Part shown: piece after piece, positions 1 to 64,000 of the stretch | Numbering within the stretch: position 1 is the first letter of the stretch | How the letters are laid out: each line of letters opens with the position of its first letter | Source of the DNA: Petrotoga mexicana DSM 14811 | Lineage (GTDB): Bacteria; Thermotogota; Thermotogae; Petrotogales; Petrotogaceae | Assembly: GCF_002895565.1 (NCBI RefSeq) | Contig: NZ_AZRN01000012.1 | Coordinates: 124,001-188,000 of the forward strand | Reading direction: 5' to 3' | Length of the DNA stretch: 64,000 nucleotides | Program-made: the position numbers and the translations under genes | The notes under the pieces: model-generated | The model's input: only the letters and a program-made list of their open reading frames with translations | Databases searched by the model: none | Told to the model about the DNA's origin: nothing

Positions 1-98
1 ATATTTACAATGCTCATACTCCTGAGGAATCATTAAGTATTTCATCAACGCAAAGAGTATACCAACTTTTAACTGAAGTATTAAAAAGAATAAAATAA
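1..98 (+). CDS. M20-family peptidase, C-terminal end only (cut by window edge)
   Basis: The window opens inside a reading frame that runs from base 3 to a TAA at 96-98. The last 31 residues begin IYNAHTPEESLSISS and end in a helix rich in Leu and Lys. A segment of the form HTPEE-S-L-SI-S near the C-terminus, followed by a closing amphipathic helix, is typical of M20 metallopeptidases such as PepD and PepT, where the His is a metal ligand. Only this tail is visible, so the substrate cannot be stated. A 17-bp hairpin follows at 126-166. The family call rests on a short segment and is moderate. Confidence 0.55.
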   Translation, partial: IYNAHTPEESLSISSTQRVYQLLTEVLKRIK

Positions 99-125
99 AG
101 GATAAAAAGAAATTCTCATACTAAA

Positions 126-166
126 AAAGTGTGTTAAATTACATTTCTAGTAATTTAACACACTTT
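126..166. terminator. 17-bp inverted repeat, possible terminator before the NSS transporter
   Basis: Bases 126-142 are the perfect reverse complement of 150-166, with a 7-nt loop. The arm contains GTGTGTTAAATT. It lies between the M20 gene and the transporter gene. Only three T residues follow it, so it may be an inefficient terminator or a processing hairpin. A nearly identical arm sequence occurs in the hairpin at 1961-2002 and again, without its partner arm, near 2674. Confidence 0.55.
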
Positions 167-266
167 AATGAGGAGGTGAATCTTTCTTATTACAAACATT
201 AAAAGATGATCAAACACTAGTTTCTGAAATACTTAAACACATATCGTACGAGGGGGTTTTAAAAAA

Positions 267-1784
267 ATGGAAAGACAACAATGGGGTAATAGAGGAGCAT
301 TTGTACTTGCCGCTATCGGTTCTGCTGCAGGTTTAGGGAATATATGGCGTTTCCCTTATATAGTATACCAAAATGGAGGAGGAGCTTTTTTAATACCATA
401 CTTTATAGCTATTCTTACTGCGGGATTACCACTTCTAATTTTAGAATTTTCAATGGGACAGAAAAATCAGTTAGGTGCGCCAGGAGCGATGGCTTCTGTT
501 AAGAAAAAATTCGGGAAGATAGGCTGGTGGACAGTACTATCGGCTTTTATTATTGTGACGTATTATGCTGTAATAATGGGATGGAGCATCGTTTATTTGG
601 TAGATAGTTTTACAGGTACTTGGATAGACACTGGTGTTCAGGAATATTTCTATGAGAATGTACTCCAACTTTCTTCTGGACCCGGTGATCTAGGTGGATT
701 TAGTATTCCTGTATTGCTTGGAGTTATTTTAACGTGGATATTAATATATTTTATCTTAAGAAAAGGTACAGAGAGCGTGGGCAAAGTCGTTTGGTTCACA
801 GTTCTAGCACCTATAGGGTTGTTAGTGGTATTAATTGTTCGTGCTGTTACTCTACCTGGTGCGATGAGTGGACTCAATTATTTTTTGCAACCAGATTTCT
901 CACGTTTGCTTGATTATCATGTCTGGATTGATGCTTATTCACAAGTATTCTTTACATTAAGTCTTGGTATGGGGATAATGTTTGCTTATGCAAGTTATCA
1001 ACCAAAAGATTCTGATATAACTAATAATGCTTTAATAACAGTATTAGCTAATACAAGTATTAGTTTTATGTCTGGTATAGCAGTTTTTGGGACATTAGGT
1101 TATATGTCGGTAACTCAAGGGGTACCGATAAGCGAAGTAGCTACTTCAGGTATTGGCTTGGCATTTGAAGTATTTCCAACCGCTATCAAATTGTTACCTG
1201 GAGGTCCAGCAGTAGTTACAACTATAGGGGTGATATTCTTTTTAACTTTACTTACCTTAGGAATTGATTCAGCTTTTTCATTAGTTGAATCCAATATTAC
1301 CGCTTTTGTAGATAAATTCAAGTGGGATAAAAGAAAAGTTACTCTATGGGTAATAGTTGTTTTGGGTATAGTAAGTTTACTTTTTACAACCAAAGGTGGT
1401 TTATATTGGCTTGATATAATTGACCATTATATAAACAATTATGGACTAGTCTTGGGAGGTATTTTAGAAGCCATTGTTATTGGTTGGTATTATTATCCTG
1501 AAAAGTTAAGAAGTTATGTTAACTCAGTTTCTGAATATAGGATTGGAAAATGGTGGAACACCATGATTAAATATATAGTACCAATCATATTAACTATATT
1601 TCTAATTTACAATTTTATTGGTGATATCACAAAACCATACGGAGATTACGCTCTGAGATACCAATGGTTAGGTGGTTGGGGGATGTTAATTGCTTTGCTT
1701 ATTGTAGTTACTTTATTAAACAAGATAGGTAACAGAAATATCATAGAAGTTACCAATACAGATCAAGCCTTAGAAGAGAATTGA
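267..1784 (+). CDS. Sodium-dependent amino-acid transporter, NSS (SNF) family, MetP-like
   Basis: A 505-residue polytopic membrane protein that should import an amino acid with sodium. Residues 23-31 (LGNIWRFPY) are the signature of the first transmembrane helix of neurotransmitter:sodium symporters, where unwound residues bind Na+ and substrate. The rest is a run of about 11-12 hydrophobic segments, the usual NSS length. The start ATG follows GAGGGGG at a good distance. A 40-residue membrane protein follows 15 bases downstream and resembles the MetS small subunit, so the pair may be a methionine/alanine importer like Corynebacterium MetPS. The substrate is inferred only from that pairing. 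The family is secure. Confidence 0.9.
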   Translation: MERQQWGNRGAFVLAAIGSAAGLGNIWRFPYIVYQNGGGAFLIPYFIAILTAGLPLLILEFSMGQKNQLGAPGAMASVKKKFGKIGWWTVLSAFIIVTYYAVIMGWSIVYLVDSFTGTWIDTGVQEYFYENVLQLSSGPGDLGGFSIPVLLGVILTWILIYFILRKGTESVGKVVWFTVLAPIGLLVVLIVRAVTLPGAMSGLNYFLQPDFSRLLDYHVWIDAYSQVFFTLSLGMGIMFAYASYQPKDSDITNNALITVLANTSISFMSGIAVFGTLGYMSVTQGVPISEVATSGIGLAFEVFPTAIKLLPGGPAVVTTIGVIFFLTLLTLGIDSAFSLVESNITAFVDKFKWDKRKVTLWVIVVLGIVSLLFTTKGGLYWLDIIDHYINNYGLVLGGILEAIVIGWYYYPEKLRSYVNSVSEYRIGKWWNTMIKYIVPIILTIFLIYNFIGDITKPYGDYALRYQWLGGWGMLIALLIVVTLLNKIGNRNIIEVTNTDQALEEN

Positions 1785-1799
1785 GAGGAGGAATTTAAT

Positions 1800-1922
1800 A
1801 TGACATCTTCAGCTATAGTTGTTCTTGTTATTGTCCTAGTAATTTTAGGCGGAGGATTATTTATCACGCTTAATAAAGCAATTAATTCTTCAAAAAATTC
1901 ACAGAAGAAAAAGAAAAAGTAG
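1800..1922 (+). CDS. MetS-like small subunit of the NSS transporter (40 aa)
   Basis: A short gene with a strong ribosome site (GAGAGGAGG, 1783-1791) just after the transporter stop, clearly in the same transcript. The product starts MTSSAIVVLV, has one hydrophobic helix of about 22 residues with a GGG motif, and ends in a lysine-rich tail (KKKKK), the topology expected of a single-span membrane peptide. The MTxSAI start, one membrane helix and position directly after an NSS gene match the methionine/alanine importer small subunit family (MetS), which Corynebacterium MetP needs for function. At 40 residues it is shorter than that subunit. The specific role is inferred. Confidence 0.72.
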   Translation: MTSSAIVVLVIVLVILGGGLFITLNKAINSSKNSQKKKKK

Positions 1923-1960
1923 TATCTTCTTACAAAAATATAAATAGGGTTCTTATACTT

Positions 1961-2002
1961 AAGTAGTGTGTTAAATTATATTTTCAATTTAACACACTAC
2001 TT
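1961..2002. terminator. 17-bp hairpin after the NSS/MetS pair
   Basis: Bases 1961-1977 pair perfectly with 1986-2002 around an 8-nt loop. The stem is AAGTAGTGTGTTAAATT and a short T-rich stretch follows (TTAATTTT). It could terminate the transporter transcript and possibly also the convergent CGGC gene. The 3' arm continues directly into the 68-bp sequence repeated at 2674-2741. Confidence 0.65.
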
Positions 2003-2055
2003 AATTTTCAGGTTTAATTAAGGCCAGTTATCACATCTCAATGTTAAATTTTTAT
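1988..2055. repeat. 68-bp direct repeat, copy 1
   Basis: This stretch recurs at 2674-2741 with a single difference (A versus G at the twelfth base). It contains TTCAGGTTTAATTAAGGCC and ends in TTAAATTTTTAT. The copies bracket the CGGC-domain gene on the minus strand. In this copy the first 15 bases are the 3' arm of a hairpin; in copy 2 that hairpin is broken. Confidence 0.9.
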
Positions 2056-2144
2056 GTAGAATCTGAAGGAAGCCATAGGCAAAGTCCTCGTCCATACAAT
2101 TGGCCCTTTGCTTTTTTAACTGGCATACATGAATAGTCACAAAC

Positions 2145-2591
2145 CTAATCATAATTCAAACGCGTGGTTTCATCTGTTAGAGTTGGAGCCAAAAGTGTTT
2201 CCCATTCCGGTGAGTCCCAACTTTTTAAATTTGAGTGTGTTATGTAGTATTTTTGAGGTATAGGATGAGTTCCAATCACGACTTTTACGCCAAATTTTTC
2301 TTCTATGAATTTTTTGAAGTAAGATACATAAGGACATGGAGGATACCCGACTATCATGCCTGTGGCTAAATGAATTACTTCTACTCCATTTTTTATCATT
2401 TCATCAGGAGCATATTCGATGTTTCCACCGGGACATCCACCGCACGTTGTGTATCCGACTATTTCAACTTCCTTTTCCTTGTAAATTTCGAAAGCCCCTT
2501 CACGTTTTTCAAGGGATCTAAAACATTTTCCTCCTGCACATGTACGATAACGATCGCATATAATGATCCCTAACTTGATCTTTTCCATCAT
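2145..2591 (-). CDS. CGGC domain-containing protein
   Basis: A 148-residue cytosolic protein with an N-terminal CDRYRTCAGGKC cluster and a central TTCGGCPGG motif, the Cys-Gly-Gly-Cys signature of the CGGC family. The spaced cysteines suggest metal or cluster binding, but the family has no established reaction that I can name. The start has AGGAGGT six bases upstream and two adjacent ATG codons, of which the first is taken. The gene stands alone, opposite in direction to both neighbours, and is enclosed by the two copies of a 68-bp direct repeat. This suggests it was inserted or duplicated as a unit. Confidence 0.75.
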   Translation of the reverse strand: MMEKIKLGIIICDRYRTCAGGKCFRSLEKREGAFEIYKEKEVEIVGYTTCGGCPGGNIEYAPDEMIKNGVEVIHLATGMIVGYPPCPYVSYFKKFIEEKFGVKVVIGTHPIPQKYYITHSNLKSWDSPEWETLLAPTLTDETTRLNYD

Positions 2592-2673
2592 TTACCTCCT
2601 TCAACGGGATAAAAGTTTTTCAACACAAACATTCCCAGATAATCCCTAACCTTCCCACAATTTCACATAATAT

Positions 2674-2741
2674 TTTAACACACTGCTTAATTTTCAGGTT
2701 TAATTAAGGCCAGTTATCACATCTCAATGTTAAATTTTTAT
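2674..2741. repeat. 68-bp direct repeat, copy 2
   Basis: Matches 1988-2055 at 67 of 68 positions. Outside these limits the sequences differ, so the boundaries are sharp. It ends about 30 bases before the phased repeat array of the next promoter. Confidence 0.9.
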
Positions 2742-2770
2742 AATGAAATATTTTTCATGAAATTTTTTTC

Positions 2771-2830
2771 ATATCGGCAATAATCGCTTCTAATCGTCAA
2801 TAAACGACTGTAATCGTCTGTAACCGAGTT
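2771..2830 (+). promoter_or_regulatory. Helically phased 10-bp repeat array upstream of a promoter
   Basis: Five consecutive 10-base units begin TAATCG, TAATCG, TAAACG, TAATCG and TAACCG at 2781, 2791, 2801, 2811 and 2821. A degenerate sixth (ATATCG) starts at 2771. The last unit abuts the -35 box. Repeats at one helical turn, immediately upstream of a promoter, are what an activator or cooperative regulator bound along one face of the DNA would need. The regulator is unknown. Confidence 0.75.
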
Positions 2831-2858
2831 TGACTTCTCTCGCTTATGTGATTATAAT
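2830..2858 (+). promoter_or_regulatory. Sigma-70-type promoter of the aminotransferase/buk/ptb operon
   Basis: TTGACT at 2830-2835 and TATAAT at 2853-2858 are separated by exactly 17 bases. The predicted start of transcription is near 2865, about 30 bases before the ATG. The -35 box directly follows the phased repeat array. Confidence 0.8.
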
Positions 2859-2896
2859 TGAATTGTAGGATAAATAACGAAAAAGGGGGATAAAAT

Positions 2897-4138
2897 ATGA
2901 ACCTTGAAAAAAAGTTTTCACAAGTTGCAAGAACTGCAAAAGCAAGCATTATAAGGGAATTATTGAAGGTAGCTTCTGATCCAGAGATGATATCTTTTGG
3001 CGGAGGGGTGCCCGATCCAGAAACTTTTCCTCGAGAAGAATTAGGAGAAATTGCTGCAAAAATTGTTAAAGAAGAATACAAAATAACTCTTCAGTATGGT
3101 CCTACTGAGGGAGACAACGAGTTAAAAAACGCTTATATAAATCTACTAAAAAAACACGAAGGAATAGAAGGCGTATTCCCTGAGAATATGTTGATAACTG
3201 TTGGTTCCCAGCAAGCTTTGCAATTGGTAGGGTTGGCTTTGCTTGATGAAGATTCTTACTGCGCGGTAGGAAAACCGGTCTATTTAGGTGCAGTCAGTGC
3301 TTTTAGACAAATGTTTCCAAAATTTTTGGAAATACCGCTGGAAGATGATGGAATGAATGTCGATATCCTTGAAGAAAAGTTAAATGAATTGGTAAATAAT
3401 GAAGAAATTGATAAGTTTAAATTCGTTTACGTAGTACCAACATTTCAAAATCCTGCAGGGGTAACTATGTCACTAGAAAAAAGAAAGAGATTAATTAACT
3501 TAGCACATAAATATGACTTTTTGATTGTTGAAGATGATCCATACGGTGCGTTGAGATTTGAGGGAGAGTCAATTCCTTCAATTTACTCTCTCGAACCAGA
3601 AAGAACGATCTTATTGAATACCTTTTCTAAAATTTTGTGTCCCGGTTTGAGAATTGGGATAATTATCGCTTCAAAAGATTTAGTAAGAAAGCTTACAATC
3701 CTTAAACAAGGTGTAGATCTATGTACCCCATCCTTGACACAGAGATTAGCCGCTAGATACCTCCAAGCCTATGATAGGATCCAACAGTTAAAACCCACAT
3801 TAGAACTTTATAAGTCAAAGAAAGATACGATGTTGAACGCTCTAGAAAAGGAATTCGGTGATATGCAAGGGGTAAGCTGGACTCGCCCGGAAGGCGGCCT
3901 TTTCATATGGTTAACTTTTCCTGAATGGGTAGATACTATGGAAATGTTTGAAGAAGCAAAGAAGAACAAAGTATTGTACGTTCCAGGAGAAGCATTTTAT
4001 GTAAACGAGGTCGAAAAAAATCACATGCGATTATCTTTCTGTCTTCCTTCACACGAAGAAATAAAAGAGGGAATAAGAAGATTGAGAAAAGTTGTAGAAA
4101 ATTATGTAAATGCGAATTCGATGCGGAGCAAATCCTAA
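2897..4138 (+). CDS. PLP-dependent class I/II aminotransferase (LysN/AraT-like)
   Basis: A 413-residue fold-type I enzyme that should move an amino group from an amino acid to a 2-oxoacid. Visible landmarks are Asn185-Pro186 in QNPAG, Asp213 and Tyr216 in DDPY, the Schiff-base Lys245 in NTFSKILCPG, and Arg252 that binds the substrate carboxylate. The N-terminal segment MISFGGGVPDPETFP is typical of the 2-aminoadipate / aromatic / branched-chain subgroup. It is the first gene behind the phased-repeat promoter and precedes buk and ptb by 27 bases, so it most likely supplies 2-oxoacids to the downstream oxidoreductase. Exact substrate preference cannot be read from sequence. Confidence 0.85.
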   Translation: MNLEKKFSQVARTAKASIIRELLKVASDPEMISFGGGVPDPETFPREELGEIAAKIVKEEYKITLQYGPTEGDNELKNAYINLLKKHEGIEGVFPENMLITVGSQQALQLVGLALLDEDSYCAVGKPVYLGAVSAFRQMFPKFLEIPLEDDGMNVDILEEKLNELVNNEEIDKFKFVYVVPTFQNPAGVTMSLEKRKRLINLAHKYDFLIVEDDPYGALRFEGESIPSIYSLEPERTILLNTFSKILCPGLRIGIIIASKDLVRKLTILKQGVDLCTPSLTQRLAARYLQAYDRIQQLKPTLELYKSKKDTMLNALEKEFGDMQGVSWTRPEGGLFIWLTFPEWVDTMEMFEEAKKNKVLYVPGEAFYVNEVEKNHMRLSFCLPSHEEIKEGIRRLRKVVENYVNANSMRSKS

Positions 4139-4165
4139 AAAACTAATTGTAGGAGGAGCTTTTTT

Positions 4166-5254
4166 ATGTATAAAATATTGGTCATAAATCCAGGTGCAAC
4201 GTCCACGAAGTTGTCGATTTTTGAAGATGATAAAGAAGTAATCTCGGAAAGTATCGAACACTCCAGTAGTGAGATTGAAAATTGTAAAACGATTATGGAC
4301 CAACTGCCCTTTCGTAAAAAATGTGTAGAGGATTTTCTTAAAAGATGCAACATATCTATCGATGAATTAGATGCGATAGCTGCTAGAGGGGGGATACTCC
4401 CTCCCATGAAAAGTGGAACTTACCGTGTGAATGAGGATATGGTTAATTATCTTAAAACCAAAACAAGAGTTGAACACGCATCGAACCTAGCTGCTGTAAT
4501 AGCCTTTGAACTATCAAAGAATTCCTCGAAAGACTTACCTGTTTTCATTACCGATCCTATTTCTGTTGATGAGTTTATCCCGGAGTCGAGAATTTCAGGA
4601 ATACCACAACTTGAAAGACACAGTTTATTCCACGCTTTGAACATGAAAATAGTTGCAAGATTCGCTGCTAAAGAATTGAACAAAGAATATGAAAAATGTA
4701 ATTTTGTTATAGCTCACTTAGGTGGTGGAATCTCCGTTGGTGCCCAAAGAAAAGGCCTTATGATTGATGTTAACAATGCAACAGATGAAGGTCCTTTTAG
4801 CTCGCAAAGAACGGGAGAATTACCAATGAGGGACCTTGCAAAATGGATTTTTAAAAACATGTCTTCTTACTCCAAAAATGATGCCACATCTACATTTGTA
4901 GGAAAAGGAGGTTTGTTTGCGTATTTAAAAACACCAAGTTTAAAAGACGCTTTAAAGCTCGCAGAAAAAGATGAATATGCAAAATTAATTGTAGAAGCCA
5001 TGGCGTACCAAGTTGCAAAGGAAATAGGTGGCATGGCAGCAATCTTAGGCGGAAATCTCGATGCTATTATACTAACTGGTGGAATGGCTCATAGCGATTA
5101 CTTTGTTGAATTGATCAAAAGAAGGATCGATAAGTTAGGAGTGGTAATGGTTTACCCTGGGGCTTATGAGATGGAAGGACTCGCCTTAGGAGCTTTGAGA
5201 GCGCTCAAACAGTTGGAAGATACTAAAGTATGGGAGGGTGAAAATATTTCATGA
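4166..5254 (+). CDS. buk: Butyrate kinase (first copy)
   Basis: A 362-residue ASKHA-fold acyl kinase that converts acyl phosphate plus ADP to the free acid plus ATP in the cytosol. The N-terminus KILVINPGATSTKLSIFED is the phosphate-1 motif, HLGGGISVGA is the second, and LTGGMAHSDYF the adenosine motif. Arg and His residues typical of the acetate/butyrate kinase family are present (RHSLFHALN). A strong AGGAGGAGC site precedes the ATG. Its last four bases overlap the start of ptb (ATGA). A second, diverged copy follows ptb, so the two may differ in chain-length or branched-chain preference. Confidence 0.92.
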   Translation: MYKILVINPGATSTKLSIFEDDKEVISESIEHSSSEIENCKTIMDQLPFRKKCVEDFLKRCNISIDELDAIAARGGILPPMKSGTYRVNEDMVNYLKTKTRVEHASNLAAVIAFELSKNSSKDLPVFITDPISVDEFIPESRISGIPQLERHSLFHALNMKIVARFAAKELNKEYEKCNFVIAHLGGGISVGAQRKGLMIDVNNATDEGPFSSQRTGELPMRDLAKWIFKNMSSYSKNDATSTFVGKGGLFAYLKTPSLKDALKLAEKDEYAKLIVEAMAYQVAKEIGGMAAILGGNLDAIILTGGMAHSDYFVELIKRRIDKLGVVMVYPGAYEMEGLALGALRALKQLEDTKVWEGENIS

Positions 5255-6159
5255 AAATTGAGAGTATTAGACAAATTATCGAATTAGTAAAAAATGAAGG
5301 TAGATCAAAAACGATTGCGGTGGCAGCAGCTGAAGATGATGTTGTCTTGAAAGCCGTTCAAAAAGCTAAGGAAATTGATTTATGTAACTTTATCTTGTAC
5401 GGAGATAAAACAAAGATCCAACAGATAGCAGAAGAAATCGGACTTGATACCACCAACATAGAAATCAGAGATGCTTCAACTCCTCTTGAAGCAGCAAAAG
5501 GCGCAATACAAGCCGTTGCCAACGGAGAAGCTGATCTACCTATGAAAGGAAAACTTAACACCTCTGAGATTTTATCGGTATATTTAAAGGATGAATATGG
5601 TTTAAAAACTGGAAAAACGATGAATTTAGTTTGTGTCTTTGAAATACCTAGATACCACAAGTTGTTGATAATCTCTGATGCCGGCATGGTGATAGCTCCA
5701 ACTCTTGAACAGAAGGTTGATATTATAAACAACGCTGTATCAGTTGCACATAAGTTAGGTATACAAACACCAAAAGTAGCTGTTGTAGGGGCATTGGAAC
5801 AGGTTAACCCCAAGATGCCTGCAACAGTAGACGCAGCGATATTAACTCAAATGTACAGAAGAGGGCAGATAAAAGGGTGCATAGTAGACGGACCATTCGC
5901 TATGGACAATGCTATATCTAAAGAAGCCGCTATACATAAAGGAATAAACAGTGAAGTCGCTGGAGATGCGGATATATTAATTATGCCGGATATAGAAGCG
6001 GGAAATATATTGTACAAGACCTTAGTATATTTCGCCGATGCAAAACTGGCAAGTTCAATTGTAGGAGGCAAAAAACCGGTAGTTTTAACATCGAGAGCAG
6101 ATAGTGATGAATCCAAACTCAACGCTATGGCGTTTTCAATCCTGATGTCTACAATTTAA
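5251..6159 (+). CDS. ptb: Phosphate butyryltransferase
   Basis: 302 residues, the usual length for phosphotransbutyrylase. It exchanges CoA for phosphate on butyryl-CoA or branched acyl-CoA, giving the acyl phosphate that butyrate kinase uses. The sequence shows the phosphate acetyl/butyryltransferase pattern: PMKGKLNTSEIL in the middle, VVGALEQVNPKMPAT, and the C-terminal DILIMPDIEAGNILYKTL with SIVGGKKPVVLTSRADS, which forms the CoA and phosphate sites. It starts with ATGA overlapping the buk stop and has GGGAGGGTGA upstream, so the two are translationally coupled. It sits between two buk genes, an arrangement I recall from Thermotoga. Confidence 0.92.
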   Translation: MKIESIRQIIELVKNEGRSKTIAVAAAEDDVVLKAVQKAKEIDLCNFILYGDKTKIQQIAEEIGLDTTNIEIRDASTPLEAAKGAIQAVANGEADLPMKGKLNTSEILSVYLKDEYGLKTGKTMNLVCVFEIPRYHKLLIISDAGMVIAPTLEQKVDIINNAVSVAHKLGIQTPKVAVVGALEQVNPKMPATVDAAILTQMYRRGQIKGCIVDGPFAMDNAISKEAAIHKGINSEVAGDADILIMPDIEAGNILYKTLVYFADAKLASSIVGGKKPVVLTSRADSDESKLNAMAFSILMSTI

Positions 6160-6173
6160 AAAGGAGAATTCAT

Positions 6174-7241
6174 ATGTATAAAATTCTCGTTATAAACCCT
6201 GGTTCTACATCAACAAAAATTGCTGTTTATGAAGATGAGAATCAAAGACTAAAAAAAGTCATAGATCATGATGTCAATGAACTGAAAAAATACAAGAGTG
6301 TTGCCGATCAATACGAATTTAGAAAGAATACGATTTTACAGTTCTTGAATGAAGAAGGAATAAACTTACACAGTTTTTCAGCCATCATTGGGCGCGGAGG
6401 ACTCTTAAGACCTATACCAAGTGGGACTTATGAAATAACCGATCAGATGCTAGAAGAATTACGAAGCGCTAAATACGGAGAACACGAATCGAATTTAGGG
6501 GCTCTTATAGCAAACGAACTAGCTAAGCAGATTGGTGTAAAAGCTTACATAGCCGATCCTGTTGTGGTGGATGAGATGGAAGATATAGCAAGAATTTCAG
6601 GCCATTCACTTTTCCAAAGAAAATCTATTTTCCACGCTCTAAATCAAAAAGCTGTGGCAAGATCGCTCAGTGAAAAATTGGGTCGTAATTATCAAGATTT
6701 AAATCTCATCGTTGTTCATATGGGCGGAGGTATATCCGTCGGAGCTCATAAAAAAGGCAGGGTAGTTGATGTGAACAACGCTCTTGATGGAGACGGCCCT
6801 TTTACCCCAGAAAGATCAGGAACGTTACCCCTTGTTGGGTTTATAGACCTTTGCTATTCAGGAAAGTATTCTGAAGATGAAATAAGAAAGCTCATAAAAG
6901 GTAATGGAGGGTTAATTGCTTATTTAGGTACCAACGATGTAAGAGAAGTTGTAAAAAGAATAAAAAGCGGAGATAAAGAGGCTGAATTAGTATATTCTGG
7001 ATTGATACATCAAATTGTCAAATGGATAGGAAAAATGTCAGCTGTATTGAATTTTGACGTTGATGCCATAGCTTTAACTGGAGGAATGGCATACGAAAAT
7101 GAATTTCTTGTCCCTCAAATAAAAGAAAAAGTAAGTTTCATCGCCCCTGTTTATGTGTTTCCTGGAGGAGACGAAGAAAAAGCCTTAGCCCTAGCAGCAG
7201 TTAGAGTTCTAAAAAAAGAAGAACAAGCAAAAATGTACTAA
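6174..7241 (+). CDS. buk: Butyrate kinase (second copy)
   Basis: A 355-residue second member of the acetate/butyrate kinase family, clearly homologous to the first copy but diverged along its whole length. Motifs are KILVINPGSTSTKIAVYED at the N-terminus, VHMGGGISVGAHKKG in the middle and LTGGMAYENEF near the C-terminus. The ribosome site AAAGGAG lies seven bases before the ATG, 14 bases after ptb. The divergence suggests an old duplication and a different acid product (for example isobutyrate or isovalerate versus butyrate), but that is inference. Confidence 0.9.
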   Translation: MYKILVINPGSTSTKIAVYEDENQRLKKVIDHDVNELKKYKSVADQYEFRKNTILQFLNEEGINLHSFSAIIGRGGLLRPIPSGTYEITDQMLEELRSAKYGEHESNLGALIANELAKQIGVKAYIADPVVVDEMEDIARISGHSLFQRKSIFHALNQKAVARSLSEKLGRNYQDLNLIVVHMGGGISVGAHKKGRVVDVNNALDGDGPFTPERSGTLPLVGFIDLCYSGKYSEDEIRKLIKGNGGLIAYLGTNDVREVVKRIKSGDKEAELVYSGLIHQIVKWIGKMSAVLNFDVDAIALTGGMAYENEFLVPQIKEKVSFIAPVYVFPGGDEEKALALAAVRVLKKEEQAKMY

Positions 7242-7259
7242 TAAAGGAGCTCTAAATCC

Positions 7260-7937
7260 ATGATGAAAAATTTATTAAAAGATTATCAAGTTCATATTTT
7301 TATTGGGATGTTTGGTTCTGGAAAAACAGAAGTTTCGATGAACGTAGCCTTGGAATTGAAAAAAGAGAACAAGAATGTAGCAATTGCGGATTTGGATATC
7401 ATAAGTCCGTACTTTCGGGTAAGAGATAAAATAAAAGAATTGAATCGAAAAGATATTAAAGTAATCGCTCCCCCAGCAAAATACATGCATGCAGACGTTC
7501 CCATCGTACCAGGTGAGATAGGAGGTTACATAACAAACCAAGATTATAAGACGGTGATAGATGTAGGTGGGAACGAAGATGGTGTAAAAGTTTTAGGATC
7601 TTTAAAAAATTATATAGATAATTCAAAATGTGCCCTTTACCTTGTAATCAATACGCGAAGACCTTTTATGGATACGAAAAAACATATAATAAAAAATTTG
7701 CAATCTTTAGAAAGTAACTCACGATTAAAAATCAATTATTTAGTTGTAAATTCGAACATTCAAAATGAAACAACTAAAGAAATCATAGAAGAAGGAGAAA
7801 ACATAATAGAAGAAGTATCTCAGATAACAAATATCCCCGTCGCATTTACAGTGGTATCAAAAGATTTGGAAGATAAGATAAATACCAAGTTCGAAAAATT
7901 TGTGATTCAAAGATTTTTTGGAGATTATGGTTTTTGA
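7260..7937 (+). CDS. P-loop ATPase of unknown function in the buk/ptb cluster
   Basis: 225 residues with an N-terminal Walker A (IGMFGSGKTE, about residues 15-24), a switch-like segment IADLDIISPYFRVRDKI near residue 45, and a Walker B-like VIDVGGNEDGV near residue 100. The layout resembles the MinD/CobQ type of SIMIBI NTPases. No membrane segments are seen. It follows the second buk by 18 bases with AAAGGAG upstream and must be co-transcribed. No function is established for it. Because it lies between the acid kinases and the oxidoreductase, roles such as cofactor or cluster insertion for that enzyme are possible but unproven. Confidence 0.75.
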   Translation: MMKNLLKDYQVHIFIGMFGSGKTEVSMNVALELKKENKNVAIADLDIISPYFRVRDKIKELNRKDIKVIAPPAKYMHADVPIVPGEIGGYITNQDYKTVIDVGGNEDGVKVLGSLKNYIDNSKCALYLVINTRRPFMDTKKHIIKNLQSLESNSRLKINYLVVNSNIQNETTKEIIEEGENIIEEVSQITNIPVAFTVVSKDLEDKINTKFEKFVIQRFFGDYGF

Positions 7938-7997
7938 GTGCTCTGAACGAGTTACAGAATTAAAGAATAAACACCCATTTCTTTATAGATCTTGCAG

Positions 7998-8106
7998 GGT
8001 TAAGGGATCCCAGGTTCCTTCCTTAGAAGGGTAGGGAGTGGTGGCAAGTAGATAAAAATTCTTTTATCCTTATGGGTGGGGAGCGGGGCGAAGGGGCGCT
8101 AAAACA
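7998..8106 (+). repeat. GC-rich interspersed repeat, copy A
   Basis: The spacer between the P-loop ATPase and the ferredoxin gene contains TTATGGGTGGGGAGCGGGG directly followed by CGAAGGGGCGCTAAAACAGG (8070-8106). It is a GC-rich island in AT-rich surroundings. The same core is found near 22122, 31475 and 59708. The preceding stretch (about 7998-8036, with GGGATCCCAGGTTCCTTCC) resembles part of the block at 31570-31605, so the repeat is composite. Confidence 0.85.
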
Positions 8107-8157
8107 GGCTTCACAACTTCTAAAGTCAGTAAAAATTGAATGATTGGAGGGAAAACG

Positions 8158-8391
8158 ATGAAAGAAACAAAATTCTCAATTGATATTGATAAAGAAAGAT
8201 GCAAAGGATGTGGACTATGTATTGAAGCTTGTCCCAAGGATGTCTTAGAATTTTCTAAAGGGTACAATAGCAAAGGGTATCATCCAGCACAAGTTAAGAA
8301 CGTTGAAAATTGTATAGGATGTGGTTTTTGCTATCAAATGTGTCCTGATGTATGTATAACTGTAAAAGTATTAGAAAAGGCAAGGAGTTGA
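8158..8391 (+). CDS. 2-oxoacid:ferredoxin oxidoreductase, ferredoxin-type delta subunit
   Basis: A 77-residue protein with two 4Fe-4S motifs, CKGCGLCIEACP and CIGCGFCYQMCP. It acts as the small electron-carrying subunit of a four-subunit 2-oxoacid:ferredoxin oxidoreductase. The ATG at 8158 is chosen because TTGGAGGG lies six bases upstream; an ATG 18 bases earlier lies ahead of that site and lacks one of its own. The alpha subunit gene follows after five bases. Together with the three downstream genes it forms a complete KorDABC-type or VOR-type enzyme. Confidence 0.9.
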   Translation: MKETKFSIDIDKERCKGCGLCIEACPKDVLEFSKGYNSKGYHPAQVKNVENCIGCGFCYQMCPDVCITVKVLEKARS

Positions 8392-8396
8392 TTTTT

Positions 8397-9461
8397 ATGG
8401 AAAAAGCCGAAAAAGTTATGGTTAAAGGTACCGAAGCAATAGGTGAAGCTGCAGTAAGAGCAGGATGTAGATTATATTTTGGCTATCCAATTACTCCACA
8501 AAGTGAATTAACAGAATACATGGCAAGAAGATTACCTGAGGTAAATGGAACTTTTTTACAAGCTGAAAGCGAAGTGGCAGTTTCAAATATGATATATGGA
8601 GCAGCTAGCACTGGAAAAAGAGTTATGACTTCCACTTCTTCCCCTGGATTCTCTTTAATGCAAGAAGGGGTTTCTTACATAGCAGGGGCTGAACTTCCAT
8701 GCGTTTTTGTAAACGTTGTGAGAGGTGGACCAGGATTGGGAGATATACAACCAGCGCAATCAGACTATTTTCAAGCCACAAAAGGTGGTGGGCATGGCGA
8801 TTATAAGTTGATCGTGTATGGTCCTGAATCCCTTCAAGAAGCTGTTGAATTGACTATTCGAGCTTTCGATGTAGCCGATAAGTACAGAATACCGGTGTTA
8901 CTATTGACAGATGGATTACTTGGTCAAATGATGGAACCAGTAAAATTCCCCGGCTTTAAAAATCTAAACACTTTACCTGATCATTCAGATTGGGCATTGA
9001 CTGGAACAAAAATGCAGCGAGAACCACACAGAGTTACATCCTTTGATTTGGACCCTGTAAAATTAGAAAAAATGAATATTCAAAGACATGAAAAATACAA
9101 AACAATAGTAAAAGAAGAAAAATTATTTGAAGAATATAAATTAAACGATGCAGAAGTTGTGCTGGTTGCCTATGGAACGATGGGAAGAATAGTTAAATCA
9201 GTTGTGGATACTGCCAGGGAGAAAGGCGTAAAAGCAGGGGTATTTCGCCCAATAAGTTTATGGCCATTTCCATATGAAGAATTGGGAAGATACACTGAAA
9301 ACGCTAAATTGTTCTTCACCGTAGAAATGAGTTTCGGTCAGATGGTGGAGGATGTAAGACTGGCAGTCAACGGAAAAAAACCAGTAGAATTTTATGGAAG
9401 AACGGGTGGAGTAGTTCCAACCCCAGGAGAAGTATTGGCAAAATTAATGGAATTAGTTTAA
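8397..9461 (+). CDS. 2-oxoacid:ferredoxin oxidoreductase alpha subunit
   Basis: 354 residues, catalytic alpha chain of the pyruvate/2-oxoglutarate/2-oxoisovalerate:ferredoxin oxidoreductase family, which oxidatively decarboxylates a 2-oxoacid to acyl-CoA. The N-terminal segment GCRLYFGYPITPQSELTEYM and the block TSTSSPGFSLMQEGVSYIAGAELP are hallmarks of the alpha (VorB/KorA) type. The ATG at 8397 is preceded by AAGGAGTTG; upstream starts lie inside the ferredoxin gene. Given the linked aminotransferase, ptb and two buk genes, a branched-chain 2-oxoacid is the likeliest substrate, but 2-oxoglutarate cannot be excluded. Confidence 0.9.
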   Translation: MEKAEKVMVKGTEAIGEAAVRAGCRLYFGYPITPQSELTEYMARRLPEVNGTFLQAESEVAVSNMIYGAASTGKRVMTSTSSPGFSLMQEGVSYIAGAELPCVFVNVVRGGPGLGDIQPAQSDYFQATKGGGHGDYKLIVYGPESLQEAVELTIRAFDVADKYRIPVLLLTDGLLGQMMEPVKFPGFKNLNTLPDHSDWALTGTKMQREPHRVTSFDLDPVKLEKMNIQRHEKYKTIVKEEKLFEEYKLNDAEVVLVAYGTMGRIVKSVVDTAREKGVKAGVFRPISLWPFPYEELGRYTENAKLFFTVEMSFGQMVEDVRLAVNGKKPVEFYGRTGGVVPTPGEVLAKLMELV

Positions 9462-9476
9462 AGGAAGGTGAGATTA

Positions 9477-10232
9477 ATGGCCTATGCAGAAAGATTTAAA
9501 GCACCAACCTCATTAAGTGAAAAAGAGTTTACATATTGCCCAGGATGTTCTCACGGAATTGTTCATAGATTGATTGCTGAAGTAATCGATGAGTTGGAAA
9601 TACAAGGTAAAACCATAATGGTTGCACCTGTTGGATGTTCCGTATTTGCTTATGAATTTTTTGATGTAGATGGCACCGTAGCAGCTCACGGAAGGGCACC
9701 TGCGGTAGCTACTGGTATCAAAAGAGCAAGTCCAGATAACGTTGTTTTTACATACCAAGGGGACGGTGATTTAGCAGCTATTGGAACCGCAGAAATAATA
9801 CATGCTGCCAATAGAGGTGAACGTATTACAACAATTTTTATAAACAATGCTATATACGGTATGACAGGAGGACAAATGGCACCAACTACCCTTTTAGGAA
9901 TGAAAACCACAACTAGCCCATATGGAAGAAGAGAAAATATTGAAGGGTATCCTATTCATGTTTCAGAGGTTCTAAAAGAATTGTCAGGAGTTGCGTTTCT
10001 AGCTCGTACAAAAGTTACAACTCCGCAAGACGTAATAAAAACAAAAAAGTATATAAAAAAGGCTTTTTATGCTCAACTCAATAATATAGGTTTTGGTTTA
10101 GTTGAAGTTTTATCAACATGCCCCACTAATTGGGGATTAACACCCATAGAATCTATGAAGTGGTTGGAAGATAATATGGTAAAAGAGTTTCCTTTAGGTG
10201 TATATGTTGATAAAGTGGGAGATGTTCGCTAG
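9477..10232 (+). CDS. 2-oxoacid:ferredoxin oxidoreductase beta subunit (TPP-binding)
   Basis: 251 residues carrying the thiamine pyrophosphate domain: YCPGCSHGIVHRL near the N-terminus, GRAPAVATGIKRASPDNVVF, then the TPP motif GDGDLAAIGTAEIIHAANRG followed by FINNAIYGMTGGQ. These are the diagnostic features of the beta subunit of KorAB/VorAB-type enzymes. The ATG at 9477 has AAGGAAGGTGAG just upstream, better placed than the GTG at 9468. It follows the alpha gene by 15 bases. The gamma gene comes 61 bases later, after a small hairpin. Confidence 0.9.
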   Translation: MAYAERFKAPTSLSEKEFTYCPGCSHGIVHRLIAEVIDELEIQGKTIMVAPVGCSVFAYEFFDVDGTVAAHGRAPAVATGIKRASPDNVVFTYQGDGDLAAIGTAEIIHAANRGERITTIFINNAIYGMTGGQMAPTTLLGMKTTTSPYGRRENIEGYPIHVSEVLKELSGVAFLARTKVTTPQDVIKTKKYIKKAFYAQLNNIGFGLVEVLSTCPTNWGLTPIESMKWLEDNMVKEFPLGVYVDKVGDVR

Positions 10233-10240
10233 TCATCTTA

Positions 10241-10274
10241 TATTCCCTTGTTCTTACAAATATCAAAGGGAATA
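10241..10274 (+). promoter_or_regulatory. Intercistronic hairpin between beta and gamma subunit genes
   Basis: TATTCCCTT (10241-10249) pairs with AAGGGAATA (10266-10274) around a 16-nt loop. There is no T-tract, so it is not a standard terminator. It could adjust mRNA stability between the beta and gamma genes. Confidence 0.4.
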
Positions 10275-10293
10275 AATAAATGGAGGTGTTTTT

Positions 10294-10836
10294 ATGTCAT
10301 ACCATGGGTTAATAGCCGCCGGTTTTGGTGGACAAGGTGTAATGCTTTTCGGTCAAATAATTTCTTTAGCGGCTATGATTGATGGAAAATATACCACATG
10401 GCTTCCATCATATGGACCTGAAATGCGAGGTGGAACTGCAAACTGTACGGTAATAATTTCTGATGAATACATTGCGTCACCGGTGTTAGATGAACCGAAT
10501 GAAGTTGCTGCGTTCAATATTCCGTCTATGATAAAATTTGAAAAAGCATTGAAAGAGAATGGGCTATTGTTGATCAACTCTTCTGTGATCGATAGAAAAC
10601 CAGAAAGAAAAGACATACATTTAGTTAAAGTACCTGCTAATGAAATAGCGGACGAACTAGGTAATTTAAAAGTTTTAAATATGGTTATGCTTGGAGCTTA
10701 CTTAAAAGCAACACAAGCAGTCAGCTTTGAAGCCGTAGAAGAAGCTTTAAAAGAAAAATTAACAGGGAAAAAGGGAAAATTGTTAGAAATAAACCTAAAG
10801 GCAATAAAAGCGGGTATGAAAGAAACTGTAAAATAA
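10294..10836 (+). CDS. 2-oxoacid:ferredoxin oxidoreductase gamma subunit
   Basis: 180 residues of the pyruvate/ketoisovalerate oxidoreductase gamma domain. Signs are AAGFGGQGVMLFGQIISLAAM at the N-terminus (cofactor-binding glycine-rich loop) and YGPEMRGGTANCTVIISDEYIASP, which is nearly invariant in the family. It completes the four-subunit enzyme encoded by the preceding genes. TGGAGGTG precedes the ATG. A strong bidirectional terminator follows and closes the operon. Confidence 0.9.
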   Translation: MSYHGLIAAGFGGQGVMLFGQIISLAAMIDGKYTTWLPSYGPEMRGGTANCTVIISDEYIASPVLDEPNEVAAFNIPSMIKFEKALKENGLLLINSSVIDRKPERKDIHLVKVPANEIADELGNLKVLNMVMLGAYLKATQAVSFEAVEEALKEKLTGKKGKLLEINLKAIKAGMKETVK

Positions 10837-10845
10837 GAAAATAAT

Positions 10846-10880
10846 ATAATAAATGCTGGAAATTTTCCAGCATTTATTAT
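10846..10880. terminator. Bidirectional terminator between the oxidoreductase operon and tRNA-Ser
   Basis: A 35-base near-perfect palindrome, ATAATAAATGCTGGAA pairing with TTCCAGCATTTATTAT across a three-base centre. A and T runs on its flanks allow it to end both the rightward operon and the leftward tRNA transcript. Confidence 0.8.
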
Positions 10881-10886
10881 TCTTGA

Positions 10887-10977
10887 TGGCGGAGAGAGTG
10901 GGATTTGAACCCACGGACAGCTTTTAACCGTCACACGCTCTCCAGGCGTGCGCCTTCGACCACTCGGCCATCTCTCC
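10887..10977 (-). tRNA. tRNA-Ser (anticodon GGA)
   Basis: On the minus strand the sequence starts GGAGAGATGGCCGAGTGG and ends TCTCTCCGCCA. The acceptor stem GGAGAGA pairs with TCTCTCC and CCA is encoded. The anticodon stem CACGC/GCGTG encloses the loop CTGGAGA, giving anticodon GGA (reads UCC/UCU). A long variable arm (GACGGTTAAAAGCTGTC) and the T arm with GGTTCAAATCC are present, as expected of a class II serine tRNA, 91 nt with CCA. Confidence 0.97.
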
Positions 10978-11056
10978 ATAATAGTTATTAACTTTTCCGA
11001 AATTTATTATATCATAATAATCCCTTACCGTCAACCATTCACAGAACTAATTGTCG

Positions 11057-12070
11057 TTATATTTTAGATAATCCCAAATTAGGAACAACATCCAAATCTA
11101 ACGTATCAAACATGTTTCTTATATACTTTTCGTACCCAGCACGGCATATCATCGCTGCATTATCAGTACATAACGATTGTCTTGGATAATAGATATTCAA
11201 TTTGTCTTTAAAAGTATTTAATTTTTCTCTCAACAGAGAGTTTGCGGCAACTCCTCCTGCTATTACAATATCTTTTATATTTTCTTTAATTGCAAATTTA
11301 GTAACTTTATAAACAAGGGTGTCTATTATTGCTTCTTGAAATGAAGCAGCTATATCTTCTTTTTTTGCCTCCGGATAATCTCTTACAAAATACAAAACAG
11401 ATGTTTTTAAGCCAGAAAAAGAAAAGTCGTATCCTTTGTTGTACAATGGTCTAGGAAAATCGTACAATTTTTGAGCCTTTTTTGAAATTTCATCTATAAC
11501 TGGTCCTCCTGGATAACCTAAATCCAAAATCCTGGCGACTTTATCAAAAGCTTCTCCTGCCGCATCATCACGTGTTTCCCCTATTATTTCAAAGTCCAAA
11601 TAATCTTTAACCAGCAAAATTGCTGTATGTCCACCGGAAACTAATAATGTGACAAAAGGAGGTTTCAGTTTTGGGAATTCAAGAAAGTTAGCATATATAT
11701 GACCCATTAAATGATTTACACCAATTAATGGTTTACCCAAGGATAAAGAGATCCCCTTAGCAAAACTTACCCCAATAAGTAAGGCCCCGATTAATCCAGG
11801 GCCAAAAGATACACTAACTGCATCTATGTCATTTGGGGTAATTTGTGCCTCTTCGAAGGCTTTTAAACTTAATTTGTACAAAACTTCGACATGTTTTCGA
11901 GCGGCAACTTCTGGTACAACTCCTCCAAATATCTTATGAACATCGATCTGTGAATAAACTAAATTAGAAAGCAATTGATCTTTACCTTTTAATATTGCCA
12001 CCGCAGTTTCATCACATGAAGTTTCTACTCCAAAAATAATCGGATCTTTTTCACTTTCTAATATGTTCAA
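11057..12070 (-). CDS. tsaD: tRNA N6-adenosine threonylcarbamoyltransferase
   Basis: 337 residues of the Kae1/TsaD/Gcp family, which transfers the threonylcarbamoyl group to A37 of ANN-decoding tRNAs. The metal-binding HLMGH motif (in [13 protein letters not shown]), the N-terminal [13 protein letters not shown] and the phosphate loop [12 protein letters not shown] identify it. The start is a TTG whose last three bases form the TGA stop of clpX, so the two are coupled. Its ATPase partner TsaE is encoded in the same window (61402-61881). Confidence 0.95.
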
Positions 12071-13296
12071 GCGCTTTCCTTCCTTTTAACGGCAGGTTTT
12101 TTCTTAGTTACTACCTCTTCATCTATAACGATTTTGTTAATTTTATTTTTTATCTCAGGTGCTTCATACATTATATCGAGCATTATTTCTTCAAATATTG
12201 TCTTTAATGCCCTTGCACCTGTGCCTCGTTTCAAGGCTTGCGAACATATCTCTTTCATAGCTTCTGTTGTAATTTCTAGTTCTATACCTTCTATTTCCAA
12301 CATCTTTTGATATTGCTTAAATAATGCATTCTTTGGTTCCATGGCAATTTTAACGAGGTCTTCTTGATCTAAATCGTTAAGAGTTGCAACCACAGGGAAT
12401 CTACCTACAAATTCAGGAATTAATCCATACTTAATAAGATCATCTTGAACAATATTTCTTAAGATCTCGCCATCTCTTTGTTTATTATTACTTTTTATGT
12501 CGGCTCCAAATCCTAAAGAAGAATCCTTTACCCTGTGTTTTATTATGTCTGTTAAACCGTCAAACGCCCCTCCTGCAATGAAAAGGATCTTTGAGGTGTC
12601 TATTTGGATAAATTCTTGGTAAGGATGTTTCCTTCCTCCTTGAGGGGGAACGTTAGCTAAAGTTCCTTCAACTATTTTAAGTAATGCTTGTTGTACTCCT
12701 TCACCAGAAACGTCCCTAGTGATTGAAGGGTTTGGCGATTTCCTAGCTATTTTATCAATTTCATCAACATAAATTATTCCTTTTTCAGCTTTTTTTACGT
12801 CATAATCACAAGCTTGCAAAAGTCTTAGTATAACGTTTTCAACGTCATCTCCAACATAACCAGCTTCAGTTAATGTTGTAGCATCTGCAATTGCAAAGGG
12901 GACGTCCAATATCTTAGCTAAAGTCTGAGCGATCAAGGTCTTTCCAGTACCTGTAGGCCCAATCATTAAAACGTTAGATTTATCTAACTCAACATCATTG
13001 ATATTCTTTGAAGAATATATTCTTTTGTAGTGATTGTAAACAGCAACAGAAATTATTTTCTTAGCTGTTTCTTGACCAATTACATATTTATCTAGTTCTG
13101 ATTTTATCTGTCGTGGAGTTGGAAGAGTTTTAACTTTTGCTTCAGCCTTTTCCCCGTTTTTTGTTTTATTCTCTTCAACTAACTCTTGAAAAAGGTTTAT
13201 ACACTCATCACAGATATAAATACCGTTAGGGCCTGCAATTAAAGCTTCTGCTTGGCTTGATGGTTTCCCACAAAAAGAGCAATACTTTTCTGACAT
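12067..13296 (-). CDS. clpX: ATP-dependent Clp protease ATP-binding subunit ClpX
   Basis: 409 residues, the standard ClpX length. It unfolds substrates and feeds them to ClpP. Seen: an N-terminal C4 zinc-binding domain (CSFCGK...CDEC), Walker [12 protein letters not shown], Walker [12 protein letters not shown], the pore loop region [10 protein letters not shown], and SSLGFGADI at the place of the IGF loop that docks to ClpP. The ATG at 13296 is preceded by AGGAGG at eight bases; a TTG directly before it is also possible. No clpP lies next to it here. A -10 hexamer TATAAT occurs on the minus strand at 13347-13352. Confidence 0.95.
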
Positions 13297-13374
13297 CAAT
13301 GATTCCTCCTGTTATACGTTTCTTACTTGTTTAAAGATTCAAACTTATTATACCATTTTTATGTTAAGATAAAT

Positions 13375-14265
13375 TTATAATAAACTCATGTATTTATCGC
13401 CACTATCAGGGGCAATGGTAACAATTCTTCTACCTTTTCCCATTCTATCGGCTAATTTAATCGCTGCCAATATATTTGCACCTGAAGATATTCCTACAAA
13501 TAATCCTTCCTCTTTTGCTAATTTTTTTGTCATTTCAATAGCTTCTTCGTCATCTATCTGCATTACTTCATCTATTAGATTCTGATCCAAATTATCTGGA
13601 ATGAATCCCGCTCCTATACCTTGAATCGTGTGTTTACCAGGGTTACCTCCAGATATGACAGGTGAATTGGTTGGTTCTACTGCCACTATTCTAACACATT
13701 CTGAGAATGCTTTTTTTAACGCCCTTGCTACCCCGGTTATTGTTCCACCAGTTCCCACCCCTGCAACAAAGGCATCTAAAGAATAGTCCATCTGTTTGAT
13801 AATTTCTGGTCCCGTAGTTACTTCATGTGAATATGGATTGGCAGGATTTGAGAACTGATTGGGCATATATCCTTTTGTTTCGTTCACAATATCTAAAGCC
13901 TTGTTAATTGCCCCTTTCATTCCTTGATCAGCGGGAGTAAGTATCAATTCGGCACCAAAAAACTTTAAGATTTTCTTTCTTTCTTCACTCATGCTTTCAG
14001 GCATAGTTAATATGACTCTATAACCTCTGCTTCTACCAATTGCTGCCAAAGCTATACCTGTGTTTCCGCTCGTAGGTTCGACAATTATATTTTGGCTCTC
14101 ATTAAGCTTGTTCTTAATTTCACCATCACTTATCATAAAAAAAGCGGGCCTATCTTTTATACTACCTGCGGGATTATTTTTTTCTAATTTAACAAAAACT
14201 CTTCCAGGTTGAATAATCTTTGATAAGGTAATAATTGGAGTGTTCCCTATCGAGGTGTAAATCAA
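13375..14265 (-). CDS. cysK: Cysteine synthase (O-acetylserine sulfhydrylase)
   Basis: About 296 residues, PLP fold-type II. It makes cysteine from O-acetylserine and sulfide. The Lys in NPAGSIKDRPAFFM forms the Schiff base, PTSGNTGIALAA is the substrate loop and GVGTGGTITGVARAL binds the PLP phosphate. The TTG at 14265 is preferred because GGAAGGTGATC lies five bases before it; an upstream ATG at 14280 has no ribosome site. It lies 91 bases downstream of cysE, which supplies its substrate, so the two form a cysteine-synthesis unit. Confidence 0.93.
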   Translation of the reverse strand: MIYTSIGNTPIITLSKIIQPGRVFVKLEKNNPAGSIKDRPAFFMISDGEIKNKLNESQNIIVEPTSGNTGIALAAIGRSRGYRVILTMPESMSEERKKILKFFGAELILTPADQGMKGAINKALDIVNETKGYMPNQFSNPANPYSHEVTTGPEIIKQMDYSLDAFVAGVGTGGTITGVARALKKAFSECVRIVAVEPTNSPVISGGNPGKHTIQGIGAGFIPDNLDQNLIDEVMQIDDEEAIEMTKKLAKEEGLFVGISSGANILAAIKLADRMGKGRRIVTIAPDSGDKYMSLL

Positions 14266-14356
14266 AAGATCACCTTCCATCTTATATTGTTTCAGATTAG
14301 ATCAAAAAAATTATCTTACTCTTGCATATGTTTTCAGACGTTCCTAGATGAATTAT

Positions 14357-14968
14357 CTAAATTACAAAATCCGAGTTTATTGTATTGTTTAAGTCATAGT
14401 AGTTAGAAGATGGACAATTGGTTTTTTTGATCTTTGCTGGTACCCCAACTGCCAAAGATTTAGGTGGCACATCCATTAAAACAACGGAATTAGCACCAAT
14501 GACCGATTCATCTCCTATGTATATGTGTCCAAGGACCTTAGCCCCAGCACCGATCATCACATTTTTACCAACTATCGGATGTCTTTTACCTATAGTGACA
14601 TTTTTAGCTCCCAGAGTTACCCCGTGATAGATCAACGTCCCACTACCTACACTCGCAGTTTCTCCAATAACAACACCAAAACCGTGGTCAATGACTACTC
14701 CAGGTTCAATATAGGCTGCGGGATGTATATCCATAGAATGTAATATCTTACTCAACACATATATAACGTAAGCAAGAGGATATATCTTGTACCTATAAAA
14801 GAAATTGGCAAAACGGTAAGCCATCAACCCATGAAAAGGGATCGAAGTGAAAAATACCTTCCACTTGTTTTTTGCAACCGGATCCTTTTTGATGTACATA
14901 TCTAAATCTTTTGACAAGGCTTTGAAAATTCTTCCAAAATCCTTAAAAAAATTTAAAATACCTTTCAT
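14357..14968 (-). CDS. cysE: Serine O-acetyltransferase
   Basis: 203 residues, short bacterial type (EpsC/CysE). It acetylates serine with acetyl-CoA, the first step of cysteine synthesis. The C-terminal half is a left-handed beta helix with hexapeptide repeats (HGFGVVIGETASVGSGTLIYHGVTLGA region) and closes with VPPKSLAVGVPAKI. The His in IYHGVTLGA and Asp-His in VIDHGFG are the expected active-site residues. GGGGAGTGA precedes the ATG. It stands upstream of cysK on the same strand. Confidence 0.92.
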   Translation of the reverse strand: MKGILNFFKDFGRIFKALSKDLDMYIKKDPVAKNKWKVFFTSIPFHGLMAYRFANFFYRYKIYPLAYVIYVLSKILHSMDIHPAAYIEPGVVIDHGFGVVIGETASVGSGTLIYHGVTLGAKNVTIGKRHPIVGKNVMIGAGAKVLGHIYIGDESVIGANSVVLMDVPPKSLAVGVPAKIKKTNCPSSNYYDLNNTINSDFVI

Positions 14969-15103
14969 GCAATCACTCCCCGGCTAAATTAAATATAACT
15001 AAAATTGTCGCTATTACAACACGAATTATATCTTAATTTCTTTTCAAGAGAAAGATGATTTCCTAAATTACTGTTAACGCTTCTTCTCTGTAAGATGATT
15101 AAA

Positions 15104-16174
15104 TTAAGTTAGCTTTTTGAACTCTTGAACTAAAAAACTGGCTCTTTTTTCGTTTTTCTTTTCTTCTAATACTAATTCTTTCGGTGATAGGTAAACTCTT
15201 AAATTTTCTGACATTCTAGATAAAATTGAACGAATTTTCCTAGTATGTATTGTGATTAAATATTGATTTTCAAAAGAATAAGGCAATTTAAAAGAAATTT
15301 TTGAATTGTTGTTTTCTTTATAAATGTAACTATTACCTTTATTTAACAGTAAGTAGGCAATATTACTTTCAGAGAAGGTTACATATAATTTTGATAGTAC
15401 CTTTTTTAATTCCTTTGTGTTGATTTCTTTTTCTTCAACAAAACTGTTTTGTGTTACCAACAAATTCTTATTGTAAGAAGGGATCGATGAACATATTTTG
15501 ATGAATATTCCGGGGACTCTTAGTACTATATCTTTTTTGTTTATACCAAATTCAAGGATAGAACTTTTTTTCAAAAGATTTAAAGACTTAACTATATGTC
15601 TTGCGGAAATAAACGGAATTTCTCTATGAAACTCCTCACGAACATTCCCGTAGATGCTGTTCAATTTATAATAATTACTCAAATAACCAAAAATTAAATT
15701 ATCATTGAACGTGAAAAAGTCAATGACATCTCCTTCGTTGGCAGAAGCAGAAACAAAATCGAGTTTATTAAGAAAAGACCCTATCTCTTTTTTGCTTAAT
15801 AAAGTAAACTCTCTACTGACCTCTATTTGTTTGGTATCCATCTTTTCTATTTTACTATTCAATGTGATCCCTTGAATTTCAAAGGATATAAGCTTATCTT
15901 CTACAGTTATTTTAACCAAAGAATCATCTTTTAATTTCGTATCCCTTATAATCCCCTTTAAGTATTGGATTGGAACGGAAGCAACTCCATCAAACGGGAG
16001 GAATTCTTTGGTAACATTCAGATATATCTTCGCACATCCATCTGTCGCATAAATTTTAAGAGCTCTGTCATAATAAAAGTAAGCATTTCTGAAGGAGGGT
16101 TCAACGGAACCACAGAATGCGTCAAGAAGTTTTGTAATAGTTTTTAATTCAACATAAGTCAACCAACCTTCCAT
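15104..16174 (-). CDS. Divergent sliding-clamp-like protein (DnaN fold) downstream of polC
   Basis: 356 residues, about the length of the DNA polymerase III beta clamp (366 in E. coli). By eye it follows the three-domain clamp plan. Domain 1 has VASVPIQYLKGIIRD where DnaN has its VPARKF-type helix. Domain 2 opens with REFTLLSKKEIGSFLNKLDF and contains FISARHIVKSLNLLKKSSILEFGI. Domain 3 ends YLITIHTRKIRSILSRM, then RVYLSPKELVLEE and a closing FLVQEFKKL. Identity to canonical DnaN is low. The ATG overlaps no other gene and follows the polC stop by five bases, with AAAGGATG as ribosome site. It could be the PolC clamp or a paralogue; which one is unknown. Confidence 0.6.
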   Translation of the reverse strand: MEGWLTYVELKTITKLLDAFCGSVEPSFRNAYFYYDRALKIYATDGCAKIYLNVTKEFLPFDGVASVPIQYLKGIIRDTKLKDDSLVKITVEDKLISFEIQGITLNSKIEKMDTKQIEVSREFTLLSKKEIGSFLNKLDFVSASANEGDVIDFFTFNDNLIFGYLSNYYKLNSIYGNVREEFHREIPFISARHIVKSLNLLKKSSILEFGINKKDIVLRVPGIFIKICSSIPSYNKNLLVTQNSFVEEKEINTKELKKVLSKLYVTFSESNIAYLLLNKGNSYIYKENNNSKISFKLPYSFENQYLITIHTRKIRSILSRMSENLRVYLSPKELVLEEKKNEKRASFLVQEFKKLT

Positions 16175-16179
16175 TTATT

Positions 16180-19100
16180 TCATCCTTTAAAAAGTGACAT
16201 TTGATTTGTTTCTGGTAAGTTTTTCAACACACCTAATTCCCTTAAAGTTTCTACATTTGTTTTGTTACATCCACTCTTTGCAGCAAAATCTTCTATGGAT
16301 TTAAACCCATTTTCTCGTGATTTAATGATATTTTCTGCAGCTTTTTCGCCTAGATTCGGAACCTTGATAAAAGGCACAATAAGAGAATTTCCATCTATTA
16401 AAAACTTCTTTGAATCAGACTTGTACAAATCAACCATGGTGAAATTAAACCCTCTGAGCATCATTTCCAATGCTAACTCCAAAACAACCATCTCATTTTT
16501 TTTACGAACATCCAAATCCATATTACGGAGTTCAAATATTCTTTTCTTAATAGCTTCTCGACCGGAGAAAATGACTTTTAAGTTGAATTCATCACCTTTG
16601 ACGGTAAAATATGTAGAATAAAAAGCTAATGGATAATGAACTTTAAACCATGCGATTCTAAAGGCCATACTAACGTAAGCAGCCGCATGAGCTTTTGGAA
16701 AGAGGTATTTAATTTTTTGGCAAGAGATGATGAACCATTCCGGTACTTTTAATTCTTTCATTAGTTCAATATCTTCTGCGTCTATACCTTTACCTTTTCT
16801 TACCTTTTCCATTATTGAAAAAGCACTTTTTGGTGGTGCGCCTTTAGATAATAAATAATTCATTATATCGTCTCTACAAGAAATTACCTCATCTAAAGTT
16901 GCAACCTTCCTATCTATCCAGTTTTTAGCTATTCCGGACCATACATCAGTGCCATGAGATAAGCCAGATATTCTTACCAATTCAGAAAAACTCTTCGGTC
17001 TTGTGTCTTCCAACATCCTTCGAACAAAGGTAGTACCAAATTCTGGGACCCCTAACGTTCCAACAGTTGTACCCAATTCATTTTTTAAGTCTATTTTCAA
17101 AGCTTTTGTGGAAGAGAACAAACTCAAGGTTTTCTTATCGTCCATGGGGATTGCCATGGGGTCTACTCCAGTTAAATCTGACATCATTTTAATGAATGTG
17201 GGGTCGTCATGTCCAAGCGCATCTAATTTTACAAGATCGTTATGTATTACGTGGTAATCAAAATGAGTGGTTTGAACATTAGCTTTATTATCATTGGCAG
17301 GGAACTGAATCGGTGTATAATCGTAAACTTCCTCTTCTTTTGGCACTATCATGAGTCCACCGGGGTGTTGTCCTGTTGTCCGTTTCACCCCTGTTATCGC
17401 TTTGACTATTCTCGTTATCTCACTATTTTTTACAATTCCCTGCTCTTCACAATATTTCTTAGCGAAACCAAAGGCAGTTCTATCTGCAATCGTTGATATA
17501 GTACCTGCCCGAAAAACATGATCTTCTCCGAACATTTTTTCTATGTATTTATGTGCTATATTTTGATAATCTCCAGAAAAATTCAAATCTATATCAGGTA
17601 TTTTGTCACCTTCGAATCCCATGAATGTTTCAAAAGGAATATCTTGGCCATCTTTTTTCATTTTTGTTCCGCATTTTTCACATTTTTTATCGGGAAGATC
17701 ATAGCCAGAACCTATCTCCTTATTATCAAAAAATTCTACATTTTTACAATTTGGACATATGTAATGAGGAGGGAGAGGGTTTATCTCCGTTATTCCCAGC
17801 ATTGTAGCCACTAAAGAAGAACCAACAGACCCCCTGGAACCAACCAAATATCCATCCTCTAGGGATTTTTGTACTATTTTTTGAGCTATTAGATACAGTA
17901 CCGCATATCCATGTTTTATGATAGATTCCAGTTCTCTATTCAATCGGCTTTCAACAATTTCTGGTAAAGGATTTCCATATATCTCATAGGCCTTTTTCTT
18001 TGCAATTTCTTCTATTTCCACTTCTGCATTCTCTATCTTGGGAGGATGCAGTTTGTTACTAAGCGGCTTTATTGATTCTACCTGATCTGCGATCTCATTA
18101 GTATTGGTTATGACTATTTTCTCGGCTATTTCTTTATCTCCAAAAATTCTTTGAGCTTCATCTACCATCTCATCAGTTGTACGCAAGTATCTGTGTGCAA
18201 TGGAAGTTTTTCTCTTTTCTGCAACTTTTAATGCGTTGTAAAATATTTGGTCTTCTTTATCTAGATAATGAGCGTTTGAAACCATTACAACGGGCATGTT
18301 TAATTCGTTGCCAAGGTTATATATATCTTTATAAATCTTTTTTAACTGCTCTTCTGAAATAGATCGTTCTGATAAGGCATCCAATGGGGTCAATTCCAGA
18401 TAATCGTAAAACTTGGCTATTTCGATAATTTCATCATGAGATCCACCCCTAAGATAGGTTTGAAAGATTTCTCCTTCTTCTGCTCCACTACCTATCAGCA
18501 AACCTTCTCTCATTCGGGATAATTCACTTTTTAAAATTCTGGGTACTCTGTAAAAATATTTTACGTGGGCATTTGAAACTAGTTTATAAAGATTCTTGAG
18601 GCCGATTTTGTTCTTTACCAAAATAGTCATAGTACTTGGTCGGATTCTTCTAAAATCTATGAATTTTTGTAATTTTTCAAGATCCGACAACATTTCCACA
18701 TTTTTAGGTTTTGCCATTTCTATAAGTTTCAAAAACACTAAAGCGGTTATATTTGCATCTTCATGAGCCCTATGGTGTTCAAAATTTCCAAGCTTTAACT
18801 CCTCAACTACCTTATCCAACCCATATCCTTTTAAAGTTAACAAGGATTTCGAAAGGGCTAAAGTATCTATATAGGTCTGTTCAAAGTGTTCGTTATAAAC
18901 TTTTCTAACCCATTCCCGTATAAAACGGTAATCAAAATCAGCGTTATGGGCAACTAACACTGTGCCTTCTATGAAACTCAAAAATTGAGGTAGGACTTCC
19001 TCTATCGGCTTTTCAACTTCCAACATCTGATTTGTTATACCTGTAAAATTACTTGTAAAGTTTGAGACAGGTTTTCTGGGCTTAATTAAACGATGAAACT

Positions 19101-20343
19101 TAGACACGATTTTCAGGTTCTTTATTTTTACAGCACCTATCTCAATTATTTCGTGCATAGCAGGTTCTAATCCTGTGGTTTCCAAATCGAAAACAACAAA
19201 TTCAGTTTCACTTATTTTTTTATCTTCCGTCAGCAAACTTATAATGTTGACAAATTCATCAACGACATAGGCTTGCATACCAAAAATAGGTTTTATACCT
19301 TCTGCAACAGCTTTTTCATAAAATTCTGGAATACTCTGAACGACCCCAGAATCGGTTATAGCTACCGCTTTATGGCCCCAATTTTTTATGGTCTTTACTA
19401 CTTCCCCCACGTCGAGTAACCCTTCCATCGCACTTAGTTTTGAGTGTAAATGAAGCTCCACCCTTTTTGTGGGGTAGTTATCTTTCCTTTCAAGGGTTTC
19501 TTCTTTTAACTTAACTATATTCATAGGTCTAATTGCAAATTCATGACTAAAAGAATCGTAAAAAATAATACCTTCAATTAATACGTTATCTCCCTCATCT
19601 AATTCTTTGTTTAAATTATTAGCCGTTTCAGAAAAGGTTTTTACAACAGCGGAACTTTTTTTATCAGTAATGAAAAGAGTAGATACAGGCCCTTTTTCAT
19701 TGTACTCTTTGTAGAATATTTTCCCGTTAACTACAACGTTACTTCCTTCATTTGAAGGAAGCATCGATAACGGTAGTGGTACTTTTTTAAAATCCCTCCC
19801 CATAATCACGACCCTTTCTGTATCGGCTAATTTTTTCGAAATATCGGAATTAGACATTAAGTTACTATCATGGGAATCAGACCTGTCATAACCTTTATCA
19901 ATAAAAGTGGGTTTTAAACTTTCATCTATAATAAATTCATAAGGGATTCTGCCACCGAGATATTTAAATAAAATATTATCCAATTCTTCTTTTTCCTTTG
20001 TTAATCTGTTTTTTACTATCGGCGAGTACGTTTTAAATACTATTTTGTTTTCTTGAAAATATTCAGGCTTTAAAAGTCTTAGATAATCTTTTAAACGATG
20101 ATTCATTATCAATTGTTGCCAATTTCTAACAATAAATTCGGGTCCTTCATCATTTGTAAAAGAGATTTTGACATCTCTCTTGAGAAGTCTAGTAAAGAAA
20201 AGCTTCAATGAAGCCTCATCGATATCCTTACCTATATCCTGTAAATTGATTTCTGCCTCCTCATCTTTTACAATGATTTTTCCACTTATTTCAAAAGGAA
20301 TAAAACCTACATTTTCCATCAAGAAATTTTTAATATCTTGCAT
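16180..20343 (-). CDS. polC: DNA polymerase III, PolC type (alpha subunit with proofreading exonuclease)
   Basis: 1387 residues, replicative polymerase of the low-GC Gram-positive type. In order: N-terminal domain, OB fold (around VVVNGKIFYKEYN), PHP domain starting RVELHLHSKLSAMEGL, an inserted DEDDh exonuclease (FVVFDLETTGLEP ... LVAHNADFDYRFI), the rest of PHP, a four-cysteine zinc site (CPNC...CEKC), and the palm with PDIDLNFSG. It ends NQMSLFKG, where QMSLF fits the clamp-binding pentapeptide. The ATG at 20343 has AGGAGGAG eight bases upstream; it overlaps the end of ruvC by 14 bases. The following gene encodes a clamp-like protein. Confidence 0.96.
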   Translation of the reverse strand: MQDIKNFLMENVGFIPFEISGKIIVKDEEAEINLQDIGKDIDEASLKLFFTRLLKRDVKISFTNDEGPEFIVRNWQQLIMNHRLKDYLRLLKPEYFQENKIVFKTYSPIVKNRLTKEKEELDNILFKYLGGRIPYEFIIDESLKPTFIDKGYDRSDSHDSNLMSNSDISKKLADTERVVIMGRDFKKVPLPLSMLPSNEGSNVVVNGKIFYKEYNEKGPVSTLFITDKKSSAVVKTFSETANNLNKELDEGDNVLIEGIIFYDSFSHEFAIRPMNIVKLKEETLERKDNYPTKRVELHLHSKLSAMEGLLDVGEVVKTIKNWGHKAVAITDSGVVQSIPEFYEKAVAEGIKPIFGMQAYVVDEFVNIISLLTEDKKISETEFVVFDLETTGLEPAMHEIIEIGAVKIKNLKIVSKFHRLIKPRKPVSNFTSNFTGITNQMLEVEKPIEEVLPQFLSFIEGTVLVAHNADFDYRFIREWVRKVYNEHFEQTYIDTLALSKSLLTLKGYGLDKVVEELKLGNFEHHRAHEDANITALVFLKLIEMAKPKNVEMLSDLEKLQKFIDFRRIRPSTMTILVKNKIGLKNLYKLVSNAHVKYFYRVPRILKSELSRMREGLLIGSGAEEGEIFQTYLRGGSHDEIIEIAKFYDYLELTPLDALSERSISEEQLKKIYKDIYNLGNELNMPVVMVSNAHYLDKEDQIFYNALKVAEKRKTSIAHRYLRTTDEMVDEAQRIFGDKEIAEKIVITNTNEIADQVESIKPLSNKLHPPKIENAEVEIEEIAKKKAYEIYGNPLPEIVESRLNRELESIIKHGYAVLYLIAQKIVQKSLEDGYLVGSRGSVGSSLVATMLGITEINPLPPHYICPNCKNVEFFDNKEIGSGYDLPDKKCEKCGTKMKKDGQDIPFETFMGFEGDKIPDIDLNFSGDYQNIAHKYIEKMFGEDHVFRAGTISTIADRTAFGFAKKYCEEQGIVKNSEITRIVKAITGVKRTTGQHPGGLMIVPKEEEVYDYTPIQFPANDNKANVQTTHFDYHVIHNDLVKLDALGHDDPTFIKMMSDLTGVDPMAIPMDDKKTLSLFSSTKALKIDLKNELGTTVGTLGVPEFGTTFVRRMLEDTRPKSFSELVRISGLSHGTDVWSGIAKNWIDRKVATLDEVISCRDDIMNYLLSKGAPPKSAFSIMEKVRKGKGIDAEDIELMKELKVPEWFIISCQKIKYLFPKAHAAAYVSMAFRIAWFKVHYPLAFYSTYFTVKGDEFNLKVIFSGREAIKKRIFELRNMDLDVRKKNEMVVLELALEMMLRGFNFTMVDLYKSDSKKFLIDGNSLIVPFIKVPNLGEKAAENIIKSRENGFKSIEDFAAKSGCNKTNVETLRELGVLKNLPETNQMSLFKG

Positions 20344-20821
20344 TTTTGAAGCTCCTCCTAAAATTTCCATGACAAAAAGCTGTGGCTAACGCATCTGCTG
20401 CATCATCTGGAGTTGGCGTTTTTTCCAACTTCAATAATAACTTTAAAGTTCTCTGTATCTGCCCTTTTTCAGCTCTTCCATATCCTGTAACAGCCTGTTT
20501 TATCTGAAAAGGTGTGTATTCATAAATCGGTATATTTTCTTTTTCTAAACAAAGTAGAATAACACCTCTCGCCTCTCCTACCTGTATAGCGGTTGCAACG
20601 TTTTTAAAGAAATATAATTTTTCTACAGCAGACTCATCAGGTTTATAGGTTTCTATTAAATTTCTGAGTTGTTCGTCTATGTTCAGTAACCTTTTTGGAA
20701 GTTCGTCTTCCTTGCTAGTATATATTACGCCATAATCAATCAAGTTGAACCTGTTACCTTTTTTTTCAAGGACACCGTATCCTATCCTTCCATAGCCGGG
20801 ATCTATTCCCAAAATTACCAT
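20330..20821 (-). CDS. ruvC: Holliday junction resolvase RuvC
   Basis: 163 residues. It is the endonuclease that cuts Holliday junctions symmetrically. Catalytic acids are visible: Asp in ILGIDPGYGRIGYG, Glu in SAVEKLYFF, and the Asp pair in TPDDAADALATAFCH. The ATG at 20821 shares its first base with the stop of the upstream M24 peptidase (TAATG), with GGAG nine bases before; an upstream in-frame ATG is less well placed. It overlaps the polC start by 14 bases. Confidence 0.94.
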   Translation of the reverse strand: MVILGIDPGYGRIGYGVLEKKGNRFNLIDYGVIYTSKEDELPKRLLNIDEQLRNLIETYKPDESAVEKLYFFKNVATAIQVGEARGVILLCLEKENIPIYEYTPFQIKQAVTGYGRAEKGQIQRTLKLLLKLEKTPTPDDAADALATAFCHGNFRRSFKNARY

Positions 20822-22062
20822 TAAAACACACTCCAAATACATTCAATTTCTTCAATCTCTTTGGGGATTTCTCTGGATAAATTTTCGCATCCATTCTCAG
20901 TTATAAGAAGATCGTCTTCTATGCGAACCCCGATACCCTCTTCTTCTATATACAAACCTGGCTCATTGGTAATGACCATTCCTGGTTTTAAAGGAATATT
21001 CCTATCTCCTACGTCATGGGTATCCAAACCTAAAAAGTGACTCACGGAATGAAAATAATATTTTGAAAGCTCTTCATCGGTTTTAATCAAGCCAATTTTT
21101 TTACAACTTTCTGCTAACGATTTCTTGGCAATTTCATTCAATTCAAAAAGGGTTAAACCTGGTTTGGCTTGTGACTGAACTTCTTTCTGGGTATTTAAAA
21201 CAATTTGGTAAATTTCTGCTTGTCTTGGAGAAAACTGTCTACTTATGGGAAAAGTCCTTGATATATCCCCACTATAATAATTATATTGTGCCCCCAAGTC
21301 CAACAATACTAAATCGCCCTCTTGTGTTTTTCGGCTGTTTGCAGAGTAATGTAAAATCGTAGAATTTGGTCCTGAGGCTACTATTGGTTTAAAAGCGAAA
21401 TCTTTTACCCCGTTTTTTCTCAAAGAAAAATCAAAATATGCTTCAAGCTCGTACTCGTACATTCCAGGCTTTGAATTTTTTATTATGTTCAAAATCCCTT
21501 CTCTTGTAATTTCAATGGCTTTCTTAATATTATTGATTTCTTCTTCATCTTTAATAGTCCTCAATTCTGCTATTTTTGCTGAAACATCTTTTATACTAAC
21601 ATATGGAAATAATCTTTGTGTTTCTTGAGCAATTTGCTTTTCTTTTGTCATACTCTCCCAATGAGGAGATTTTAAATACAAATATACATTCTTAATGTTA
21701 AACCTTGATAGGGTGTCTCCAATATATCCATTTAATTCATCCAAAAAAGATATATCTTCTTCTTGAATTTTACTAAACTTAGAACAATGTTCTTTACTTG
21801 GCTTTTCACCAACCCATCTAGCTAACTTTGGATCGTTTCTTTCTATGAATAGTTTTTCAACTGTTTTTGATTCGGTTTTGTAAATTAATAAATAAGCGTT
21901 TTCTATATCTAAATCCGTAAAATAGTAGAAGTTTCGATCAGGAGTAAAGCTATAGGTTTCGTCTGCGCTTTTTACTGGACTTTTTCCTGAGTAAAGAATC
22001 AACATCGAACCTTCTTCCAAACCGTTCATTATTTTTTCTCTTCTACTTTTTACATCTGCCAT
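20821..22062 (-). CDS. M24 family metallopeptidase (Xaa-Pro aminopeptidase-like)
   Basis: 413 residues with the aminopeptidase P layout: an N-terminal creatinase-like domain and a C-terminal pita-bread domain. Metal ligands are seen as Asp in LLDLGAQYNYYSGDISRTF (two), His in HSVSHFLGLDTHDVGD, Glu in NEPGLYIEEEG and Glu in VRIEDDLLIT. It should remove N-terminal residues preceding proline. The ATG at 22062 follows AGGAGGAGTCAGT; the longer reading frame upstream has no such site. It is the first gene of a peptidase-ruvC-polC-clamp-like run of overlapping genes. Confidence 0.9.
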   Translation of the reverse strand: MADVKSRREKIMNGLEEGSMLILYSGKSPVKSADETYSFTPDRNFYYFTDLDIENAYLLIYKTESKTVEKLFIERNDPKLARWVGEKPSKEHCSKFSKIQEEDISFLDELNGYIGDTLSRFNIKNVYLYLKSPHWESMTKEKQIAQETQRLFPYVSIKDVSAKIAELRTIKDEEEINNIKKAIEITREGILNIIKNSKPGMYEYELEAYFDFSLRKNGVKDFAFKPIVASGPNSTILHYSANSRKTQEGDLVLLDLGAQYNYYSGDISRTFPISRQFSPRQAEIYQIVLNTQKEVQSQAKPGLTLFELNEIAKKSLAESCKKIGLIKTDEELSKYYFHSVSHFLGLDTHDVGDRNIPLKPGMVITNEPGLYIEEEGIGVRIEDDLLITENGCENLSREIPKEIEEIECIWSVF

Positions 22063-22121
22063 ACTGACTCCTCCTAATCCCAAAAAATCGTCTGGTCTTT
22101 AGAAACTCTAAAATATTATTT

Positions 22122-22152
22122 AGCGCCCCTTCGCCCCGCTGCCCACCCTTAT
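22122..22152 (-). repeat. GC-rich interspersed repeat, copy B (inverted)
   Basis: Read on the minus strand this spacer has GGGTGGGCAGCGGGG followed by CGAAGGGGCGCTA, the same core as copies A, C and E. Further on in the same reading direction comes AATATTTTAGAGTTTCTAAAG, which resembles the sequences after the copy at 31508-31525 and at 31634-31655. It lies between the divergent M24 peptidase and the gene at 22291. Confidence 0.85.
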
Positions 22153-22290
22153 TTTATTTTTCTAAATGCCTAGATCTGTTTTAAATTTTCTCTTTTTATT
22201 ATATCATTAAAATGTGATACTTTTATTCTAAAGAAATAACTTTTTTAGACGATTATATTCTAGGAGTCAGAAAAAAAAGGAGTGAATACA

Positions 22291-22905
22291 ATGTTTGATG
22301 AGGAGAATATAAAGTTGAGAATAAGCGGTGTAAAAACTTTTGATTTAGATATTCCAGCAGATAAGTACAATACTTTTGAAGAGATAGTGCAAGATTATAT
22401 TAACAAAACAAAAGGCGTTTTAACTAAAATAACGATCAATGAAAAAGAAATCCCTTTAAATTATTACGATGAAATAAAAGATTCTTTCTTTGAAGGTGGA
22501 GAAGAGGTAGAGTTGGAATTCACTTCAAAAAAAGAAGTTTTATTCGATCTTATCTCTCAATCACTTGAATATATTAGTAAGGTTAGGGAAAATTTAGAAA
22601 GGGTTTCAAAAGAAGTTTTGCTTAATACAAACGAAGGGCATAAAATGCTTAACAGTATTGCAGAAGGTTTGCAAGCTCTATTAGACGTCATAGAACAAAC
22701 ACGAGCTTTCAGCGAGGAAGATTTTTACAACCCAGGAGACTTAGACGACGTACAAAATGTTGTCCAAGATATAATTAGATCTCAAGGGAATCAAGATTAT
22801 TTAGAGCTTTCAGACATCATTGAATTTGATTTCAATGAAGTTTTGTCGACCTTTGAAACGATTTTAAAAAATGCTCAAAAAACTCTTGAGAAAAAAGGGG
22901 TGTAA
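22291..22905 (+). CDS. Conserved hypothetical protein upstream of fliS
   Basis: 204 residues, acidic, no membrane segment or signal peptide. The N-terminal 80 residues look like a small alpha/beta domain (IKLRISGVKTFDLDIPADKY ... VELEFTSKKEV). The rest is helical, including SLEYISKVRENLERVSKEVL and a C-terminal helix LSTFETILKNAQKTLEKKG. I do not recognise a characterised family. The ATG at 22291 follows AAGGAGTGA. It is five bases from fliS, so a flagellar chaperone or assembly role is plausible but only from context. Confidence 0.7.
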   Translation: MFDEENIKLRISGVKTFDLDIPADKYNTFEEIVQDYINKTKGVLTKITINEKEIPLNYYDEIKDSFFEGGEEVELEFTSKKEVLFDLISQSLEYISKVRENLERVSKEVLLNTNEGHKMLNSIAEGLQALLDVIEQTRAFSEEDFYNPGDLDDVQNVVQDIIRSQGNQDYLELSDIIEFDFNEVLSTFETILKNAQKTLEKKGV

Positions 22906-22910
22906 TTTGA

Positions 22911-23348
22911 ATGTACAATAATAATCAAAACGCTAACTATTATTTTGAAAACAGTATAAAAACAGCTAGTCCCGCAAAATTAGTCGAACTTTTGTATCAA
23001 AATTCGATAGAAAGAATAAATAGAGCAATAAAAGCTATTGAAAACAAAAATTTTTCCGAGGCCAATAAACAGATCATAAGAGTTGAAGACATAGTCACAG
23101 AACTCAACGTTTCTTTGAATCTTGAAAAAGGTGGAGAGATAGCTAAAAACCTCAGAGCACTTTATAATTACATGTATCAAAGATTGTTAGAATCAAATAC
23201 CAAAAAGGATATTGAAATTTTAAAAGAAGTAAGATCTTTCCTACAAGAGCTCTTAGATACCTGGAAAGAACTATTGAAAAAAGAAGTCAAAACTTCCCGT
23301 GAGTTAAACGCTAAATCTGTCGACCCTAAATTTGATCTTCAATATTAA
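22911..23348 (+). CDS. fliS: Flagellar export chaperone FliS
   Basis: 145 residues, typical FliS size. FliS binds flagellin C-termini in the cytosol and prevents early polymerisation. The N-terminus NANYYFENSIKTASPAKLVELLYQNSIERINRAIKAIE matches the family pattern Y....I.TASP.KLV.LLYD..I..., followed by helices ending in LRALYNYMYQRLLESNTKKD. Flagellin itself is not in the window. A bidirectional terminator follows at 23360-23402. Confidence 0.9.
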   Translation: MYNNNQNANYYFENSIKTASPAKLVELLYQNSIERINRAIKAIENKNFSEANKQIIRVEDIVTELNVSLNLEKGGEIAKNLRALYNYMYQRLLESNTKKDIEILKEVRSFLQELLDTWKELLKKEVKTSRELNAKSVDPKFDLQY

Positions 23349-23359
23349 ATTAAAAAATA

Positions 23360-23402
23360 CAAAAACCCTCCAAAGTCATATACGTCTGTTGGAGGGTTTT
23401 TG
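23360..23402. terminator. Bidirectional terminator between fliS and the amidase gene
   Basis: CAAAAACCCTCCAA (23360-23373) pairs with TTGGAGGGTTTTTG (23389-23402). The stem is GC-rich at its top, with A/T runs at the base, so it can serve both convergent transcripts. The stop codon of the leftward amidase gene is directly at its right edge. Confidence 0.9.
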
Positions 23403-23403
23403 T

Positions 23404-24234
23404 TTAATCAATTTTGAAAGCTATCTCATTGTAGATCTTCAACATCTTTATTTCGTGAAGTGATGGCTCCAAAAGCCTTTCTTCAAGAATTTTATCGGTA
23501 TCTATACTTACCTGTGCAATTACATCTTCTTCATCTTCCAATTTAATCAGGGTATCTCCATGTGGATCAACAGCTATGGAATTTCCGCAAAAAGGAATCG
23601 AATCTTCAGAGGGTTTACCAACGGCGTTTACCCCGATTGCAAACAGTTGATTATCTTGTGCCCGGGCGGATGTTCTTACCTCTACTAATTTTTCAAAACC
23701 TTTTGGAACAGCAGAGGTAATTATTAGTATTTGTGCCCCTCTAAGGGCCATTACCCTATATAATTCTGGAAAAGCATGATCATAACAAATTGATAAACCG
23801 ATTTTTATACCTTTCCAATCTATTATCTCTATAGACGTTCCTTCGGAAAGTCTAAACTTTTCTTTTGGAAAAACAAATATTTTTCTATACTTACCAAGTA
23901 ATTTACCTGAATCATCTATTAAAATCGAGGTATCGTAATACTTCCCAATTATTATTGGGTCTTTTTCTAAAATGTTTGCAACAATAGAAACGTTGTATTT
24001 CTTTGCAATCCTTATAACTTCTTGAGTAGTTTCACCTTCTGGTATAATTTCGGCAAGATCTTCGGCGTAATTGTTAATACTTTCAAGATCGTATCCTATG
24101 TTAAAAAACTCTGGTAGGATGTATAAATCCGCTTTTTTTACTTCTTTTGAAATCAAAGAATCTAACTTTTTAAGGTTTGTTTCTTTGTCATTCAATTTTG
24201 AGCTCAATTGCACTAAACCAAATACTTTTTTCAT
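23404..24234 (-). CDS. Carbon-nitrogen hydrolase (nitrilase superfamily)
   Basis: 276 residues. The Glu-Lys-Cys triad is visible: Glu in LYILPEFFNIGYD, Lys in GKYRKIFVFPKEKF and Cys in KIGLSICYDHAFPELYR. It should hydrolyse an amide or carbamoyl bond in the cytosol; the exact substrate cannot be told (omega-amidase and N-carbamoyl-amine hydrolase relatives are possible). A G-rich ribosome site precedes the ATG. It is the last gene of the leftward operon of sugar transporter and mannosidase, 39 bases after the GH38 gene, so it may act on an amide-bearing part of the imported compound. Confidence 0.85.
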   Translation of the reverse strand: MKKVFGLVQLSSKLNDKETNLKKLDSLISKEVKKADLYILPEFFNIGYDLESINNYAEDLAEIIPEGETTQEVIRIAKKYNVSIVANILEKDPIIIGKYYDTSILIDDSGKLLGKYRKIFVFPKEKFRLSEGTSIEIIDWKGIKIGLSICYDHAFPELYRVMALRGAQILIITSAVPKGFEKLVEVRTSARAQDNQLFAIGVNAVGKPSEDSIPFCGNSIAVDPHGDTLIKLEDEEDVIAQVSIDTDKILEERLLEPSLHEIKMLKIYNEIAFKID

Positions 24235-24273
24235 AATGATGTCCCCCCGTATAATATATTATAGATTATGAAA

Positions 24274-26967
24274 CTACTTGAGAGTAGCCAGTAAAAACTC
24301 TATGCCTCTCCTTTTTATTCTGACATCGTTCAACTCTACAATTATATGTTCTATTTTTGAAGGATCCACACGTTCAATCTTAGATCTGTTATATAACGAG
24401 GATAACTCTAATTCTAGCGCCTTCCTCATTAATTTATACTTTTCAAAAAGCAATTCATACCTGTTAATACCTTGACTTTCTTTTATTTTCTTTTCTAAAT
24501 CTTTTATATGTTCTTTAAGATCTTTGGCTTCTCTTTCCATATTATTTATTATATCTATATCCGGTTTCGAAAGATCTTCAGAGATATCCCACGTAAATTT
24601 AGGATATACGATGTTAACTTTTGAGCCTTGATCATCAGAACAAATATTAAAAGATAGCTTAGGTATTTTTAAAGTTAATATCTCTTTTGGCTTGATTGTT
24701 CCATCGAATTCTTCTAATTCATTCTCTAATAAATCGGTTTTTATTGATTTTTGAGGTAATTTTATCTCTTTTTTCTTGTGAGTAGGATTAAAAAACCGTA
24801 GGGTTATCCCTTCTTTGTCTATTGAAGGTTTCATATTCACAAATTCTATGTTTTCATCCACTGAAGAATAGAATTTATGCACCACCCCGGCCTGGTTTTC
24901 TAAACCTGAATTATTACTATGTTTATAAAACAATAAAGGCGGATTGATAAAGGAATTTTTGTATTTCAAAAAATTATCTTTAGATGATATGCAAAAGGCG
25001 GCTTCAATTTTCATTTTTCTTTTTACTTCGGCTCCAGGAGTGTACATTACGGGACCGGCATCTCCAATTCTTCCTTTTACATTTTCAACAGAAAGCCAGC
25101 TTACAGATCTTAATAAAATTAAAGAAGCAGCTTTTTCTGCAGAAAACGCCCCGAACGGGGTCAAGGATGTCGTAGAATGTGTGGTATAACTATAAATTCC
25201 TTTGGCCATAAAGGCTGCAAAATGGTCATCCTTTTCTAATCCAGCGTAATCCTTCATAGAAAAAACGTTATTAAAAGAGATTTCTCTTGCAGCAACTAAA
25301 AACTTTTTCATTTCTTCTTCTGGTTCCTCATATTTTACTTCATATGGTCTTTTTACAGAATCAAAAGGTACACCTGCATTTATATCTCCATCTCCAATTA
25401 AAGATAAAAGTAATCCATAATCTGATCCTTTTCCCAAAGATTCAATTTCGATATTGATATAGGGCAATTCTGAAAATGTCAAATAAAGGGTGAAGTCAAC
25501 TTCGTTGCTGGTAAAATCAAGAGCTATTTTGGAATAATTATCTGACCGTGCTTTCAATCTCATTCTTGAGAAAGTTAAGTTCAACTCTTTATCAAATGCA
25601 GAAGAGTATTCATCACCCTTATCTTCTACCAAAACAGCTCTGATTAAATAATCGTTATTTTCCTTTTTAATTCTAAGCTTCCCGTTTTCAACCAATGCTT
25701 TGAAATGTTCGTTCTCCCAATGAAAACTATTTATTGGTTTTTCTAAATAACTTACTTTATACTTTTTTAAATGTACTTTTGATAAACTGCCTGATGGTGC
25801 AGAAAATCTATAAAGGGTTTCTTTATCTTCAAATAATACGGGTATTTCCTGAAGATTCAAGTTTAGACAAGTATAACCTAAAGGTAAAATCTGGCCTACC
25901 TTATCCAAAACTTTATTTAAAGTTGATTCAAAAATCTCTTTAATTTTATTGTATCTTTCTTCCATATCTTCATGAATCTGATCTACTCCTACTCCTCCTA
26001 TGCTGTCGTGGACTAGGTTCATTATTAAATATTCCCAAGCCTTTTGTATCTCTTTATCGTCTTCAGAATTGTCTGCGATAGCAATCAAGGGTTCTAATAC
26101 CTTAGAGAGCATATATTCAGAATGCCAATTCATAATTTTTAAATACTGCCTTGTTGATAAACTTCCTGGAAATACCGAAACAACGCTTCCATCCATGAGT
26201 TCACCCACGTATTCTCCTATTAAAGAAGGGTCTTCTTGTTTAAAATATCCTTGTATAAACTCATCTGGAAAAACCGTTTTTAATTCTCCATCAGTGGGAT
26301 CTTCTGGAACAGGGTCCAAGTCGTATCCGTTTAGTAAAGGGAGATAATTAGTTTTCGAATATTTTTTTAGCTTGTTAATTTCCAATTCCAATCTTTTTTC
26401 CATAACTTCTGGAAAATCTTTCAACCTCATGATATTCCTATAACTATCGAGTAAAAATATGCCGTGAATTTTGCTACCATCGGGGCTGCTCCAAGTAAAC
26501 CCGATTTTTGGAAATTTCACTTTTAACCCTCTCCAGAGGAAACAACCTTCTATTTCACATTTAGAATTAATTTGTGCAACTTGAGACGAAAAACCAAAAT
26601 TATCCAGTAACCAACCTATATTCATGACATTTCCATATTTTTTAGCCTCTTGTCTACCCAATATAATATTTCTAATTGAGCTTTCTTCAGATACTCTCCA
26701 ATCAATTTGTCCATAGTATGGGCCAAAGGCTATATTTTTAGAGTATTTTTTCAATTCGTTCTCTACTTTTTTTCTTTCTTCTCCTTGAAAATTACTTAAA
26801 TAATCTTTCACTATCAACATTTGTCCATCTAACACAAATTTGTATTCAGGATTATTATCAATTAACTCGAAGAGTTTTTGAAATAAACTAGGTAGCATTT
26901 TTTTTGTTATATCCGCCGGAGCGAACCATTCTCTATCCCAATGAGTGTGTGAAATGATGTAGTACAT
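24274..26967 (-). CDS. Glycoside hydrolase family 38 alpha-mannosidase
   Basis: 897 residues. GH38 enzymes are zinc-dependent retaining alpha-mannosidases. The N-terminus MYYIISHTHWDREWF gives the first zinc ligands (His, Asp), and IGWLLDNFGFSSQVAQI holds the predicted nucleophile Asp. A middle-domain His appears in VHDSIGGVGVDQIH, and a long beta-rich C-terminal half follows. There is no signal peptide, so it acts inside the cell on an imported mannoside. GGAGGCGAAGAG precedes the ATG. It lies 14 bases after two ABC permease genes. Mannosylglycerate hydrolase (MngB-like) activity is one option, since Petrotoga makes mannosylated solutes, but this is inference. Confidence 0.9.
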   Translation of the reverse strand: MYYIISHTHWDREWFAPADITKKMLPSLFQKLFELIDNNPEYKFVLDGQMLIVKDYLSNFQGEERKKVENELKKYSKNIAFGPYYGQIDWRVSEESSIRNIILGRQEAKKYGNVMNIGWLLDNFGFSSQVAQINSKCEIEGCFLWRGLKVKFPKIGFTWSSPDGSKIHGIFLLDSYRNIMRLKDFPEVMEKRLELEINKLKKYSKTNYLPLLNGYDLDPVPEDPTDGELKTVFPDEFIQGYFKQEDPSLIGEYVGELMDGSVVSVFPGSLSTRQYLKIMNWHSEYMLSKVLEPLIAIADNSEDDKEIQKAWEYLIMNLVHDSIGGVGVDQIHEDMEERYNKIKEIFESTLNKVLDKVGQILPLGYTCLNLNLQEIPVLFEDKETLYRFSAPSGSLSKVHLKKYKVSYLEKPINSFHWENEHFKALVENGKLRIKKENNDYLIRAVLVEDKGDEYSSAFDKELNLTFSRMRLKARSDNYSKIALDFTSNEVDFTLYLTFSELPYINIEIESLGKGSDYGLLLSLIGDGDINAGVPFDSVKRPYEVKYEEPEEEMKKFLVAAREISFNNVFSMKDYAGLEKDDHFAAFMAKGIYSYTTHSTTSLTPFGAFSAEKAASLILLRSVSWLSVENVKGRIGDAGPVMYTPGAEVKRKMKIEAAFCISSKDNFLKYKNSFINPPLLFYKHSNNSGLENQAGVVHKFYSSVDENIEFVNMKPSIDKEGITLRFFNPTHKKKEIKLPQKSIKTDLLENELEEFDGTIKPKEILTLKIPKLSFNICSDDQGSKVNIVYPKFTWDISEDLSKPDIDIINNMEREAKDLKEHIKDLEKKIKESQGINRYELLFEKYKLMRKALELELSSLYNRSKIERVDPSKIEHIIVELNDVRIKRRGIEFLLATLK

Positions 26968-26981
26968 CTCTTCGCCTCCAA

Positions 26982-27815
26982 TTATCCTTTAATTGAACCA
27001 GCCTGTATCCCTTGTAAGAGCTGTCTCTGAAAGAATATTATTATTATCAAAATTGGGATCATACCAATTACTATAGCGGCACTAAGTAAGCCCCAATCTA
27101 TACTGTAAAGTCCCAAAAACCTGTACATTGCAACTTGGAAAACAGTTTTACTGGGAGAACTTATTAAGATCATAGGTAAAACAAATTCATTCCATGCAAA
27201 TCTGAAAGTGAATATAAAAGATATACTTAAACCAGGCCAAGATAAAGGCATTATCACTTTAGTAAATCTTTGCATGGTAGTGGCACCATCAAGCGCCGCC
27301 GCCTCTTCTAAAGAAATAGGAATGGTATCAAAATGATTTTTGAGAATAAAAATATTCAAGGGTATGATTAAAACCTGATAAGCCAGGATTACTCCCGCAT
27401 ATGTATCTAGCAAACCCATCCTCTGAAATATCAAATAGAGCGGGATTGTGTTCATCGTAATAGGAATCATAAAAACTCCCATCACTGCAGCTAAAAGTTG
27501 CTTTTTCCCTCTGAATTTGTACCTTGAAAAGGAGAATGCTGCTAACGCAGAAATTATAACACATAGTAGAGTTGCTGGAACCGCTACTATAATACTATTC
27601 AGAAAGCTTCTCATCATTTGTTCATCTTGAAAAAGCAACTTGTAGTTTTCAAATGTAATTTCTTTAGGAATTAAAGTAGGAGGGAATGATCTTGCTTCCT
27701 CTGGTGTTTTTAGTGAAGTAACAAACACCCAAAATATGGGCATTATCGTATAAATAGCGAATATAACAAGAATAATAAATAATATAGCTCTAATTGTTTT
27801 ATTCTTTTTGGTCAT
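26982..27815 (-). CDS. Carbohydrate ABC transporter permease, MalG type
   Basis: 277 residues with six predicted transmembrane helices. The cytoplasmic EAA loop reads EEAAALDGATTMQRFTKVIMPLSWPG, which contacts the ATPase, and the N-terminus has the MalG-like pattern FWVFVTSLKTPEEARSFPPTLIPKEITFENY. It pairs with the preceding permease, whose stop it overlaps (ATGA at 27812-27815). No ATPase gene is in the operon, so a shared MsmK/UgpC-type ATPase elsewhere in the genome is probable. Confidence 0.9.
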   Translation of the reverse strand: MTKKNKTIRAILFIILVIFAIYTIMPIFWVFVTSLKTPEEARSFPPTLIPKEITFENYKLLFQDEQMMRSFLNSIIVAVPATLLCVIISALAAFSFSRYKFRGKKQLLAAVMGVFMIPITMNTIPLYLIFQRMGLLDTYAGVILAYQVLIIPLNIFILKNHFDTIPISLEEAAALDGATTMQRFTKVIMPLSWPGLSISFIFTFRFAWNEFVLPMILISSPSKTVFQVAMYRFLGLYSIDWGLLSAAIVIGMIPILIIIIFFQRQLLQGIQAGSIKG

Positions 27816-28681
27816 GCCTCCTCACCTCTCAATGCCCGTAGATAAAGGAAAGAAACTATCAAATTTATAATAAGTAGAACTAATCCTATTGTTGCACCAA
27901 TTGATAGATTACCTTGCTCAAAACCTTGTTTATACATATACAAAGATGCCGTTGTAGTAGACATTAAGGGACCTCCTCCCGTCAATACCAATTGAAGATC
28001 AAAAAGGTTTACACTCCACATAGAAGTAAGGATCAAATTTATCCCCAAAAAAGGTGTCAACAAAGGCAACGTTATATTGAAAAAACTTTGAAGTGGGTTA
28101 GCACCATCAATTTTTGCGGCCTCATACAAACTTCTATCGATTGTCAACAACGAGGATTCTTGAAAAAGTATAGAAAACGGTGTTCCAAACCATATGTTAG
28201 CTATCAATAAGGATATCAAGGCCATGTTTGGATCTGATATCCAATTAACAGGCTGCATTCCTAATCTCATGAGCATACCATTTATCAATCCAAAATAATC
28301 GTTGTACATCCACTGCCAAGAAAATCCAACGATAGTCGCTGACAAAAGCCAAGGAAGCATAAAAAGAACTCTAAAAAATTTAGTCCCCCAAACTCTTTCA
28401 ATTAAAATCCTCGCTATTAAAAATCCTATAAAAATTTGAAAAAATACCGATCCTAAAACAAAAAAGAGTGTAACTTTTAAAGATTGTAGGAAATATTCAT
28501 CTTGAAAAATTTTTACCCAGTTTTGGAGTCCAACAAAAGGCCAAACGTCATTTATATTAGTAGTTTTAACATCATTCAGCGATATAGTGATATTCCAAAA
28601 TACAGGAAAAATCATTAAAAAGAACATTATGGCCAAAGCAGGTAGTAACAATAAAAAAGGCATCCACTTTTTCTTTTGCAT
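27812..28681 (-). CDS. Carbohydrate ABC transporter permease, MalF/UgpA type
   Basis: 289 residues, six predicted transmembrane helices. The EAA motif is YEAAKIDGANPLQSFFNITLPLLTP. Short N-terminal form without the extra MalF helices, as in UgpA/LacF-type permeases. An almost ideal ribosome site GGAGGTGAT precedes the ATG. It is the second gene after the binding protein, separated from it by 91 bases containing a hairpin. Confidence 0.9.
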   Translation of the reverse strand: MQKKKWMPFLLLLPALAIMFFLMIFPVFWNITISLNDVKTTNINDVWPFVGLQNWVKIFQDEYFLQSLKVTLFFVLGSVFFQIFIGFLIARILIERVWGTKFFRVLFMLPWLLSATIVGFSWQWMYNDYFGLINGMLMRLGMQPVNWISDPNMALISLLIANIWFGTPFSILFQESSLLTIDRSLYEAAKIDGANPLQSFFNITLPLLTPFLGINLILTSMWSVNLFDLQLVLTGGGPLMSTTTASLYMYKQGFEQGNLSIGATIGLVLLIINLIVSFLYLRALRGEEA

Positions 28682-28713
28682 CGGTTCATCACCTCCGTCT
28701 TTTCTCTACTAAA

Positions 28714-28743
28714 AGCAGCCTCCTTTAAACAAGGAGGACTGCT
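28714..28743 (-). promoter_or_regulatory. Intercistronic hairpin after the binding-protein gene
   Basis: AGCAG plus CCTCCTT pairs with AAGGAGG plus CTGCT around a 5-nt loop, with one bulged A. It lies between the solute-binding protein and first permease genes. Such hairpins often protect the 3' end of the binding-protein message and lower expression of the downstream permeases; that role is inferred. Confidence 0.6.
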
Positions 28744-28772
28744 CTGTTAAATTTTTACTTTTCAAAATTTCC

Positions 28773-30038
28773 TTAGAAGATCAAAATTTCTTCAACCTTC
28801 TTTGAGGCATCTCTCAAGGCATCTTCTGGAGTTTTTACCCCATAATAGACTTCTTCTATTGCTATTCGCAATGCCTCGGCTATTTGTGGATATTCGGGAA
28901 TATTTGGTCTTCCCTTTCCTATTTCTACCGCCTTCATAAGATCTTCGAAGAAGGGTATCTCAGTTTCAAGAGTGGATTTGTAAGGATCTTGTTCGGCTAT
29001 GGTTTTTTGAGTGGGCAAGTAAACGTATTTAGCCAAAACAGGGGTCAAAATTTCTGGATCAAGCATGATAGTCATCAATTCCCAAGCTAACTCGGGATGT
29101 TCGGATGTTGAAGGAACAGCCAACAGCCAACCCCCCATCATCGTGGAACTTTTCATACCCTCTTCAGGAACTGGAAATCCTGGAATCATACCAATTTGAT
29201 CGAAATCAAATCCTTCAGGGAAGTTCCCTAACAGCCAACTTCCTTCGATCATTACAGCAAATCTCTTATCAGTAAATTCTTGGCCCCATTGATGTTGGAC
29301 TTGTGGCCTTATACCTGCTTCTACTTGATCTCTCAAGAAAGTTAGTGCCTTTGCACCTGCCTCGCTATAAAAAGCTGGGTAATACTCCCCATCTTTCTGT
29401 TCAAGAATTTCTCCACCATTCATCCATAGATATGGAAACCACATATCAGGCGAATGACTAGCACCTACTAAATGCATCGGTAATATACCCTTTTTCATAG
29501 TGACAGGAGCTAATTTCTTGTAGGCCTCTATGTATCCATCCCAAGTTTTCAGCATTTCGGGATCTACGTCTGCTTCTTCTAACAAATCTTTCCAATACCA
29601 AGTTACCCGTACGTCTGTCCAAGTCCAGATACTGTAAAACTTGCCATTAAATTTTGAACCTTCGACATTTGCAGGATAAAATTCATCAATCCTTCCCCAA
29701 GAGTTAACTTCTTTTGTAATATCTTTTAGGAAACCTGATTGTGCAAACTCTCCCAACCATATTTGATCGACTGAAACTAAGTCTCTTGGAGTTTTTCCAG
29801 CAGTTAAAGTGATAAGTTTAGACCTTGTATCATCATATGGGAGCACTTCGTATTCCATCGTGATGTCCATGTCGGGATGTCTTTTGTTTAACTCTTCTAA
29901 AGCCACTGGTATCAACTCATTCCACCTATCTGCAGGAGCGGCGAATGTTCCAGTTAAAACAACCTTTTCCACTGCTAAAGCCATGCTTGAAAAAATCATA
30001 ACAAACAACACAAAACTCACTAAAATCTTCCTACTCAT
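28773..30038 (-). CDS. Extracellular sugar-binding protein (family 1)
   Basis: 421 residues. A Sec signal peptide of about 22 residues is clear (MSRKILVSFVLFVMIFSSMALA, cleavage after ALA); no lipobox Cys is seen, so the protein may be periplasmic rather than lipid-anchored. The body follows the ABC sugar-binding fold, with W-rich ligand-site segments such as WTWTDVRVTWYWKDLL and GGWLLAVPSTSEHPELAWEL near the hinge. It delivers the substrate of the two downstream permeases. GAGGAGGGATC precedes the ATG, 12 bases after the regulator gene. Confidence 0.92.
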   Translation of the reverse strand: MSRKILVSFVLFVMIFSSMALAVEKVVLTGTFAAPADRWNELIPVALEELNKRHPDMDITMEYEVLPYDDTRSKLITLTAGKTPRDLVSVDQIWLGEFAQSGFLKDITKEVNSWGRIDEFYPANVEGSKFNGKFYSIWTWTDVRVTWYWKDLLEEADVDPEMLKTWDGYIEAYKKLAPVTMKKGILPMHLVGASHSPDMWFPYLWMNGGEILEQKDGEYYPAFYSEAGAKALTFLRDQVEAGIRPQVQHQWGQEFTDKRFAVMIEGSWLLGNFPEGFDFDQIGMIPGFPVPEEGMKSSTMMGGWLLAVPSTSEHPELAWELMTIMLDPEILTPVLAKYVYLPTQKTIAEQDPYKSTLETEIPFFEDLMKAVEIGKGRPNIPEYPQIAEALRIAIEEVYYGVKTPEDALRDASKKVEEILIF

Positions 30039-30050
30039 CTTGATCCCTCC

Positions 30051-31121
30051 TCACTTGATTTTTTGCCCAGTTGAATCTCGCCATACTAGTTCAACAGGCA
30101 AAGTAATTTTGAAATTCTCGCTTTTATTTTCACCTTCGATGATTGAAGCTAAGTATTTTGCCGCAACCTCACCCATATTTCGTAAAGGTTGCCTTACAGT
30201 GGTAAGATTTGGGAATATACTTTGCGCTATTGGTCTATCATCAAATCCATATAATTTCACTTTTTCAGGTACCGAAAGACCTCTTACTTGCAACGCTGTC
30301 AAAGTACTTACGGCTACAATATCGTTACAACAAAATATAGTATCCACATGGTACTTCAAACATTTGTCTATAGCCCTGTCCATCTCATTTTTCCCAACTA
30401 TTTCGCTATAAACGGGAATATTATGCTCTTTACATGCATCGGACATTCCGTTATATCTTTCTTTCACGGAGCTAATAGAAAAATCTTCTTCAGAGAAAAA
30501 CATGGTAGATTTTACTGTTGAATTTTGAATAAGCTCTTTTGTCAAGTGATATGCACCTAAGTAATTATCAGATTGAACAAGTGGTTTCCTAATATCGTTA
30601 ACTGTTTTATCTACAAAAACCATAGGAACCTCTTTTTTTAATAACCTTTTGAAAATTTCATCTTCTACCAATTCTTTTGTGGGAAGGATTATATATCCTT
30701 TTGGATTAGAAGAGAGAATATATTTCATTTTTAATTTCGTTATAGTGGAATTAGAATCTATGAACTGAACGAAAGGTTCGTATTCTGTGTTGTGATAAGC
30801 CTTCTCAATCCCCGCCAATATTTCAAAAGATAAATATTCATGTGAAATAGGAAGAACAACACCTATTTTGTGTTTTTCTTGCATAGAACTTGTAGATAAC
30901 CCTTTTATAGGAGAGACAAACGTTCCCAAACCTTGAATTCGATAAAGGTAACCTTCAAAAACTAATTTATCTAGTGCTTTTCTGACAGTTTCTCTACTTA
31001 CTTTAAATTCTTTGGCTAACGCCTTTTCGGATGGTATCTGTTCATCAGGTTTATATGTTCCGTTTTCTATATTTGCTATCAAAAATTCCTTTATTTTTTC
31101 GTATTTTGGTTTGTTATTCAT
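30051..31121 (-). CDS. GntR-type transcription regulator with sugar-binding domain (AraR-like)
   Basis: 356 residues. The N-terminal 70 residues are a GntR winged helix (ENGTYKPDEQIPSEKALAKEFKVSRETVRKALDKL). The rest is a LacI-type periplasmic-binding-protein fold (KIGVVLPISHEYLSFEILAGIEKA ... TIFCCNDIVAVSTLTALQVRG ... LTTVRQPLRNMGEVAAKYL). This is the AraR architecture, in which the sugar releases DNA. It is the first gene of the binding protein-permease-mannosidase operon, and palindromic sites lie just upstream at 31136-31158, so it probably represses its own operon until the sugar is present. Confidence 0.9.
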   Translation of the reverse strand: MNNKPKYEKIKEFLIANIENGTYKPDEQIPSEKALAKEFKVSRETVRKALDKLVFEGYLYRIQGLGTFVSPIKGLSTSSMQEKHKIGVVLPISHEYLSFEILAGIEKAYHNTEYEPFVQFIDSNSTITKLKMKYILSSNPKGYIILPTKELVEDEIFKRLLKKEVPMVFVDKTVNDIRKPLVQSDNYLGAYHLTKELIQNSTVKSTMFFSEEDFSISSVKERYNGMSDACKEHNIPVYSEIVGKNEMDRAIDKCLKYHVDTIFCCNDIVAVSTLTALQVRGLSVPEKVKLYGFDDRPIAQSIFPNLTTVRQPLRNMGEVAAKYLASIIEGENKSENFKITLPVELVWRDSTGQKIK

Positions 31122-31135
31122 ATTCTTTCACTCCT

Positions 31136-31158
31136 TATGTACATACATGTCTAGACAT
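31136..31158 (-). promoter_or_regulatory. Palindromic operators of the GntR-type regulator
   Basis: Two palindromes lie side by side: ATGTCTAGACAT (31147-31158, perfect 12-mer) and TATGTACATA (31136-31145). The first is immediately downstream of the minus-strand -10 box at 31159-31164, the second borders the ribosome site. GTNTAGAC/GTAC-centred palindromes suit a GntR/AraR dimer, and the position would block transcription. Confidence 0.65.
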
Positions 31159-31186
31159 ATTATACCAATACATTTTAAATAAACAA
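31159..31186 (-). promoter_or_regulatory. Promoter of the regulator/ABC/mannosidase operon
   Basis: On the minus strand TATAAT occupies 31159-31164. A weak -35 (TTGTTT, 31181-31186) is 16 bases upstream. The operator palindromes follow on the transcribed side. No other promoter is seen between the following six genes. Confidence 0.6.
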
Positions 31187-31686
31187 AATCCGATTAACGG
31201 CAACTAAATCCATTTAAGGGTAATTATTTTCGATTATATGGACTTATCTCCATTTTTTAAAGAATTTGAAGAATTTATTAAATAATAGTATAATTAAAAA
31301 AACTGATAAACTTTGGGGCAGTTTGCGAGTCCAAAAAATCAAGGGTTTTCCTTATGGGTAGTAGCGAGGCAAATCCTTACCACTCCTTTTCCTTATGGGT
31401 GGGCAGCGAAGCAAATCCTTACCACTCCTTTTCTTTATGGGTGGGCAGCGAAGCAAATCCTTACCACCTCTTTTCCTTATGGGTGGGCAGCGGGGCGAAG
31501 GGGCGCTATATACAATATTTTAGAAATAAGATTTTGAACTTAAAAGGGTCACAGGGCGAAGCCCTCCCATCTACCCTGCTTGGGACCGCAGGTCCCTTTC
31601 TTAAAAGTCTGCACAGAAGATGTCCTATATACAATGTTTTAGAGTTCCTAAGGCCAAAAAATAAAAAAGATTGAGGAGGAAATATT
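31187..31686. other. Intergenic region with tandem and composite repeats
   Basis: This 500-base gap separates the divergent regulator and dipeptidase genes. It starts AT-rich (31187-31310), then carries four tandem repeat units (31350-31508) and a second GC-rich block (about 31545-31600: GGGCGAAGCCCTCCC, CTACCCTGCTTGGGACCGC). It ends with TATATACAATGTTTTAGAG before the dipeptidase ribosome site. A reading frame through the tandem units gives a 14-residue repeat, but I consider it an artefact of the 42-base period. Confidence 0.7.
31350..31508 (+). repeat. Tandem array of the GC-rich repeat, copy C (four units of about 42 bp)
   Basis: Units start at 31350 (41 bp), 31391 (42 bp), 31433 (42 bp) and 31475. 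Each begins CYTTATGGGT; units 1-3 continue GCGAAGCAAATCCTTACCAC or nearly so. The last unit switches to GCGGGGCGAAGGGGCGCTA, the core also found at 8082, 22123 and 59722. Units 2 and 3 differ at only about four positions, so the expansion is recent. Confidence 0.9.
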
Positions 31687-32733
31687 TTGATTAACTTCAA
31701 AGAACAAGCTCATAAAATCTTAGAAGAAAATCTTGTAATCGATGCACATTTCGATTTACTAATGGATGTAGCAAATCAAAGAAAATTTGGAATCCATAAA
31801 GTGATAGAAACCGATCATCTCGACAATTTTCGCAAAGGCGGACTAAATGCCGTAATTTCCTCTTTGTTTATCGAAAGTTTTTTAACCCCTGAAATCTCAT
31901 TAAGAGAGGCTTTAGACCAAATCAGCTCATTTTACCAGGAATTAGAAGAATCAAGCGATTATTTAATGTTATGTAAATCATACGAAGATATAATTAAAGC
32001 AAAAGAAAGTAATAAAATCGGAATATTTTTATCTTTTGAGGGTGTTGAACCCTTATACAACGATTTAGATTTACTCGATATCTTTTATCGTTTAGGTGTA
32101 AGATTTGTTGGACTGACTTGGAGTAGAAGAAACTATGCTGGTGATGGAAGTAAGTTTTTACCGCCAGACCCAACGAAAAATTCAAATGGTTTATCTGATT
32201 TTGGAATAGATTTAGTTAAAAAAGCTCAAAGTTTAGGTATGATAATAGATGTTAGCCATTTGAATGATAAAGGATTTTGGCAAGTTATTGAGCTTACTAA
32301 AGGACCTATAATAGCTTCCCATTCTAATTGTAGAAAGATAGTAAACTTAGAAAGAAATCTCTCTGATTCACAGATAAAAGCGATAGCAGATACCGACGGT
32401 GTAATAGGAATAAACGCCTTTAATAAAATCGTCGCCAAGGATTCGGAAAAAGCCAACGTTGACGATTTAGTTAAACATATAGATCACATTGTAAATTTAG
32501 TTGGAATCGAGTATGTAGGTTTAGGATTTGATTTCTGTGAGCATTTAAAAAAATTTAACCCCCAGTTTGTTAACGAACTTAATCCATCTCCATCTTTTCA
32601 AGTTTTAGATAACCATTCAAATATTGTGTTACTCGTTGAGAAATTACTGCAAAGGGGATATGGTGAAGAAAACATAAAAAAGATCTTGGGAGAAAATTTT
32701 TCAAGGGTGTATAAAAAGGTACTAATTGATTAG
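31687..32733 (+). CDS. Membrane dipeptidase (peptidase family M19)
   Basis: 348 residues of the renal dipeptidase family, zinc enzymes that split dipeptides. Metal ligands appear as His and Asp in VIDAHFDLLMDVA, Glu in LSFEGVEPLYNDLDLL, and His residues in IIDVSHLNDKGFW and PIIASHSNCRKI. No signal peptide is evident, so it is probably cytosolic. The start is TTG with GAGGAGG seven bases upstream. A decayed copy of its 5' coding end lies at 41035-41082, on the other side of the defence island. Confidence 0.9.
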   Translation: MINFKEQAHKILEENLVIDAHFDLLMDVANQRKFGIHKVIETDHLDNFRKGGLNAVISSLFIESFLTPEISLREALDQISSFYQELEESSDYLMLCKSYEDIIKAKESNKIGIFLSFEGVEPLYNDLDLLDIFYRLGVRFVGLTWSRRNYAGDGSKFLPPDPTKNSNGLSDFGIDLVKKAQSLGMIIDVSHLNDKGFWQVIELTKGPIIASHSNCRKIVNLERNLSDSQIKAIADTDGVIGINAFNKIVAKDSEKANVDDLVKHIDHIVNLVGIEYVGLGFDFCEHLKKFNPQFVNELNPSPSFQVLDNHSNIVLLVEKLLQRGYGEENIKKILGENFSRVYKKVLID

Positions 32734-32906
32734 AAATTTTAACTTAGTAAATCGGAAAAAATTTGGTAAAATAAGAAAGAGAGAAAGAAGATAAAAGAAT
32801 TAACAGATTAAAGCTATTCTTAACACAAGGGAATCATTTATTAATTGTGGTTGAGCTTGAAAAATCAGAAAAAAGACCGTCAAAGTGTAGTATCGAGGTG
32901 AAAAAA

Positions 32907-34811
32907 GTGGCTGAAAATAAAAAATATGTAGAACTCCTATGGGCAGGAAAATATAACAAAATTGACTTGAGTGAAAAGATGCCCATTGAAAAACCAAATC
33001 TTCCATTTCAGACTATTGAGACGGTGAATAAGCCAAGAGCCAAAGGAGGAAACTCGCTTTCACTTTTTCCAGAGGATAAATATCCTGAAAACTATCCAAA
33101 GGATTGGAAGAATTTACTCATTTGGGGAGATAACAAATTGGTGATGTCTTCGTTGATAAAGCAAGGCTGGGCTGGAAAAATTAATTTAATCTACATTGAT
33201 CCGCCGTTTTTTACGGGTGCGGATTTTTCTGTGAAAACAAAAGTTGGGGAGGAGAAAATAGAAAAAGAGCCTTCAATTATAGAAGAACGAGCTTACAAAG
33301 ACACATGGAGCAATGGTATCGCTTCATATCTAAAGTATATGTATGAGCGATTAGTTTTAATGAGGGAGTTGCTGGCTGAGGACGGTTCTATTTATGTCCA
33401 TTTGGATTGGCATGTAGAACATTATGTCAAAGTAATGATGGATGAAATTTTTGGGTATGGAGGAGAGGGTAAACCGGGATTCCGGAGCGAAATATTATGG
33501 GCTTATAGAACTGGTGGAGCACCAGGTAAAGACCCCGGTTTTTCTAAAAAGCATGATGTAATACTATTTTATTCCAAATCAGATAAACCAAAGTTTAACA
33601 AATTCAAAGAGAGAATTTATTATGAAAAAGCATTCTTCACTTCACAGAAAGACGAGGCTGGTAGATATTATGCTGATGTGATTCTTCGGGATGTATTGGA
33701 AGATGAGATTAATCTTGTTATTGACAATAGATTATCAAAAATAAGCGTGAAACCTGTAATTAATGTTTCATCTGAAAGATTGGATTTTGATACTCAAAAA
33801 CCAGAAGGCTTACTTCAAATATTGGTTATGGCAGCAACAAATCCCGGAGACATCGTTGCAGATTTCTTCTGTGGTTCAGGCACAACCTTAGCGGTTGCTG
33901 AAAAACTTGGCAGGCGATGGATAGGCTCAGATTTATCCAAGTTTGCAATCCAAGTTACAAGAAAAAGGCTTTTAGATATTCACAATTCAAAAGATCTGAT
34001 AGAAGAAAAGAAAAATAAATATGGTCAGCCCGCAAGGCCTTTTGAACTCTGGAACATTGGAAACTATGAAACTGTTTATTGGCAGGAGAGAGAAGATGAA
34101 TATCTTGCCTTTATGCTCAAACTTTATCAGGCACAACCTTTAACTGGTTTTAAATATTTACATGGAAGAAAAGGAGACAGAGCAGTTCATATAGGACCTT
34201 TGAACGCTCCTGTTACGATGGAAGAAGTTGAAAAAGTAGTAATTGAATGTAGGGCAAACAACTTCAATAAGGCAGATGTTCTTGGCTGGGAATGGAGTTA
34301 TGAAGTTAATGAACTCGCCAAAGCATTGGCAAAGAAGAACGATGTTGATTTAAGGCTTGTTCAGATTCCTTCTGTAAATGAAATAAAATCATCGCTTGTT
34401 GGTTTTGATTTGCAGTTATTGAAGATTCCGGACCAGATTGTTGAAAAAGAGTTATCAAAATATATTAAATTCCCAGAGGTTGCATATCTCGAAATTGACA
34501 CTAAAACGAATGGAAATGAAGTCGTACTCAAAATCACTGATTTCCAAATCCCACCCACAGGAGAACTCGCAGAGATTGCCAGTAAAGTAAAAGACTCAAG
34601 GGAACTCATAGATTACTGGGCAATTGATTGGGATTACAAAGGCGATACCTTTCACAATCAATGGCAGAGTTTCAGGGTGAAAAAGAATCCTAAAGTCGAT
34701 TATGAGGCAAAACACAAATACGATGAAGCAGGCGAATACCAGATAATGGTTAAGGTGGTGGATGTTTTTGGGAATGACACGAATAAGGTTTTGAAGGTGA
34801 TGATAAAATGA
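32907..34811 (+). CDS. Type III restriction-modification methyltransferase (Mod)
   Basis: 634 residues. An N6-adenine (beta-class) DNA methyltransferase: the catalytic DPPF motif (IDPPFFTGADF, about residue 100) comes before the S-adenosylmethionine motif ADFFCGSGTTLAVAEKLGRRWIGSD. The C-terminal 40 residues (KYDEAGEYQIMVKVVDVFGND) look like a PKD/Ig-type beta domain. It would methylate one strand of an asymmetric site and give the complex its specificity. The GTG at 32907 has GAGGTGA six bases upstream; the longer frame from 32847 lacks a site. It overlaps res by four bases. The target sequence cannot be predicted. Confidence 0.88.
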   Translation: MAENKKYVELLWAGKYNKIDLSEKMPIEKPNLPFQTIETVNKPRAKGGNSLSLFPEDKYPENYPKDWKNLLIWGDNKLVMSSLIKQGWAGKINLIYIDPPFFTGADFSVKTKVGEEKIEKEPSIIEERAYKDTWSNGIASYLKYMYERLVLMRELLAEDGSIYVHLDWHVEHYVKVMMDEIFGYGGEGKPGFRSEILWAYRTGGAPGKDPGFSKKHDVILFYSKSDKPKFNKFKERIYYEKAFFTSQKDEAGRYYADVILRDVLEDEINLVIDNRLSKISVKPVINVSSERLDFDTQKPEGLLQILVMAATNPGDIVADFFCGSGTTLAVAEKLGRRWIGSDLSKFAIQVTRKRLLDIHNSKDLIEEKKNKYGQPARPFELWNIGNYETVYWQEREDEYLAFMLKLYQAQPLTGFKYLHGRKGDRAVHIGPLNAPVTMEEVEKVVIECRANNFNKADVLGWEWSYEVNELAKALAKKNDVDLRLVQIPSVNEIKSSLVGFDLQLLKIPDQIVEKELSKYIKFPEVAYLEIDTKTNGNEVVLKITDFQIPPTGELAEIASKVKDSRELIDYWAIDWDYKGDTFHNQWQSFRVKKNPKVDYEAKHKYDEAGEYQIMVKVVDVFGNDTNKVLKVMIK

Positions 34812-37360
34812 GACCTACTGATCTTTTACAACCCGAACAGAGACGCCCAAGTAAGGCATATTTAGTCAACGAACTCCGAAAAGCAGTATACACATGGCGA
34901 GAAGAAGGCTATCCAAAAGTTACACCCACAACAAAAAGGCTTCTGCAGTTTTGGTTTGAAGAAGACCATTTAGTAGAAAAAGAGTTCTTTCAATTCTGGT
35001 TTTGTCAGAGGGAAGCTATTGAAACGCTGATATACGTTTATGAAGTAATGAAAAAACGGAATTTCATTGATATAGCAAGGGATTTCGGTGCCGGACCTAT
35101 ACAAGGTTATGACCCCTCCTATGATCAATATCCACTTTATGCCTTCAAAATGGCTACAGGTTCTGGTAAGACCTATGTAATGGCATTGAGCATTGTTTGG
35201 CAGTATTTCAATTATAAGAAAGAGAACAAAGATGATTATACCTCAAAGTATCTGCTCATAGCAGGAGAAAAAAATGTAATTTATGATAGGCTGACAAGAG
35301 ATTTCAAAGATGGCAAGATTTTCCGAGAATTGCCGCTTATTCCTCTTGAGTGGCAAGAGGAGTTCGACTTGAAAGTGATCCTTAAGGAGGATCCAATCCA
35401 TATAATTCCAGAAGCAGTGTTGTTTTTGACCAATATTCAACAGTTAGAACAAAGGGAGAGTAAAAAGAAAGAAGTAGAGCAGTATATAGATAAAGTTATG
35501 GAATTGCCTGAGGTTTATAATGTTTCCGATATCTATCAGGAAAACAGGATAAAAGAGGTTCTTACCACTTGCCCTAATATAATGATCTTGAAAGATGAAG
35601 CCCACCACATATACAGTTTTGAAAAGGCATGGAAGAAGATACTTTTGGAACTTAACAAAGACTTGGTCTCTCAATATGGCAAAGGCATCAATATGGAACT
35701 CGATTTTTCTGCCACGCCCAAAACTGAAAATGGAGCTTTATTTCCATGGATCATTGTTGATTTTTCATTGAAAGAAGCCATAGAAATGAATATCGTGAAA
35801 TTGCCGCTGAAGGGGCTTGTAAAGGGTGCTAAAGAAATCGCTTCTAAAAAAACAGTTGAGAGATACAGAGCTTGGATTGATGCGGGAATAAGAAGATGGA
35901 GGGAATACAAGGATAAATTAAAGCCCTTATCAAAAAAGCCAGTACTGTTCTTTCAGTGCCCAGAAAATGAAGAGGCAGATGAGATATATGAGTATCTGAA
36001 CTCTGCTGTTCCAGACCTTAAAGATAAGGTATTATTGATACATACAAATAGCACTGGAGAAGTTAAAAAAGCAGATCTATCTAAAGCGAGAGAGTTTGCA
36101 AAGACAATTGATGATCCAGATCCTGAAAAAAATCCATACGAAGCAATAGTAAGCACAATGATGTTAAATGAGGGATGGGACGTTAGAAATGTAAATGTGA
36201 TTGTGGGACTTCGATCTTACACATCAAAAAGGAAGGTGCTCCCAGAACAAGTTATAGGAAGAGGTTTAAGAAAAATGTTTCTTGAAGAAGATGCAAATGT
36301 TGATGAATCAATAAACATCCTCGAAGTTATTGGACCACCAGGCTTGATGGATATTCTTGAGGAATTAGAAACCCAAGAGGGTATCAAGTTCGCTGAATTC
36401 GATACTGGAAAATCCCTTAATTTAACAACTATATATGTAGATGAGAATAAGCTGGATAAAGATATCGAGATTCCTGTGCTCTCTCCGAGGATTCTCCTGA
36501 GGGAATTTCAATTGGAGGAGGTTGAGGTTGATAAATTACCTCCGCTTGCAATACCATTAGAAAACAAAATCTTAGAAATGGAATATGTGGCTGTAGATAT
36601 GCTAAAAGGAATGGAAATTATAAAAAGAAAATGGGATTTGCCTGTACCGCAGGATTCAAAAAGTGTCATTGCCTATTATACTGACCAGATACTCAAGCAG
36701 TTGAAAATAAGAGGAGCATTTTCTAGTTTTTACCCCCTCGTAAAAAAATATGTCATGGAAAAATTATTCAGCGAAAAAGTTGACCTCGATGACCCAAGAG
36801 TTCTTTATATGTTAAGTTCTCCTGAGGTTCAGGAGAGGTTAACAAGATTGTTTGTAGAAGCATTCAAAAATATGACTTTTATAGAAATGGAGCCAGAAAA
36901 GATATATTTTATTAAACTTTCAGACACGTCTCCTTTCCCCTCGTCAAAAATGGTTTATCCTGCCGATAGATGTATCTTCAACTATGTTCCTTGCGATAAC
37001 GATTTTGAATTGGATTTTGCCAAGTTTCTAGACAGAGCTGAAGATGTGTTAGCGTTCAGTAAAATAGTTCCCAAAATTGGTTTTTTTGTAGAATATAGAG
37101 ATTCTGATGGAAATCTTAAGTTATACTATCCGGATTTCGTCATATTGACAGACAAGAACGAACGTTTGATTGTTGAAACAAAGGGTAGGGAAGATGTCGA
37201 TGTTAAACACAAAGACAAAAGAATGAAATTGTGGTGTGAAGATGCTACTAAAATTACAAAAAGTAAATGGATTTTCATACGAATAAATCAAGAGGATTTT
37301 GAGAAATATAGATTTAAAAGCATTGAAGAGTTGACTTCAACTCTAAAAGATGTCGGGTGA
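34808..37360 (+). CDS. Type III restriction endonuclease (Res), helicase plus nuclease
   Basis: 850 residues. A superfamily 2 translocase: Walker A with Lys121 in KMATGSGKTYVMA, motif II KDEAHHIYSF, motif III DFSATPK, motif VI QVIGRGLRKMF. The C-terminus carries a PD-(D/E)XK nuclease: YYPDFVILTDKNERLIVETKGRED. With Mod it forms a complete ATP-dependent type III system that cuts unmethylated DNA such as phage genomes. Its ATG overlaps the Mod stop (ATGA). Both genes look intact. Confidence 0.88.
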   Translation: MRPTDLLQPEQRRPSKAYLVNELRKAVYTWREEGYPKVTPTTKRLLQFWFEEDHLVEKEFFQFWFCQREAIETLIYVYEVMKKRNFIDIARDFGAGPIQGYDPSYDQYPLYAFKMATGSGKTYVMALSIVWQYFNYKKENKDDYTSKYLLIAGEKNVIYDRLTRDFKDGKIFRELPLIPLEWQEEFDLKVILKEDPIHIIPEAVLFLTNIQQLEQRESKKKEVEQYIDKVMELPEVYNVSDIYQENRIKEVLTTCPNIMILKDEAHHIYSFEKAWKKILLELNKDLVSQYGKGINMELDFSATPKTENGALFPWIIVDFSLKEAIEMNIVKLPLKGLVKGAKEIASKKTVERYRAWIDAGIRRWREYKDKLKPLSKKPVLFFQCPENEEADEIYEYLNSAVPDLKDKVLLIHTNSTGEVKKADLSKAREFAKTIDDPDPEKNPYEAIVSTMMLNEGWDVRNVNVIVGLRSYTSKRKVLPEQVIGRGLRKMFLEEDANVDESINILEVIGPPGLMDILEELETQEGIKFAEFDTGKSLNLTTIYVDENKLDKDIEIPVLSPRILLREFQLEEVEVDKLPPLAIPLENKILEMEYVAVDMLKGMEIIKRKWDLPVPQDSKSVIAYYTDQILKQLKIRGAFSSFYPLVKKYVMEKLFSEKVDLDDPRVLYMLSSPEVQERLTRLFVEAFKNMTFIEMEPEKIYFIKLSDTSPFPSSKMVYPADRCIFNYVPCDNDFELDFAKFLDRAEDVLAFSKIVPKIGFFVEYRDSDGNLKLYYPDFVILTDKNERLIVETKGREDVDVKHKDKRMKLWCEDATKITKSKWIFIRINQEDFEKYRFKSIEELTSTLKDVG

Positions 37361-37693
37361 TATCAATATCAAAAACCAACGAGGTGGTCTTCGAATGAGC
37401 CACTTACCCGTTGCTGTTGAAACCTTTTATTTTCTTATATAGCTTTGTTAGAATTGATCATACAACACAGAATATAAAGTTCACTTTTCTTACAGAATTA
37501 CTATTTTGTGTTATAACTGTGAATATGCTCCTTACATGCTATAAAAGTAAAATTCAATTTGATAGAATTTTTCAATCAAAATCGTTGTTCTTTGAAAGTT
37601 ATACTTTAGTTCGTTTCACAAAATTATGGTTAAGAAAAACGAAATAGGAACAAAGGATTGAATAATCATGTACCGTTAGGAAAGAGATAAAAA

Positions 37694-37876
37694 ATGACAA
37701 CGTACTTGCTATTAAAAAATCCTAACAACCTTACTAAGAAAGATAAAGTTAGACTCGATGAATTGATGGAATATCAACACCTTGACACAGTTCAAGCCTA
37801 CGGATTGGTACTTGAATTTAAGAAGATGTTCGATTACAAGAAACCTTCTTATATAGCTAAGTATTTTAAAAGATAG
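37694..37876 (+). pseudogene. ISL3-family transposase remnant
   Basis: 60 residues containing YLLLKNPNNLTKKDKVRLDEL, then a segment AYGLVLEFKKMFDYKKP. The LLLKNPENLT..Q...L..L pattern, followed by an A..LKE.F...W... helix, is typical of the central DDE domain of ISL3 (IS204/IS1001/IS1165) transposases, whose full length is around 400 residues. An in-frame stop lies directly upstream and another directly downstream, and no inverted repeats were seen. It is a dead fragment that shows past insertion here. Confidence 0.7.
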
Positions 37877-37973
37877 TATGAAAAGGTAATGAAATCAAAT
37901 ATACTCGATGAAAATGGTCGATACCTCTATCCTATGCCACTAAATAAATGATGTTATAGCTCAGAAAAAAACC

Positions 37974-38108
37974 CTATTTGTATAAGTATAATTTAATCCT
38001 TCTAACAGTCCATATATACTCCTTTGGTGCTATTTGCAATCCCGCAGTCTCACCTTTGCTATTGTTATGGTGAAAACTCACATACGCCGGAACCTCATGG
38101 CTATGCCT
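37974..38108 (-). pseudogene. Unidentified coding remnant on the minus strand
   Basis: An open stretch of 44 codons ends in TAG at 37974-37976 and reads ...HEVPAYVSFHHNN, then SKGETAGLQIAPKEYIWTV, RRIKLYLYK. Its balanced composition differs from the AT-rich noise around it. It has no start and a stop lies directly upstream. I do not recognise the family; it may be another mobile-element remnant. Confidence 0.3.
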
Positions 38109-38149
38109 TCAGAGGTAGGCAATAAAAGAGATTAAAAACATAAAATTAA

Positions 38150-38270
38150 CAAAATTTTAGAAATAAAAGATTTTTAAAAATAAGATTTTGATTTAAAAAG
38201 AGCAACAAGGCAAAAACTTCTCTATTTTTGTGAGCCGGATGCGTGCTAAGAGGTACTAAAACAGATCTGA
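38150..38270 (+). repeat. Decayed copy D of the interspersed repeat
   Basis: The order of motifs follows copy C and its 3' flank: ATTTTAGAAATAAAAG, AATAAGATTTTGATTTAAAAA, GGCAAAAACTTCTC, then GTGAGCCGGATGCGTGCTAA and ACTAAAACAG. Matching pieces at 31515-31560 are TTTTAGAAATAAGATTTTGAA and GGGCGAAGCCCTCCC, and copy A ends CGCTAAAACAGG. Many mismatches, so an old copy. Confidence 0.45.
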
Positions 38271-38385
38271 TGAAACTTAGAATGAAGGACGTATTTTTAA
38301 AATTTTCGAATTCTAGAAATATGGTTTCAATCGAGTTTCATATTTTTTAAAGGGAGTAATAGAATTGTTTGGGGAGGTTTAAGAT

Positions 38386-39501
38386 ATGTCTAAATCTGTT
38401 TCAAATACTGATAGGATAGCAAAAGTTTTTACTGATTACTGTGCTAGTAAAAACTACCAAGTCAAACAAACTTCAGAGGAAAAAGATTTGAGGCTTGATA
38501 TATCAAACTATTACTATAGAACAATAGTAAAAATCTATTATACAGATAAGGTGCTAATTCAAGGTAAGCAAAACTTATTGAAGGATGAAATGGAAAATCT
38601 GAAATCTGATTATGAAAAAAATCCACAATCTTTTATTGGAGGTGAGATAAAAGAGATCAAATCGTGCACAACAAGATACGACATTATGCTAGTTGAACTC
38701 AGATCAAAAATAAAAGAATCTTTAAACACGCTTGAAGCAACAGTGGAAATTACCGAAAATCCAACCCCTGCTATTGAATATAGGGCTAAAATTGCTAGGA
38801 ACAATTTTTCTATAACTTTAACCCAATACAATAATGGCACCTTATTACTTCAAGGGAAAATGGATAAGCTTTTTGAGGATTGCTGTAACCTGATTGAAAG
38901 AATTGCTAACCCATCAGAGAAGGACGTGATAGCCAGATTCATATCAAGCGACGAAAAGAATTTGGAGTTTTTTGCAGCTAAATATACTCCTGAGCTCTTA
39001 GATATAGCTGAAGACAATGTAAAGAAAAAAATAGGCCTTGTTTATAATTATCTTGAGACTTATGATAGAAAATGGTTTGTAGCTTCCGAATGTCTCTGCT
39101 TAACTAAGATTCCTTTACCTGAGTTCTCCCCGTTGGTAATGCCTGCATCAAAGGCATTTGAGGGTTTTGTAAAAAAACTTCTTGTTGGGATAGGGCTTTT
39201 CGAACCAGGCTATTTCAATACAAAAAATGCAAATTTTTCGCCTCTGAATGATAGGAACAACCAAAGAAGAAAGACTATTTGTGAAAAAGAAACATACGCT
39301 GACACAATGCTCAAAAAAATTAGTCTGTGTCTCGATACGAACAGAAACTTTATGATGCATAGTGACGAGAGTAAAATTACCAAAGTTGATTCGCCAGAAA
39401 AAGCAGAGGAGAAGGTCAACAGCATATTTAAGGATACAAAAGAAATATTTGACTATTTTAATGACAATTATGATTTAATCTCCACAAGAAGAGATGAGTG
39501 A
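38386..39501 (+). CDS. RnlA-like HEPN ribonuclease toxin
   Basis: 371 residues. Residues 1-70 and about 115-175 look like two TBP-like domains (RTIVKIYYTDKVLIQGKQN; FSITLTQYNNGTLLLQGKM). The C-terminal part matches the Dmd-binding/HEPN domain of E. coli RnlA in pattern: KWFVASECLCLTKIPLPEF, a helix MPASKAFEGFVKKLLVGIG, then Arg320-Asn-Phe-Met-Met-His325, a canonical HEPN R-x4-H catalytic motif, followed by a long helix. RnlA is an mRNA-cleaving toxin acting in phage T4 defence, normally paired with RnlB. Here the next gene, overlapping by eight bases, is an RNase HIII instead. GGGGAGGTT precedes the ATG. The family assignment is by eye. Confidence 0.7.
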   Translation: MSKSVSNTDRIAKVFTDYCASKNYQVKQTSEEKDLRLDISNYYYRTIVKIYYTDKVLIQGKQNLLKDEMENLKSDYEKNPQSFIGGEIKEIKSCTTRYDIMLVELRSKIKESLNTLEATVEITENPTPAIEYRAKIARNNFSITLTQYNNGTLLLQGKMDKLFEDCCNLIERIANPSEKDVIARFISSDEKNLEFFAAKYTPELLDIAEDNVKKKIGLVYNYLETYDRKWFVASECLCLTKIPLPEFSPLVMPASKAFEGFVKKLLVGIGLFEPGYFNTKNANFSPLNDRNNQRRKTICEKETYADTMLKKISLCLDTNRNFMMHSDESKITKVDSPEKAEEKVNSIFKDTKEIFDYFNDNYDLISTRRDE

Positions 39502-40543
39502 TATGGAACAAAAAAATAGACTTCTTGAGAGTTATAAACATATAAGATCCGCACTAGAAAGCAACAATTTCATTGTATCTGATTGTAAAGAGATTGCTTA
39601 TGGTGTGCAGTTTACCGTCTCTACTCTTAACTGGTCTGGACTAATTAGAATTTATCAAAACGAGAAGGGTGTTTTGAAAATCGATTATTCGCAACTTAAT
39701 AGTAAAGCAAATGTGATAAAAATCCAAACTTTGATAGAAAGTAAAGAAATACCATCTGGTTCAAAAAATTTAAATAAAAATGTTGGACTAGGATTCCCTA
39801 TTATCGGCACAGATGAATCGGGGAAAGGTGATTTCTTCGGGCCCTTAGTTAGCGCTGGTGTCTATGTAAATGAGCAATCTGCAAAAAAATTGATTGAATG
39901 TGGCGTAAAGGATAGTAAGAAACTTAGCGATGCTAAGAACTTAGAACTTGCCCAGAAAGTAACTAAAATATGTAAAGGGCGCTTTGCGATTATTGAAATA
40001 TCTCCAGAAAAATACAATAGCTTATATGAGCAATTAAAAAAGGAAAAGAAAAGTCTAAATTCATTACTTGCCTGGGGACATGCAAAAGCTATAGAGGAAG
40101 TTCTTTCAAAAGTTGATTGTAAGGTTGCAATCGCTGATCAATTTGCAGACGAAAGCTTTATCCTTAGTAAACTTCAAGAAAGAGGTAAAAACCTGCGACT
40201 TATACAGATGCACAGAGCTGAACAAAACATAGCTGTGGCAGCAGCATCGATTCTAGCACGAGCAAGGTTTTTAGAAAAACTATCTAAACTATCAAATGAA
40301 TATAAAATAAACTTGTCTAAAGGTGTATCGCAGACAGTTATAGAAAGTGGGAAGAAGATTGTTGCCACATATGGAAAAGATATTCTCAGAAAAGTAGCCA
40401 AATTACATTTCAAAACAACTAATGATGTCCTTAACAAACAGTCGAAACGTAGAATATATATAACAGAACAAGTACAAATAGCTAATGAATTTAGAAAAAT
40501 AGGGGATTTTGAGGATGCATTTCCATTTGATAGATATTTATGA
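39494..40543 (+). CDS. RNase HIII-like protein paired with the RnlA-like toxin
   Basis: 349 residues. An N-terminal TBP-like domain (about residues 1-80) is followed by an RNase H fold of the HII/HIII type: GTDESGKGDFFGPLVSAGVYV with Asp107 and Glu108, KDSKKLSD, Asp215 in VAIADQF, and Glu243 in HRAEQNIAVAAASILAR. These are the four acidic residues expected in an active RNase HIII, which cuts RNA in RNA/DNA hybrids. About 30 residues longer than stand-alone RNase HIII. The ATG lies inside the toxin gene (8-base overlap); a second ATG at 39503 is possible. It occupies the antitoxin position, and in E. coli RNase HI is known to modulate RnlA. Confidence 0.85.
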   Translation: MSDMEQKNRLLESYKHIRSALESNNFIVSDCKEIAYGVQFTVSTLNWSGLIRIYQNEKGVLKIDYSQLNSKANVIKIQTLIESKEIPSGSKNLNKNVGLGFPIIGTDESGKGDFFGPLVSAGVYVNEQSAKKLIECGVKDSKKLSDAKNLELAQKVTKICKGRFAIIEISPEKYNSLYEQLKKEKKSLNSLLAWGHAKAIEEVLSKVDCKVAIADQFADESFILSKLQERGKNLRLIQMHRAEQNIAVAAASILARARFLEKLSKLSNEYKINLSKGVSQTVIESGKKIVATYGKDILRKVAKLHFKTTNDVLNKQSKRRIYITEQVQIANEFRKIGDFEDAFPFDRYL

Positions 40544-41133
40544 AAAGAAACAGAAAATGAGTTTGAGGGGGAAAACTTCTTCCCTGCATTAGGAAATTGG
40601 AACTACGGTTTATAGATAATAATTTTTGGTAGAAAAGTATTGAAAGAGAATGCTATGGAGAAGAAGAAATTAAAATTTTTCATAGCCAACTACTTTCAGA
40701 TGAAAAGCCTTATATTGCTCAATTTAGAAAATATAGTGTTTCCTTGCAAGACAAAAGTTTGATATTTGATAGAAGATTGGCATAATAGAAAAACTTTATT
40801 AAGTGAAAATTATAAGTCGGAGAATGAAAAAAATTAAAAAGATGGTAACATTATTTACTTATTTAATTCAACAAATTTTCTTTCCTCACATGACTATAAA
40901 AAAGAAATTATTGGGATTAAGAAAAAAGAAAAATGAAGATAATCTTTCGAAAATAGCAGGTAATTAAGGCGAGGCAAAATGAAGTTTTACACAGGCAATA
41001 ATGGAAAATAATAATATATTGTATAAAAAAGTTTCTTGTAATCGATGCGCACTTTGTTTTACTAATGGATATGTCAAACCATTCCAAAAATATGATAAAA
41101 TAAAAAAGAGAAAGCATATGAAGGAGTTAAGGG
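40544..41133. other. Decayed intergenic region at the right edge of the island
   Basis: 590 bases with no intact gene. Frames are broken by many stops (for example a piece reading NFFPALGNWNYGL then TAG near 40570-40620). Near the right end is a 48-base fragment related to the dipeptidase gene (41035-41082). A TAAAAT box (41096-41101) may serve the gene at 41134. Small leftward frames at 40917-41152 look like noise. Confidence 0.6.
41035..41082 (+). pseudogene. Fragment of a second M19 dipeptidase gene
   Basis: This 48-base stretch reads LVIDAHFVLLMDMSNH and aligns with codons for LVIDAHFDLLMDVANQ at 31732-31779 in the same frame, with 38 of 48 bases identical. Several changes are silent third-position transitions, which indicates a diverged homologous copy. 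The metal-binding Asp has become Val. Nothing recognisable remains on either side. Confidence 0.6.
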
Positions 41134-41835
41134 ATGCCAGGATATTTAACACACATTATCTTCGGTCATAAGATTTTTCCAAACAGTTTGAAAAATGTGA
41201 AAATGTTTAACCTTGGACTGATGGGTCCTGATATCTTTTATTACAATATTTCTGATCCCAAATATCACATTATTGGTGAAACGTTGCATAATGTTGATTT
41301 AACAAGGTTAATAGAAGAACTTCAAAAGGAAAGCCCAGAGTATGCATTGGGTTTATACTTGCATTCTTATCTTGATATGAAAATACATCCACGAATCCAT
41401 ATTATAGAAAGAAACACTGGCAAATCACATACTAAAATAGAAACCTTGATCGATGCAGCTTTATTGAAAAAAGAATGGAACACCACTGTTTTCAGGTTAG
41501 ACAAGCATTTCTTCCCCAATAAATTACCAGCCAGGTTTATGAGAATCTTTGATGAAGTTCTTTACGAATATTACGAGGTAGAAGATGTAAATATTAAAAG
41601 TTTGTATGATGTTTTTTTGAAAAACTTTTTCTTCTTATACAAATGGTATCCTATTAAGGCGGTTGCTTCATATGTGCTCTACGTTGTTTCCATGGGAAGA
41701 TTCAATTACAAGGACTATTTTATATTTAGAACCCCTTCCTTGGATATTCTGAATGATTTTGGAATAGAAACATTGTGGAAGGAGTCTTTAGAGGAAATTG
41801 ATCAATTATTATCGAAAAAATTTGATCAAAACTAA
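41134..41835 (+). CDS. Zinc-dependent phospholipase C-like protein
   Basis: 233 residues. The N-terminus MPGYLTHIIFGHKIF, then FNLGLMGPDIFYYN and YALGLYLHSYLDMKIHPRIH, carry the spaced His and Asp residues of the zinc-dependent phospholipase C / S1-P1 nuclease fold (Zn_dep_PLPC). A further HTKIE.LID segment fits the remaining ligands. No signal peptide, unlike clostridial toxins, so it is likely a cytosolic member of unknown substrate. AAGGAGTTAAGGG precedes the ATG. Confidence 0.75.
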   Translation: MPGYLTHIIFGHKIFPNSLKNVKMFNLGLMGPDIFYYNISDPKYHIIGETLHNVDLTRLIEELQKESPEYALGLYLHSYLDMKIHPRIHIIERNTGKSHTKIETLIDAALLKKEWNTTVFRLDKHFFPNKLPARFMRIFDEVLYEYYEVEDVNIKSLYDVFLKNFFFLYKWYPIKAVASYVLYVVSMGRFNYKDYFIFRTPSLDILNDFGIETLWKESLEEIDQLLSKKFDQN

Positions 41836-41861
41836 CGAAAAAAGGGATGTGAAACTTTAAT

Positions 41862-42437
41862 ATGGCAACAGGAAATTTAGTAGTAATTGTTGGACCTATG
41901 TATTCTGGTAAAACTTCCGAATTAATCTCTTTCATTGAAATTTACACCCTCGGGAAAAAGAAGATAAAAGTCTTTAAACCTTTGTTAGATAAGAGATACA
42001 ATGAAACTTACATTGTATCGCATTCTAATACTTCCGTTAAAGCAATTCCCATAAATAATTCCGCTGAAATTTTACCTCAGCTTGAGGGAGACGAAAAAGC
42101 GGTTTTTATAGATGAAATCCAGTTTTTAGACGAGCCTCTTAGAGAAGTGGTTGTCGAGATGATCAATTCTGGTAAGGATGTTTATTGTGCGGGCTTGGAT
42201 TTGAGTTATAAAAATAATCCATTCAAAGTTACCTCACTTTTAATGGCCCATGCAGACACGGTGATTAAAAAGAAAGCTGTTTGCCATGAATGTGGAGAGT
42301 ATAGAGGTACAATATCTTACAAAATTGTGGAAAACGGTGGAGAAATAGATGTTGGTGGTTTTGAAAAATATATCGCCGTCTGTAGAGATTGTTACTTGAA
42401 GTTGAATGAAAAAAAACAAAATCAAAATAAATCATAA
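41862..42437 (+). CDS. tdk: Thymidine kinase
   Basis: 191 residues, type II thymidine kinase. It phosphorylates thymidine with ATP in the salvage pathway. The P-loop GPMYSGKTSELI is at the N-terminus, the Walker B-like FIDEIQFLDEPL follows, CAGLDLSYKNNPF precedes the lasso, and the zinc site is CHEC...CRDC. All key residues are present. It follows the phospholipase-like gene by 26 bases. Confidence 0.94.
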   Translation: MATGNLVVIVGPMYSGKTSELISFIEIYTLGKKKIKVFKPLLDKRYNETYIVSHSNTSVKAIPINNSAEILPQLEGDEKAVFIDEIQFLDEPLREVVVEMINSGKDVYCAGLDLSYKNNPFKVTSLLMAHADTVIKKKAVCHECGEYRGTISYKIVENGGEIDVGGFEKYIAVCRDCYLKLNEKKQNQNKS

Positions 42438-42455
42438 AAACAAGGGGGTTGATCT

Positions 42456-43280
42456 ATGCGAATTACAAACATCTACGATAAAGCGGAATTAGCCAACAAA
42501 GTGAAAATTCCTTGGTTGGGATATGGGACATACAAAGCCCATGGAGATGAATTGATAGAGGGTGTAAAGTACGCTTTAAGTATAGGATACAGATTGATAG
42601 ATACCGCTGAAATGTACGAAAACGAAGAAGAGATAGGTAAAGCAATCAGACAGAGTAAAATACCAAGAGATGAAATTTTTATAACCTCAAAAGTATGGAA
42701 TACGAATCAAGGTTTTGAAAGTACTTTAAACTCTTTTGAGAATTCATTAAAAAGATTGGGAACAGATTATTTAGATTTATACTTAATTCACTGGCCTGTA
42801 AGTGGAAAATATATAGAAACCTGGAAAGCCCTTGAAAAGTTATATAAGGAAGGTAGAGTAAGGGCTATTGGTGTGAGTAATTTTTTAATTCATCATCTCC
42901 AAGATATAATAAATAACTGTGAAATTACCCCTATGGTGAATCAAGTAGAATTTCATCCATACTTATTGCAAAGAGATCTTTTAGATTATTGTCAAAGGAA
43001 CAAAATACAGCTTGAAGCTTGGAGTCCTTTAATGAGAGGAAGAGTCTTAAACATTTCTCAGATAGTAGACATAGCAAATAAGTATAAAAAAACTCCCGCA
43101 CAAATAGTATTAAGATGGGACCTGCAACATGGCGTGGTAACTATTCCCAAATCTGTACACAAGGAAAGAATAAAAGAAAATGCTGATATTTTCGACTTCG
43201 AACTAACAGAGGAAGAAATGAAGATAATAGACAATTTAGATCAGGGTAAAAGATTTGGAGCAAATCCCGATGATTTTTAA
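42456..43280 (+). CDS. Aldo/keto reductase
   Basis: 274 residues, single-domain TIM barrel NADPH-dependent oxidoreductase. The catalytic tetrad is seen as Asp and Tyr in IDTAEMYENEEEIG, Lys in FITSKVWNTNQG and His in YLIHWPVSGKYIE. The C-terminal IPKSVHKERIKEN binds the cofactor phosphate. It resembles the 2,5-diketo-gluconate reductase / methylglyoxal reductase group; the substrate is open. AAGGGGGTTGATC precedes the ATG, 18 bases after tdk. Confidence 0.9.
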   Translation: MRITNIYDKAELANKVKIPWLGYGTYKAHGDELIEGVKYALSIGYRLIDTAEMYENEEEIGKAIRQSKIPRDEIFITSKVWNTNQGFESTLNSFENSLKRLGTDYLDLYLIHWPVSGKYIETWKALEKLYKEGRVRAIGVSNFLIHHLQDIINNCEITPMVNQVEFHPYLLQRDLLDYCQRNKIQLEAWSPLMRGRVLNISQIVDIANKYKKTPAQIVLRWDLQHGVVTIPKSVHKERIKENADIFDFELTEEEMKIIDNLDQGKRFGANPDDF

Positions 43281-43307
43281 GGTTAACATAGCTTTTAACA
43301 AGATTAA

Positions 43308-43336
43308 TTGATTTTTCAACAATGAAATGATATAAT
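43308..43336 (+). promoter_or_regulatory. Promoter of the SRP RNA gene
   Basis: TTGATT (43308-43313) and TATAAT (43331-43336) are 17 bases apart. The predicted transcription start is near 43343, just ahead of the SRP RNA. Confidence 0.75.
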
Positions 43337-43353
43337 ATGGAAGCACCATTACA

Positions 43354-43456
43354 GGAGGCTGGGTCCTGCGCAATAGGAACCCGTGAAACTGGTCAGGCCC
43401 GGAAGGGAGCAGCCATAAGCGGAGATTTCTATGTGCAGCAGGGAAACCCAGCCATC
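43354..43456 (+). ncRNA. ffs: Signal recognition particle RNA (4.5S type)
   Basis: Contains the conserved SRP domain IV sequence: GGTCAGGCCCGGAAGGGAGC with AGCC following (43392-43415). The outer arms GGCTGGG (43357-43363) and CCCAGCC (43447-43453) pair, with inner pairing CCTGC/GCAGG, giving the long hairpin of a small bacterial SRP RNA of about 100 nt. It binds Ffh and guides nascent membrane proteins to the translocon. Exact ends are estimated. Confidence 0.95.
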
Positions 43457-43482
43457 TTTAATAATTTTGGAGGTACAAAAAA

Positions 43483-44232
43483 TTGGCACGAAAAAAGAAA
43501 AATAAGAACGAATATGAAGATGTTCAAATATACGGTCCTGATGATATTGCTTTCATGAAAGTTGATGAGGTAATCAAAAAAGTTAATAGCGATCAGAAAC
43601 CCATTAAAGAAAAAGAAATCAAAAGAACACCTTCTTTTGAGCATTACTACAGCGAAAACCCAACGTCAGAATTAACTGTAAAAGAATTAATTTTAAAATT
43701 AAGAAACGGGCATAAGTATCTATTTAAAGCCCCATCTGGGGTGTATGGGAAGAAAAGAATAGACAGGGCAAGCATTTTATTGATTGAAAAAGTAGAACTA
43801 ACAAATGAAAAAGTTTTAGACATTGGATGCGGATACGGAGCAATAGGTATAGCCTTAAAAAAAGAGTTTCCTGACATCGATCTGTATATGAGTGACATAA
43901 ATAACAGAGCCGTTGATTTTTCTAAAATAAACGCTAAAAACAACAATGTAAACGCTGTGATCAAACAAGGAAATCTATTCAAACCATGGGAAGATGATTA
44001 CTTCGATGTCATTGTTACCAACCCTCCAATAGTCGCTGGTAAGAAAGTATTACATGAACTGATCGAAGGATCCTATTACCATTTGAATGAGAATGGCAAG
44101 ATGTATTTAGTTGCTTACCACAATAAGGGTGGGAAAGCATTAGAAAGTTACATGGAACAAATTTTTGGTAACGTAAAAGAGCTAGAAAAATCTGGAGGTT
44201 TTAGAGTTTATTTTTCAATAAAGAGGGGTTAG
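43483..44232 (+). CDS. Class I SAM-dependent methyltransferase (RsmC-like)
   Basis: 249 residues. A lysine-rich N-terminus (MARKKKNKNEYED) is followed by a Rossmann methyltransferase domain: SAM motif VLDIGCGYGAIGIALKKEFP, acidic motif LYMSDINNRAVDF and the target-base motif VTNPPIVAGKKV. NPP motifs belong to N-methyltransferases acting on RNA bases; the best family fit is RsmC/RlmG-like rRNA guanine-N2 methyltransferase, but the target is not certain. The start is TTG with GGAGGT eight bases upstream, directly behind the SRP RNA, so it may be read from the same promoter. Confidence 0.8.
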   Translation: MARKKKNKNEYEDVQIYGPDDIAFMKVDEVIKKVNSDQKPIKEKEIKRTPSFEHYYSENPTSELTVKELILKLRNGHKYLFKAPSGVYGKKRIDRASILLIEKVELTNEKVLDIGCGYGAIGIALKKEFPDIDLYMSDINNRAVDFSKINAKNNNVNAVIKQGNLFKPWEDDYFDVIVTNPPIVAGKKVLHELIEGSYYHLNENGKMYLVAYHNKGGKALESYMEQIFGNVKELEKSGGFRVYFSIKRG

Positions 44233-44233
44233 G

Positions 44234-44986
44234 ATGTTTTTTGGATGCAAAAATCTTTCTTTCAGTTATTATGAAAAAAAGGTACTAACAAATATCAATT
44301 TAGACGTCAAAAAAGGCGAGTTTATTGGATTAGTTGGGAGTAATGGAAGTGGAAAATCTACGCTTCTAAAGCTTCTTTGTGGTATTTTATCCCCTCAAGA
44401 GGGAGAAGTAATTATCAAAGATCAAAAATTAGATGAACATAATAGAATAAAGGTAGGTTATATTTTTCAAAACCCTGAAAATCAAATTATAGGGGTCACC
44501 GTCGAAGAGGACGTAGCTTTTGGGTTAGAAAACATAGGGGTCCCAAGAGAGAAAATGCTAGAAAGAATCGAATGGGCCCTTTCAACGGTAGGGTTAGAAG
44601 GGTTGAACCACGCAGACCCCAATGCATTATCTGGAGGGCAAAAACAAAGACTTGCAATAGCCTCTATTCTGGCAATGGAACCTGAGATTATACTTATGGA
44701 TGAACCTACTTCAATGCTAGATCCAAAAGGTCGAAATGAAATCTATAAAGTTATACACAATCTCAGAGAAATAGGAGAAACGATTATAATTGCTACTCAT
44801 CATTCTTCTGACCTGGAACATGTAGACAAAATCATCGCTCTCAACGATGGAGAGATTGTTTATGAAGGAGACAAGGATCAATTTTACAAGAATAACGTTA
44901 TCCAATCTGAGCTACCTTTCAACGAAAAAATTAACAGACATTTTCATACGGATTTGAAAAAGTTGGTTGATGAACTATGTCGATAA
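44234..44986 (+). CDS. Energy-coupling factor transporter ATPase (EcfA1)
   Basis: 250 residues. ABC ATPase with Walker [18 protein letters not shown]-loop region FQNPENQIIGVTVEEDVAFG (the ENQ/F..T.EEDVAFG pattern is diagnostic of EcfA), signature LSGGQKQRLAIA, Walker B ILMDEPTSMLD and switch His in ATHHSSD. It powers vitamin or metal uptake together with EcfT and substrate-specific S components, none of which is next to it here. One base after the methyltransferase stop; overlaps the second ATPase. Confidence 0.9.
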   Translation: MFFGCKNLSFSYYEKKVLTNINLDVKKGEFIGLVGSNGSGKSTLLKLLCGILSPQEGEVIIKDQKLDEHNRIKVGYIFQNPENQIIGVTVEEDVAFGLENIGVPREKMLERIEWALSTVGLEGLNHADPNALSGGQKQRLAIASILAMEPEIILMDEPTSMLDPKGRNEIYKVIHNLREIGETIIIATHHSSDLEHVDKIIALNDGEIVYEGDKDQFYKNNVIQSELPFNEKINRHFHTDLKKLVDELCR

Positions 44987-45783
44987 TACTTGAAGATGTA
45001 AGTTTTACTTACTCCTTGAATACACCTTTTCAAAAGACAGCCTTAACAAATATAAATATAGAAATTAAGAAAGGTGATTTGTGGTTATTCGTTGGACATA
45101 CAGGATCCGGGAAAACTACGTTAATGAGTTTACTGAATGGATTACTCATACCTCAACAAGGACGAGTGTTAGTTGAGAGACTATCCACAAAGGACAAAAA
45201 GGTCAACATAAAAGATATCAGAAAGAAAATAGGTATAGTTTTTCAATACCCAGAATCGCAATTTTTTCTTCCCACAGTAAGGGAAGAAATAATGTTTGCA
45301 CCAAAAAATTTTGGGGTTCAACTAAGTGATGATTTACTAAAGTACTATTTAGACTTGGTAAAGTTACCGGAATCATACCTTGAAAAAAATCCATTTGAAC
45401 TCTCAGGAGGAGAAATGAGAAAGGTAGCGATTATCTCTGTTCTCTCCTATAACCCTGATTATATAATCTTTGACGAACCCACTGTTGGATTGGATTACCT
45501 GACAAAAACTTCTATATTCAACCTTATAAAAGAACTTCACAACTTGGGAAAGACCATAATAATATCAACCCACTGGATAGACGAATTCGCCAGTTTGAAA
45601 CCTAAAGTACTGTTGTTAAAAAAAGGCGAAGAAGCTTTTAAAGGCAATTTTGATGATTTTGTTTTGCTAGATGAAAAAACTCTTTGGGAAGCTGGTATAA
45701 TATTCAATGAAAAGATGCAATTGTATAAATGTGCTATAAAATCAGGAAAAAAGGAATTAGCTGAAAAGATTTCATCTATTTAA
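44977..45783 (+). CDS. Energy-coupling factor transporter ATPase (EcfA2)
   Basis: 268 residues, partner of the preceding ATPase. Walker A GHTGSGKTTLMSLLNG, FQYPESQFFLPTVREEIMFAPKNFG, signature LSGGEMRKVAIISVL, Walker B YIIFDEPTVGLDY and STHWIDE. It starts inside the end of the first ATPase gene (ATG at 44977). The heterodimeric pair without EcfT suggests that the T and S components are encoded elsewhere in the genome. Confidence 0.9.
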   Translation: MSIILEDVSFTYSLNTPFQKTALTNINIEIKKGDLWLFVGHTGSGKTTLMSLLNGLLIPQQGRVLVERLSTKDKKVNIKDIRKKIGIVFQYPESQFFLPTVREEIMFAPKNFGVQLSDDLLKYYLDLVKLPESYLEKNPFELSGGEMRKVAIISVLSYNPDYIIFDEPTVGLDYLTKTSIFNLIKELHNLGKTIIISTHWIDEFASLKPKVLLLKKGEEAFKGNFDDFVLLDEKTLWEAGIIFNEKMQLYKCAIKSGKKELAEKISSI

Positions 45784-45803
45784 AGTTGAGGGGATGGTGA
45801 AAA

Positions 45804-47027
45804 TTGAAAAAGGTCCTGATGTTATCTATTTTTGTTTCAATCTTTTTATTGCAGCTTTTTTCTCAGTCAAGCGAGGTTATCGATCTAAGAAGAAGTTTTT
45901 TGATATACACAGAAGGTGATTCCAGTATTGGTTCCTTGTTGGAACAATATTTAAAAGATGATCTTGAAAAACAAGGAAAATATAGGGTATTAACAAAAGA
46001 TGATCTGTTATTAGAAAATCTTAGAGAAATGCTCGAAAACGAAGATTACATGAAGAAAAATTTAGATGCGGATTTTTTAGTCCATATTCAAATACTTGAA
46101 AGCTTCCCTGACTTAGAAAAAACCGAAGAATTAATATGGTGGGAGTATCGTATACTAGCGAAGGTCAACGTCGTCAAAATTTCCACAGGAGAAAATATCT
46201 ATTCTAAACTTCTTACTTCAAGTGGCACTTCATATATAAATGCTAGTACAAGTGATTTTGAAGCTTTATACTATTCAAGAAGATCCGCAGCCAATAATCT
46301 CGCCTCTTCTATCGCCACAGAGTTGAACAAACTTTTTAAAATAAAAGCCAATATTATCGCTATAGAAAATAAATATGTTCATATAGATGCTGGCAGAAAC
46401 GTTGGAATAAGAAAAGGTATGATGTTTGAATTTGTAATCACTAAAGAATTAAACGGAGAGTTCTATGATCTTCACGGTGGGAAATTAATAGTCGAAGAAG
46501 TCTGGGATAACAACAGTTTGTTGAAGATACTCGAAGCCCTAAAAAATTTCAACTACCAAGATGAAAATGTTTACGTATTGGAAAATCCAACTCTTTCTCC
46601 AATAAAGACCATCACAAGAATATATTACGTTAACGAAGGATTTGAAAAAAACGGTGTTGGGTTCGAAGCAGGATTCGATAATTATGAACACCTATATACT
46701 GGATTTTCTTTTGTGTTCTTGTTCGATGAAAACACATTTGATGGTGATTTTGATTTCAAATTAGGTTATCTTAACTATCTATCAGAAACGGATGCAACCC
46801 TTTTGATGGGAATCTTAGTAGGGTTGAAAAGTGTTACAGCTTCGGATGATTCGTCGGCTGTTTACTTTAAACTCACACCAGTTATCGATTATAGTTATTA
46901 TATGAACGAAACCTTTGGATTATACACGGAAGTAGGATACAATTTCTTATTCCCCATTGAAGAGGTAGGAAATATCGAAACGACAAATGATTTTAAAATC
47001 AGCGCAGGATTCACCTTTAGATTCTAA
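45804..47027 (+). CDS. Predicted outer-envelope protein with C-terminal beta barrel
   Basis: 407 residues. A signal peptide of about 21 residues (MKKVLMLSIFVSIFLLQLFS) is followed by a periplasmic domain that resembles CsgG/FlgT-like assembly proteins (LDADFLVHIQILES ... NKYVHIDAGRNVGIRKGMMFEFV). The last 140 residues alternate aromatic and polar residues in about eight short beta strands (GVGFEAGFDNYEHLYTGFSF ... FKISAGFTFRF), ending in Phe, as in outer-membrane barrels. In Thermotogota this would place it in the toga. The start is TTG with GGGGATGGTGA upstream. Specific function is unknown. Confidence 0.65.
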   Translation: MKKVLMLSIFVSIFLLQLFSQSSEVIDLRRSFLIYTEGDSSIGSLLEQYLKDDLEKQGKYRVLTKDDLLLENLREMLENEDYMKKNLDADFLVHIQILESFPDLEKTEELIWWEYRILAKVNVVKISTGENIYSKLLTSSGTSYINASTSDFEALYYSRRSAANNLASSIATELNKLFKIKANIIAIENKYVHIDAGRNVGIRKGMMFEFVITKELNGEFYDLHGGKLIVEEVWDNNSLLKILEALKNFNYQDENVYVLENPTLSPIKTITRIYYVNEGFEKNGVGFEAGFDNYEHLYTGFSFVFLFDENTFDGDFDFKLGYLNYLSETDATLLMGILVGLKSVTASDDSSAVYFKLTPVIDYSYYMNETFGLYTEVGYNFLFPIEEVGNIETTNDFKISAGFTFRF

Positions 47028-47044
47028 ATCTACTAGAATCTAAA
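47016..47044 (+). terminator. Hairpin overlapping the stop codon before uvrB
   Basis: TTTAGATTCTA (47016-47026) and TAGAATCTAAA (47034-47044) form a perfect 11-bp stem with a 7-nt loop. The stop codon of the envelope protein (47025-47027) lies at the tip. There is no T-tract, so it may modulate rather than end transcription into uvrB. Confidence 0.45.
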
Positions 47045-47072
47045 GCAGAGGTTGAATGGAGGTGTATTTATT

Positions 47073-49049
47073 GTGTTTGAGCTTCGTTCAGAATACGAGC
47101 CTCAAGGAGATCAACCAAAAGCAATAGAAGAACTCTCTTCTGGGATCAATAAAAATTATAGATTTCAAACTTTATTGGGAGTTACTGGATCTGGTAAAAC
47201 CTATACAATGGCTAATATTATTGCAAACGTGAATCGACCAACTTTAGTGCTCTCCCCGAATAAAATCTTAGCTGTTCAACTATACAACGAATTCAAAGAG
47301 TTTTTTCCAGAAAATAAAGTAGAATTTTTTATAAGTTACTACGATTACTATCAACCAGAAGCCTACATCCCCTCGCGAGATATATACATAGAAAAAAATG
47401 CAGACATAAACGATATTTTAGTCAAAATGAGGCTTTCAACGTTAAAATCAGTTTTAACAAGGAGAGACGTAATTGTAGTTTCAAGTGTTTCAGCTATCTA
47501 TGCATCGGGAAACCCTGATGACTTTTCCAACATAAACCTTTATTTGCGAGTGAATGAAGAGTATTCTAGAAGAGAGATCCTTATTAAACTCGGTAAAATG
47601 CAATACACAAGGCAAGAAAAAGATTATCTCGGTGGAACTTTCAGATGGAAGGGTGATGTTTTAGAAATATTTCCTCCCTACGAAGATTTTGGAATAAGGG
47701 TAACTTTCTTTGATAACGAAGTCGAAAAGATTGAAGCTCTGGACGTATTCAACAGAACTATAATAGAAGAATTTGATAAAATTACTATTTATCCAGCGAA
47801 AGAATTTGTAACCAGTCAGGAAAAGATTTTTTCAGCTATTGAAAGAATAAATGCCGATCTGCAAACCCAAATAGAATATTTTAAAAGGGAAGGAAAACTT
47901 TTAGAGGCTCAACGAATAGAACAAAGGGTACGTCAAGATGTGGAATTTCTTCAAACATTGGGATATTGCAAAGGGATAGAAAATTATTCAAGGTATTTCG
48001 ATGGAAGAAATCCTGGAGACCCTCCGTGGACCCTTTTGGATTACTTCGACGAGGATTTTATTACCTTTATCGACGAATCCCACATAGCCGTACCACAGTT
48101 AAGAGCAATGTTCAGAGGAGATTACGCGAGGAAGAAAAACCTAGTTGACTACGGATTTAGGCTACCGTCTGCTTTAGATAACAGACCTTTAAGATTCGAA
48201 GAGTTTTTGGAAAGAACCAATCAAATAGTTTTTGTATCAGCTACCCCAGGTCCATTTGAAATGGAAGTATCAGACCAAATAGTTGAACAAATCATTAGAC
48301 CTACAGGGCTTGTGGATCCAAAGGTTGAAGTAAAATCTACGGAAGGGCAAGTGGACGATTTCATATCCGAAGTAAAAGAGGTCGTAGAAAGAGGAGAAAG
48401 GGCTCTAGCGGTGGTTTTGACGAAGAAAGATGCAGAAATTCTCTCCGACCATTTGAACCTAATGGGCATTAAATCATTGTATCTACACTCAGAACTGGAC
48501 ACAATTGAAAGGTCAGAGGTAGTGAAAAAGCTAAGAAACGGCGAAATTGAAGTAGTTGTGGGTGTAAACTTACTAAGAGAAGGGCTGGATTTACCGGAAG
48601 TTTCTCTTGTCGCCATAATGGATGCAGATAGAGAGGGATTTTTAAGATCTGAAACAACATTGATTCAAACGATTGGTAGGGCTGCGAGAAACGTTCAAGG
48701 AAAGGTATTACTATACGCAGACAGAATAACGGAGGCTATGAAAACCGCCATCGACGAAACCAATAGAAGAAGAGAAATACAGATTCAATACAATATAGAT
48801 AACAACATCACTCCAAGAAGCATCATTAAAAAATTACCGGAAGATATATTTGCGCCGTTCAAAGATAACGAGGTAAAAGAAGAAGATTATATATTCGCTG
48901 TAGAGGAGAACCTCTCTCCAGATGATTACTTAGCCATGCTTGAAGAAAAAATGTACGAAGCGGCATCCGAATTAAAATACGAAGAAGCAGCAAAGTACCG
49001 GGATGAGATCAAAAGGATAAAAAGAAAATACAACATCAAACAAAATTGA
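47073..49049 (+). CDS. uvrB: Excinuclease ABC subunit B
   Basis: 658 residues. UvrB verifies DNA damage in nucleotide excision repair with UvrA and UvrC. Present: Walker [15 protein letters not shown], the beta-hairpin region [20 protein letters not shown], motif II FIDESH, motif [10 protein letters not shown], and the C-terminal UVR domain [19 protein letters not shown] that binds UvrC. The GTG at 47073 is preferred since GGAGGTG lies eight bases before it; the upstream TTG has no site. A terminator follows. Confidence 0.95.
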
Positions 49050-49068
49050 CTATAAAAAATAACTTAAA

Positions 49069-49098
49069 AAGGTGTAGAATTTCTACACCCTTTCTTTT
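49069..49098. terminator. Terminator shared by uvrB and the convergent membrane protein
   Basis: AAGGTGTAGAA pairs with TTCTACACCCTT around a one- or two-base turn and is followed on the plus strand by a T-rich run (49091-49102). The leftward gene ends inside the hairpin (TAG at 49083-49085), and A residues on the left side give it a T-tract on the minus strand. Confidence 0.85.
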
Positions 49099-49442
49099 TT
49101 TTGATTTGCGTGTAAACTTCTTACCTTTTTTCTCAAAAATCTATCAGTATCAAAGAAGAATCTGAAAAGGCCCCAAATAAAGATAAAAAATATACATAAT
49201 GTAATCCACAACATTTCAACTTCTCCCATAGCCCCAAAAATGCCTGTTCCTCTTATTCCAGTAATTATAAATGCCAACAGCCACTCTTTACTCAAAAGAG
49301 CTACAATGGTTATAGCAAAAAGAATCCATGGTTGGTTAATAACCAAGGAAAACACAAATAAAGAAGCCAAACCGGCAATCCATAAGATTATTCTGTAGAT
49401 GATTCTACCTTTACTTTTGCTCTCTTTTAAATCTCCTGCCAA
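49083..49442 (-). CDS. Small integral membrane protein downstream of lepA
   Basis: About 119 residues with three hydrophobic segments (IIYRIILWIAGLASLFVFSL; WILFAITIVALLS plus WLLAFIITGI; MLWITLCIFFIFIWGLF) and a basic C-terminus. No recognised family. The TTG at 49442 is favoured because GGAGGTG sits six bases before it, while the frame upstream from 49457 has none. It follows the lepA stop by 17 bases on the same strand and ends within the terminator. Confidence 0.65.
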   Translation of the reverse strand: MAGDLKESKSKGRIIYRIILWIAGLASLFVFSLVINQPWILFAITIVALLSKEWLLAFIITGIRGTGIFGAMGEVEMLWITLCIFFIFIWGLFRFFFDTDRFLRKKVRSLHANQKKERV

Positions 49443-49459
49443 CTTTGACACCTCCAAAT

Positions 49460-51280
49460 CTATTCTTCATCTTCATTGACTTTCAACAAAGCCAAAAATG
49501 CCTCTTGCGGAATATTGACCTTACCAATCTCTCTCATCCTTTTTTTACCTTCTTTTTGCTTTTCTAGCAATTTCATCTTTCTTGTCACATCTCCACCATA
49601 ACACTTTTGAAGGACATCTTTTCTTAAGGCTTTAATAGTGGATCTCGCTATTATCTTACCCTTACAATATGCTTGTATAGGTATCTCGAACTGATGTCTG
49701 GGAATTAAATCCCTTAATTTATCTACTAATTTTCTTGCAAGTGTATAACTCTGGCTCTCATGAACTACGTAAGACAAGGCGTCGACTTTCTCTCTATTTA
49801 TTAAAATTTCTAACTTCACTAAATTAGACTCTTTGTATCCAGTTATCTCGTAATCCATAGAGGCGTAACCTTTACTGATAGCCTTCATCTTATCAAAAAA
49901 ATCGAAGATCAAATCAGCCAAAGGAATTTCAAAATGTAAAACTACCCGATTTTTACCTGCATTTGATACATGAGAAAAATTACCTCTTTTTTCGACTTGA
50001 GCAAGATTGATTAAATCTCCCATATAATCAGGCGGCGTGATAATATCCAACTTGCAAAAAGGTTCGTAAACTTTCTCTATCAAATCTTCATCAGGAAACT
50101 CTGAAGGATTCGTAATTTCTATTTCTTCCCCATTTCTTAGCTTGGCTTTGTAAATTACACTCGGAACAGTAAGGATAACGGCAAGTTCAAACTCCCTTTG
50201 CAAACGTTCTTTAACAACTTCCATGTGAAGTAAGCCCAAAAAACCTACCCTAAAACCATATCCCATAGCGGGGGAACTTTCGGGTGTGAACACAAGAGAG
50301 GCATCGTTCAATTTCAACTTTTCAAGAGCCTTTCTTAAATCCTCATAATACTCAGGTAAGCCTGGATAAAGTCCAGCATAGACCATCGGTTTTACTTCTT
50401 TGTACCCAGGAAGAGGTTTATCTATGGGATTCAGCGCATCAGTAATTGTATCTCCTACTCTTGCTTGCTCAATATCTTTTATCCCCGCTATAATATAACC
50501 AATTTCGCCAGCGGACAAATCCTCTGTCTCTATCATCTCTGGATGAAAGATTCCAACCTCTGTAACTTCATAGGTTCCTTCAGATGCCATTAATTTAATC
50601 TTATCGCCTTTTTTTACCTTCCCACCAAATATTCTACAATAAACGATGATCCCTTTGTACTTATCGTACTTAGCATCGAATACCAGACCTTTCAACTTGT
50701 CTGAAGTATTGCCTTTGCTAAGGGGAGAAGGGACCTTTTGAATAATCAATTCCAGTAAATCTGTAACGCCCTCTCCAGTTTTAGCACTAATGGGGACTAT
50801 AGAATCTGCTTCAATACCAACCAAATCATTTATCTCCAACATTGTTTCATCAATATTTGCAGTGGGAAGATCTATTTTGTTTATTGCACCTATGATTTCT
50901 AAATTGTTCTCCAACGCTAAATACGTGTTAGTAACCGTTTGGGCTTGCACACCCTGTGTGGCATCGACCAATAAAATAGCACCTTCACATGCTGCCAAAC
51001 TTCTTGAAACTTCATAGGTAAAATCAATATGTCCGGGAGTGTCCAGAATATTTAGCTCATACTCATTTCCATCTTTTCCAGTATAAAAAACCTTTACCGG
51101 ATGTGATTTGATAGTAATTCCTTTCTCTCTTTCTAAGTCCATTGAATCTAAATACTGTTCTCTCATGTTTCTTTCGTCTATTGAATGCGTCAATTCCAGT
51201 ATTCTATCCATCAAGGTTGTTTTTCCATGATCAATATGTGCAATTATTGCTATATTTCTAATAAAATTGGGATCAAACAA
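49460..51280 (-). CDS. lepA: Elongation factor 4 (LepA)
   Basis: 606 residues. A translational GTPase that back-translocates or remodels stalled ribosomes. G1 AHIDHGKTTLMDRI, G3 DTPGHIDFTYEVS, G4 NKIDLPTAN. The LepA-specific C-terminal domain is complete: HQFEIPIQAYCKGKIIARS, then DVLQKCYGGDVTRKMKLLEKQKEGKKRM. The TTG at 51280 is chosen because GGAGGTG is eight bases upstream; an in-frame GTG at 51298 has no site. Confidence 0.95.
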   Translation of the reverse strand: MFDPNFIRNIAIIAHIDHGKTTLMDRILELTHSIDERNMREQYLDSMDLEREKGITIKSHPVKVFYTGKDGNEYELNILDTPGHIDFTYEVSRSLAACEGAILLVDATQGVQAQTVTNTYLALENNLEIIGAINKIDLPTANIDETMLEINDLVGIEADSIVPISAKTGEGVTDLLELIIQKVPSPLSKGNTSDKLKGLVFDAKYDKYKGIIVYCRIFGGKVKKGDKIKLMASEGTYEVTEVGIFHPEMIETEDLSAGEIGYIIAGIKDIEQARVGDTITDALNPIDKPLPGYKEVKPMVYAGLYPGLPEYYEDLRKALEKLKLNDASLVFTPESSPAMGYGFRVGFLGLLHMEVVKERLQREFELAVILTVPSVIYKAKLRNGEEIEITNPSEFPDEDLIEKVYEPFCKLDIITPPDYMGDLINLAQVEKRGNFSHVSNAGKNRVVLHFEIPLADLIFDFFDKMKAISKGYASMDYEITGYKESNLVKLEILINREKVDALSYVVHESQSYTLARKLVDKLRDLIPRHQFEIPIQAYCKGKIIARSTIKALRKDVLQKCYGGDVTRKMKLLEKQKEGKKRMREIGKVNIPQEAFLALLKVNEDEE

Positions 51281-51340
51281 AAAAGAAAGCACCTCCACAA
51301 ACCTAAAAATATAGAAATATTATATCATAAATAAGAGAAA

Positions 51341-52912
51341 CTAAAAAGACTTACTGCTGATAGATGACTCTATATCTTCCAATTGTCTTGAGTATTCATC
51401 AATTTTTCCCTTTAGATCTTTGAAATGTTCTAGGTTATTTATTTCGTTTTTAAATGCTTCGTAGTTTTCAAACATACTTGTTTGCATTTTTACTTTTAAG
51501 CTATTTAAAAAAGATTCAACATTAGTTCTAAGTGTATTTTCTAAAGCCTTCATTTGATTAGAAATTTCATTATCCAATCTCTTCTGAACACTTTTAGAGA
51601 TGTATAACCTGTTCAATAGATTTTTGTTTTTAAACGTGACTGTTTTAAAGGTTCTATTTAAAATTGTGTTGATTTCTTTCTCCAAATCTTCCTGAAAATC
51701 ATCAAAAAATTTATCAACATCAGATTTTAACTTTTCATTTAAAAAAGAATCCTTTCCTAATCTTTCAACAACTTCTTCTTTATCAAAAAATTTATCTATT
51801 CTTCTTTTTTCTTCATCGATAATATATGTGATTTCTCTTTTTATTTTCTCTTCCAGTATATTTGATCCCTCTTTTATAAATTTAGTAATCTCGTACTCGA
51901 TCAATTCCTTCACTTTTTTCTGCGTTTTATAAAAGTTTAAGATTGAATCTTTCAAATCAGTTAACTTACTCAAGTAATAATTTTTTATAGTATCGCTAAT
52001 TGACTCAAACCTTTCATTCAAAAACGATTGATTCTCTTGCAAAAACAATTCAACGCTTTCATAATACCTCTTACGAACTTCTAATTCCTCGATTTTTTCA
52101 TTCAAAATTTTGCTATTTTGGTCAACAGAAGTTCTAATCTTACCTATAATTGTTTTCAATTTCATTCTTTTCTTGTCATGACTACCTATTTCGTTAAAAA
52201 TATACTCTCTAACCTGTTGGAACCCACTATCAGGTTTGGATTCAATTTCTAACTTAGCTGAAGTTAAAAAGATTTTGGGATCTTTCAAATCTATTTTGTT
52301 GCATCTATTTATAAGTTCTTTTTTAGCTGTTTCAATCTCTTCTTGTGAAGCTCTATCCTTCTGGGAAAGAATAAAGATGACATCTTTTTTCAAATCCTTG
52401 ATAATCTTTTCGATTAACTCCCAATCGGTTTTTGTGTATATATTTTTCGAGTCGAAAACAAACATTATCAGATTGCTATTTTCTAAAAAATCTCTAGTAA
52501 TCTTTTCATGTTTCTCCATTATTGTGTCCGTTCCTGGGGTGTCTATTATCTCTATTCCTTCCAAAGAATCCAAATCTTTGTAGATTGTAACCATATCACC
52601 TTTTGTTTCAACGTTTCCTTGACCCTTTCGAACAATTGTTATTTTGGAAGTCTGAGGTCCTGGTCCAACCTCAAAGATATTCTCTTCTCCTTCTTTAATT
52701 CCAAGTAAAGCGTTTAAAAAACTGCTTTTACCAGCTTTAACTTTGCCTACAACCACAAAATTGAAAAGTGTTTCGAATTCGCTCTTTACTTCGTCAATTT
52801 TATCTTTAATCAAAAAAGAATTCCTATTGATAAGGTCTAAATAATCGTTCAACAAGGCTTTTAACTTAGACTCTTCTTTCTTGAATTTATCGCTAACTAA
52901 AGATATCCCCAT
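51341..52912 (-). CDS. Dynamin-like GTPase
   Basis: 523 residues. An N-terminal GTPase domain has G1 VVVGKVKAGKSSFLNALLG, G3 IDTPGTDT and a G4-like LSQKDRAS. The remaining 300 residues are almost entirely helical and charged, with long coiled-coil stretches (EEKIKREITYIIDEEKRRIDKFFDKEEV), as in bacterial dynamin-like proteins that bend or fuse membranes. No transmembrane segment is obvious, although a short amphipathic paddle cannot be excluded. AGAGGTGGTG precedes the ATG. It is a single-gene unit between lepA and a terminator. Confidence 0.8.
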   Translation of the reverse strand: MGISLVSDKFKKEESKLKALLNDYLDLINRNSFLIKDKIDEVKSEFETLFNFVVVGKVKAGKSSFLNALLGIKEGEENIFEVGPGPQTSKITIVRKGQGNVETKGDMVTIYKDLDSLEGIEIIDTPGTDTIMEKHEKITRDFLENSNLIMFVFDSKNIYTKTDWELIEKIIKDLKKDVIFILSQKDRASQEEIETAKKELINRCNKIDLKDPKIFLTSAKLEIESKPDSGFQQVREYIFNEIGSHDKKRMKLKTIIGKIRTSVDQNSKILNEKIEELEVRKRYYESVELFLQENQSFLNERFESISDTIKNYYLSKLTDLKDSILNFYKTQKKVKELIEYEITKFIKEGSNILEEKIKREITYIIDEEKRRIDKFFDKEEVVERLGKDSFLNEKLKSDVDKFFDDFQEDLEKEINTILNRTFKTVTFKNKNLLNRLYISKSVQKRLDNEISNQMKALENTLRTNVESFLNSLKVKMQTSMFENYEAFKNEINNLEHFKDLKGKIDEYSRQLEDIESSISSKSF

Positions 52913-52997
52913 AGAACACCACCTCTCATTTTTGAATTCAACTTAATTATATTACATATGTCATTGATTTTTTACTAAATTATAAAAAAACAAAAAA

Positions 52998-53039
52998 ATA
53001 TCACTCTTTCTAAAAATAAAACTAAGAAAAGAGTGATAT
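52998..53039 (-). terminator. Terminator of the leftward membrane-protein operon
   Basis: ATATCACTCTTT (52998-53009) pairs with AAAGAGTGATAT (53028-53039). On the minus strand the stem is followed by TTTTTTTG, so it ends transcripts coming from the right (genes 53177-57150). The dynamin gene needs its own promoter in the space left of it. Confidence 0.85.
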
Positions 53040-53176
53040 CAAAATTTTACACAATTATAGGCAGAAAACAAATACTTGACATTAATATTAAATTAGTCTT
53101 CTACACAGCTACTTCAATAATTCTTTTAGCTCTTCTATCGTTATTTCTAACAAGTTATCCCCTCGTATAAACGCTT

Positions 53177-53926
53177 TTAAGAAGCATTCACATAGTCTTT
53201 TAAAGCTGATCCGATTCTTTCTAATAAGGAATCCATGTCACGAGTTTTGTTCAATCTTTTCAGAGTGTTCCAAAAAATATATATTCCAGTAAGACTCCCT
53301 ATAAAGTCTACAATAAAATCTACCATTGTATCGAAAAGGCTATCTTCCTGGGCCAGTCTGTATCCAGGATAACCTCTAAAGATTAGATCAGAAATAAACT
53401 CTCCTATTTCCCAAAACACTCCTATTGTCATAACAATAGAAATGGTAATAACAAATATTTTTAGAAAGAAAAAAGGCATTTTCGTCTTGGTCCAAACTAG
53501 TTCAGACCCCATTACCAAAGGATATATAAGAAATGAAAGCCAAATACCTCCCGTAAAATGAATAATAAAATCGTATATTTCAAAATAATCGTAAAAGTGG
53601 TACCACAACCCAAATACACTATGTAAAGAAATTTGAATTATTGTTACTGTACGTATTTCTTCAAGAATCGTAGACTTTGTCACCCACTCAAAAACCCAAG
53701 TTAAATAAATACCAAAAGCACTTAAGAGGTATCCTAAAAAATGCGGTAAGTTAAAATCCCATATGCTTCCTATAATAGGGATAAATACAACAAAAGAAAA
53801 AAACAAGTTAATAGTTCTTAAAACAGAATAAACCGTTGAACTCGAGGTAAACAAGGTTTCTTTCACTACAGGGTCTCTCACCAAATAATGATGGATTTTG
53901 TCAAATTCTATTTTTGCTTTTTTCAA
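53177..53926 (-). CDS. Integral membrane protein, YjdF (DUF2238)-like
   Basis: 249 residues, six or seven hydrophobic segments. The pattern DFIIHFTGGIWLSFLIYPL, then GVFWEIGEFISDLIF and DSLFDTMVDFIVDFIGSLTG, resembles the conserved HF.SG, WE..E and DT..D...D..G positions of the YjdF/DUF2238 family, whose function is unknown. The listed start TTG (53926) has no nearby ribosome site. An AGGTGAT element lies further upstream, seven bases before an in-frame ATT (start near 53950), so a rare ATT start is possible. Confidence 0.65.
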   Translation of the reverse strand: MKKAKIEFDKIHHYLVRDPVVKETLFTSSSTVYSVLRTINLFFSFVVFIPIIGSIWDFNLPHFLGYLLSAFGIYLTWVFEWVTKSTILEEIRTVTIIQISLHSVFGLWYHFYDYFEIYDFIIHFTGGIWLSFLIYPLVMGSELVWTKTKMPFFFLKIFVITISIVMTIGVFWEIGEFISDLIFRGYPGYRLAQEDSLFDTMVDFIVDFIGSLTGIYIFWNTLKRLNKTRDMDSLLERIGSALKDYVNAS

Positions 53927-54064
53927 TGTTTTCGAAAATCCGGGTGTAATTTATATCACCTCATTTCGAGTTTTTTACTATTTTCCCTGCAGGATTGCCA
54001 CTTGCCGGCAAACAGTTGTAATTTTTCGCTATGTTTTTACAAGCCATTAAACCGTTTCTTCTTG

Positions 54065-54184
54065 TCAATACTCTATCAAACTACCTGTTTCTCTTGCTTT
54101 ATTGAAACCAAATCTGAACAACAACAATCCCAAAGGAATTGCCAGTAAACTCATGATGATCAAAACTATTATCTCGTTCTTCAC
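54065..54184 (-). CDS. Small single-span membrane protein downstream of the ABC ATPase (39 aa)
   Basis: A GTG start one base after the ABC ATPase stop (TGATGTG) opens 39 codons ending in TGA. The product has one hydrophobic helix (EIIVLIIMSLLAIPLGLLLF) and a C-terminal tail FGFNKARETGSLIEY. Tight spacing implies translational coupling with the ATPase, so it is probably an accessory peptide of the MacB-like transporter. The tail pattern (G...AR..GSL..Y) occurs in small accessory membrane proteins, but I cannot name a family. Confidence 0.5.
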   Translation of the reverse strand: MKNEIIVLIIMSLLAIPLGLLLFRFGFNKARETGSLIEY

Positions 54185-54185
54185 A

Positions 54186-54884
54186 TCAACAAATGTGGCC
54201 TCTGTTAGCATTGTGCTCTTCTTTTTCTGTTTTCCCATCAACTAAGGTTATTGTTCTATCTGCTTGTTTTGCTAATTTCAAATCATGGGTTACCATCAGC
54301 ATCGTCTGATCGTACTCTTTGTTTAGATCTCTAAGTAATTCCATAACCTCCGATCCTGTTTTTGTGTCTAAGTTCCCTGTTGGTTCATCTGCCAGAATTA
54401 TCGCCGGTTTGTTTGCCAGCGCCCTCGCAATGGCTACCCTTTGTTGTTCCCCTCCCGATAGTTGGTTTGGAAGTTTATTTGTCTTGTCTTTTATATTCAA
54501 AAATTTTAGTACACCATCTATGTATTCCATATCAGGTTCTTTTTCATCCAACAGTATGGGCAAAAGGATATTTTCTTCTACCGTTAAAACAGGTATTAGA
54601 TTGTAAAATTGAAAGATAAATCCCACTTTTTGTCTTCTGAACTTAGCTAATTCTTCTTCAGATAATTCAGAGATGTCTTTTTCTTCAATGTATATTTTTC
54701 CAGAACTTATACTATCAAGCCCACCTATAAGATGTAATAATGTACTTTTCCCAGAGCCACTTGGTCCCACTATCGATATAAATTCTCCTTTTTCTGCCGA
54801 GATCGTTATCCCTTTCAACGCCCAGACTTCATTTTCTCCTTCGCCATATTTCTTTTTTAAATCTTCCGTTCTCAATATTTCCAT
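54186..54884 (-). CDS. ABC transporter ATP-binding protein, MacB/LolD type
   Basis: 232 residues. Walker [21 protein letters not shown]-loop [21 protein letters not shown], signature [15 protein letters not shown], Walker [17 protein letters not shown] and the switch His in [13 protein letters not shown]. The LIGGLD and [10 protein letters not shown] segments are typical of ATPases that act with FtsX/MacB-fold permeases in mechanotransmission, lipoprotein release or peptide export. It follows the permease gene by 55 bases on the minus strand. Confidence 0.92.
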
Positions 54885-54939
54885 CGTTTCTCCTCCTCGT
54901 ATAATATGTATGGATATGAATAGTCAACTCATTTACAGG

Positions 54940-57150
54940 TTATTGCTCTATATCTCTTATAGATTCAATTATTGAAGTTTTCTTCAATCTATTAAAAGGT
55001 ATCAACGTTATCAACATTCCACATAGTATCGTTACCACGAATATCAACAGTATTTGTAGCCAAGGGATCATAAATTTAATGTACGCTCCATTTGCTGCCA
55101 TAATGGCAAACCAAAATATCCCTACAATACTTCCAACTATTATTCCCCAGATCCCTCCTTTTGCTGAAAATAAGAATCCTTCTATCAACATCATCTTTCT
55201 TAGATTCTTTTCATTTAGACCTACCGCTCTTAGTATGCCATATTGCGTTGTCCTTGTTAGAATGTTCGTTGAGATCGAATTTGCTATACTCGAGATAGAT
55301 ATAAGAAAAATTACCGTCCCAAATATGTATAGAATATAGACGGTGGTGTGTGCAGCTTTTTCTATATCTTCTATTACCTTTCTAAAGGATACTACTTCCC
55401 AACTTCCTTTTGAAGTTGCTATCTCGTTTAACTGATTTTCTACGTATGTTCTATCTGCATCTTCAGCGAGGTTTATGTATATCTGGCTGTAATTTTTTCT
55501 ATTGCTTAACTTATTAAAGGTTTCTTCTGATACTATCATCATTGGATATAAAGGATTATTCTCGTGTAAGTAATACGGTACCTCTTCTATCAAAGCAACG
55601 ATTTCGAGTTTTGGATAATTTGATAGTTCCTCCAAACTATTTCCCTCTATGGTTAAAGGTATCAGTTCTATCTCATCTCCAACCTTTAGCGGATAATTAT
55701 CCAAAGAGATATCTTCACTAAAAAATCCATAAGTGTACTCAACAATGACATAATTTCCACTTTTAAGTTTTTCGATATCCATGCTTCCTTCCAATAGGTA
55801 CTCATTGCATTCTTCCAACATTTCATCTGAATAGGGAAAAATAAAGATATAAGCTGGGTATTCTCCGGTTCTATTTAACCATTCTTTTTGATACTCGAAC
55901 ATATAATCTTGATTCAAATAAAGTTCATCAATAACTCCTGAATCAAAAGATAAATGATACTTTGATTCATATTTAAGACCTTTTACTTCTTTTATTCCTT
56001 CTATGTTTTTCACTTCTTCCAACGTTTCATCAGAGAAGCCGTCATTAATAGACAATCTTTCATCTACCAATAGATAATCTGATTTTATTGTTTTTGTTAC
56101 CGCTTGAAGAGGGTCAAAACTTGAAGTTATATAGGCGATTGAAACAAACAAAATCACCAAAAGTGTGATGGATACCAAGGTCTTTCTTGTTTGTCCTATG
56201 TTACTTTCCATATCTTGACTTGCTATTTTCCCTGTTATACCAAAAGCTTTTTCTGCCCATTTATGTTCTTTTCTTTTTTTCTTTTTTTTATTTGTTTTCA
56301 ACTTCTCCGTTATCCTAATTGCCTCCATAGGGCTTATATTTTGAGTTTTTCTTGCAGGTAAGAAAGAAGAAATGTATATCGAAATTATTCCTACAACAGC
56401 AGATCCAATGATTATACCGGTGGTTATTTGTATGTTTTTTGCAACATCACTTAACCCAATTATCGGTAAGAATAAGTAAGGTAAGACGAATCCCAATATT
56501 ATCCCAATGGGGATAGAAACCAATGCATACATGGAAGCTTCTCTAAATATAATACGTCGAACTTGTGTTGGTGTTGCCCCTATCGCTCTTATCCTTCCAA
56601 ACTCTCTTACCCTTTCCAAAACTGATATGTTCAAAATATTGTATATAGCTGTAATAGCTACTGATACAATGAGAATCGTTAATAGTATTGTGGATAGATT
56701 GTTCCCTCCATATATTTCGATTGTGCTCTGGAGAGCTTTGTTTAAATAATAATCATCTTCGTCTATCCTCAAACTCCTTGCGATATCTTTTGTTATTTCC
56801 TTCATCTTTTTGGGGTCTTTGTAAGTTACCAAAATTACAGTTGAACTTTGAAGTGTCCCCTTCGTGCCTTCAATGATTGATGCAGTACCTGACCTATTTT
56901 CTCCAAGGGCTATTATCCTTGGATCTTCTTTTAATATTTTTATTTGGTTTTCACTGAGATTTTCGAAGACTGCATGGTAGTTACCTGTGTATTGGAGTAT
57001 TTGATTTATCTGTCCGTTAAAAGATGCAGTTCTATATACCCAAAAAAATGTAACTAAAGCAATTGCTAAGATATTAGTTACAATAATCGCTGTTGTTCTA
57101 CCCTTTTTCATCTTTACATACTTATTGCCCAGTTGTTTATAATTTTTCAT
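54940..57150 (-). CDS. ABC transporter permease, FtsX/MacB fold (two FtsX domains)
   Basis: 736 residues. One N-terminal helix, a first FtsX domain (IYNILNISVLERVREFGRIRAIGATPTQVRRIIFREA with following helices), a basic linker (TNKKKKKRKEHKWAEKAFG), a helix, a large extracytoplasmic domain and a second FtsX domain (LTRTTQYGILRAVGLNEKNLRKMMLIEG). This is the ten-helix layout of bacitracin-type or lipoprotein-type exporters rather than the four-helix MacB. No inner duplicate permease is needed. Together with the ATPase it may export or sense peptides. A small peptide gene lies 148 bases upstream on the same strand. Confidence 0.88.
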   Translation of the reverse strand: MKNYKQLGNKYVKMKKGRTTAIIVTNILAIALVTFFWVYRTASFNGQINQILQYTGNYHAVFENLSENQIKILKEDPRIIALGENRSGTASIIEGTKGTLQSSTVILVTYKDPKKMKEITKDIARSLRIDEDDYYLNKALQSTIEIYGGNNLSTILLTILIVSVAITAIYNILNISVLERVREFGRIRAIGATPTQVRRIIFREASMYALVSIPIGIILGFVLPYLFLPIIGLSDVAKNIQITTGIIIGSAVVGIISIYISSFLPARKTQNISPMEAIRITEKLKTNKKKKKRKEHKWAEKAFGITGKIASQDMESNIGQTRKTLVSITLLVILFVSIAYITSSFDPLQAVTKTIKSDYLLVDERLSINDGFSDETLEEVKNIEGIKEVKGLKYESKYHLSFDSGVIDELYLNQDYMFEYQKEWLNRTGEYPAYIFIFPYSDEMLEECNEYLLEGSMDIEKLKSGNYVIVEYTYGFFSEDISLDNYPLKVGDEIELIPLTIEGNSLEELSNYPKLEIVALIEEVPYYLHENNPLYPMMIVSEETFNKLSNRKNYSQIYINLAEDADRTYVENQLNEIATSKGSWEVVSFRKVIEDIEKAAHTTVYILYIFGTVIFLISISSIANSISTNILTRTTQYGILRAVGLNEKNLRKMMLIEGFLFSAKGGIWGIIVGSIVGIFWFAIMAANGAYIKFMIPWLQILLIFVVTILCGMLITLIPFNRLKKTSIIESIRDIEQ

Positions 57151-57298
57151 CTACCCACCTCTTTCGCATTGTTTTTAGAATATGTTTGTATTTTTTCGCA
57201 TACAACTTCCCCCTGGTGTAATTCACATGCCTAACTGCCACATTCTAAGCTTTTTCAAATGTTGCTTTTTTCACAAAATAAACGCATCGATCAAACAT

Positions 57299-57442
57299 TT
57301 ACTCTACTTCTTCCACAACATTCACAATCTCTGTGGGTTCTAAACCATTTGTCCTATCTATTTCATCATCATCCCCTTCATAAACAAATATACCACCTAA
57401 CACCAGAACTGTGATCAACAAAACAACAACGAATTTCTTCAT
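57299..57442 (-). CDS. Small secreted or membrane-anchored peptide (47 aa)
   Basis: Starts MKKFVVVLLITVLVLGGIFVY, a basic start and hydrophobic core like a signal peptide or anchor. It continues with a very acidic segment EGDDDEIDR and ends GLEPTEIVNVVEEVE. The ribosome site AGGGG is about 10 bases from the ATG. It is the first gene of the leftward ABC exporter unit (gap 148 bases), opposite the TPR/HTH gene. Small peptides next to exporters can be signals; Thermotoga maritima has such a peptide (TM0504) near ABC genes, but I cannot test homology. Confidence 0.55.
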   Translation of the reverse strand: MKKFVVVLLITVLVLGGIFVYEGDDDEIDRTNGLEPTEIVNVVEEVE

Positions 57443-57811
57443 CCTTTTTCATCCCCTTGAATTATTCTTTTAATTTAAAACTAATATCCCAAATAATTCA
57501 ATCCCTCATTTTAATCATACCCTTTTCCATATGATTTTCCACTGTTTTTTTAATCAACTTCAAATATTTATTGATAAAGTATTACAGAGATCGGTCAAAA
57601 AATACTTATGTTAAAAATCAAACTTGATAATTTTTGTTATCTTTAAATTACTCATATTTTCTTTTTCTTTTTTTATCTGTATTATGGTACAATTATGTTT
57701 GAATGGTTTTGATCTGTTTTTTGAGAAATTTCTAAGTTGAATTGAAGTAAATAAATATTCTATTATTATAACGTTGTGTAAATATTTCATGAGGATAGGG
57801 GGGTTCTTAGA
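57443..57811. other. Divergent intergenic region between the peptide and TPR/HTH genes
   Basis: A 369-base AT-rich gap containing the control signals of both directions. A possible plus-strand -10 box TACAAT is at 57688-57693, with no clear -35. No gene, repeat or stable hairpin stands out. The ribosome site GGGGGG of the next gene is at 57798-57803. Confidence 0.6.
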
Positions 57812-59542
57812 ATGAATCTTCGATCTTTAATTGAAATTGTGAATAAAGGACAGTTCATAAGACCTATTTTAAATTATATTGTTCATTACTTAGAAAGTGA
57901 TAGACCAGATAAAAATAAAAACATTGTCAATTACATAAACGTTTTGAAATTAAAATGGGATGTTAAATACGATGAAGCCCTTGAGGTAATAGATAAAGAG
58001 TTACAAAAGTTAAAAAAAGGTGGTTTGTATTATCTTTACTTAGATCAAAAAATTTATATATTGAATAGAATTAAACAGAAAAAGGACGTTAAAAAAGTAT
58101 TCGACGAACTAAAGGATAATTTTGATAATATACCTGTTTATGTCAGAGGCCTTGTTGTAGAAACTCTAAAAAACATACATGAATTGTATTATGAACCAGA
58201 TGAAAGTATGGAAAAGATAAGATATTGGAGTAAAAATTACGAACAAAACCCTGTTGATAAAGGCTTCATATTGCTATCAAAAGCAAGAGGGGAAAAGAAC
58301 GAAGAAAGATACGAAGAAGCAGTTTCTTTGAACGTTGAAGCATTTAAGGTTTTAAAAACTATTCCACATCCTTCTGGCATGGTACAAGCTTTAAATAATA
58401 TATGTTGGTGGTTGAAAGATACAAACAAAGAAAAGGCTTTAGTTTTTATTTTTCCATTGGGATTCTATCTTGGTTACTATTTCGATGATGATAACTTTAA
58501 TGTTTTTAATTCCCTCGATACTATGTTTCAAGTACAGAAGAATAACAACGATCCTTTGGTTTATGAGACCGCTTTTATTTTCTCACGTTTAGTTTCATCG
58601 TTGAGTGGTGATAAGAAAAAAATAATATGGAATGAGTTTGAATATACCATTCACGATGTCAGATGTTTTGTTTTGAATATTAGGAATAGAAATAGAAATA
58701 GAAATTACTTAAATACAAAAACGCTGAGGGCTTTCATAAGGAAAGAGATAGGAAAAGAAAAGACACCCATAGATTCAATAAACATTTCTGAAAGAACATT
58801 AAAAGAGTTTTTATCTGCAAAGACAAAGCACATTCAACCAAGTACCTTGAGAAACATAATAGATGCTCTTGAGTTTGAAATCACCACATCCACACCTATA
58901 TGTATAATCAAAGAACTGAAAAAGAAGGATATAGATAAAAAGTTTGAGATAAACCTTGAAAAGTTTAAAAACCTTCCACAAAAAAGACAAATATCAGAAC
59001 TCTTTACATCTTACCTCGCTCATTACTACAAAGAAGAGATTGATCTAAAAAAGGTAATTAAAGAGATAGAAGATGACAGTTTAACTGAAGAAAGATGTGA
59101 TTACTACACGAAAGAGCTGATAAACTCTACCTTTGAAAGAAATCCAAAGATAGATTTTGATTCTTTACTAACAAACATTCAAGAACCAGAAATCCACACA
59201 AACAAAAATATAACCTTCAACGAACATCCTTTTTATTTGGGAAGGAAAGAAGTTGTAAAAAGGTTTATGAAGGACTTGAATAAAAAGAATTTAAAAGAGT
59301 TTATAGAAAATTACATTGATCTTGATATAAGACAAAAAAAGACAGTAGAAAAGTTCATAATGAATTACGGTAGGTACTATGATTTAAAGGATATACCAAA
59401 AGAATTCACACCGAAAGTACCAAAAGAGATTAATCCATTCGTGAAAAAATATACGTTGAAAAGAAAACCTTCTGCTATTTCTTTTTATGTTTTTGAAGGG
59501 GAAGAAAGAGAAGAGTTTGTGGAAATTATTGGCAAATTTTAA
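57812..59542 (+). CDS. TPR-like protein with central XRE-type helix-turn-helix
   Basis: 576 residues, no signal peptide or membrane segment. Residues 1-250 are helical with a TPR-like rhythm (YDEALEVIDKELQKLKKGG; RYEEAVSLNVEAFKVLKTI). Around residues 310-355, INISERTLKEFLSAKTKHI followed by QPSTLRNIIDALEF resembles an XRE helix-turn-helix. The C-terminal third is helical and charged. TPR plus XRE is the layout of peptide-sensing RRNPP regulators, but there the HTH is N-terminal. A hexanucleotide repeat (AATAGA, 58685-58705) encodes RNRNRNRN. No close family is recognised. It lies divergently from the small peptide and ABC exporter genes. Confidence 0.55.
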   Translation: MNLRSLIEIVNKGQFIRPILNYIVHYLESDRPDKNKNIVNYINVLKLKWDVKYDEALEVIDKELQKLKKGGLYYLYLDQKIYILNRIKQKKDVKKVFDELKDNFDNIPVYVRGLVVETLKNIHELYYEPDESMEKIRYWSKNYEQNPVDKGFILLSKARGEKNEERYEEAVSLNVEAFKVLKTIPHPSGMVQALNNICWWLKDTNKEKALVFIFPLGFYLGYYFDDDNFNVFNSLDTMFQVQKNNNDPLVYETAFIFSRLVSSLSGDKKKIIWNEFEYTIHDVRCFVLNIRNRNRNRNYLNTKTLRAFIRKEIGKEKTPIDSINISERTLKEFLSAKTKHIQPSTLRNIIDALEFEITTSTPICIIKELKKKDIDKKFEINLEKFKNLPQKRQISELFTSYLAHYYKEEIDLKKVIKEIEDDSLTEERCDYYTKELINSTFERNPKIDFDSLLTNIQEPEIHTNKNITFNEHPFYLGRKEVVKRFMKDLNKKNLKEFIENYIDLDIRQKKTVEKFIMNYGRYYDLKDIPKEFTPKVPKEINPFVKKYTLKRKPSAISFYVFEGEEREEFVEIIGKF

Positions 59543-59594
59543 TTGAAAAATTCTCGCATTAGATCATATTAGATATCTCTTTTTTTAAAAGATC

Positions 59595-59620
59595 TTTGTT
59601 TGCACAATACTGCAAACAAA
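59595..59620. terminator. Perfect 10-bp hairpin downstream of the TPR/HTH gene
   Basis: TTTGTTTGCA (59595-59604) pairs with TGCAAACAAA (59611-59620) around the loop CAATAC. No T-tract follows on the plus strand, so it may be a weak terminator or a protein-binding palindrome. Confidence 0.5.
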
Positions 59621-59707
59621 TGACACCATATCCTCAGCTTTTTAATATGATATAATTAAATAGCATATTCAAGAATATTCTAAGGAGCAAAGCCCTCTTC
59701 AATTCAT

Positions 59708-59745
59708 CTTTATGGGCGGGCTGTGGGGCGAAGGGGCGCTATAAA
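59708..59745 (+). repeat. GC-rich interspersed repeat, copy E
   Basis: CTTTATGGGCGGGCTGTGGGG directly followed by CGAAGGGGCGCTATAAAAC. It carries the common core GGGGCGAAGGGGCGCTA and sits in the spacer before the 2-hydroxyacid dehydrogenase gene. The preceding GCAAAGCCCTCTTC resembles GCGAAGCCCTCCC near copy C. Confidence 0.85.
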
Positions 59746-59799
59746 ACTTTTACAGTCTAAGGCATTAAAATGCATAATCTCAATTTAGGAGGTTAAAAA

Positions 59800-60762
59800 A
59801 TGAAAAAAGTCTCAATAACCTACAAAATCCCTGAAGCAGGTATAGATTTGCTAAAAGGTAAGTATGATATTTGGGTTAATCCAAAGGATAAGCTACTCAC
59901 CAAAGAAGAACTAAAAGAAATAGCAAAAGAATCTGACGCATTAATTACGATGTTGGCAGATCCGATCGATAGTGAAGTGTTAGAAGCAGGTAAGGATAGA
60001 TTAAAAATCGTCGCAAATTACGCTGTTGGATACAACAACATCGATATCCAAAAGGCAAAAGAGTTAGGAATATATGTAACTAATACCCCTGATGTATTAA
60101 CCGAAACCACCGCTGATTTAGCCTGGGCTTTGATGTTAGCTGTTGCCAGACGAATCGTAGAGTCTGATGCCTTTACAAGAGAAGGTAAATTTGATGGTTG
60201 GAAGCCTGAATTGTTTTTAGGAACCGATGTATACGGCAAAACCTTGGGTATCATAGGATTTGGAAATATAGGTCAAGCGGTTGCCAGAAGGGCAATAGGG
60301 TTCAACATGAAAGTTTATTACTATCAGAGGCATCGCCTTTCCAGCGAAGAAGAAAGGGCTTCGAATGCCGCTTATTTACCGCTTGATGAACTTTTGAAGG
60401 TTTCTGATTATGTGAGTTTACATGTGCCTTTAACTGACGAGACTTATCATATGTTGGATAGAGAAAAATTATCGCTATTAAAGAAATCTGCCTTTATTAT
60501 TAATACGGCAAGAGGTCCAGTAATTGATGAACAAGTGCTATACGAAAAATTAAAAAATAAAGAGATTGCAGGTGCAGCGTTAGATGTGTATGAGAATGAA
60601 CCTCAATTGACACCTGGATTAAAAGATTTAGATAATGTAGTACTAACACCGCACATTGGATCTGCATCACACGAGACGAGAAGTCGAATGGCTCAGATGG
60701 TAGCAAAAGATATCATTCAAGCTTTGGAAGGAGAAACACCTGAACATCTAATATGGAGGTAG
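59800..60762 (+). CDS. D-isomer-specific 2-hydroxyacid dehydrogenase (glyoxylate/hydroxypyruvate reductase-like)
   Basis: 320 residues. The NAD(P) Rossmann motif is GIIGFGNIGQAVARRA (about residue 150). Catalytic Arg in INTARGPVIDEQVLYEKL, Glu in ALDVYENEPQ and His in VVLTPHIGSASHETR form the usual triad. The segment VGYNNIDIQKAKELGIYVTNTPDVLTETTADLAWAL is typical of glyoxylate reductases. Reduces a 2-oxoacid to a D-hydroxyacid or the reverse. AGGAGGTT precedes the ATG; the next gene is 10 bases downstream. Confidence 0.92.
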   Translation: MKKVSITYKIPEAGIDLLKGKYDIWVNPKDKLLTKEELKEIAKESDALITMLADPIDSEVLEAGKDRLKIVANYAVGYNNIDIQKAKELGIYVTNTPDVLTETTADLAWALMLAVARRIVESDAFTREGKFDGWKPELFLGTDVYGKTLGIIGFGNIGQAVARRAIGFNMKVYYYQRHRLSSEEERASNAAYLPLDELLKVSDYVSLHVPLTDETYHMLDREKLSLLKKSAFIINTARGPVIDEQVLYEKLKNKEIAGAALDVYENEPQLTPGLKDLDNVVLTPHIGSASHETRSRMAQMVAKDIIQALEGETPEHLIWR

Positions 60763-60772
60763 AAATTAAATA

Positions 60773-61423
60773 TTGAATAGAGTATATGAAATATACAAGG
60801 ATCTTTACGATTATTATGGTCCGCAGCATTGGTGGCCCGCAGACGATTGGTTCGAAGTGACTGTGGGGGCTATTTTAACACAAAATACTTCCTGGAACAA
60901 CGTCGAAAAATCTATAGAAAATTTGAAGCAACGCGATCTATTAGAACCAGAAAAACTATCTAAAATCGAAGAAGATGATTTGGCTCAATTAATAAGATCT
61001 TCCGGTTTTTACAATCTCAAAAGTAAACGTTTGAAAAACTTCTTAGAATGGTTAAAAAAATATAATTATGATACAGATAAGATTAAAAATAAAAGTGTAA
61101 CCTCTTTAAGGGAAGAATTGTTAAGCATAAAAGGAATAGGAAAAGAAACCTCTGATTCGATACTTTTATACGCCTTTGAAATGCCGGTTTTTGTGATCGA
61201 TGCTTATACGAAAAGAATGTTTTCACGATTGGGTTTAATATTGTCTAGAGAATACGATGAGTTTCAAAATTTCTTTGAGAAAAACCTGACAAAAGATGTT
61301 CAGCTTTACAACGAATACCATGCGTTGATAGTTAAACATTCAAAAGTTTACTGTAAAAAAACGCCTAAATGTTCTAATTGTTTTCTAAAAGAAAAATGTA
61401 GTTGGGGAGTGAACAACCTATAA
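60773..61423 (+). CDS. Endonuclease III-related HhH-GPD DNA glycosylase (COG2231-like)
   Basis: 216 residues. HhH motif LLSIKGIGKETSDSILLYAF, catalytic Asp in FVIDAYTKRMFSRLG and a C-terminal iron-sulfur loop with four Cys (YCKKTPKCSNCFLKEKCSW). At the place of the beta-lyase Lys of E. coli Nth (GVGRKTA) this protein has Glu (GIGKETS), so it is probably a monofunctional base glycosylase, as in the MagIII/COG2231 branch. The N-terminal WWPADDWFEVTVGAILTQNTSWNNVEKSI also fits that branch. The TTG start has GGAGGT about 12 bases upstream. It overlaps tsaE by 22 bases. Confidence 0.85.
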   Translation: MNRVYEIYKDLYDYYGPQHWWPADDWFEVTVGAILTQNTSWNNVEKSIENLKQRDLLEPEKLSKIEEDDLAQLIRSSGFYNLKSKRLKNFLEWLKKYNYDTDKIKNKSVTSLREELLSIKGIGKETSDSILLYAFEMPVFVIDAYTKRMFSRLGLILSREYDEFQNFFEKNLTKDVQLYNEYHALIVKHSKVYCKKTPKCSNCFLKEKCSWGVNNL

Positions 61424-61881
61424 TATCTTACAACAAACTCAACCTAAAACAAATCCAAAAATTAGGAGAAACTATTTCTAAATATCTTTTCCCTGGTGCA
61501 AAATTATTACTTTTTGGCAATCTGGGAACGGGGAAAACCACATTGACATCGTATATAGTTAACAGTTTGAGCAAAAGCCCAATAAACGTGACAAGCCCTA
61601 CTTTTTCTCTAGTAAAGGTATATGATACAAATCCAACTATATATCACGTTGATTTGTATAGGTTAAACGATCCTCAAGAGATAGAGTATTTGGATGTCTT
61701 TTTGGATCCTGAAGGGGTATATATAATTGAATGGGCGAACTTTTTGGATTATTTAACCCCCGAAGAAAGATTGGAGATTCATATTGCTTACAATGAAGAT
61801 ATTAAGTATAGGGATGTAAAAATCGAAGGATTTGGTGAAAAGTACAAAGAGATGGAGGCTAATATAGAAAAGGAGCAGTAG
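61402..61881 (+). CDS. tsaE: tRNA threonylcarbamoyladenosine biosynthesis ATPase TsaE
   Basis: 159 residues. Walker A LFGNLGTGKTTLTSYIV, switch TSPTFSLVKVYD and the motif IYHVDLYRLNDPQEIEYL, with VYIIEWANF, are all diagnostic of TsaE. It powers the TsaB-TsaD complex in t6A synthesis; tsaD is at 11057-12070. The start is unsure: the TTG at 61402 is used, inside the glycosylase gene. GGGGAGTGA (61404-61412) would suit an initiation site about ten bases later, where only ATA codons lie. Confidence 0.9.
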   Translation: MGSEQPIISYNKLNLKQIQKLGETISKYLFPGAKLLLFGNLGTGKTTLTSYIVNSLSKSPINVTSPTFSLVKVYDTNPTIYHVDLYRLNDPQEIEYLDVFLDPEGVYIIEWANFLDYLTPEERLEIHIAYNEDIKYRDVKIEGFGEKYKEMEANIEKEQ

Positions 61882-61885
61882 TTTT

Positions 61886-62884
61886 GTGTCAATTCAAAGG
61901 ATTTTTAACGTTATCTCAGAAAAAGATTACAAAGAACATAGCCAAAAAACTAGAAAAATAGTTGAAAAAGCTAATGCAATTCTCCGAAAACCGAGAGAAT
62001 TAAACGAAAGAAAAATGTTTTGGATATACAGAGTTTTAGGAAAAGATGCCGAACTAAAAATACCGAAAAAACATATAAACGATTTTCAATTTCTGATAAT
62101 GCATATTTTAAAAAAACCAAAAGAGAATAGATTCAATGATTTAAAAAGCTATTACAAGTTAAAAGAAGAAACGATCGAGAACCTGAAATTTTTACTTTTT
62201 CCTGATAAGTTTCCACCTGGTAGCTACAATGAAAAACTAAAAAAGTACGGGGTTGAGTTTTACAATCCTCAAGTTATATTGAAAAGATTGGATTTTAAAG
62301 ATTTTATAGACTTATACGCACTAATAACATACATACCTTTAGATGTGAAAACTCCTTTTGTACAAGACCTCATAGACGAGATCCTAAGCATTGACCCTCT
62401 TGATACAAAGATCTCATTGTACAAAAAAATAAAAGAAATATTTAAAAGTTTAGGTTCTTACGAAAAACAGATGGTGGAACTTCATCTTAAAAACGTGTCT
62501 TACTACCATTATAGGCTTATGAGCAAAGGATCGATTAAAGGTGTTATTATCGATGGTAGTAACGTTGTAAGGTACAACGATCAAGAAAGTATAGTTAGAT
62601 TGGTTGATTTATTGGATAATCTCTACATAGAAAATATGACGTTTTTCCCTGCAATAATAGTATTCGATAAAAACATTGAATACGTTTTAAAAAGCGAGGA
62701 TGACAAGGACATTTTAAAAAAAATGTCCGAAAAAAAGAGGATTTACTTTGAATCACCTGCGGATGAATTGATCGTTCATTTTAGTAATAAACTTGGTTAT
62801 TACATGATTTCACAGGATAAATATAATGAATATCAGTTTGATAAAGACAAATTATTGGAACTGCGGAGGTTTATCGATGAGTGA
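61886..62884 (+). CDS. Protein with C-terminal NYN (Zc3h12a-like) ribonuclease domain
   Basis: 332 residues. The first 210 residues are helical and unassigned. From about 215 a PIN-like NYN domain follows: GVIIDGSNVVRYNDQESIVRL (first metal-binding Asp), FFPAIIVFDKNIEYVL, then ESPADELIVHFSNKLGYYMISQDKY with further acidic residues. This pattern matches bacterial relatives of the Regnase/Zc3h12a RNase domain, so it is probably a metal-dependent RNase in RNA processing or decay. The start is GTG, four bases after tsaE. It overlaps queA by eight bases. Confidence 0.7.
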   Translation: MSIQRIFNVISEKDYKEHSQKTRKIVEKANAILRKPRELNERKMFWIYRVLGKDAELKIPKKHINDFQFLIMHILKKPKENRFNDLKSYYKLKEETIENLKFLLFPDKFPPGSYNEKLKKYGVEFYNPQVILKRLDFKDFIDLYALITYIPLDVKTPFVQDLIDEILSIDPLDTKISLYKKIKEIFKSLGSYEKQMVELHLKNVSYYHYRLMSKGSIKGVIIDGSNVVRYNDQESIVRLVDLLDNLYIENMTFFPAIIVFDKNIEYVLKSEDDKDILKKMSEKKRIYFESPADELIVHFSNKLGYYMISQDKYNEYQFDKDKLLELRRFIDE

Positions 62885-63902
62885 ACAAAGTTTCGACTTA
62901 GAGCAATATAACTACGAATTACCTGAAGAGCTTATAGCCCAAGAACCTGTTGAACCAAGGGATAGCTGCAAGTTGATGGTGCTAAATAGAAGAGTAAAAA
63001 GTATCGAACACAAAGTTTTTAGGGATATAAAAAATTATTTACGACCTGGCGATTTGCTTGTTTTAAATAATACTAGAGTTATCCCTGCGAGATTATACGG
63101 TAAAAAGGAAACAGGTGCAAAAGTTGAAGTTTTACTTTTAGAAAAAAATGGAAACGATAAAACATGGAAAGCTTTGGTAAAGCCTGGTGGAAAGATAAAA
63201 AAAGGTAACAAACTTATCTTTGAAGACAATTTAGTTTGCTCGGTAGTAGAACATTTGGAAGATGGTTCTAGAATTTTAGAATTTGACGATCCAAACTTTT
63301 TTTCAAAATTGCCAAGAATTGGCGAAGTCCCTTTACCGCCTTACATAAAAAAACAGATTGACGATCCAGAAAAATATCAAACTACTTACGCAAAAAACAA
63401 TGGTGCGGTGGCTGCACCAACCGCTGGTTTACATTTCACCCAGGAGTTAATAAAAGAGCTCACTGATTACGGCGTAAATTTCACTGAAGTTACGCTTCAT
63501 GTCGGTTTAGGAACCTTTAGGCCCGTTAAAGAGCCAGACATTAGAAACCACCAAATACACGAAGAGTATTATACTGTATCAAAAAGTGTACTTCGAGATA
63601 TAGTCAGAGCCAAAGCTAATGGTAAAAGGGTCATAGCCACAGGAACAACGGTTGTTAGAACGCTCGAAACTATTGCCAGAAATCCTGACAAACTCGCTGG
63701 TAGAACAGATCTATATATTTACCCACCATTTGAATTTAAAATAATTGATGCCATAATCACCAATTTTCATCTACCCAGATCTTCACTTCTTTTTCTTGTT
63801 TCAGCGTTTGCTGGTCGTGATTTTATAATGAACTCTTATGAAATTGCAAAAGAAAAGAAATATAGATTTTTTTCCTTTGGTGACGCCATGTTTATAATGT
63901 AA
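62877..63902 (+). CDS. queA: tRNA preQ1(34) S-adenosylmethionine ribosyltransferase-isomerase
   Basis: 341 residues. QueA transfers and rearranges the ribosyl group of SAM onto preQ1 at tRNA position 34 in queuosine synthesis. Signs: YELPEELIAQEPVEPRDSCKLM, LLVLNNTRVIPARLYGKK, GAVAAPTAGLHFT, VGLGTFRPVK and the end NFHLPRSSLLFLVSAFAG. The ATG at 62877 has GGAGGTTTATCG before it; the longer frame starts within the NYN gene without a site. Confidence 0.95.
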   Translation: MSEQSFDLEQYNYELPEELIAQEPVEPRDSCKLMVLNRRVKSIEHKVFRDIKNYLRPGDLLVLNNTRVIPARLYGKKETGAKVEVLLLEKNGNDKTWKALVKPGGKIKKGNKLIFEDNLVCSVVEHLEDGSRILEFDDPNFFSKLPRIGEVPLPPYIKKQIDDPEKYQTTYAKNNGAVAAPTAGLHFTQELIKELTDYGVNFTEVTLHVGLGTFRPVKEPDIRNHQIHEEYYTVSKSVLRDIVRAKANGKRVIATGTTVVRTLETIARNPDKLAGRTDLYIYPPFEFKIIDAIITNFHLPRSSLLFLVSAFAGRDFIMNSYEIAKEKKYRFFSFGDAMFIM

Positions 63903-63976
63903 TTTTTTAAATATTAAAGTTTATTAAATATCAGTCGATAAAAAAGTGAATAATAATTTCAAGGTCGGGTGATATT

Positions 63977-64000
63977 ATGGGAATATCAAACATTGGGGGT
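63977..64000 (+). CDS. Start of an unidentified gene (cut by window edge)
   Basis: AAGGTCGGGTGAT lies just before an ATG at 63977, and the frame stays open for the last eight codons (MGISNIGG). The 74-base gap after queA is AT-rich and shows no terminator. Too little is visible to assign a product. Confidence 0.4.

What the first reader, a model, noticed from the sequence alone, without database searches (positions are those of the whole stretch)
15104..16174. Divergent sliding clamp encoded directly downstream of polC
Seen: a 356-residue protein with a three-fold domain plan and strand/helix landmarks of DnaN, coded five bases after polC. PolC ends in QMSLF, a clamp-binding motif. Known: bacteria usually have dnaN near dnaA, not beside polC. 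Inference: a clamp paralogue that works with PolC or competes with the main clamp.
Basis: partly seen in the sequence, partly recalled or inferred. Interest (0 to 1): 0.66.

Follow-up and report, generated by a model that had tools for sequence, protein, structure and literature searches.

The report
Second, ancient sliding-clamp family in Thermotogota
Next to the replicative polymerase gene lies a gene for an unannotated protein predicted to share the shape of the ring that holds polymerases on DNA; nearly every Thermotogota genome carries one copy beside its normal ring gene, and its best-conserved residues point to a partner-binding cleft in a different place from the normal one.

Summary
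Observation confirmed. Window 15104-16174 (minus strand) encodes 356 aa, 5 nt after polC, whose product ends in QMSLF-KG. Alone, the protein matches no DnaN model, but a 43-homologue profile matches DnaN full length (hhalign 97.9%). AlphaFold2 gives pLDDT 92.5, and Foldseek's top PDB hits are all bacterial beta clamps (E 1e-20, TM 0.81, 13% identity). The genome also has a canonical dnaN elsewhere.

The polC neighbourhood is not the main point. One copy occurs in 98 of 103 Thermotogota genomes, plus 6 of 297 sampled from a Desulfobacterota-type phylum. It sits behind polC only in two families. The family and DnaN are separated by a 100/100-supported long branch and it is under purifying selection, so this is an ancient second clamp lineage, not a recent duplicate.

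The canonical QxxLF pocket (domains 2/3) is not conserved. The best-conserved residues (G22, E25, D45, G46, C47, R192, H193, K196, C228) sit largely at or beside the homologous positions one domain earlier, at the 1/2 cleft. C47 and C228 align with His175 and Met362, which bridge the E. coli pocket, and are kept or lost together. I infer a DNA-encircling clamp with a partner cleft at domains 1/2. The ring, DNA binding and partner are untested.

The parts
15104..16174 (-). Divergent sliding-clamp-fold protein, 356 aa; domain 1 about residues 1-117, domain 2 about 118-240, domain 3 about 241-356
   Evidence: ORF; AF2 pLDDT 92.5; Foldseek PDB beta clamps E 1e-20; hhalign to DnaN 97.9% full length
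16034..16111 (-). Codons 22-47, domain-1 half of the conserved cluster: G22, E25, R29, D45-G46-C47
   Evidence: G22 invariant, E25, D45, G46 and C47 over 90% in 75 homologues; C47 aligns with E. coli His175 in the domain-shifted alignment
15491..15616 (-). Codons 187-228, domain-2 half of the conserved cluster: P187, R192-H193, K196, C228
   Evidence: R192 and K196 invariant in 82 sequences, H193 H or R only; H193 aligns with Tyr323 and C228 with Met362 in the domain-shifted alignment
16180..20370 (-). polC, replicative DNA polymerase; C-terminal clamp-binding motif QMSLF-KG; 5 nt upstream of the target start
   Evidence: NF001688 1739 bits; translation
20330..20842 (-). ruvC, overlaps the polC start; ruvC-polC-target order kept in the two families with the linkage

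Best explanation
The gene encodes a second sliding clamp: a beta-clamp-fold protein of an old lineage distinct from DnaN, kept as one copy in nearly all Thermotogota beside the ordinary DnaN. SHOWN by computation: clamp fold, homology to DnaN, separate clade, near-universal single copy, purifying selection, basic pore-side helices, loss of conservation at the canonical DnaN pocket, and strong conservation at homologous positions one domain earlier. INFERRED: two protomers form a ring round DNA, and partner proteins (or an interdomain lock) use the domain 1/domain 2 cleft built round D45-G46-C47, R192-H193, K196 and C228 in place of the domain 2/3 cleft. It would then tether a different set of enzymes from DnaN, or act in a different situation (repair, recombination, damaged DNA). 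In Petrotogaceae- and Kosmotogaceae-type genomes its production is probably coupled to PolC by the close spacing (-1 to 11 nt) in one operon.
For: Fold: AF2 of the window protein (pLDDT 92.5) and of the orthologue from a genome the length of T. maritima's (95.7), both with beta clamps as top Foldseek hits. Homology: profile-profile 97.9%, colinear; profile against PDB finds beta clamps at E 3e-6. Distinct lineage: 100/100 branch separating the family from DnaN, with Thermotogota DnaN grouping with E. coli DnaN. Distribution: 98/103 genomes, usually beside a canonical DnaN. Selection: dN/dS 0.05-0.09, like dnaN. Pore: six pore-side helices net +9.2 on average against +3.3 in DnaN. Pocket shift: canonical positions p = 0.84, domain-shifted positions p < 5e-5 (local) or 0.0012 (global), DnaN control p = 0.00025. 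C47 and C228 kept or lost together in 37 of 38 representatives; their E. [quoted passage not shown]
Against: No ring could be modelled and no coordinates were available, so the proximity of C47, C228, R192, H193 and K196 is inferred by homology. The shifted-pocket test was devised after seeing which residues were conserved. The local alignment of domain 2 to DnaN domain 3 is weak (hhalign 6-50%). The protein is basic (pI 9.2) where DnaN is acidic (pI 4.6), unlike a typical freely sliding clamp. Of the dimer-interface residues, the domain-1 side is hydrophobic throughout but the domain-3 side is not. No partner is known.
Confidence: 0.5

Rival explanations
1. It is the dedicated processivity clamp of PolC, binding the C-terminal QMSLF of PolC in the usual domain 2/3 pocket and competing with DnaN.
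For: Directly downstream of polC in 14 genomes of one family and 13 of another, always 11 nt apart or less; clamp fold.
Against: The pocket positions are not conserved. The linkage is absent in one genus of the same family and in the other Thermotogota families examined. Relatives occur in a Desulfobacterota-type phylum, where PolC is not expected: PMC3919608 confines PolC to Firmicutes, Fusobacteria, Tenericutes and Thermotogae. Canonical DnaN is present and fits QMSLF.
Confidence: 0.15
2. A clamp-fold protein that is no longer a ring on DNA: a monomeric or DnaN-associated regulator, for example a heterodimer partner or decoy, or a DNA-binding protein, with the domain 1/2 charged and Cys cluster as a structural lock or ligand site.
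For: Basic overall (pI 9.2 against 4.6); poor conservation of the domain-3 dimer-interface equivalents; the invariant G, E, D, R, K and two Cys look more like a lock or ligand site than a greasy peptide groove.
Against: Pore-side helices are strongly basic, and the domain-1 interface positions (I75, L105) are hydrophobic in all members. All three domains are intact in members as different as 18% identity.
Confidence: 0.25
3. A clamp acquired long ago from a virus or mobile element and domesticated.
For: Foldseek also finds phage clamps (best E 6e-21). A distant relative with E25-R192-R193-K196 lies beside an SbcC/D-like nuclease pair and an RNase H in one genome (L161).
Against: No match in phage or plasmid records by tblastn and none in viral contigs. 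phrog_947 fits canonical DnaN far better.
Confidence: 0.08

Closest known systems
Bacterial beta sliding clamp DnaN (TIGR00663; PF00712/PF02767/PF02768)
   Same: Three-domain clamp fold, colinear domains, basic pore-side helices, length about 350-370 aa
   Different: About 13% identity, no match to the DnaN models for the window protein, canonical peptide pocket not conserved, basic instead of acidic protein, conserved cluster at the domain 1/2 cleft, occurs beside a real DnaN
Bacillus DnaN-2 (second clamp; PMC3290774)
   Same: Second chromosomal clamp gene beside dnaN
   Different: DnaN-2 is about 40% similar to DnaN-1 and lies in Bacillus; here identity is about 13% and the lineage is shared by a whole phylum
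Multiple PCNAs of some archaea (from memory)
   Same: More than one clamp in a cell, with different partners
   Different: PCNA is a two-domain trimer clamp; this is of the three-domain DnaN type
Phage DnaN-like processivity factors (phrog_947)
   Same: Divergent three-domain clamp fold
   Different: No phage relative found by sequence; the family is chromosomal and, by its distribution, mostly vertically kept

Membership tests
DnaN beta clamp (orthologue of the canonical clamp) | Match to curated DnaN models above cutoff | tested here: not met
   No Pfam or NCBIfam DnaN hit for the window protein even at E 1; only 2-4 of 43 homologues give weak hits
DnaN beta clamp (orthologue of the canonical clamp) | Three-domain clamp fold | tested here: met
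   AF2 pLDDT 92.5; Foldseek beta clamps E 1e-20, TM 0.81; hhalign 97.9%
DnaN beta clamp (orthologue of the canonical clamp) | Peptide-binding pocket at domains 2/3 (E. coli R152...R365) | tested here: not met
   Positions no more conserved than average, p = 0.84; DnaN control p = 0.00025; residue list from PMC11139829
DnaN beta clamp (orthologue of the canonical clamp) | Groups with DnaN in a tree | tested here: not met
   Separate side of a 100/100 branch; the genomes carry their own DnaN
Sliding clamp in the wide sense | Homodimer ring that encircles DNA | not testable with these tools
   Only single chains can be modelled here
Sliding clamp in the wide sense | Conserved hydrophobic dimer interface (E. 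coli I78, F106, I272, L273) | tested here: inconclusive
   I75 and L105 hydrophobic in all; I272 and L273 equivalents 44% and 76%
Sliding clamp in the wide sense | Positively charged pore | tested here: met
   Pore-side helices net +10 in the window protein, family mean +9.2, DnaN mean +3.3; pore-side assignment by homology
Bacillus-type DnaN-2 (recent dnaN duplicate) | About 40% similarity to DnaN, derived from it | tested here: not met
   About 13% aligned identity; separate clade

The most novel reading that the evidence does not exclude
A second bacterial sliding clamp lineage, older than the Thermotogota radiation, in which the partner-binding site sits at the domain 1/domain 2 cleft instead of domain 2/3, with a coupled cysteine pair (C47/C228) where E. 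coli has His175/Met362. It would bind a different motif from QxxLF and may be gated by redox state or metal.
Probability: 0.3. Interest if true: 0.82.

Novelty: new variant of a known kind. Interest (0 to 1): 0.64.

Why it matters
Bacteria are normally described as having one sliding clamp with one peptide pocket. A second clamp lineage kept by a whole phylum that includes Thermotoga, unseen by the standard models, would mean that their replication or repair machinery has a component that I could not find described. It would show that the three homologous clefts of the clamp fold can swap the job of partner binding. It is directly testable: single-chain proteins of about 350 residues with confident models, from thermophiles among others.

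Tried and rejected
Chance or spurious ORF: rejected (98/103 genomes, dN/dS 0.05-0.09). Misnamed ordinary DnaN: rejected (no model match; genome has its own DnaN). Circular permutation of DnaN: tested because single domains hit shifted domains of PDB clamps; domain-by-domain hhalign gives the colinear order as best for domains 1 and 3 (T1-D1 92-94%, T3-D3 94-95%), so permutation was dropped. Zn site C47-H193-C228: not adopted, since H193 is Arg in 8 of 82. Contamination of the Desulfobacterales contig L097: unlikely, since its neighbour has only 26-35% identity matches in Thermotogota and the protein groups with five more genomes of that phylum. No match in 398 genomes of a Clostridia phylum or 296 Spirochaetota, both samples without an internal positive control.

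Full report
WHAT IS THERE. The ORF lies on the minus strand at 15104-16174 (356 aa, ATG). Upstream on the same strand are polC (16180-20370; 5 nt gap), ruvC (20330-20842, overlapping the polC start) and an aminopeptidase-like gene; cysE, cysK, clpX and tsaD follow downstream (names of these neighbours read from sequence, not tested). PolC is a full PolC by NCBIfam and ends NQMSLFKG. PMC3919608 reports that 98% of PolC proteins carry a QLSLF-type clamp motif, so the motif is ordinary and is explained by the canonical DnaN. That DnaN is present at G000:C34:205559-206671, between a gene I read as a lysine 5,6-aminomutase subunit and ispF.

IS IT A CLAMP FOLD? Alone, the protein matches nothing relevant in Pfam, NCBIfam or the PDB sequences. 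With a family alignment it does: A1 (43 homologues) against the genome's own DnaN gives hhalign 95%, and against 19 DnaNs 97.9%, E 5.6e-13, colinear over 346 columns with 13% identity. The A1 profile retrieves beta clamps from the PDB at E 3e-6 and the canonical DnaN of many relatives. AlphaFold2 gives pLDDT 92.5 and pTM 0.90, and Foldseek lists only bacterial beta clamps at the top (E 1e-20, TM 0.81). The orthologue from genome G093 (length 1,860,725, which I remember as the length of the T. maritima MSB8 chromosome) gives pLDDT 95.7 and E 6e-23, with T. maritima DnaN 1vpk among the hits. Its place directly behind alaS suggests TM1395; that locus tag is recalled, not tested.

HOW WIDE AND HOW OLD. 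In the phylum Thermotogota 98 of 103 genomes have it (78 of 82 good-quality ones), nearly always as one copy beside a canonical dnaN. Re-searching the five without it found only their DnaN or nothing. Outside, a motif scan of the 84,980-species collection gave one confirmed non-Thermotogota member (L097, titled Desulfobacterales). A profile search of 297 genomes of that phylum found six strong members in all, L097 included (138-215 bits); samples of a Clostridia phylum (398) and of Spirochaetota (296) gave none. No phage, plasmid or viral-contig relative was found. A maximum-likelihood tree puts all family members on one side and all DnaNs, E. coli and Thermotogota alike, on the other side of a long 100/100 branch. 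Within close relatives dN/dS is 0.05-0.09, as for dnaN. So it is a maintained, functional, separate clamp lineage.

THE polC LINK. In the window's family (14 genomes outside one genus) and a second family (13 genomes checked; some contigs match records titled Kosmotogaceae), the target starts between 1 nt before and 11 nt after the polC stop, and ruvC-polC-target is kept where the locus is long enough to see it. In one genus of the window's family (7 genomes) and in the other families examined the gene lies elsewhere: behind alaS, next to ddl, behind tsaD. The link is thus local to two families and cannot define the function for the phylum.

HOW IT MAY WORK. In 75 homologues the best-conserved positions are G22, R192, K196 (no exception), D45, C228, E25, G46, C47, H193 and R320, although overall identity falls to about 20%. 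I mapped the E. coli pocket (residue list from PMC11139829) on the family. In the direct, colinear mapping the pocket positions have mean entropy 2.76 bits, no better than random (p = 0.84), while in a DnaN set the same positions are conserved (0.97 against 1.63, p = 0.00025). Mapped one domain earlier (target domain 1 on DnaN domain 2, target domain 2 on DnaN domain 3), T172, G174, H175, N320, Y323 and M362 fall on T44, G46, C47, S190, H193 and C228 (p < 5e-5 for the locally aligned positions, 0.0012 with a global alignment of domain 2). The ATDG stretch of DnaN domain 2 is thus matched in domain 1 of this protein. [quoted passage not shown] coli pocket; their counterparts C47 and C228 are both present in 30, both absent in 7 and split in 1 of 38 representatives (Fisher p 6e-7, not corrected for ancestry), which supports contact. 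This test was post hoc, and the domain 2 to domain 3 alignment is weak by itself. The pore-side helices are strongly basic (+9.2 against +3.3 for DnaN), and the protein as a whole is basic where DnaN is acidic. Of the four hydrophobic dimer-interface residues, the two on domain 1 are hydrophobic in every member and the two on domain 3 are not.

VERDICT. The interpretation needs changing from 'PolC clamp' to 'second clamp lineage of a phylum, with a probable relocated partner cleft'. Ring formation, DNA binding, and the nature of the partner remain inference.

Noticed in passing
G041 (93% complete) and G047 (79% complete); L050, L055: These two draft genomes carry the divergent clamp but no canonical dnaN was found with TIGR00663; could be assembly gaps, or the divergent clamp standing alone.
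   Followed up: partly
G007:C1:1818009-1819067: A second DnaN-like stretch (45% identity to the window genome's DnaN) interrupted by TAG and TAA, apparently a decayed dnaN copy.
   Followed up: no
L079-L084 (genus g6 of the window's family): Canonical DnaN of this genus is 404-428 aa, with an insertion near residue 60; the same genus lacks the polC-clamp linkage.
   Followed up: no
G020:C9:270749-271671 (L026, L064): The divergent clamp gene is split by in-frame stops in this 87%-complete genome: decay or sequencing error.
   Followed up: no
L161:5629-6669 (G145:C1:944631-945545): A more distant clamp relative with E25, R192, R193 and K196 but neither Cys, beside an SbcC/D-like nuclease pair and an RNase H; looks like a phage or mobile replication module.
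   Followed up: partly
L121, L049 against window 11057-16174: In one genus of another family the clamp lies behind clpX-tsaD; in the window the same two genes lie downstream of it after cysE-cysK, so clpX-tsaD-clamp linkage recurs.
   Followed up: no
window 10890-10977, minus strand: tRNA gene by Rfam (60 bits) between the ORF ending at 10836 and tsaD.
   Followed up: no
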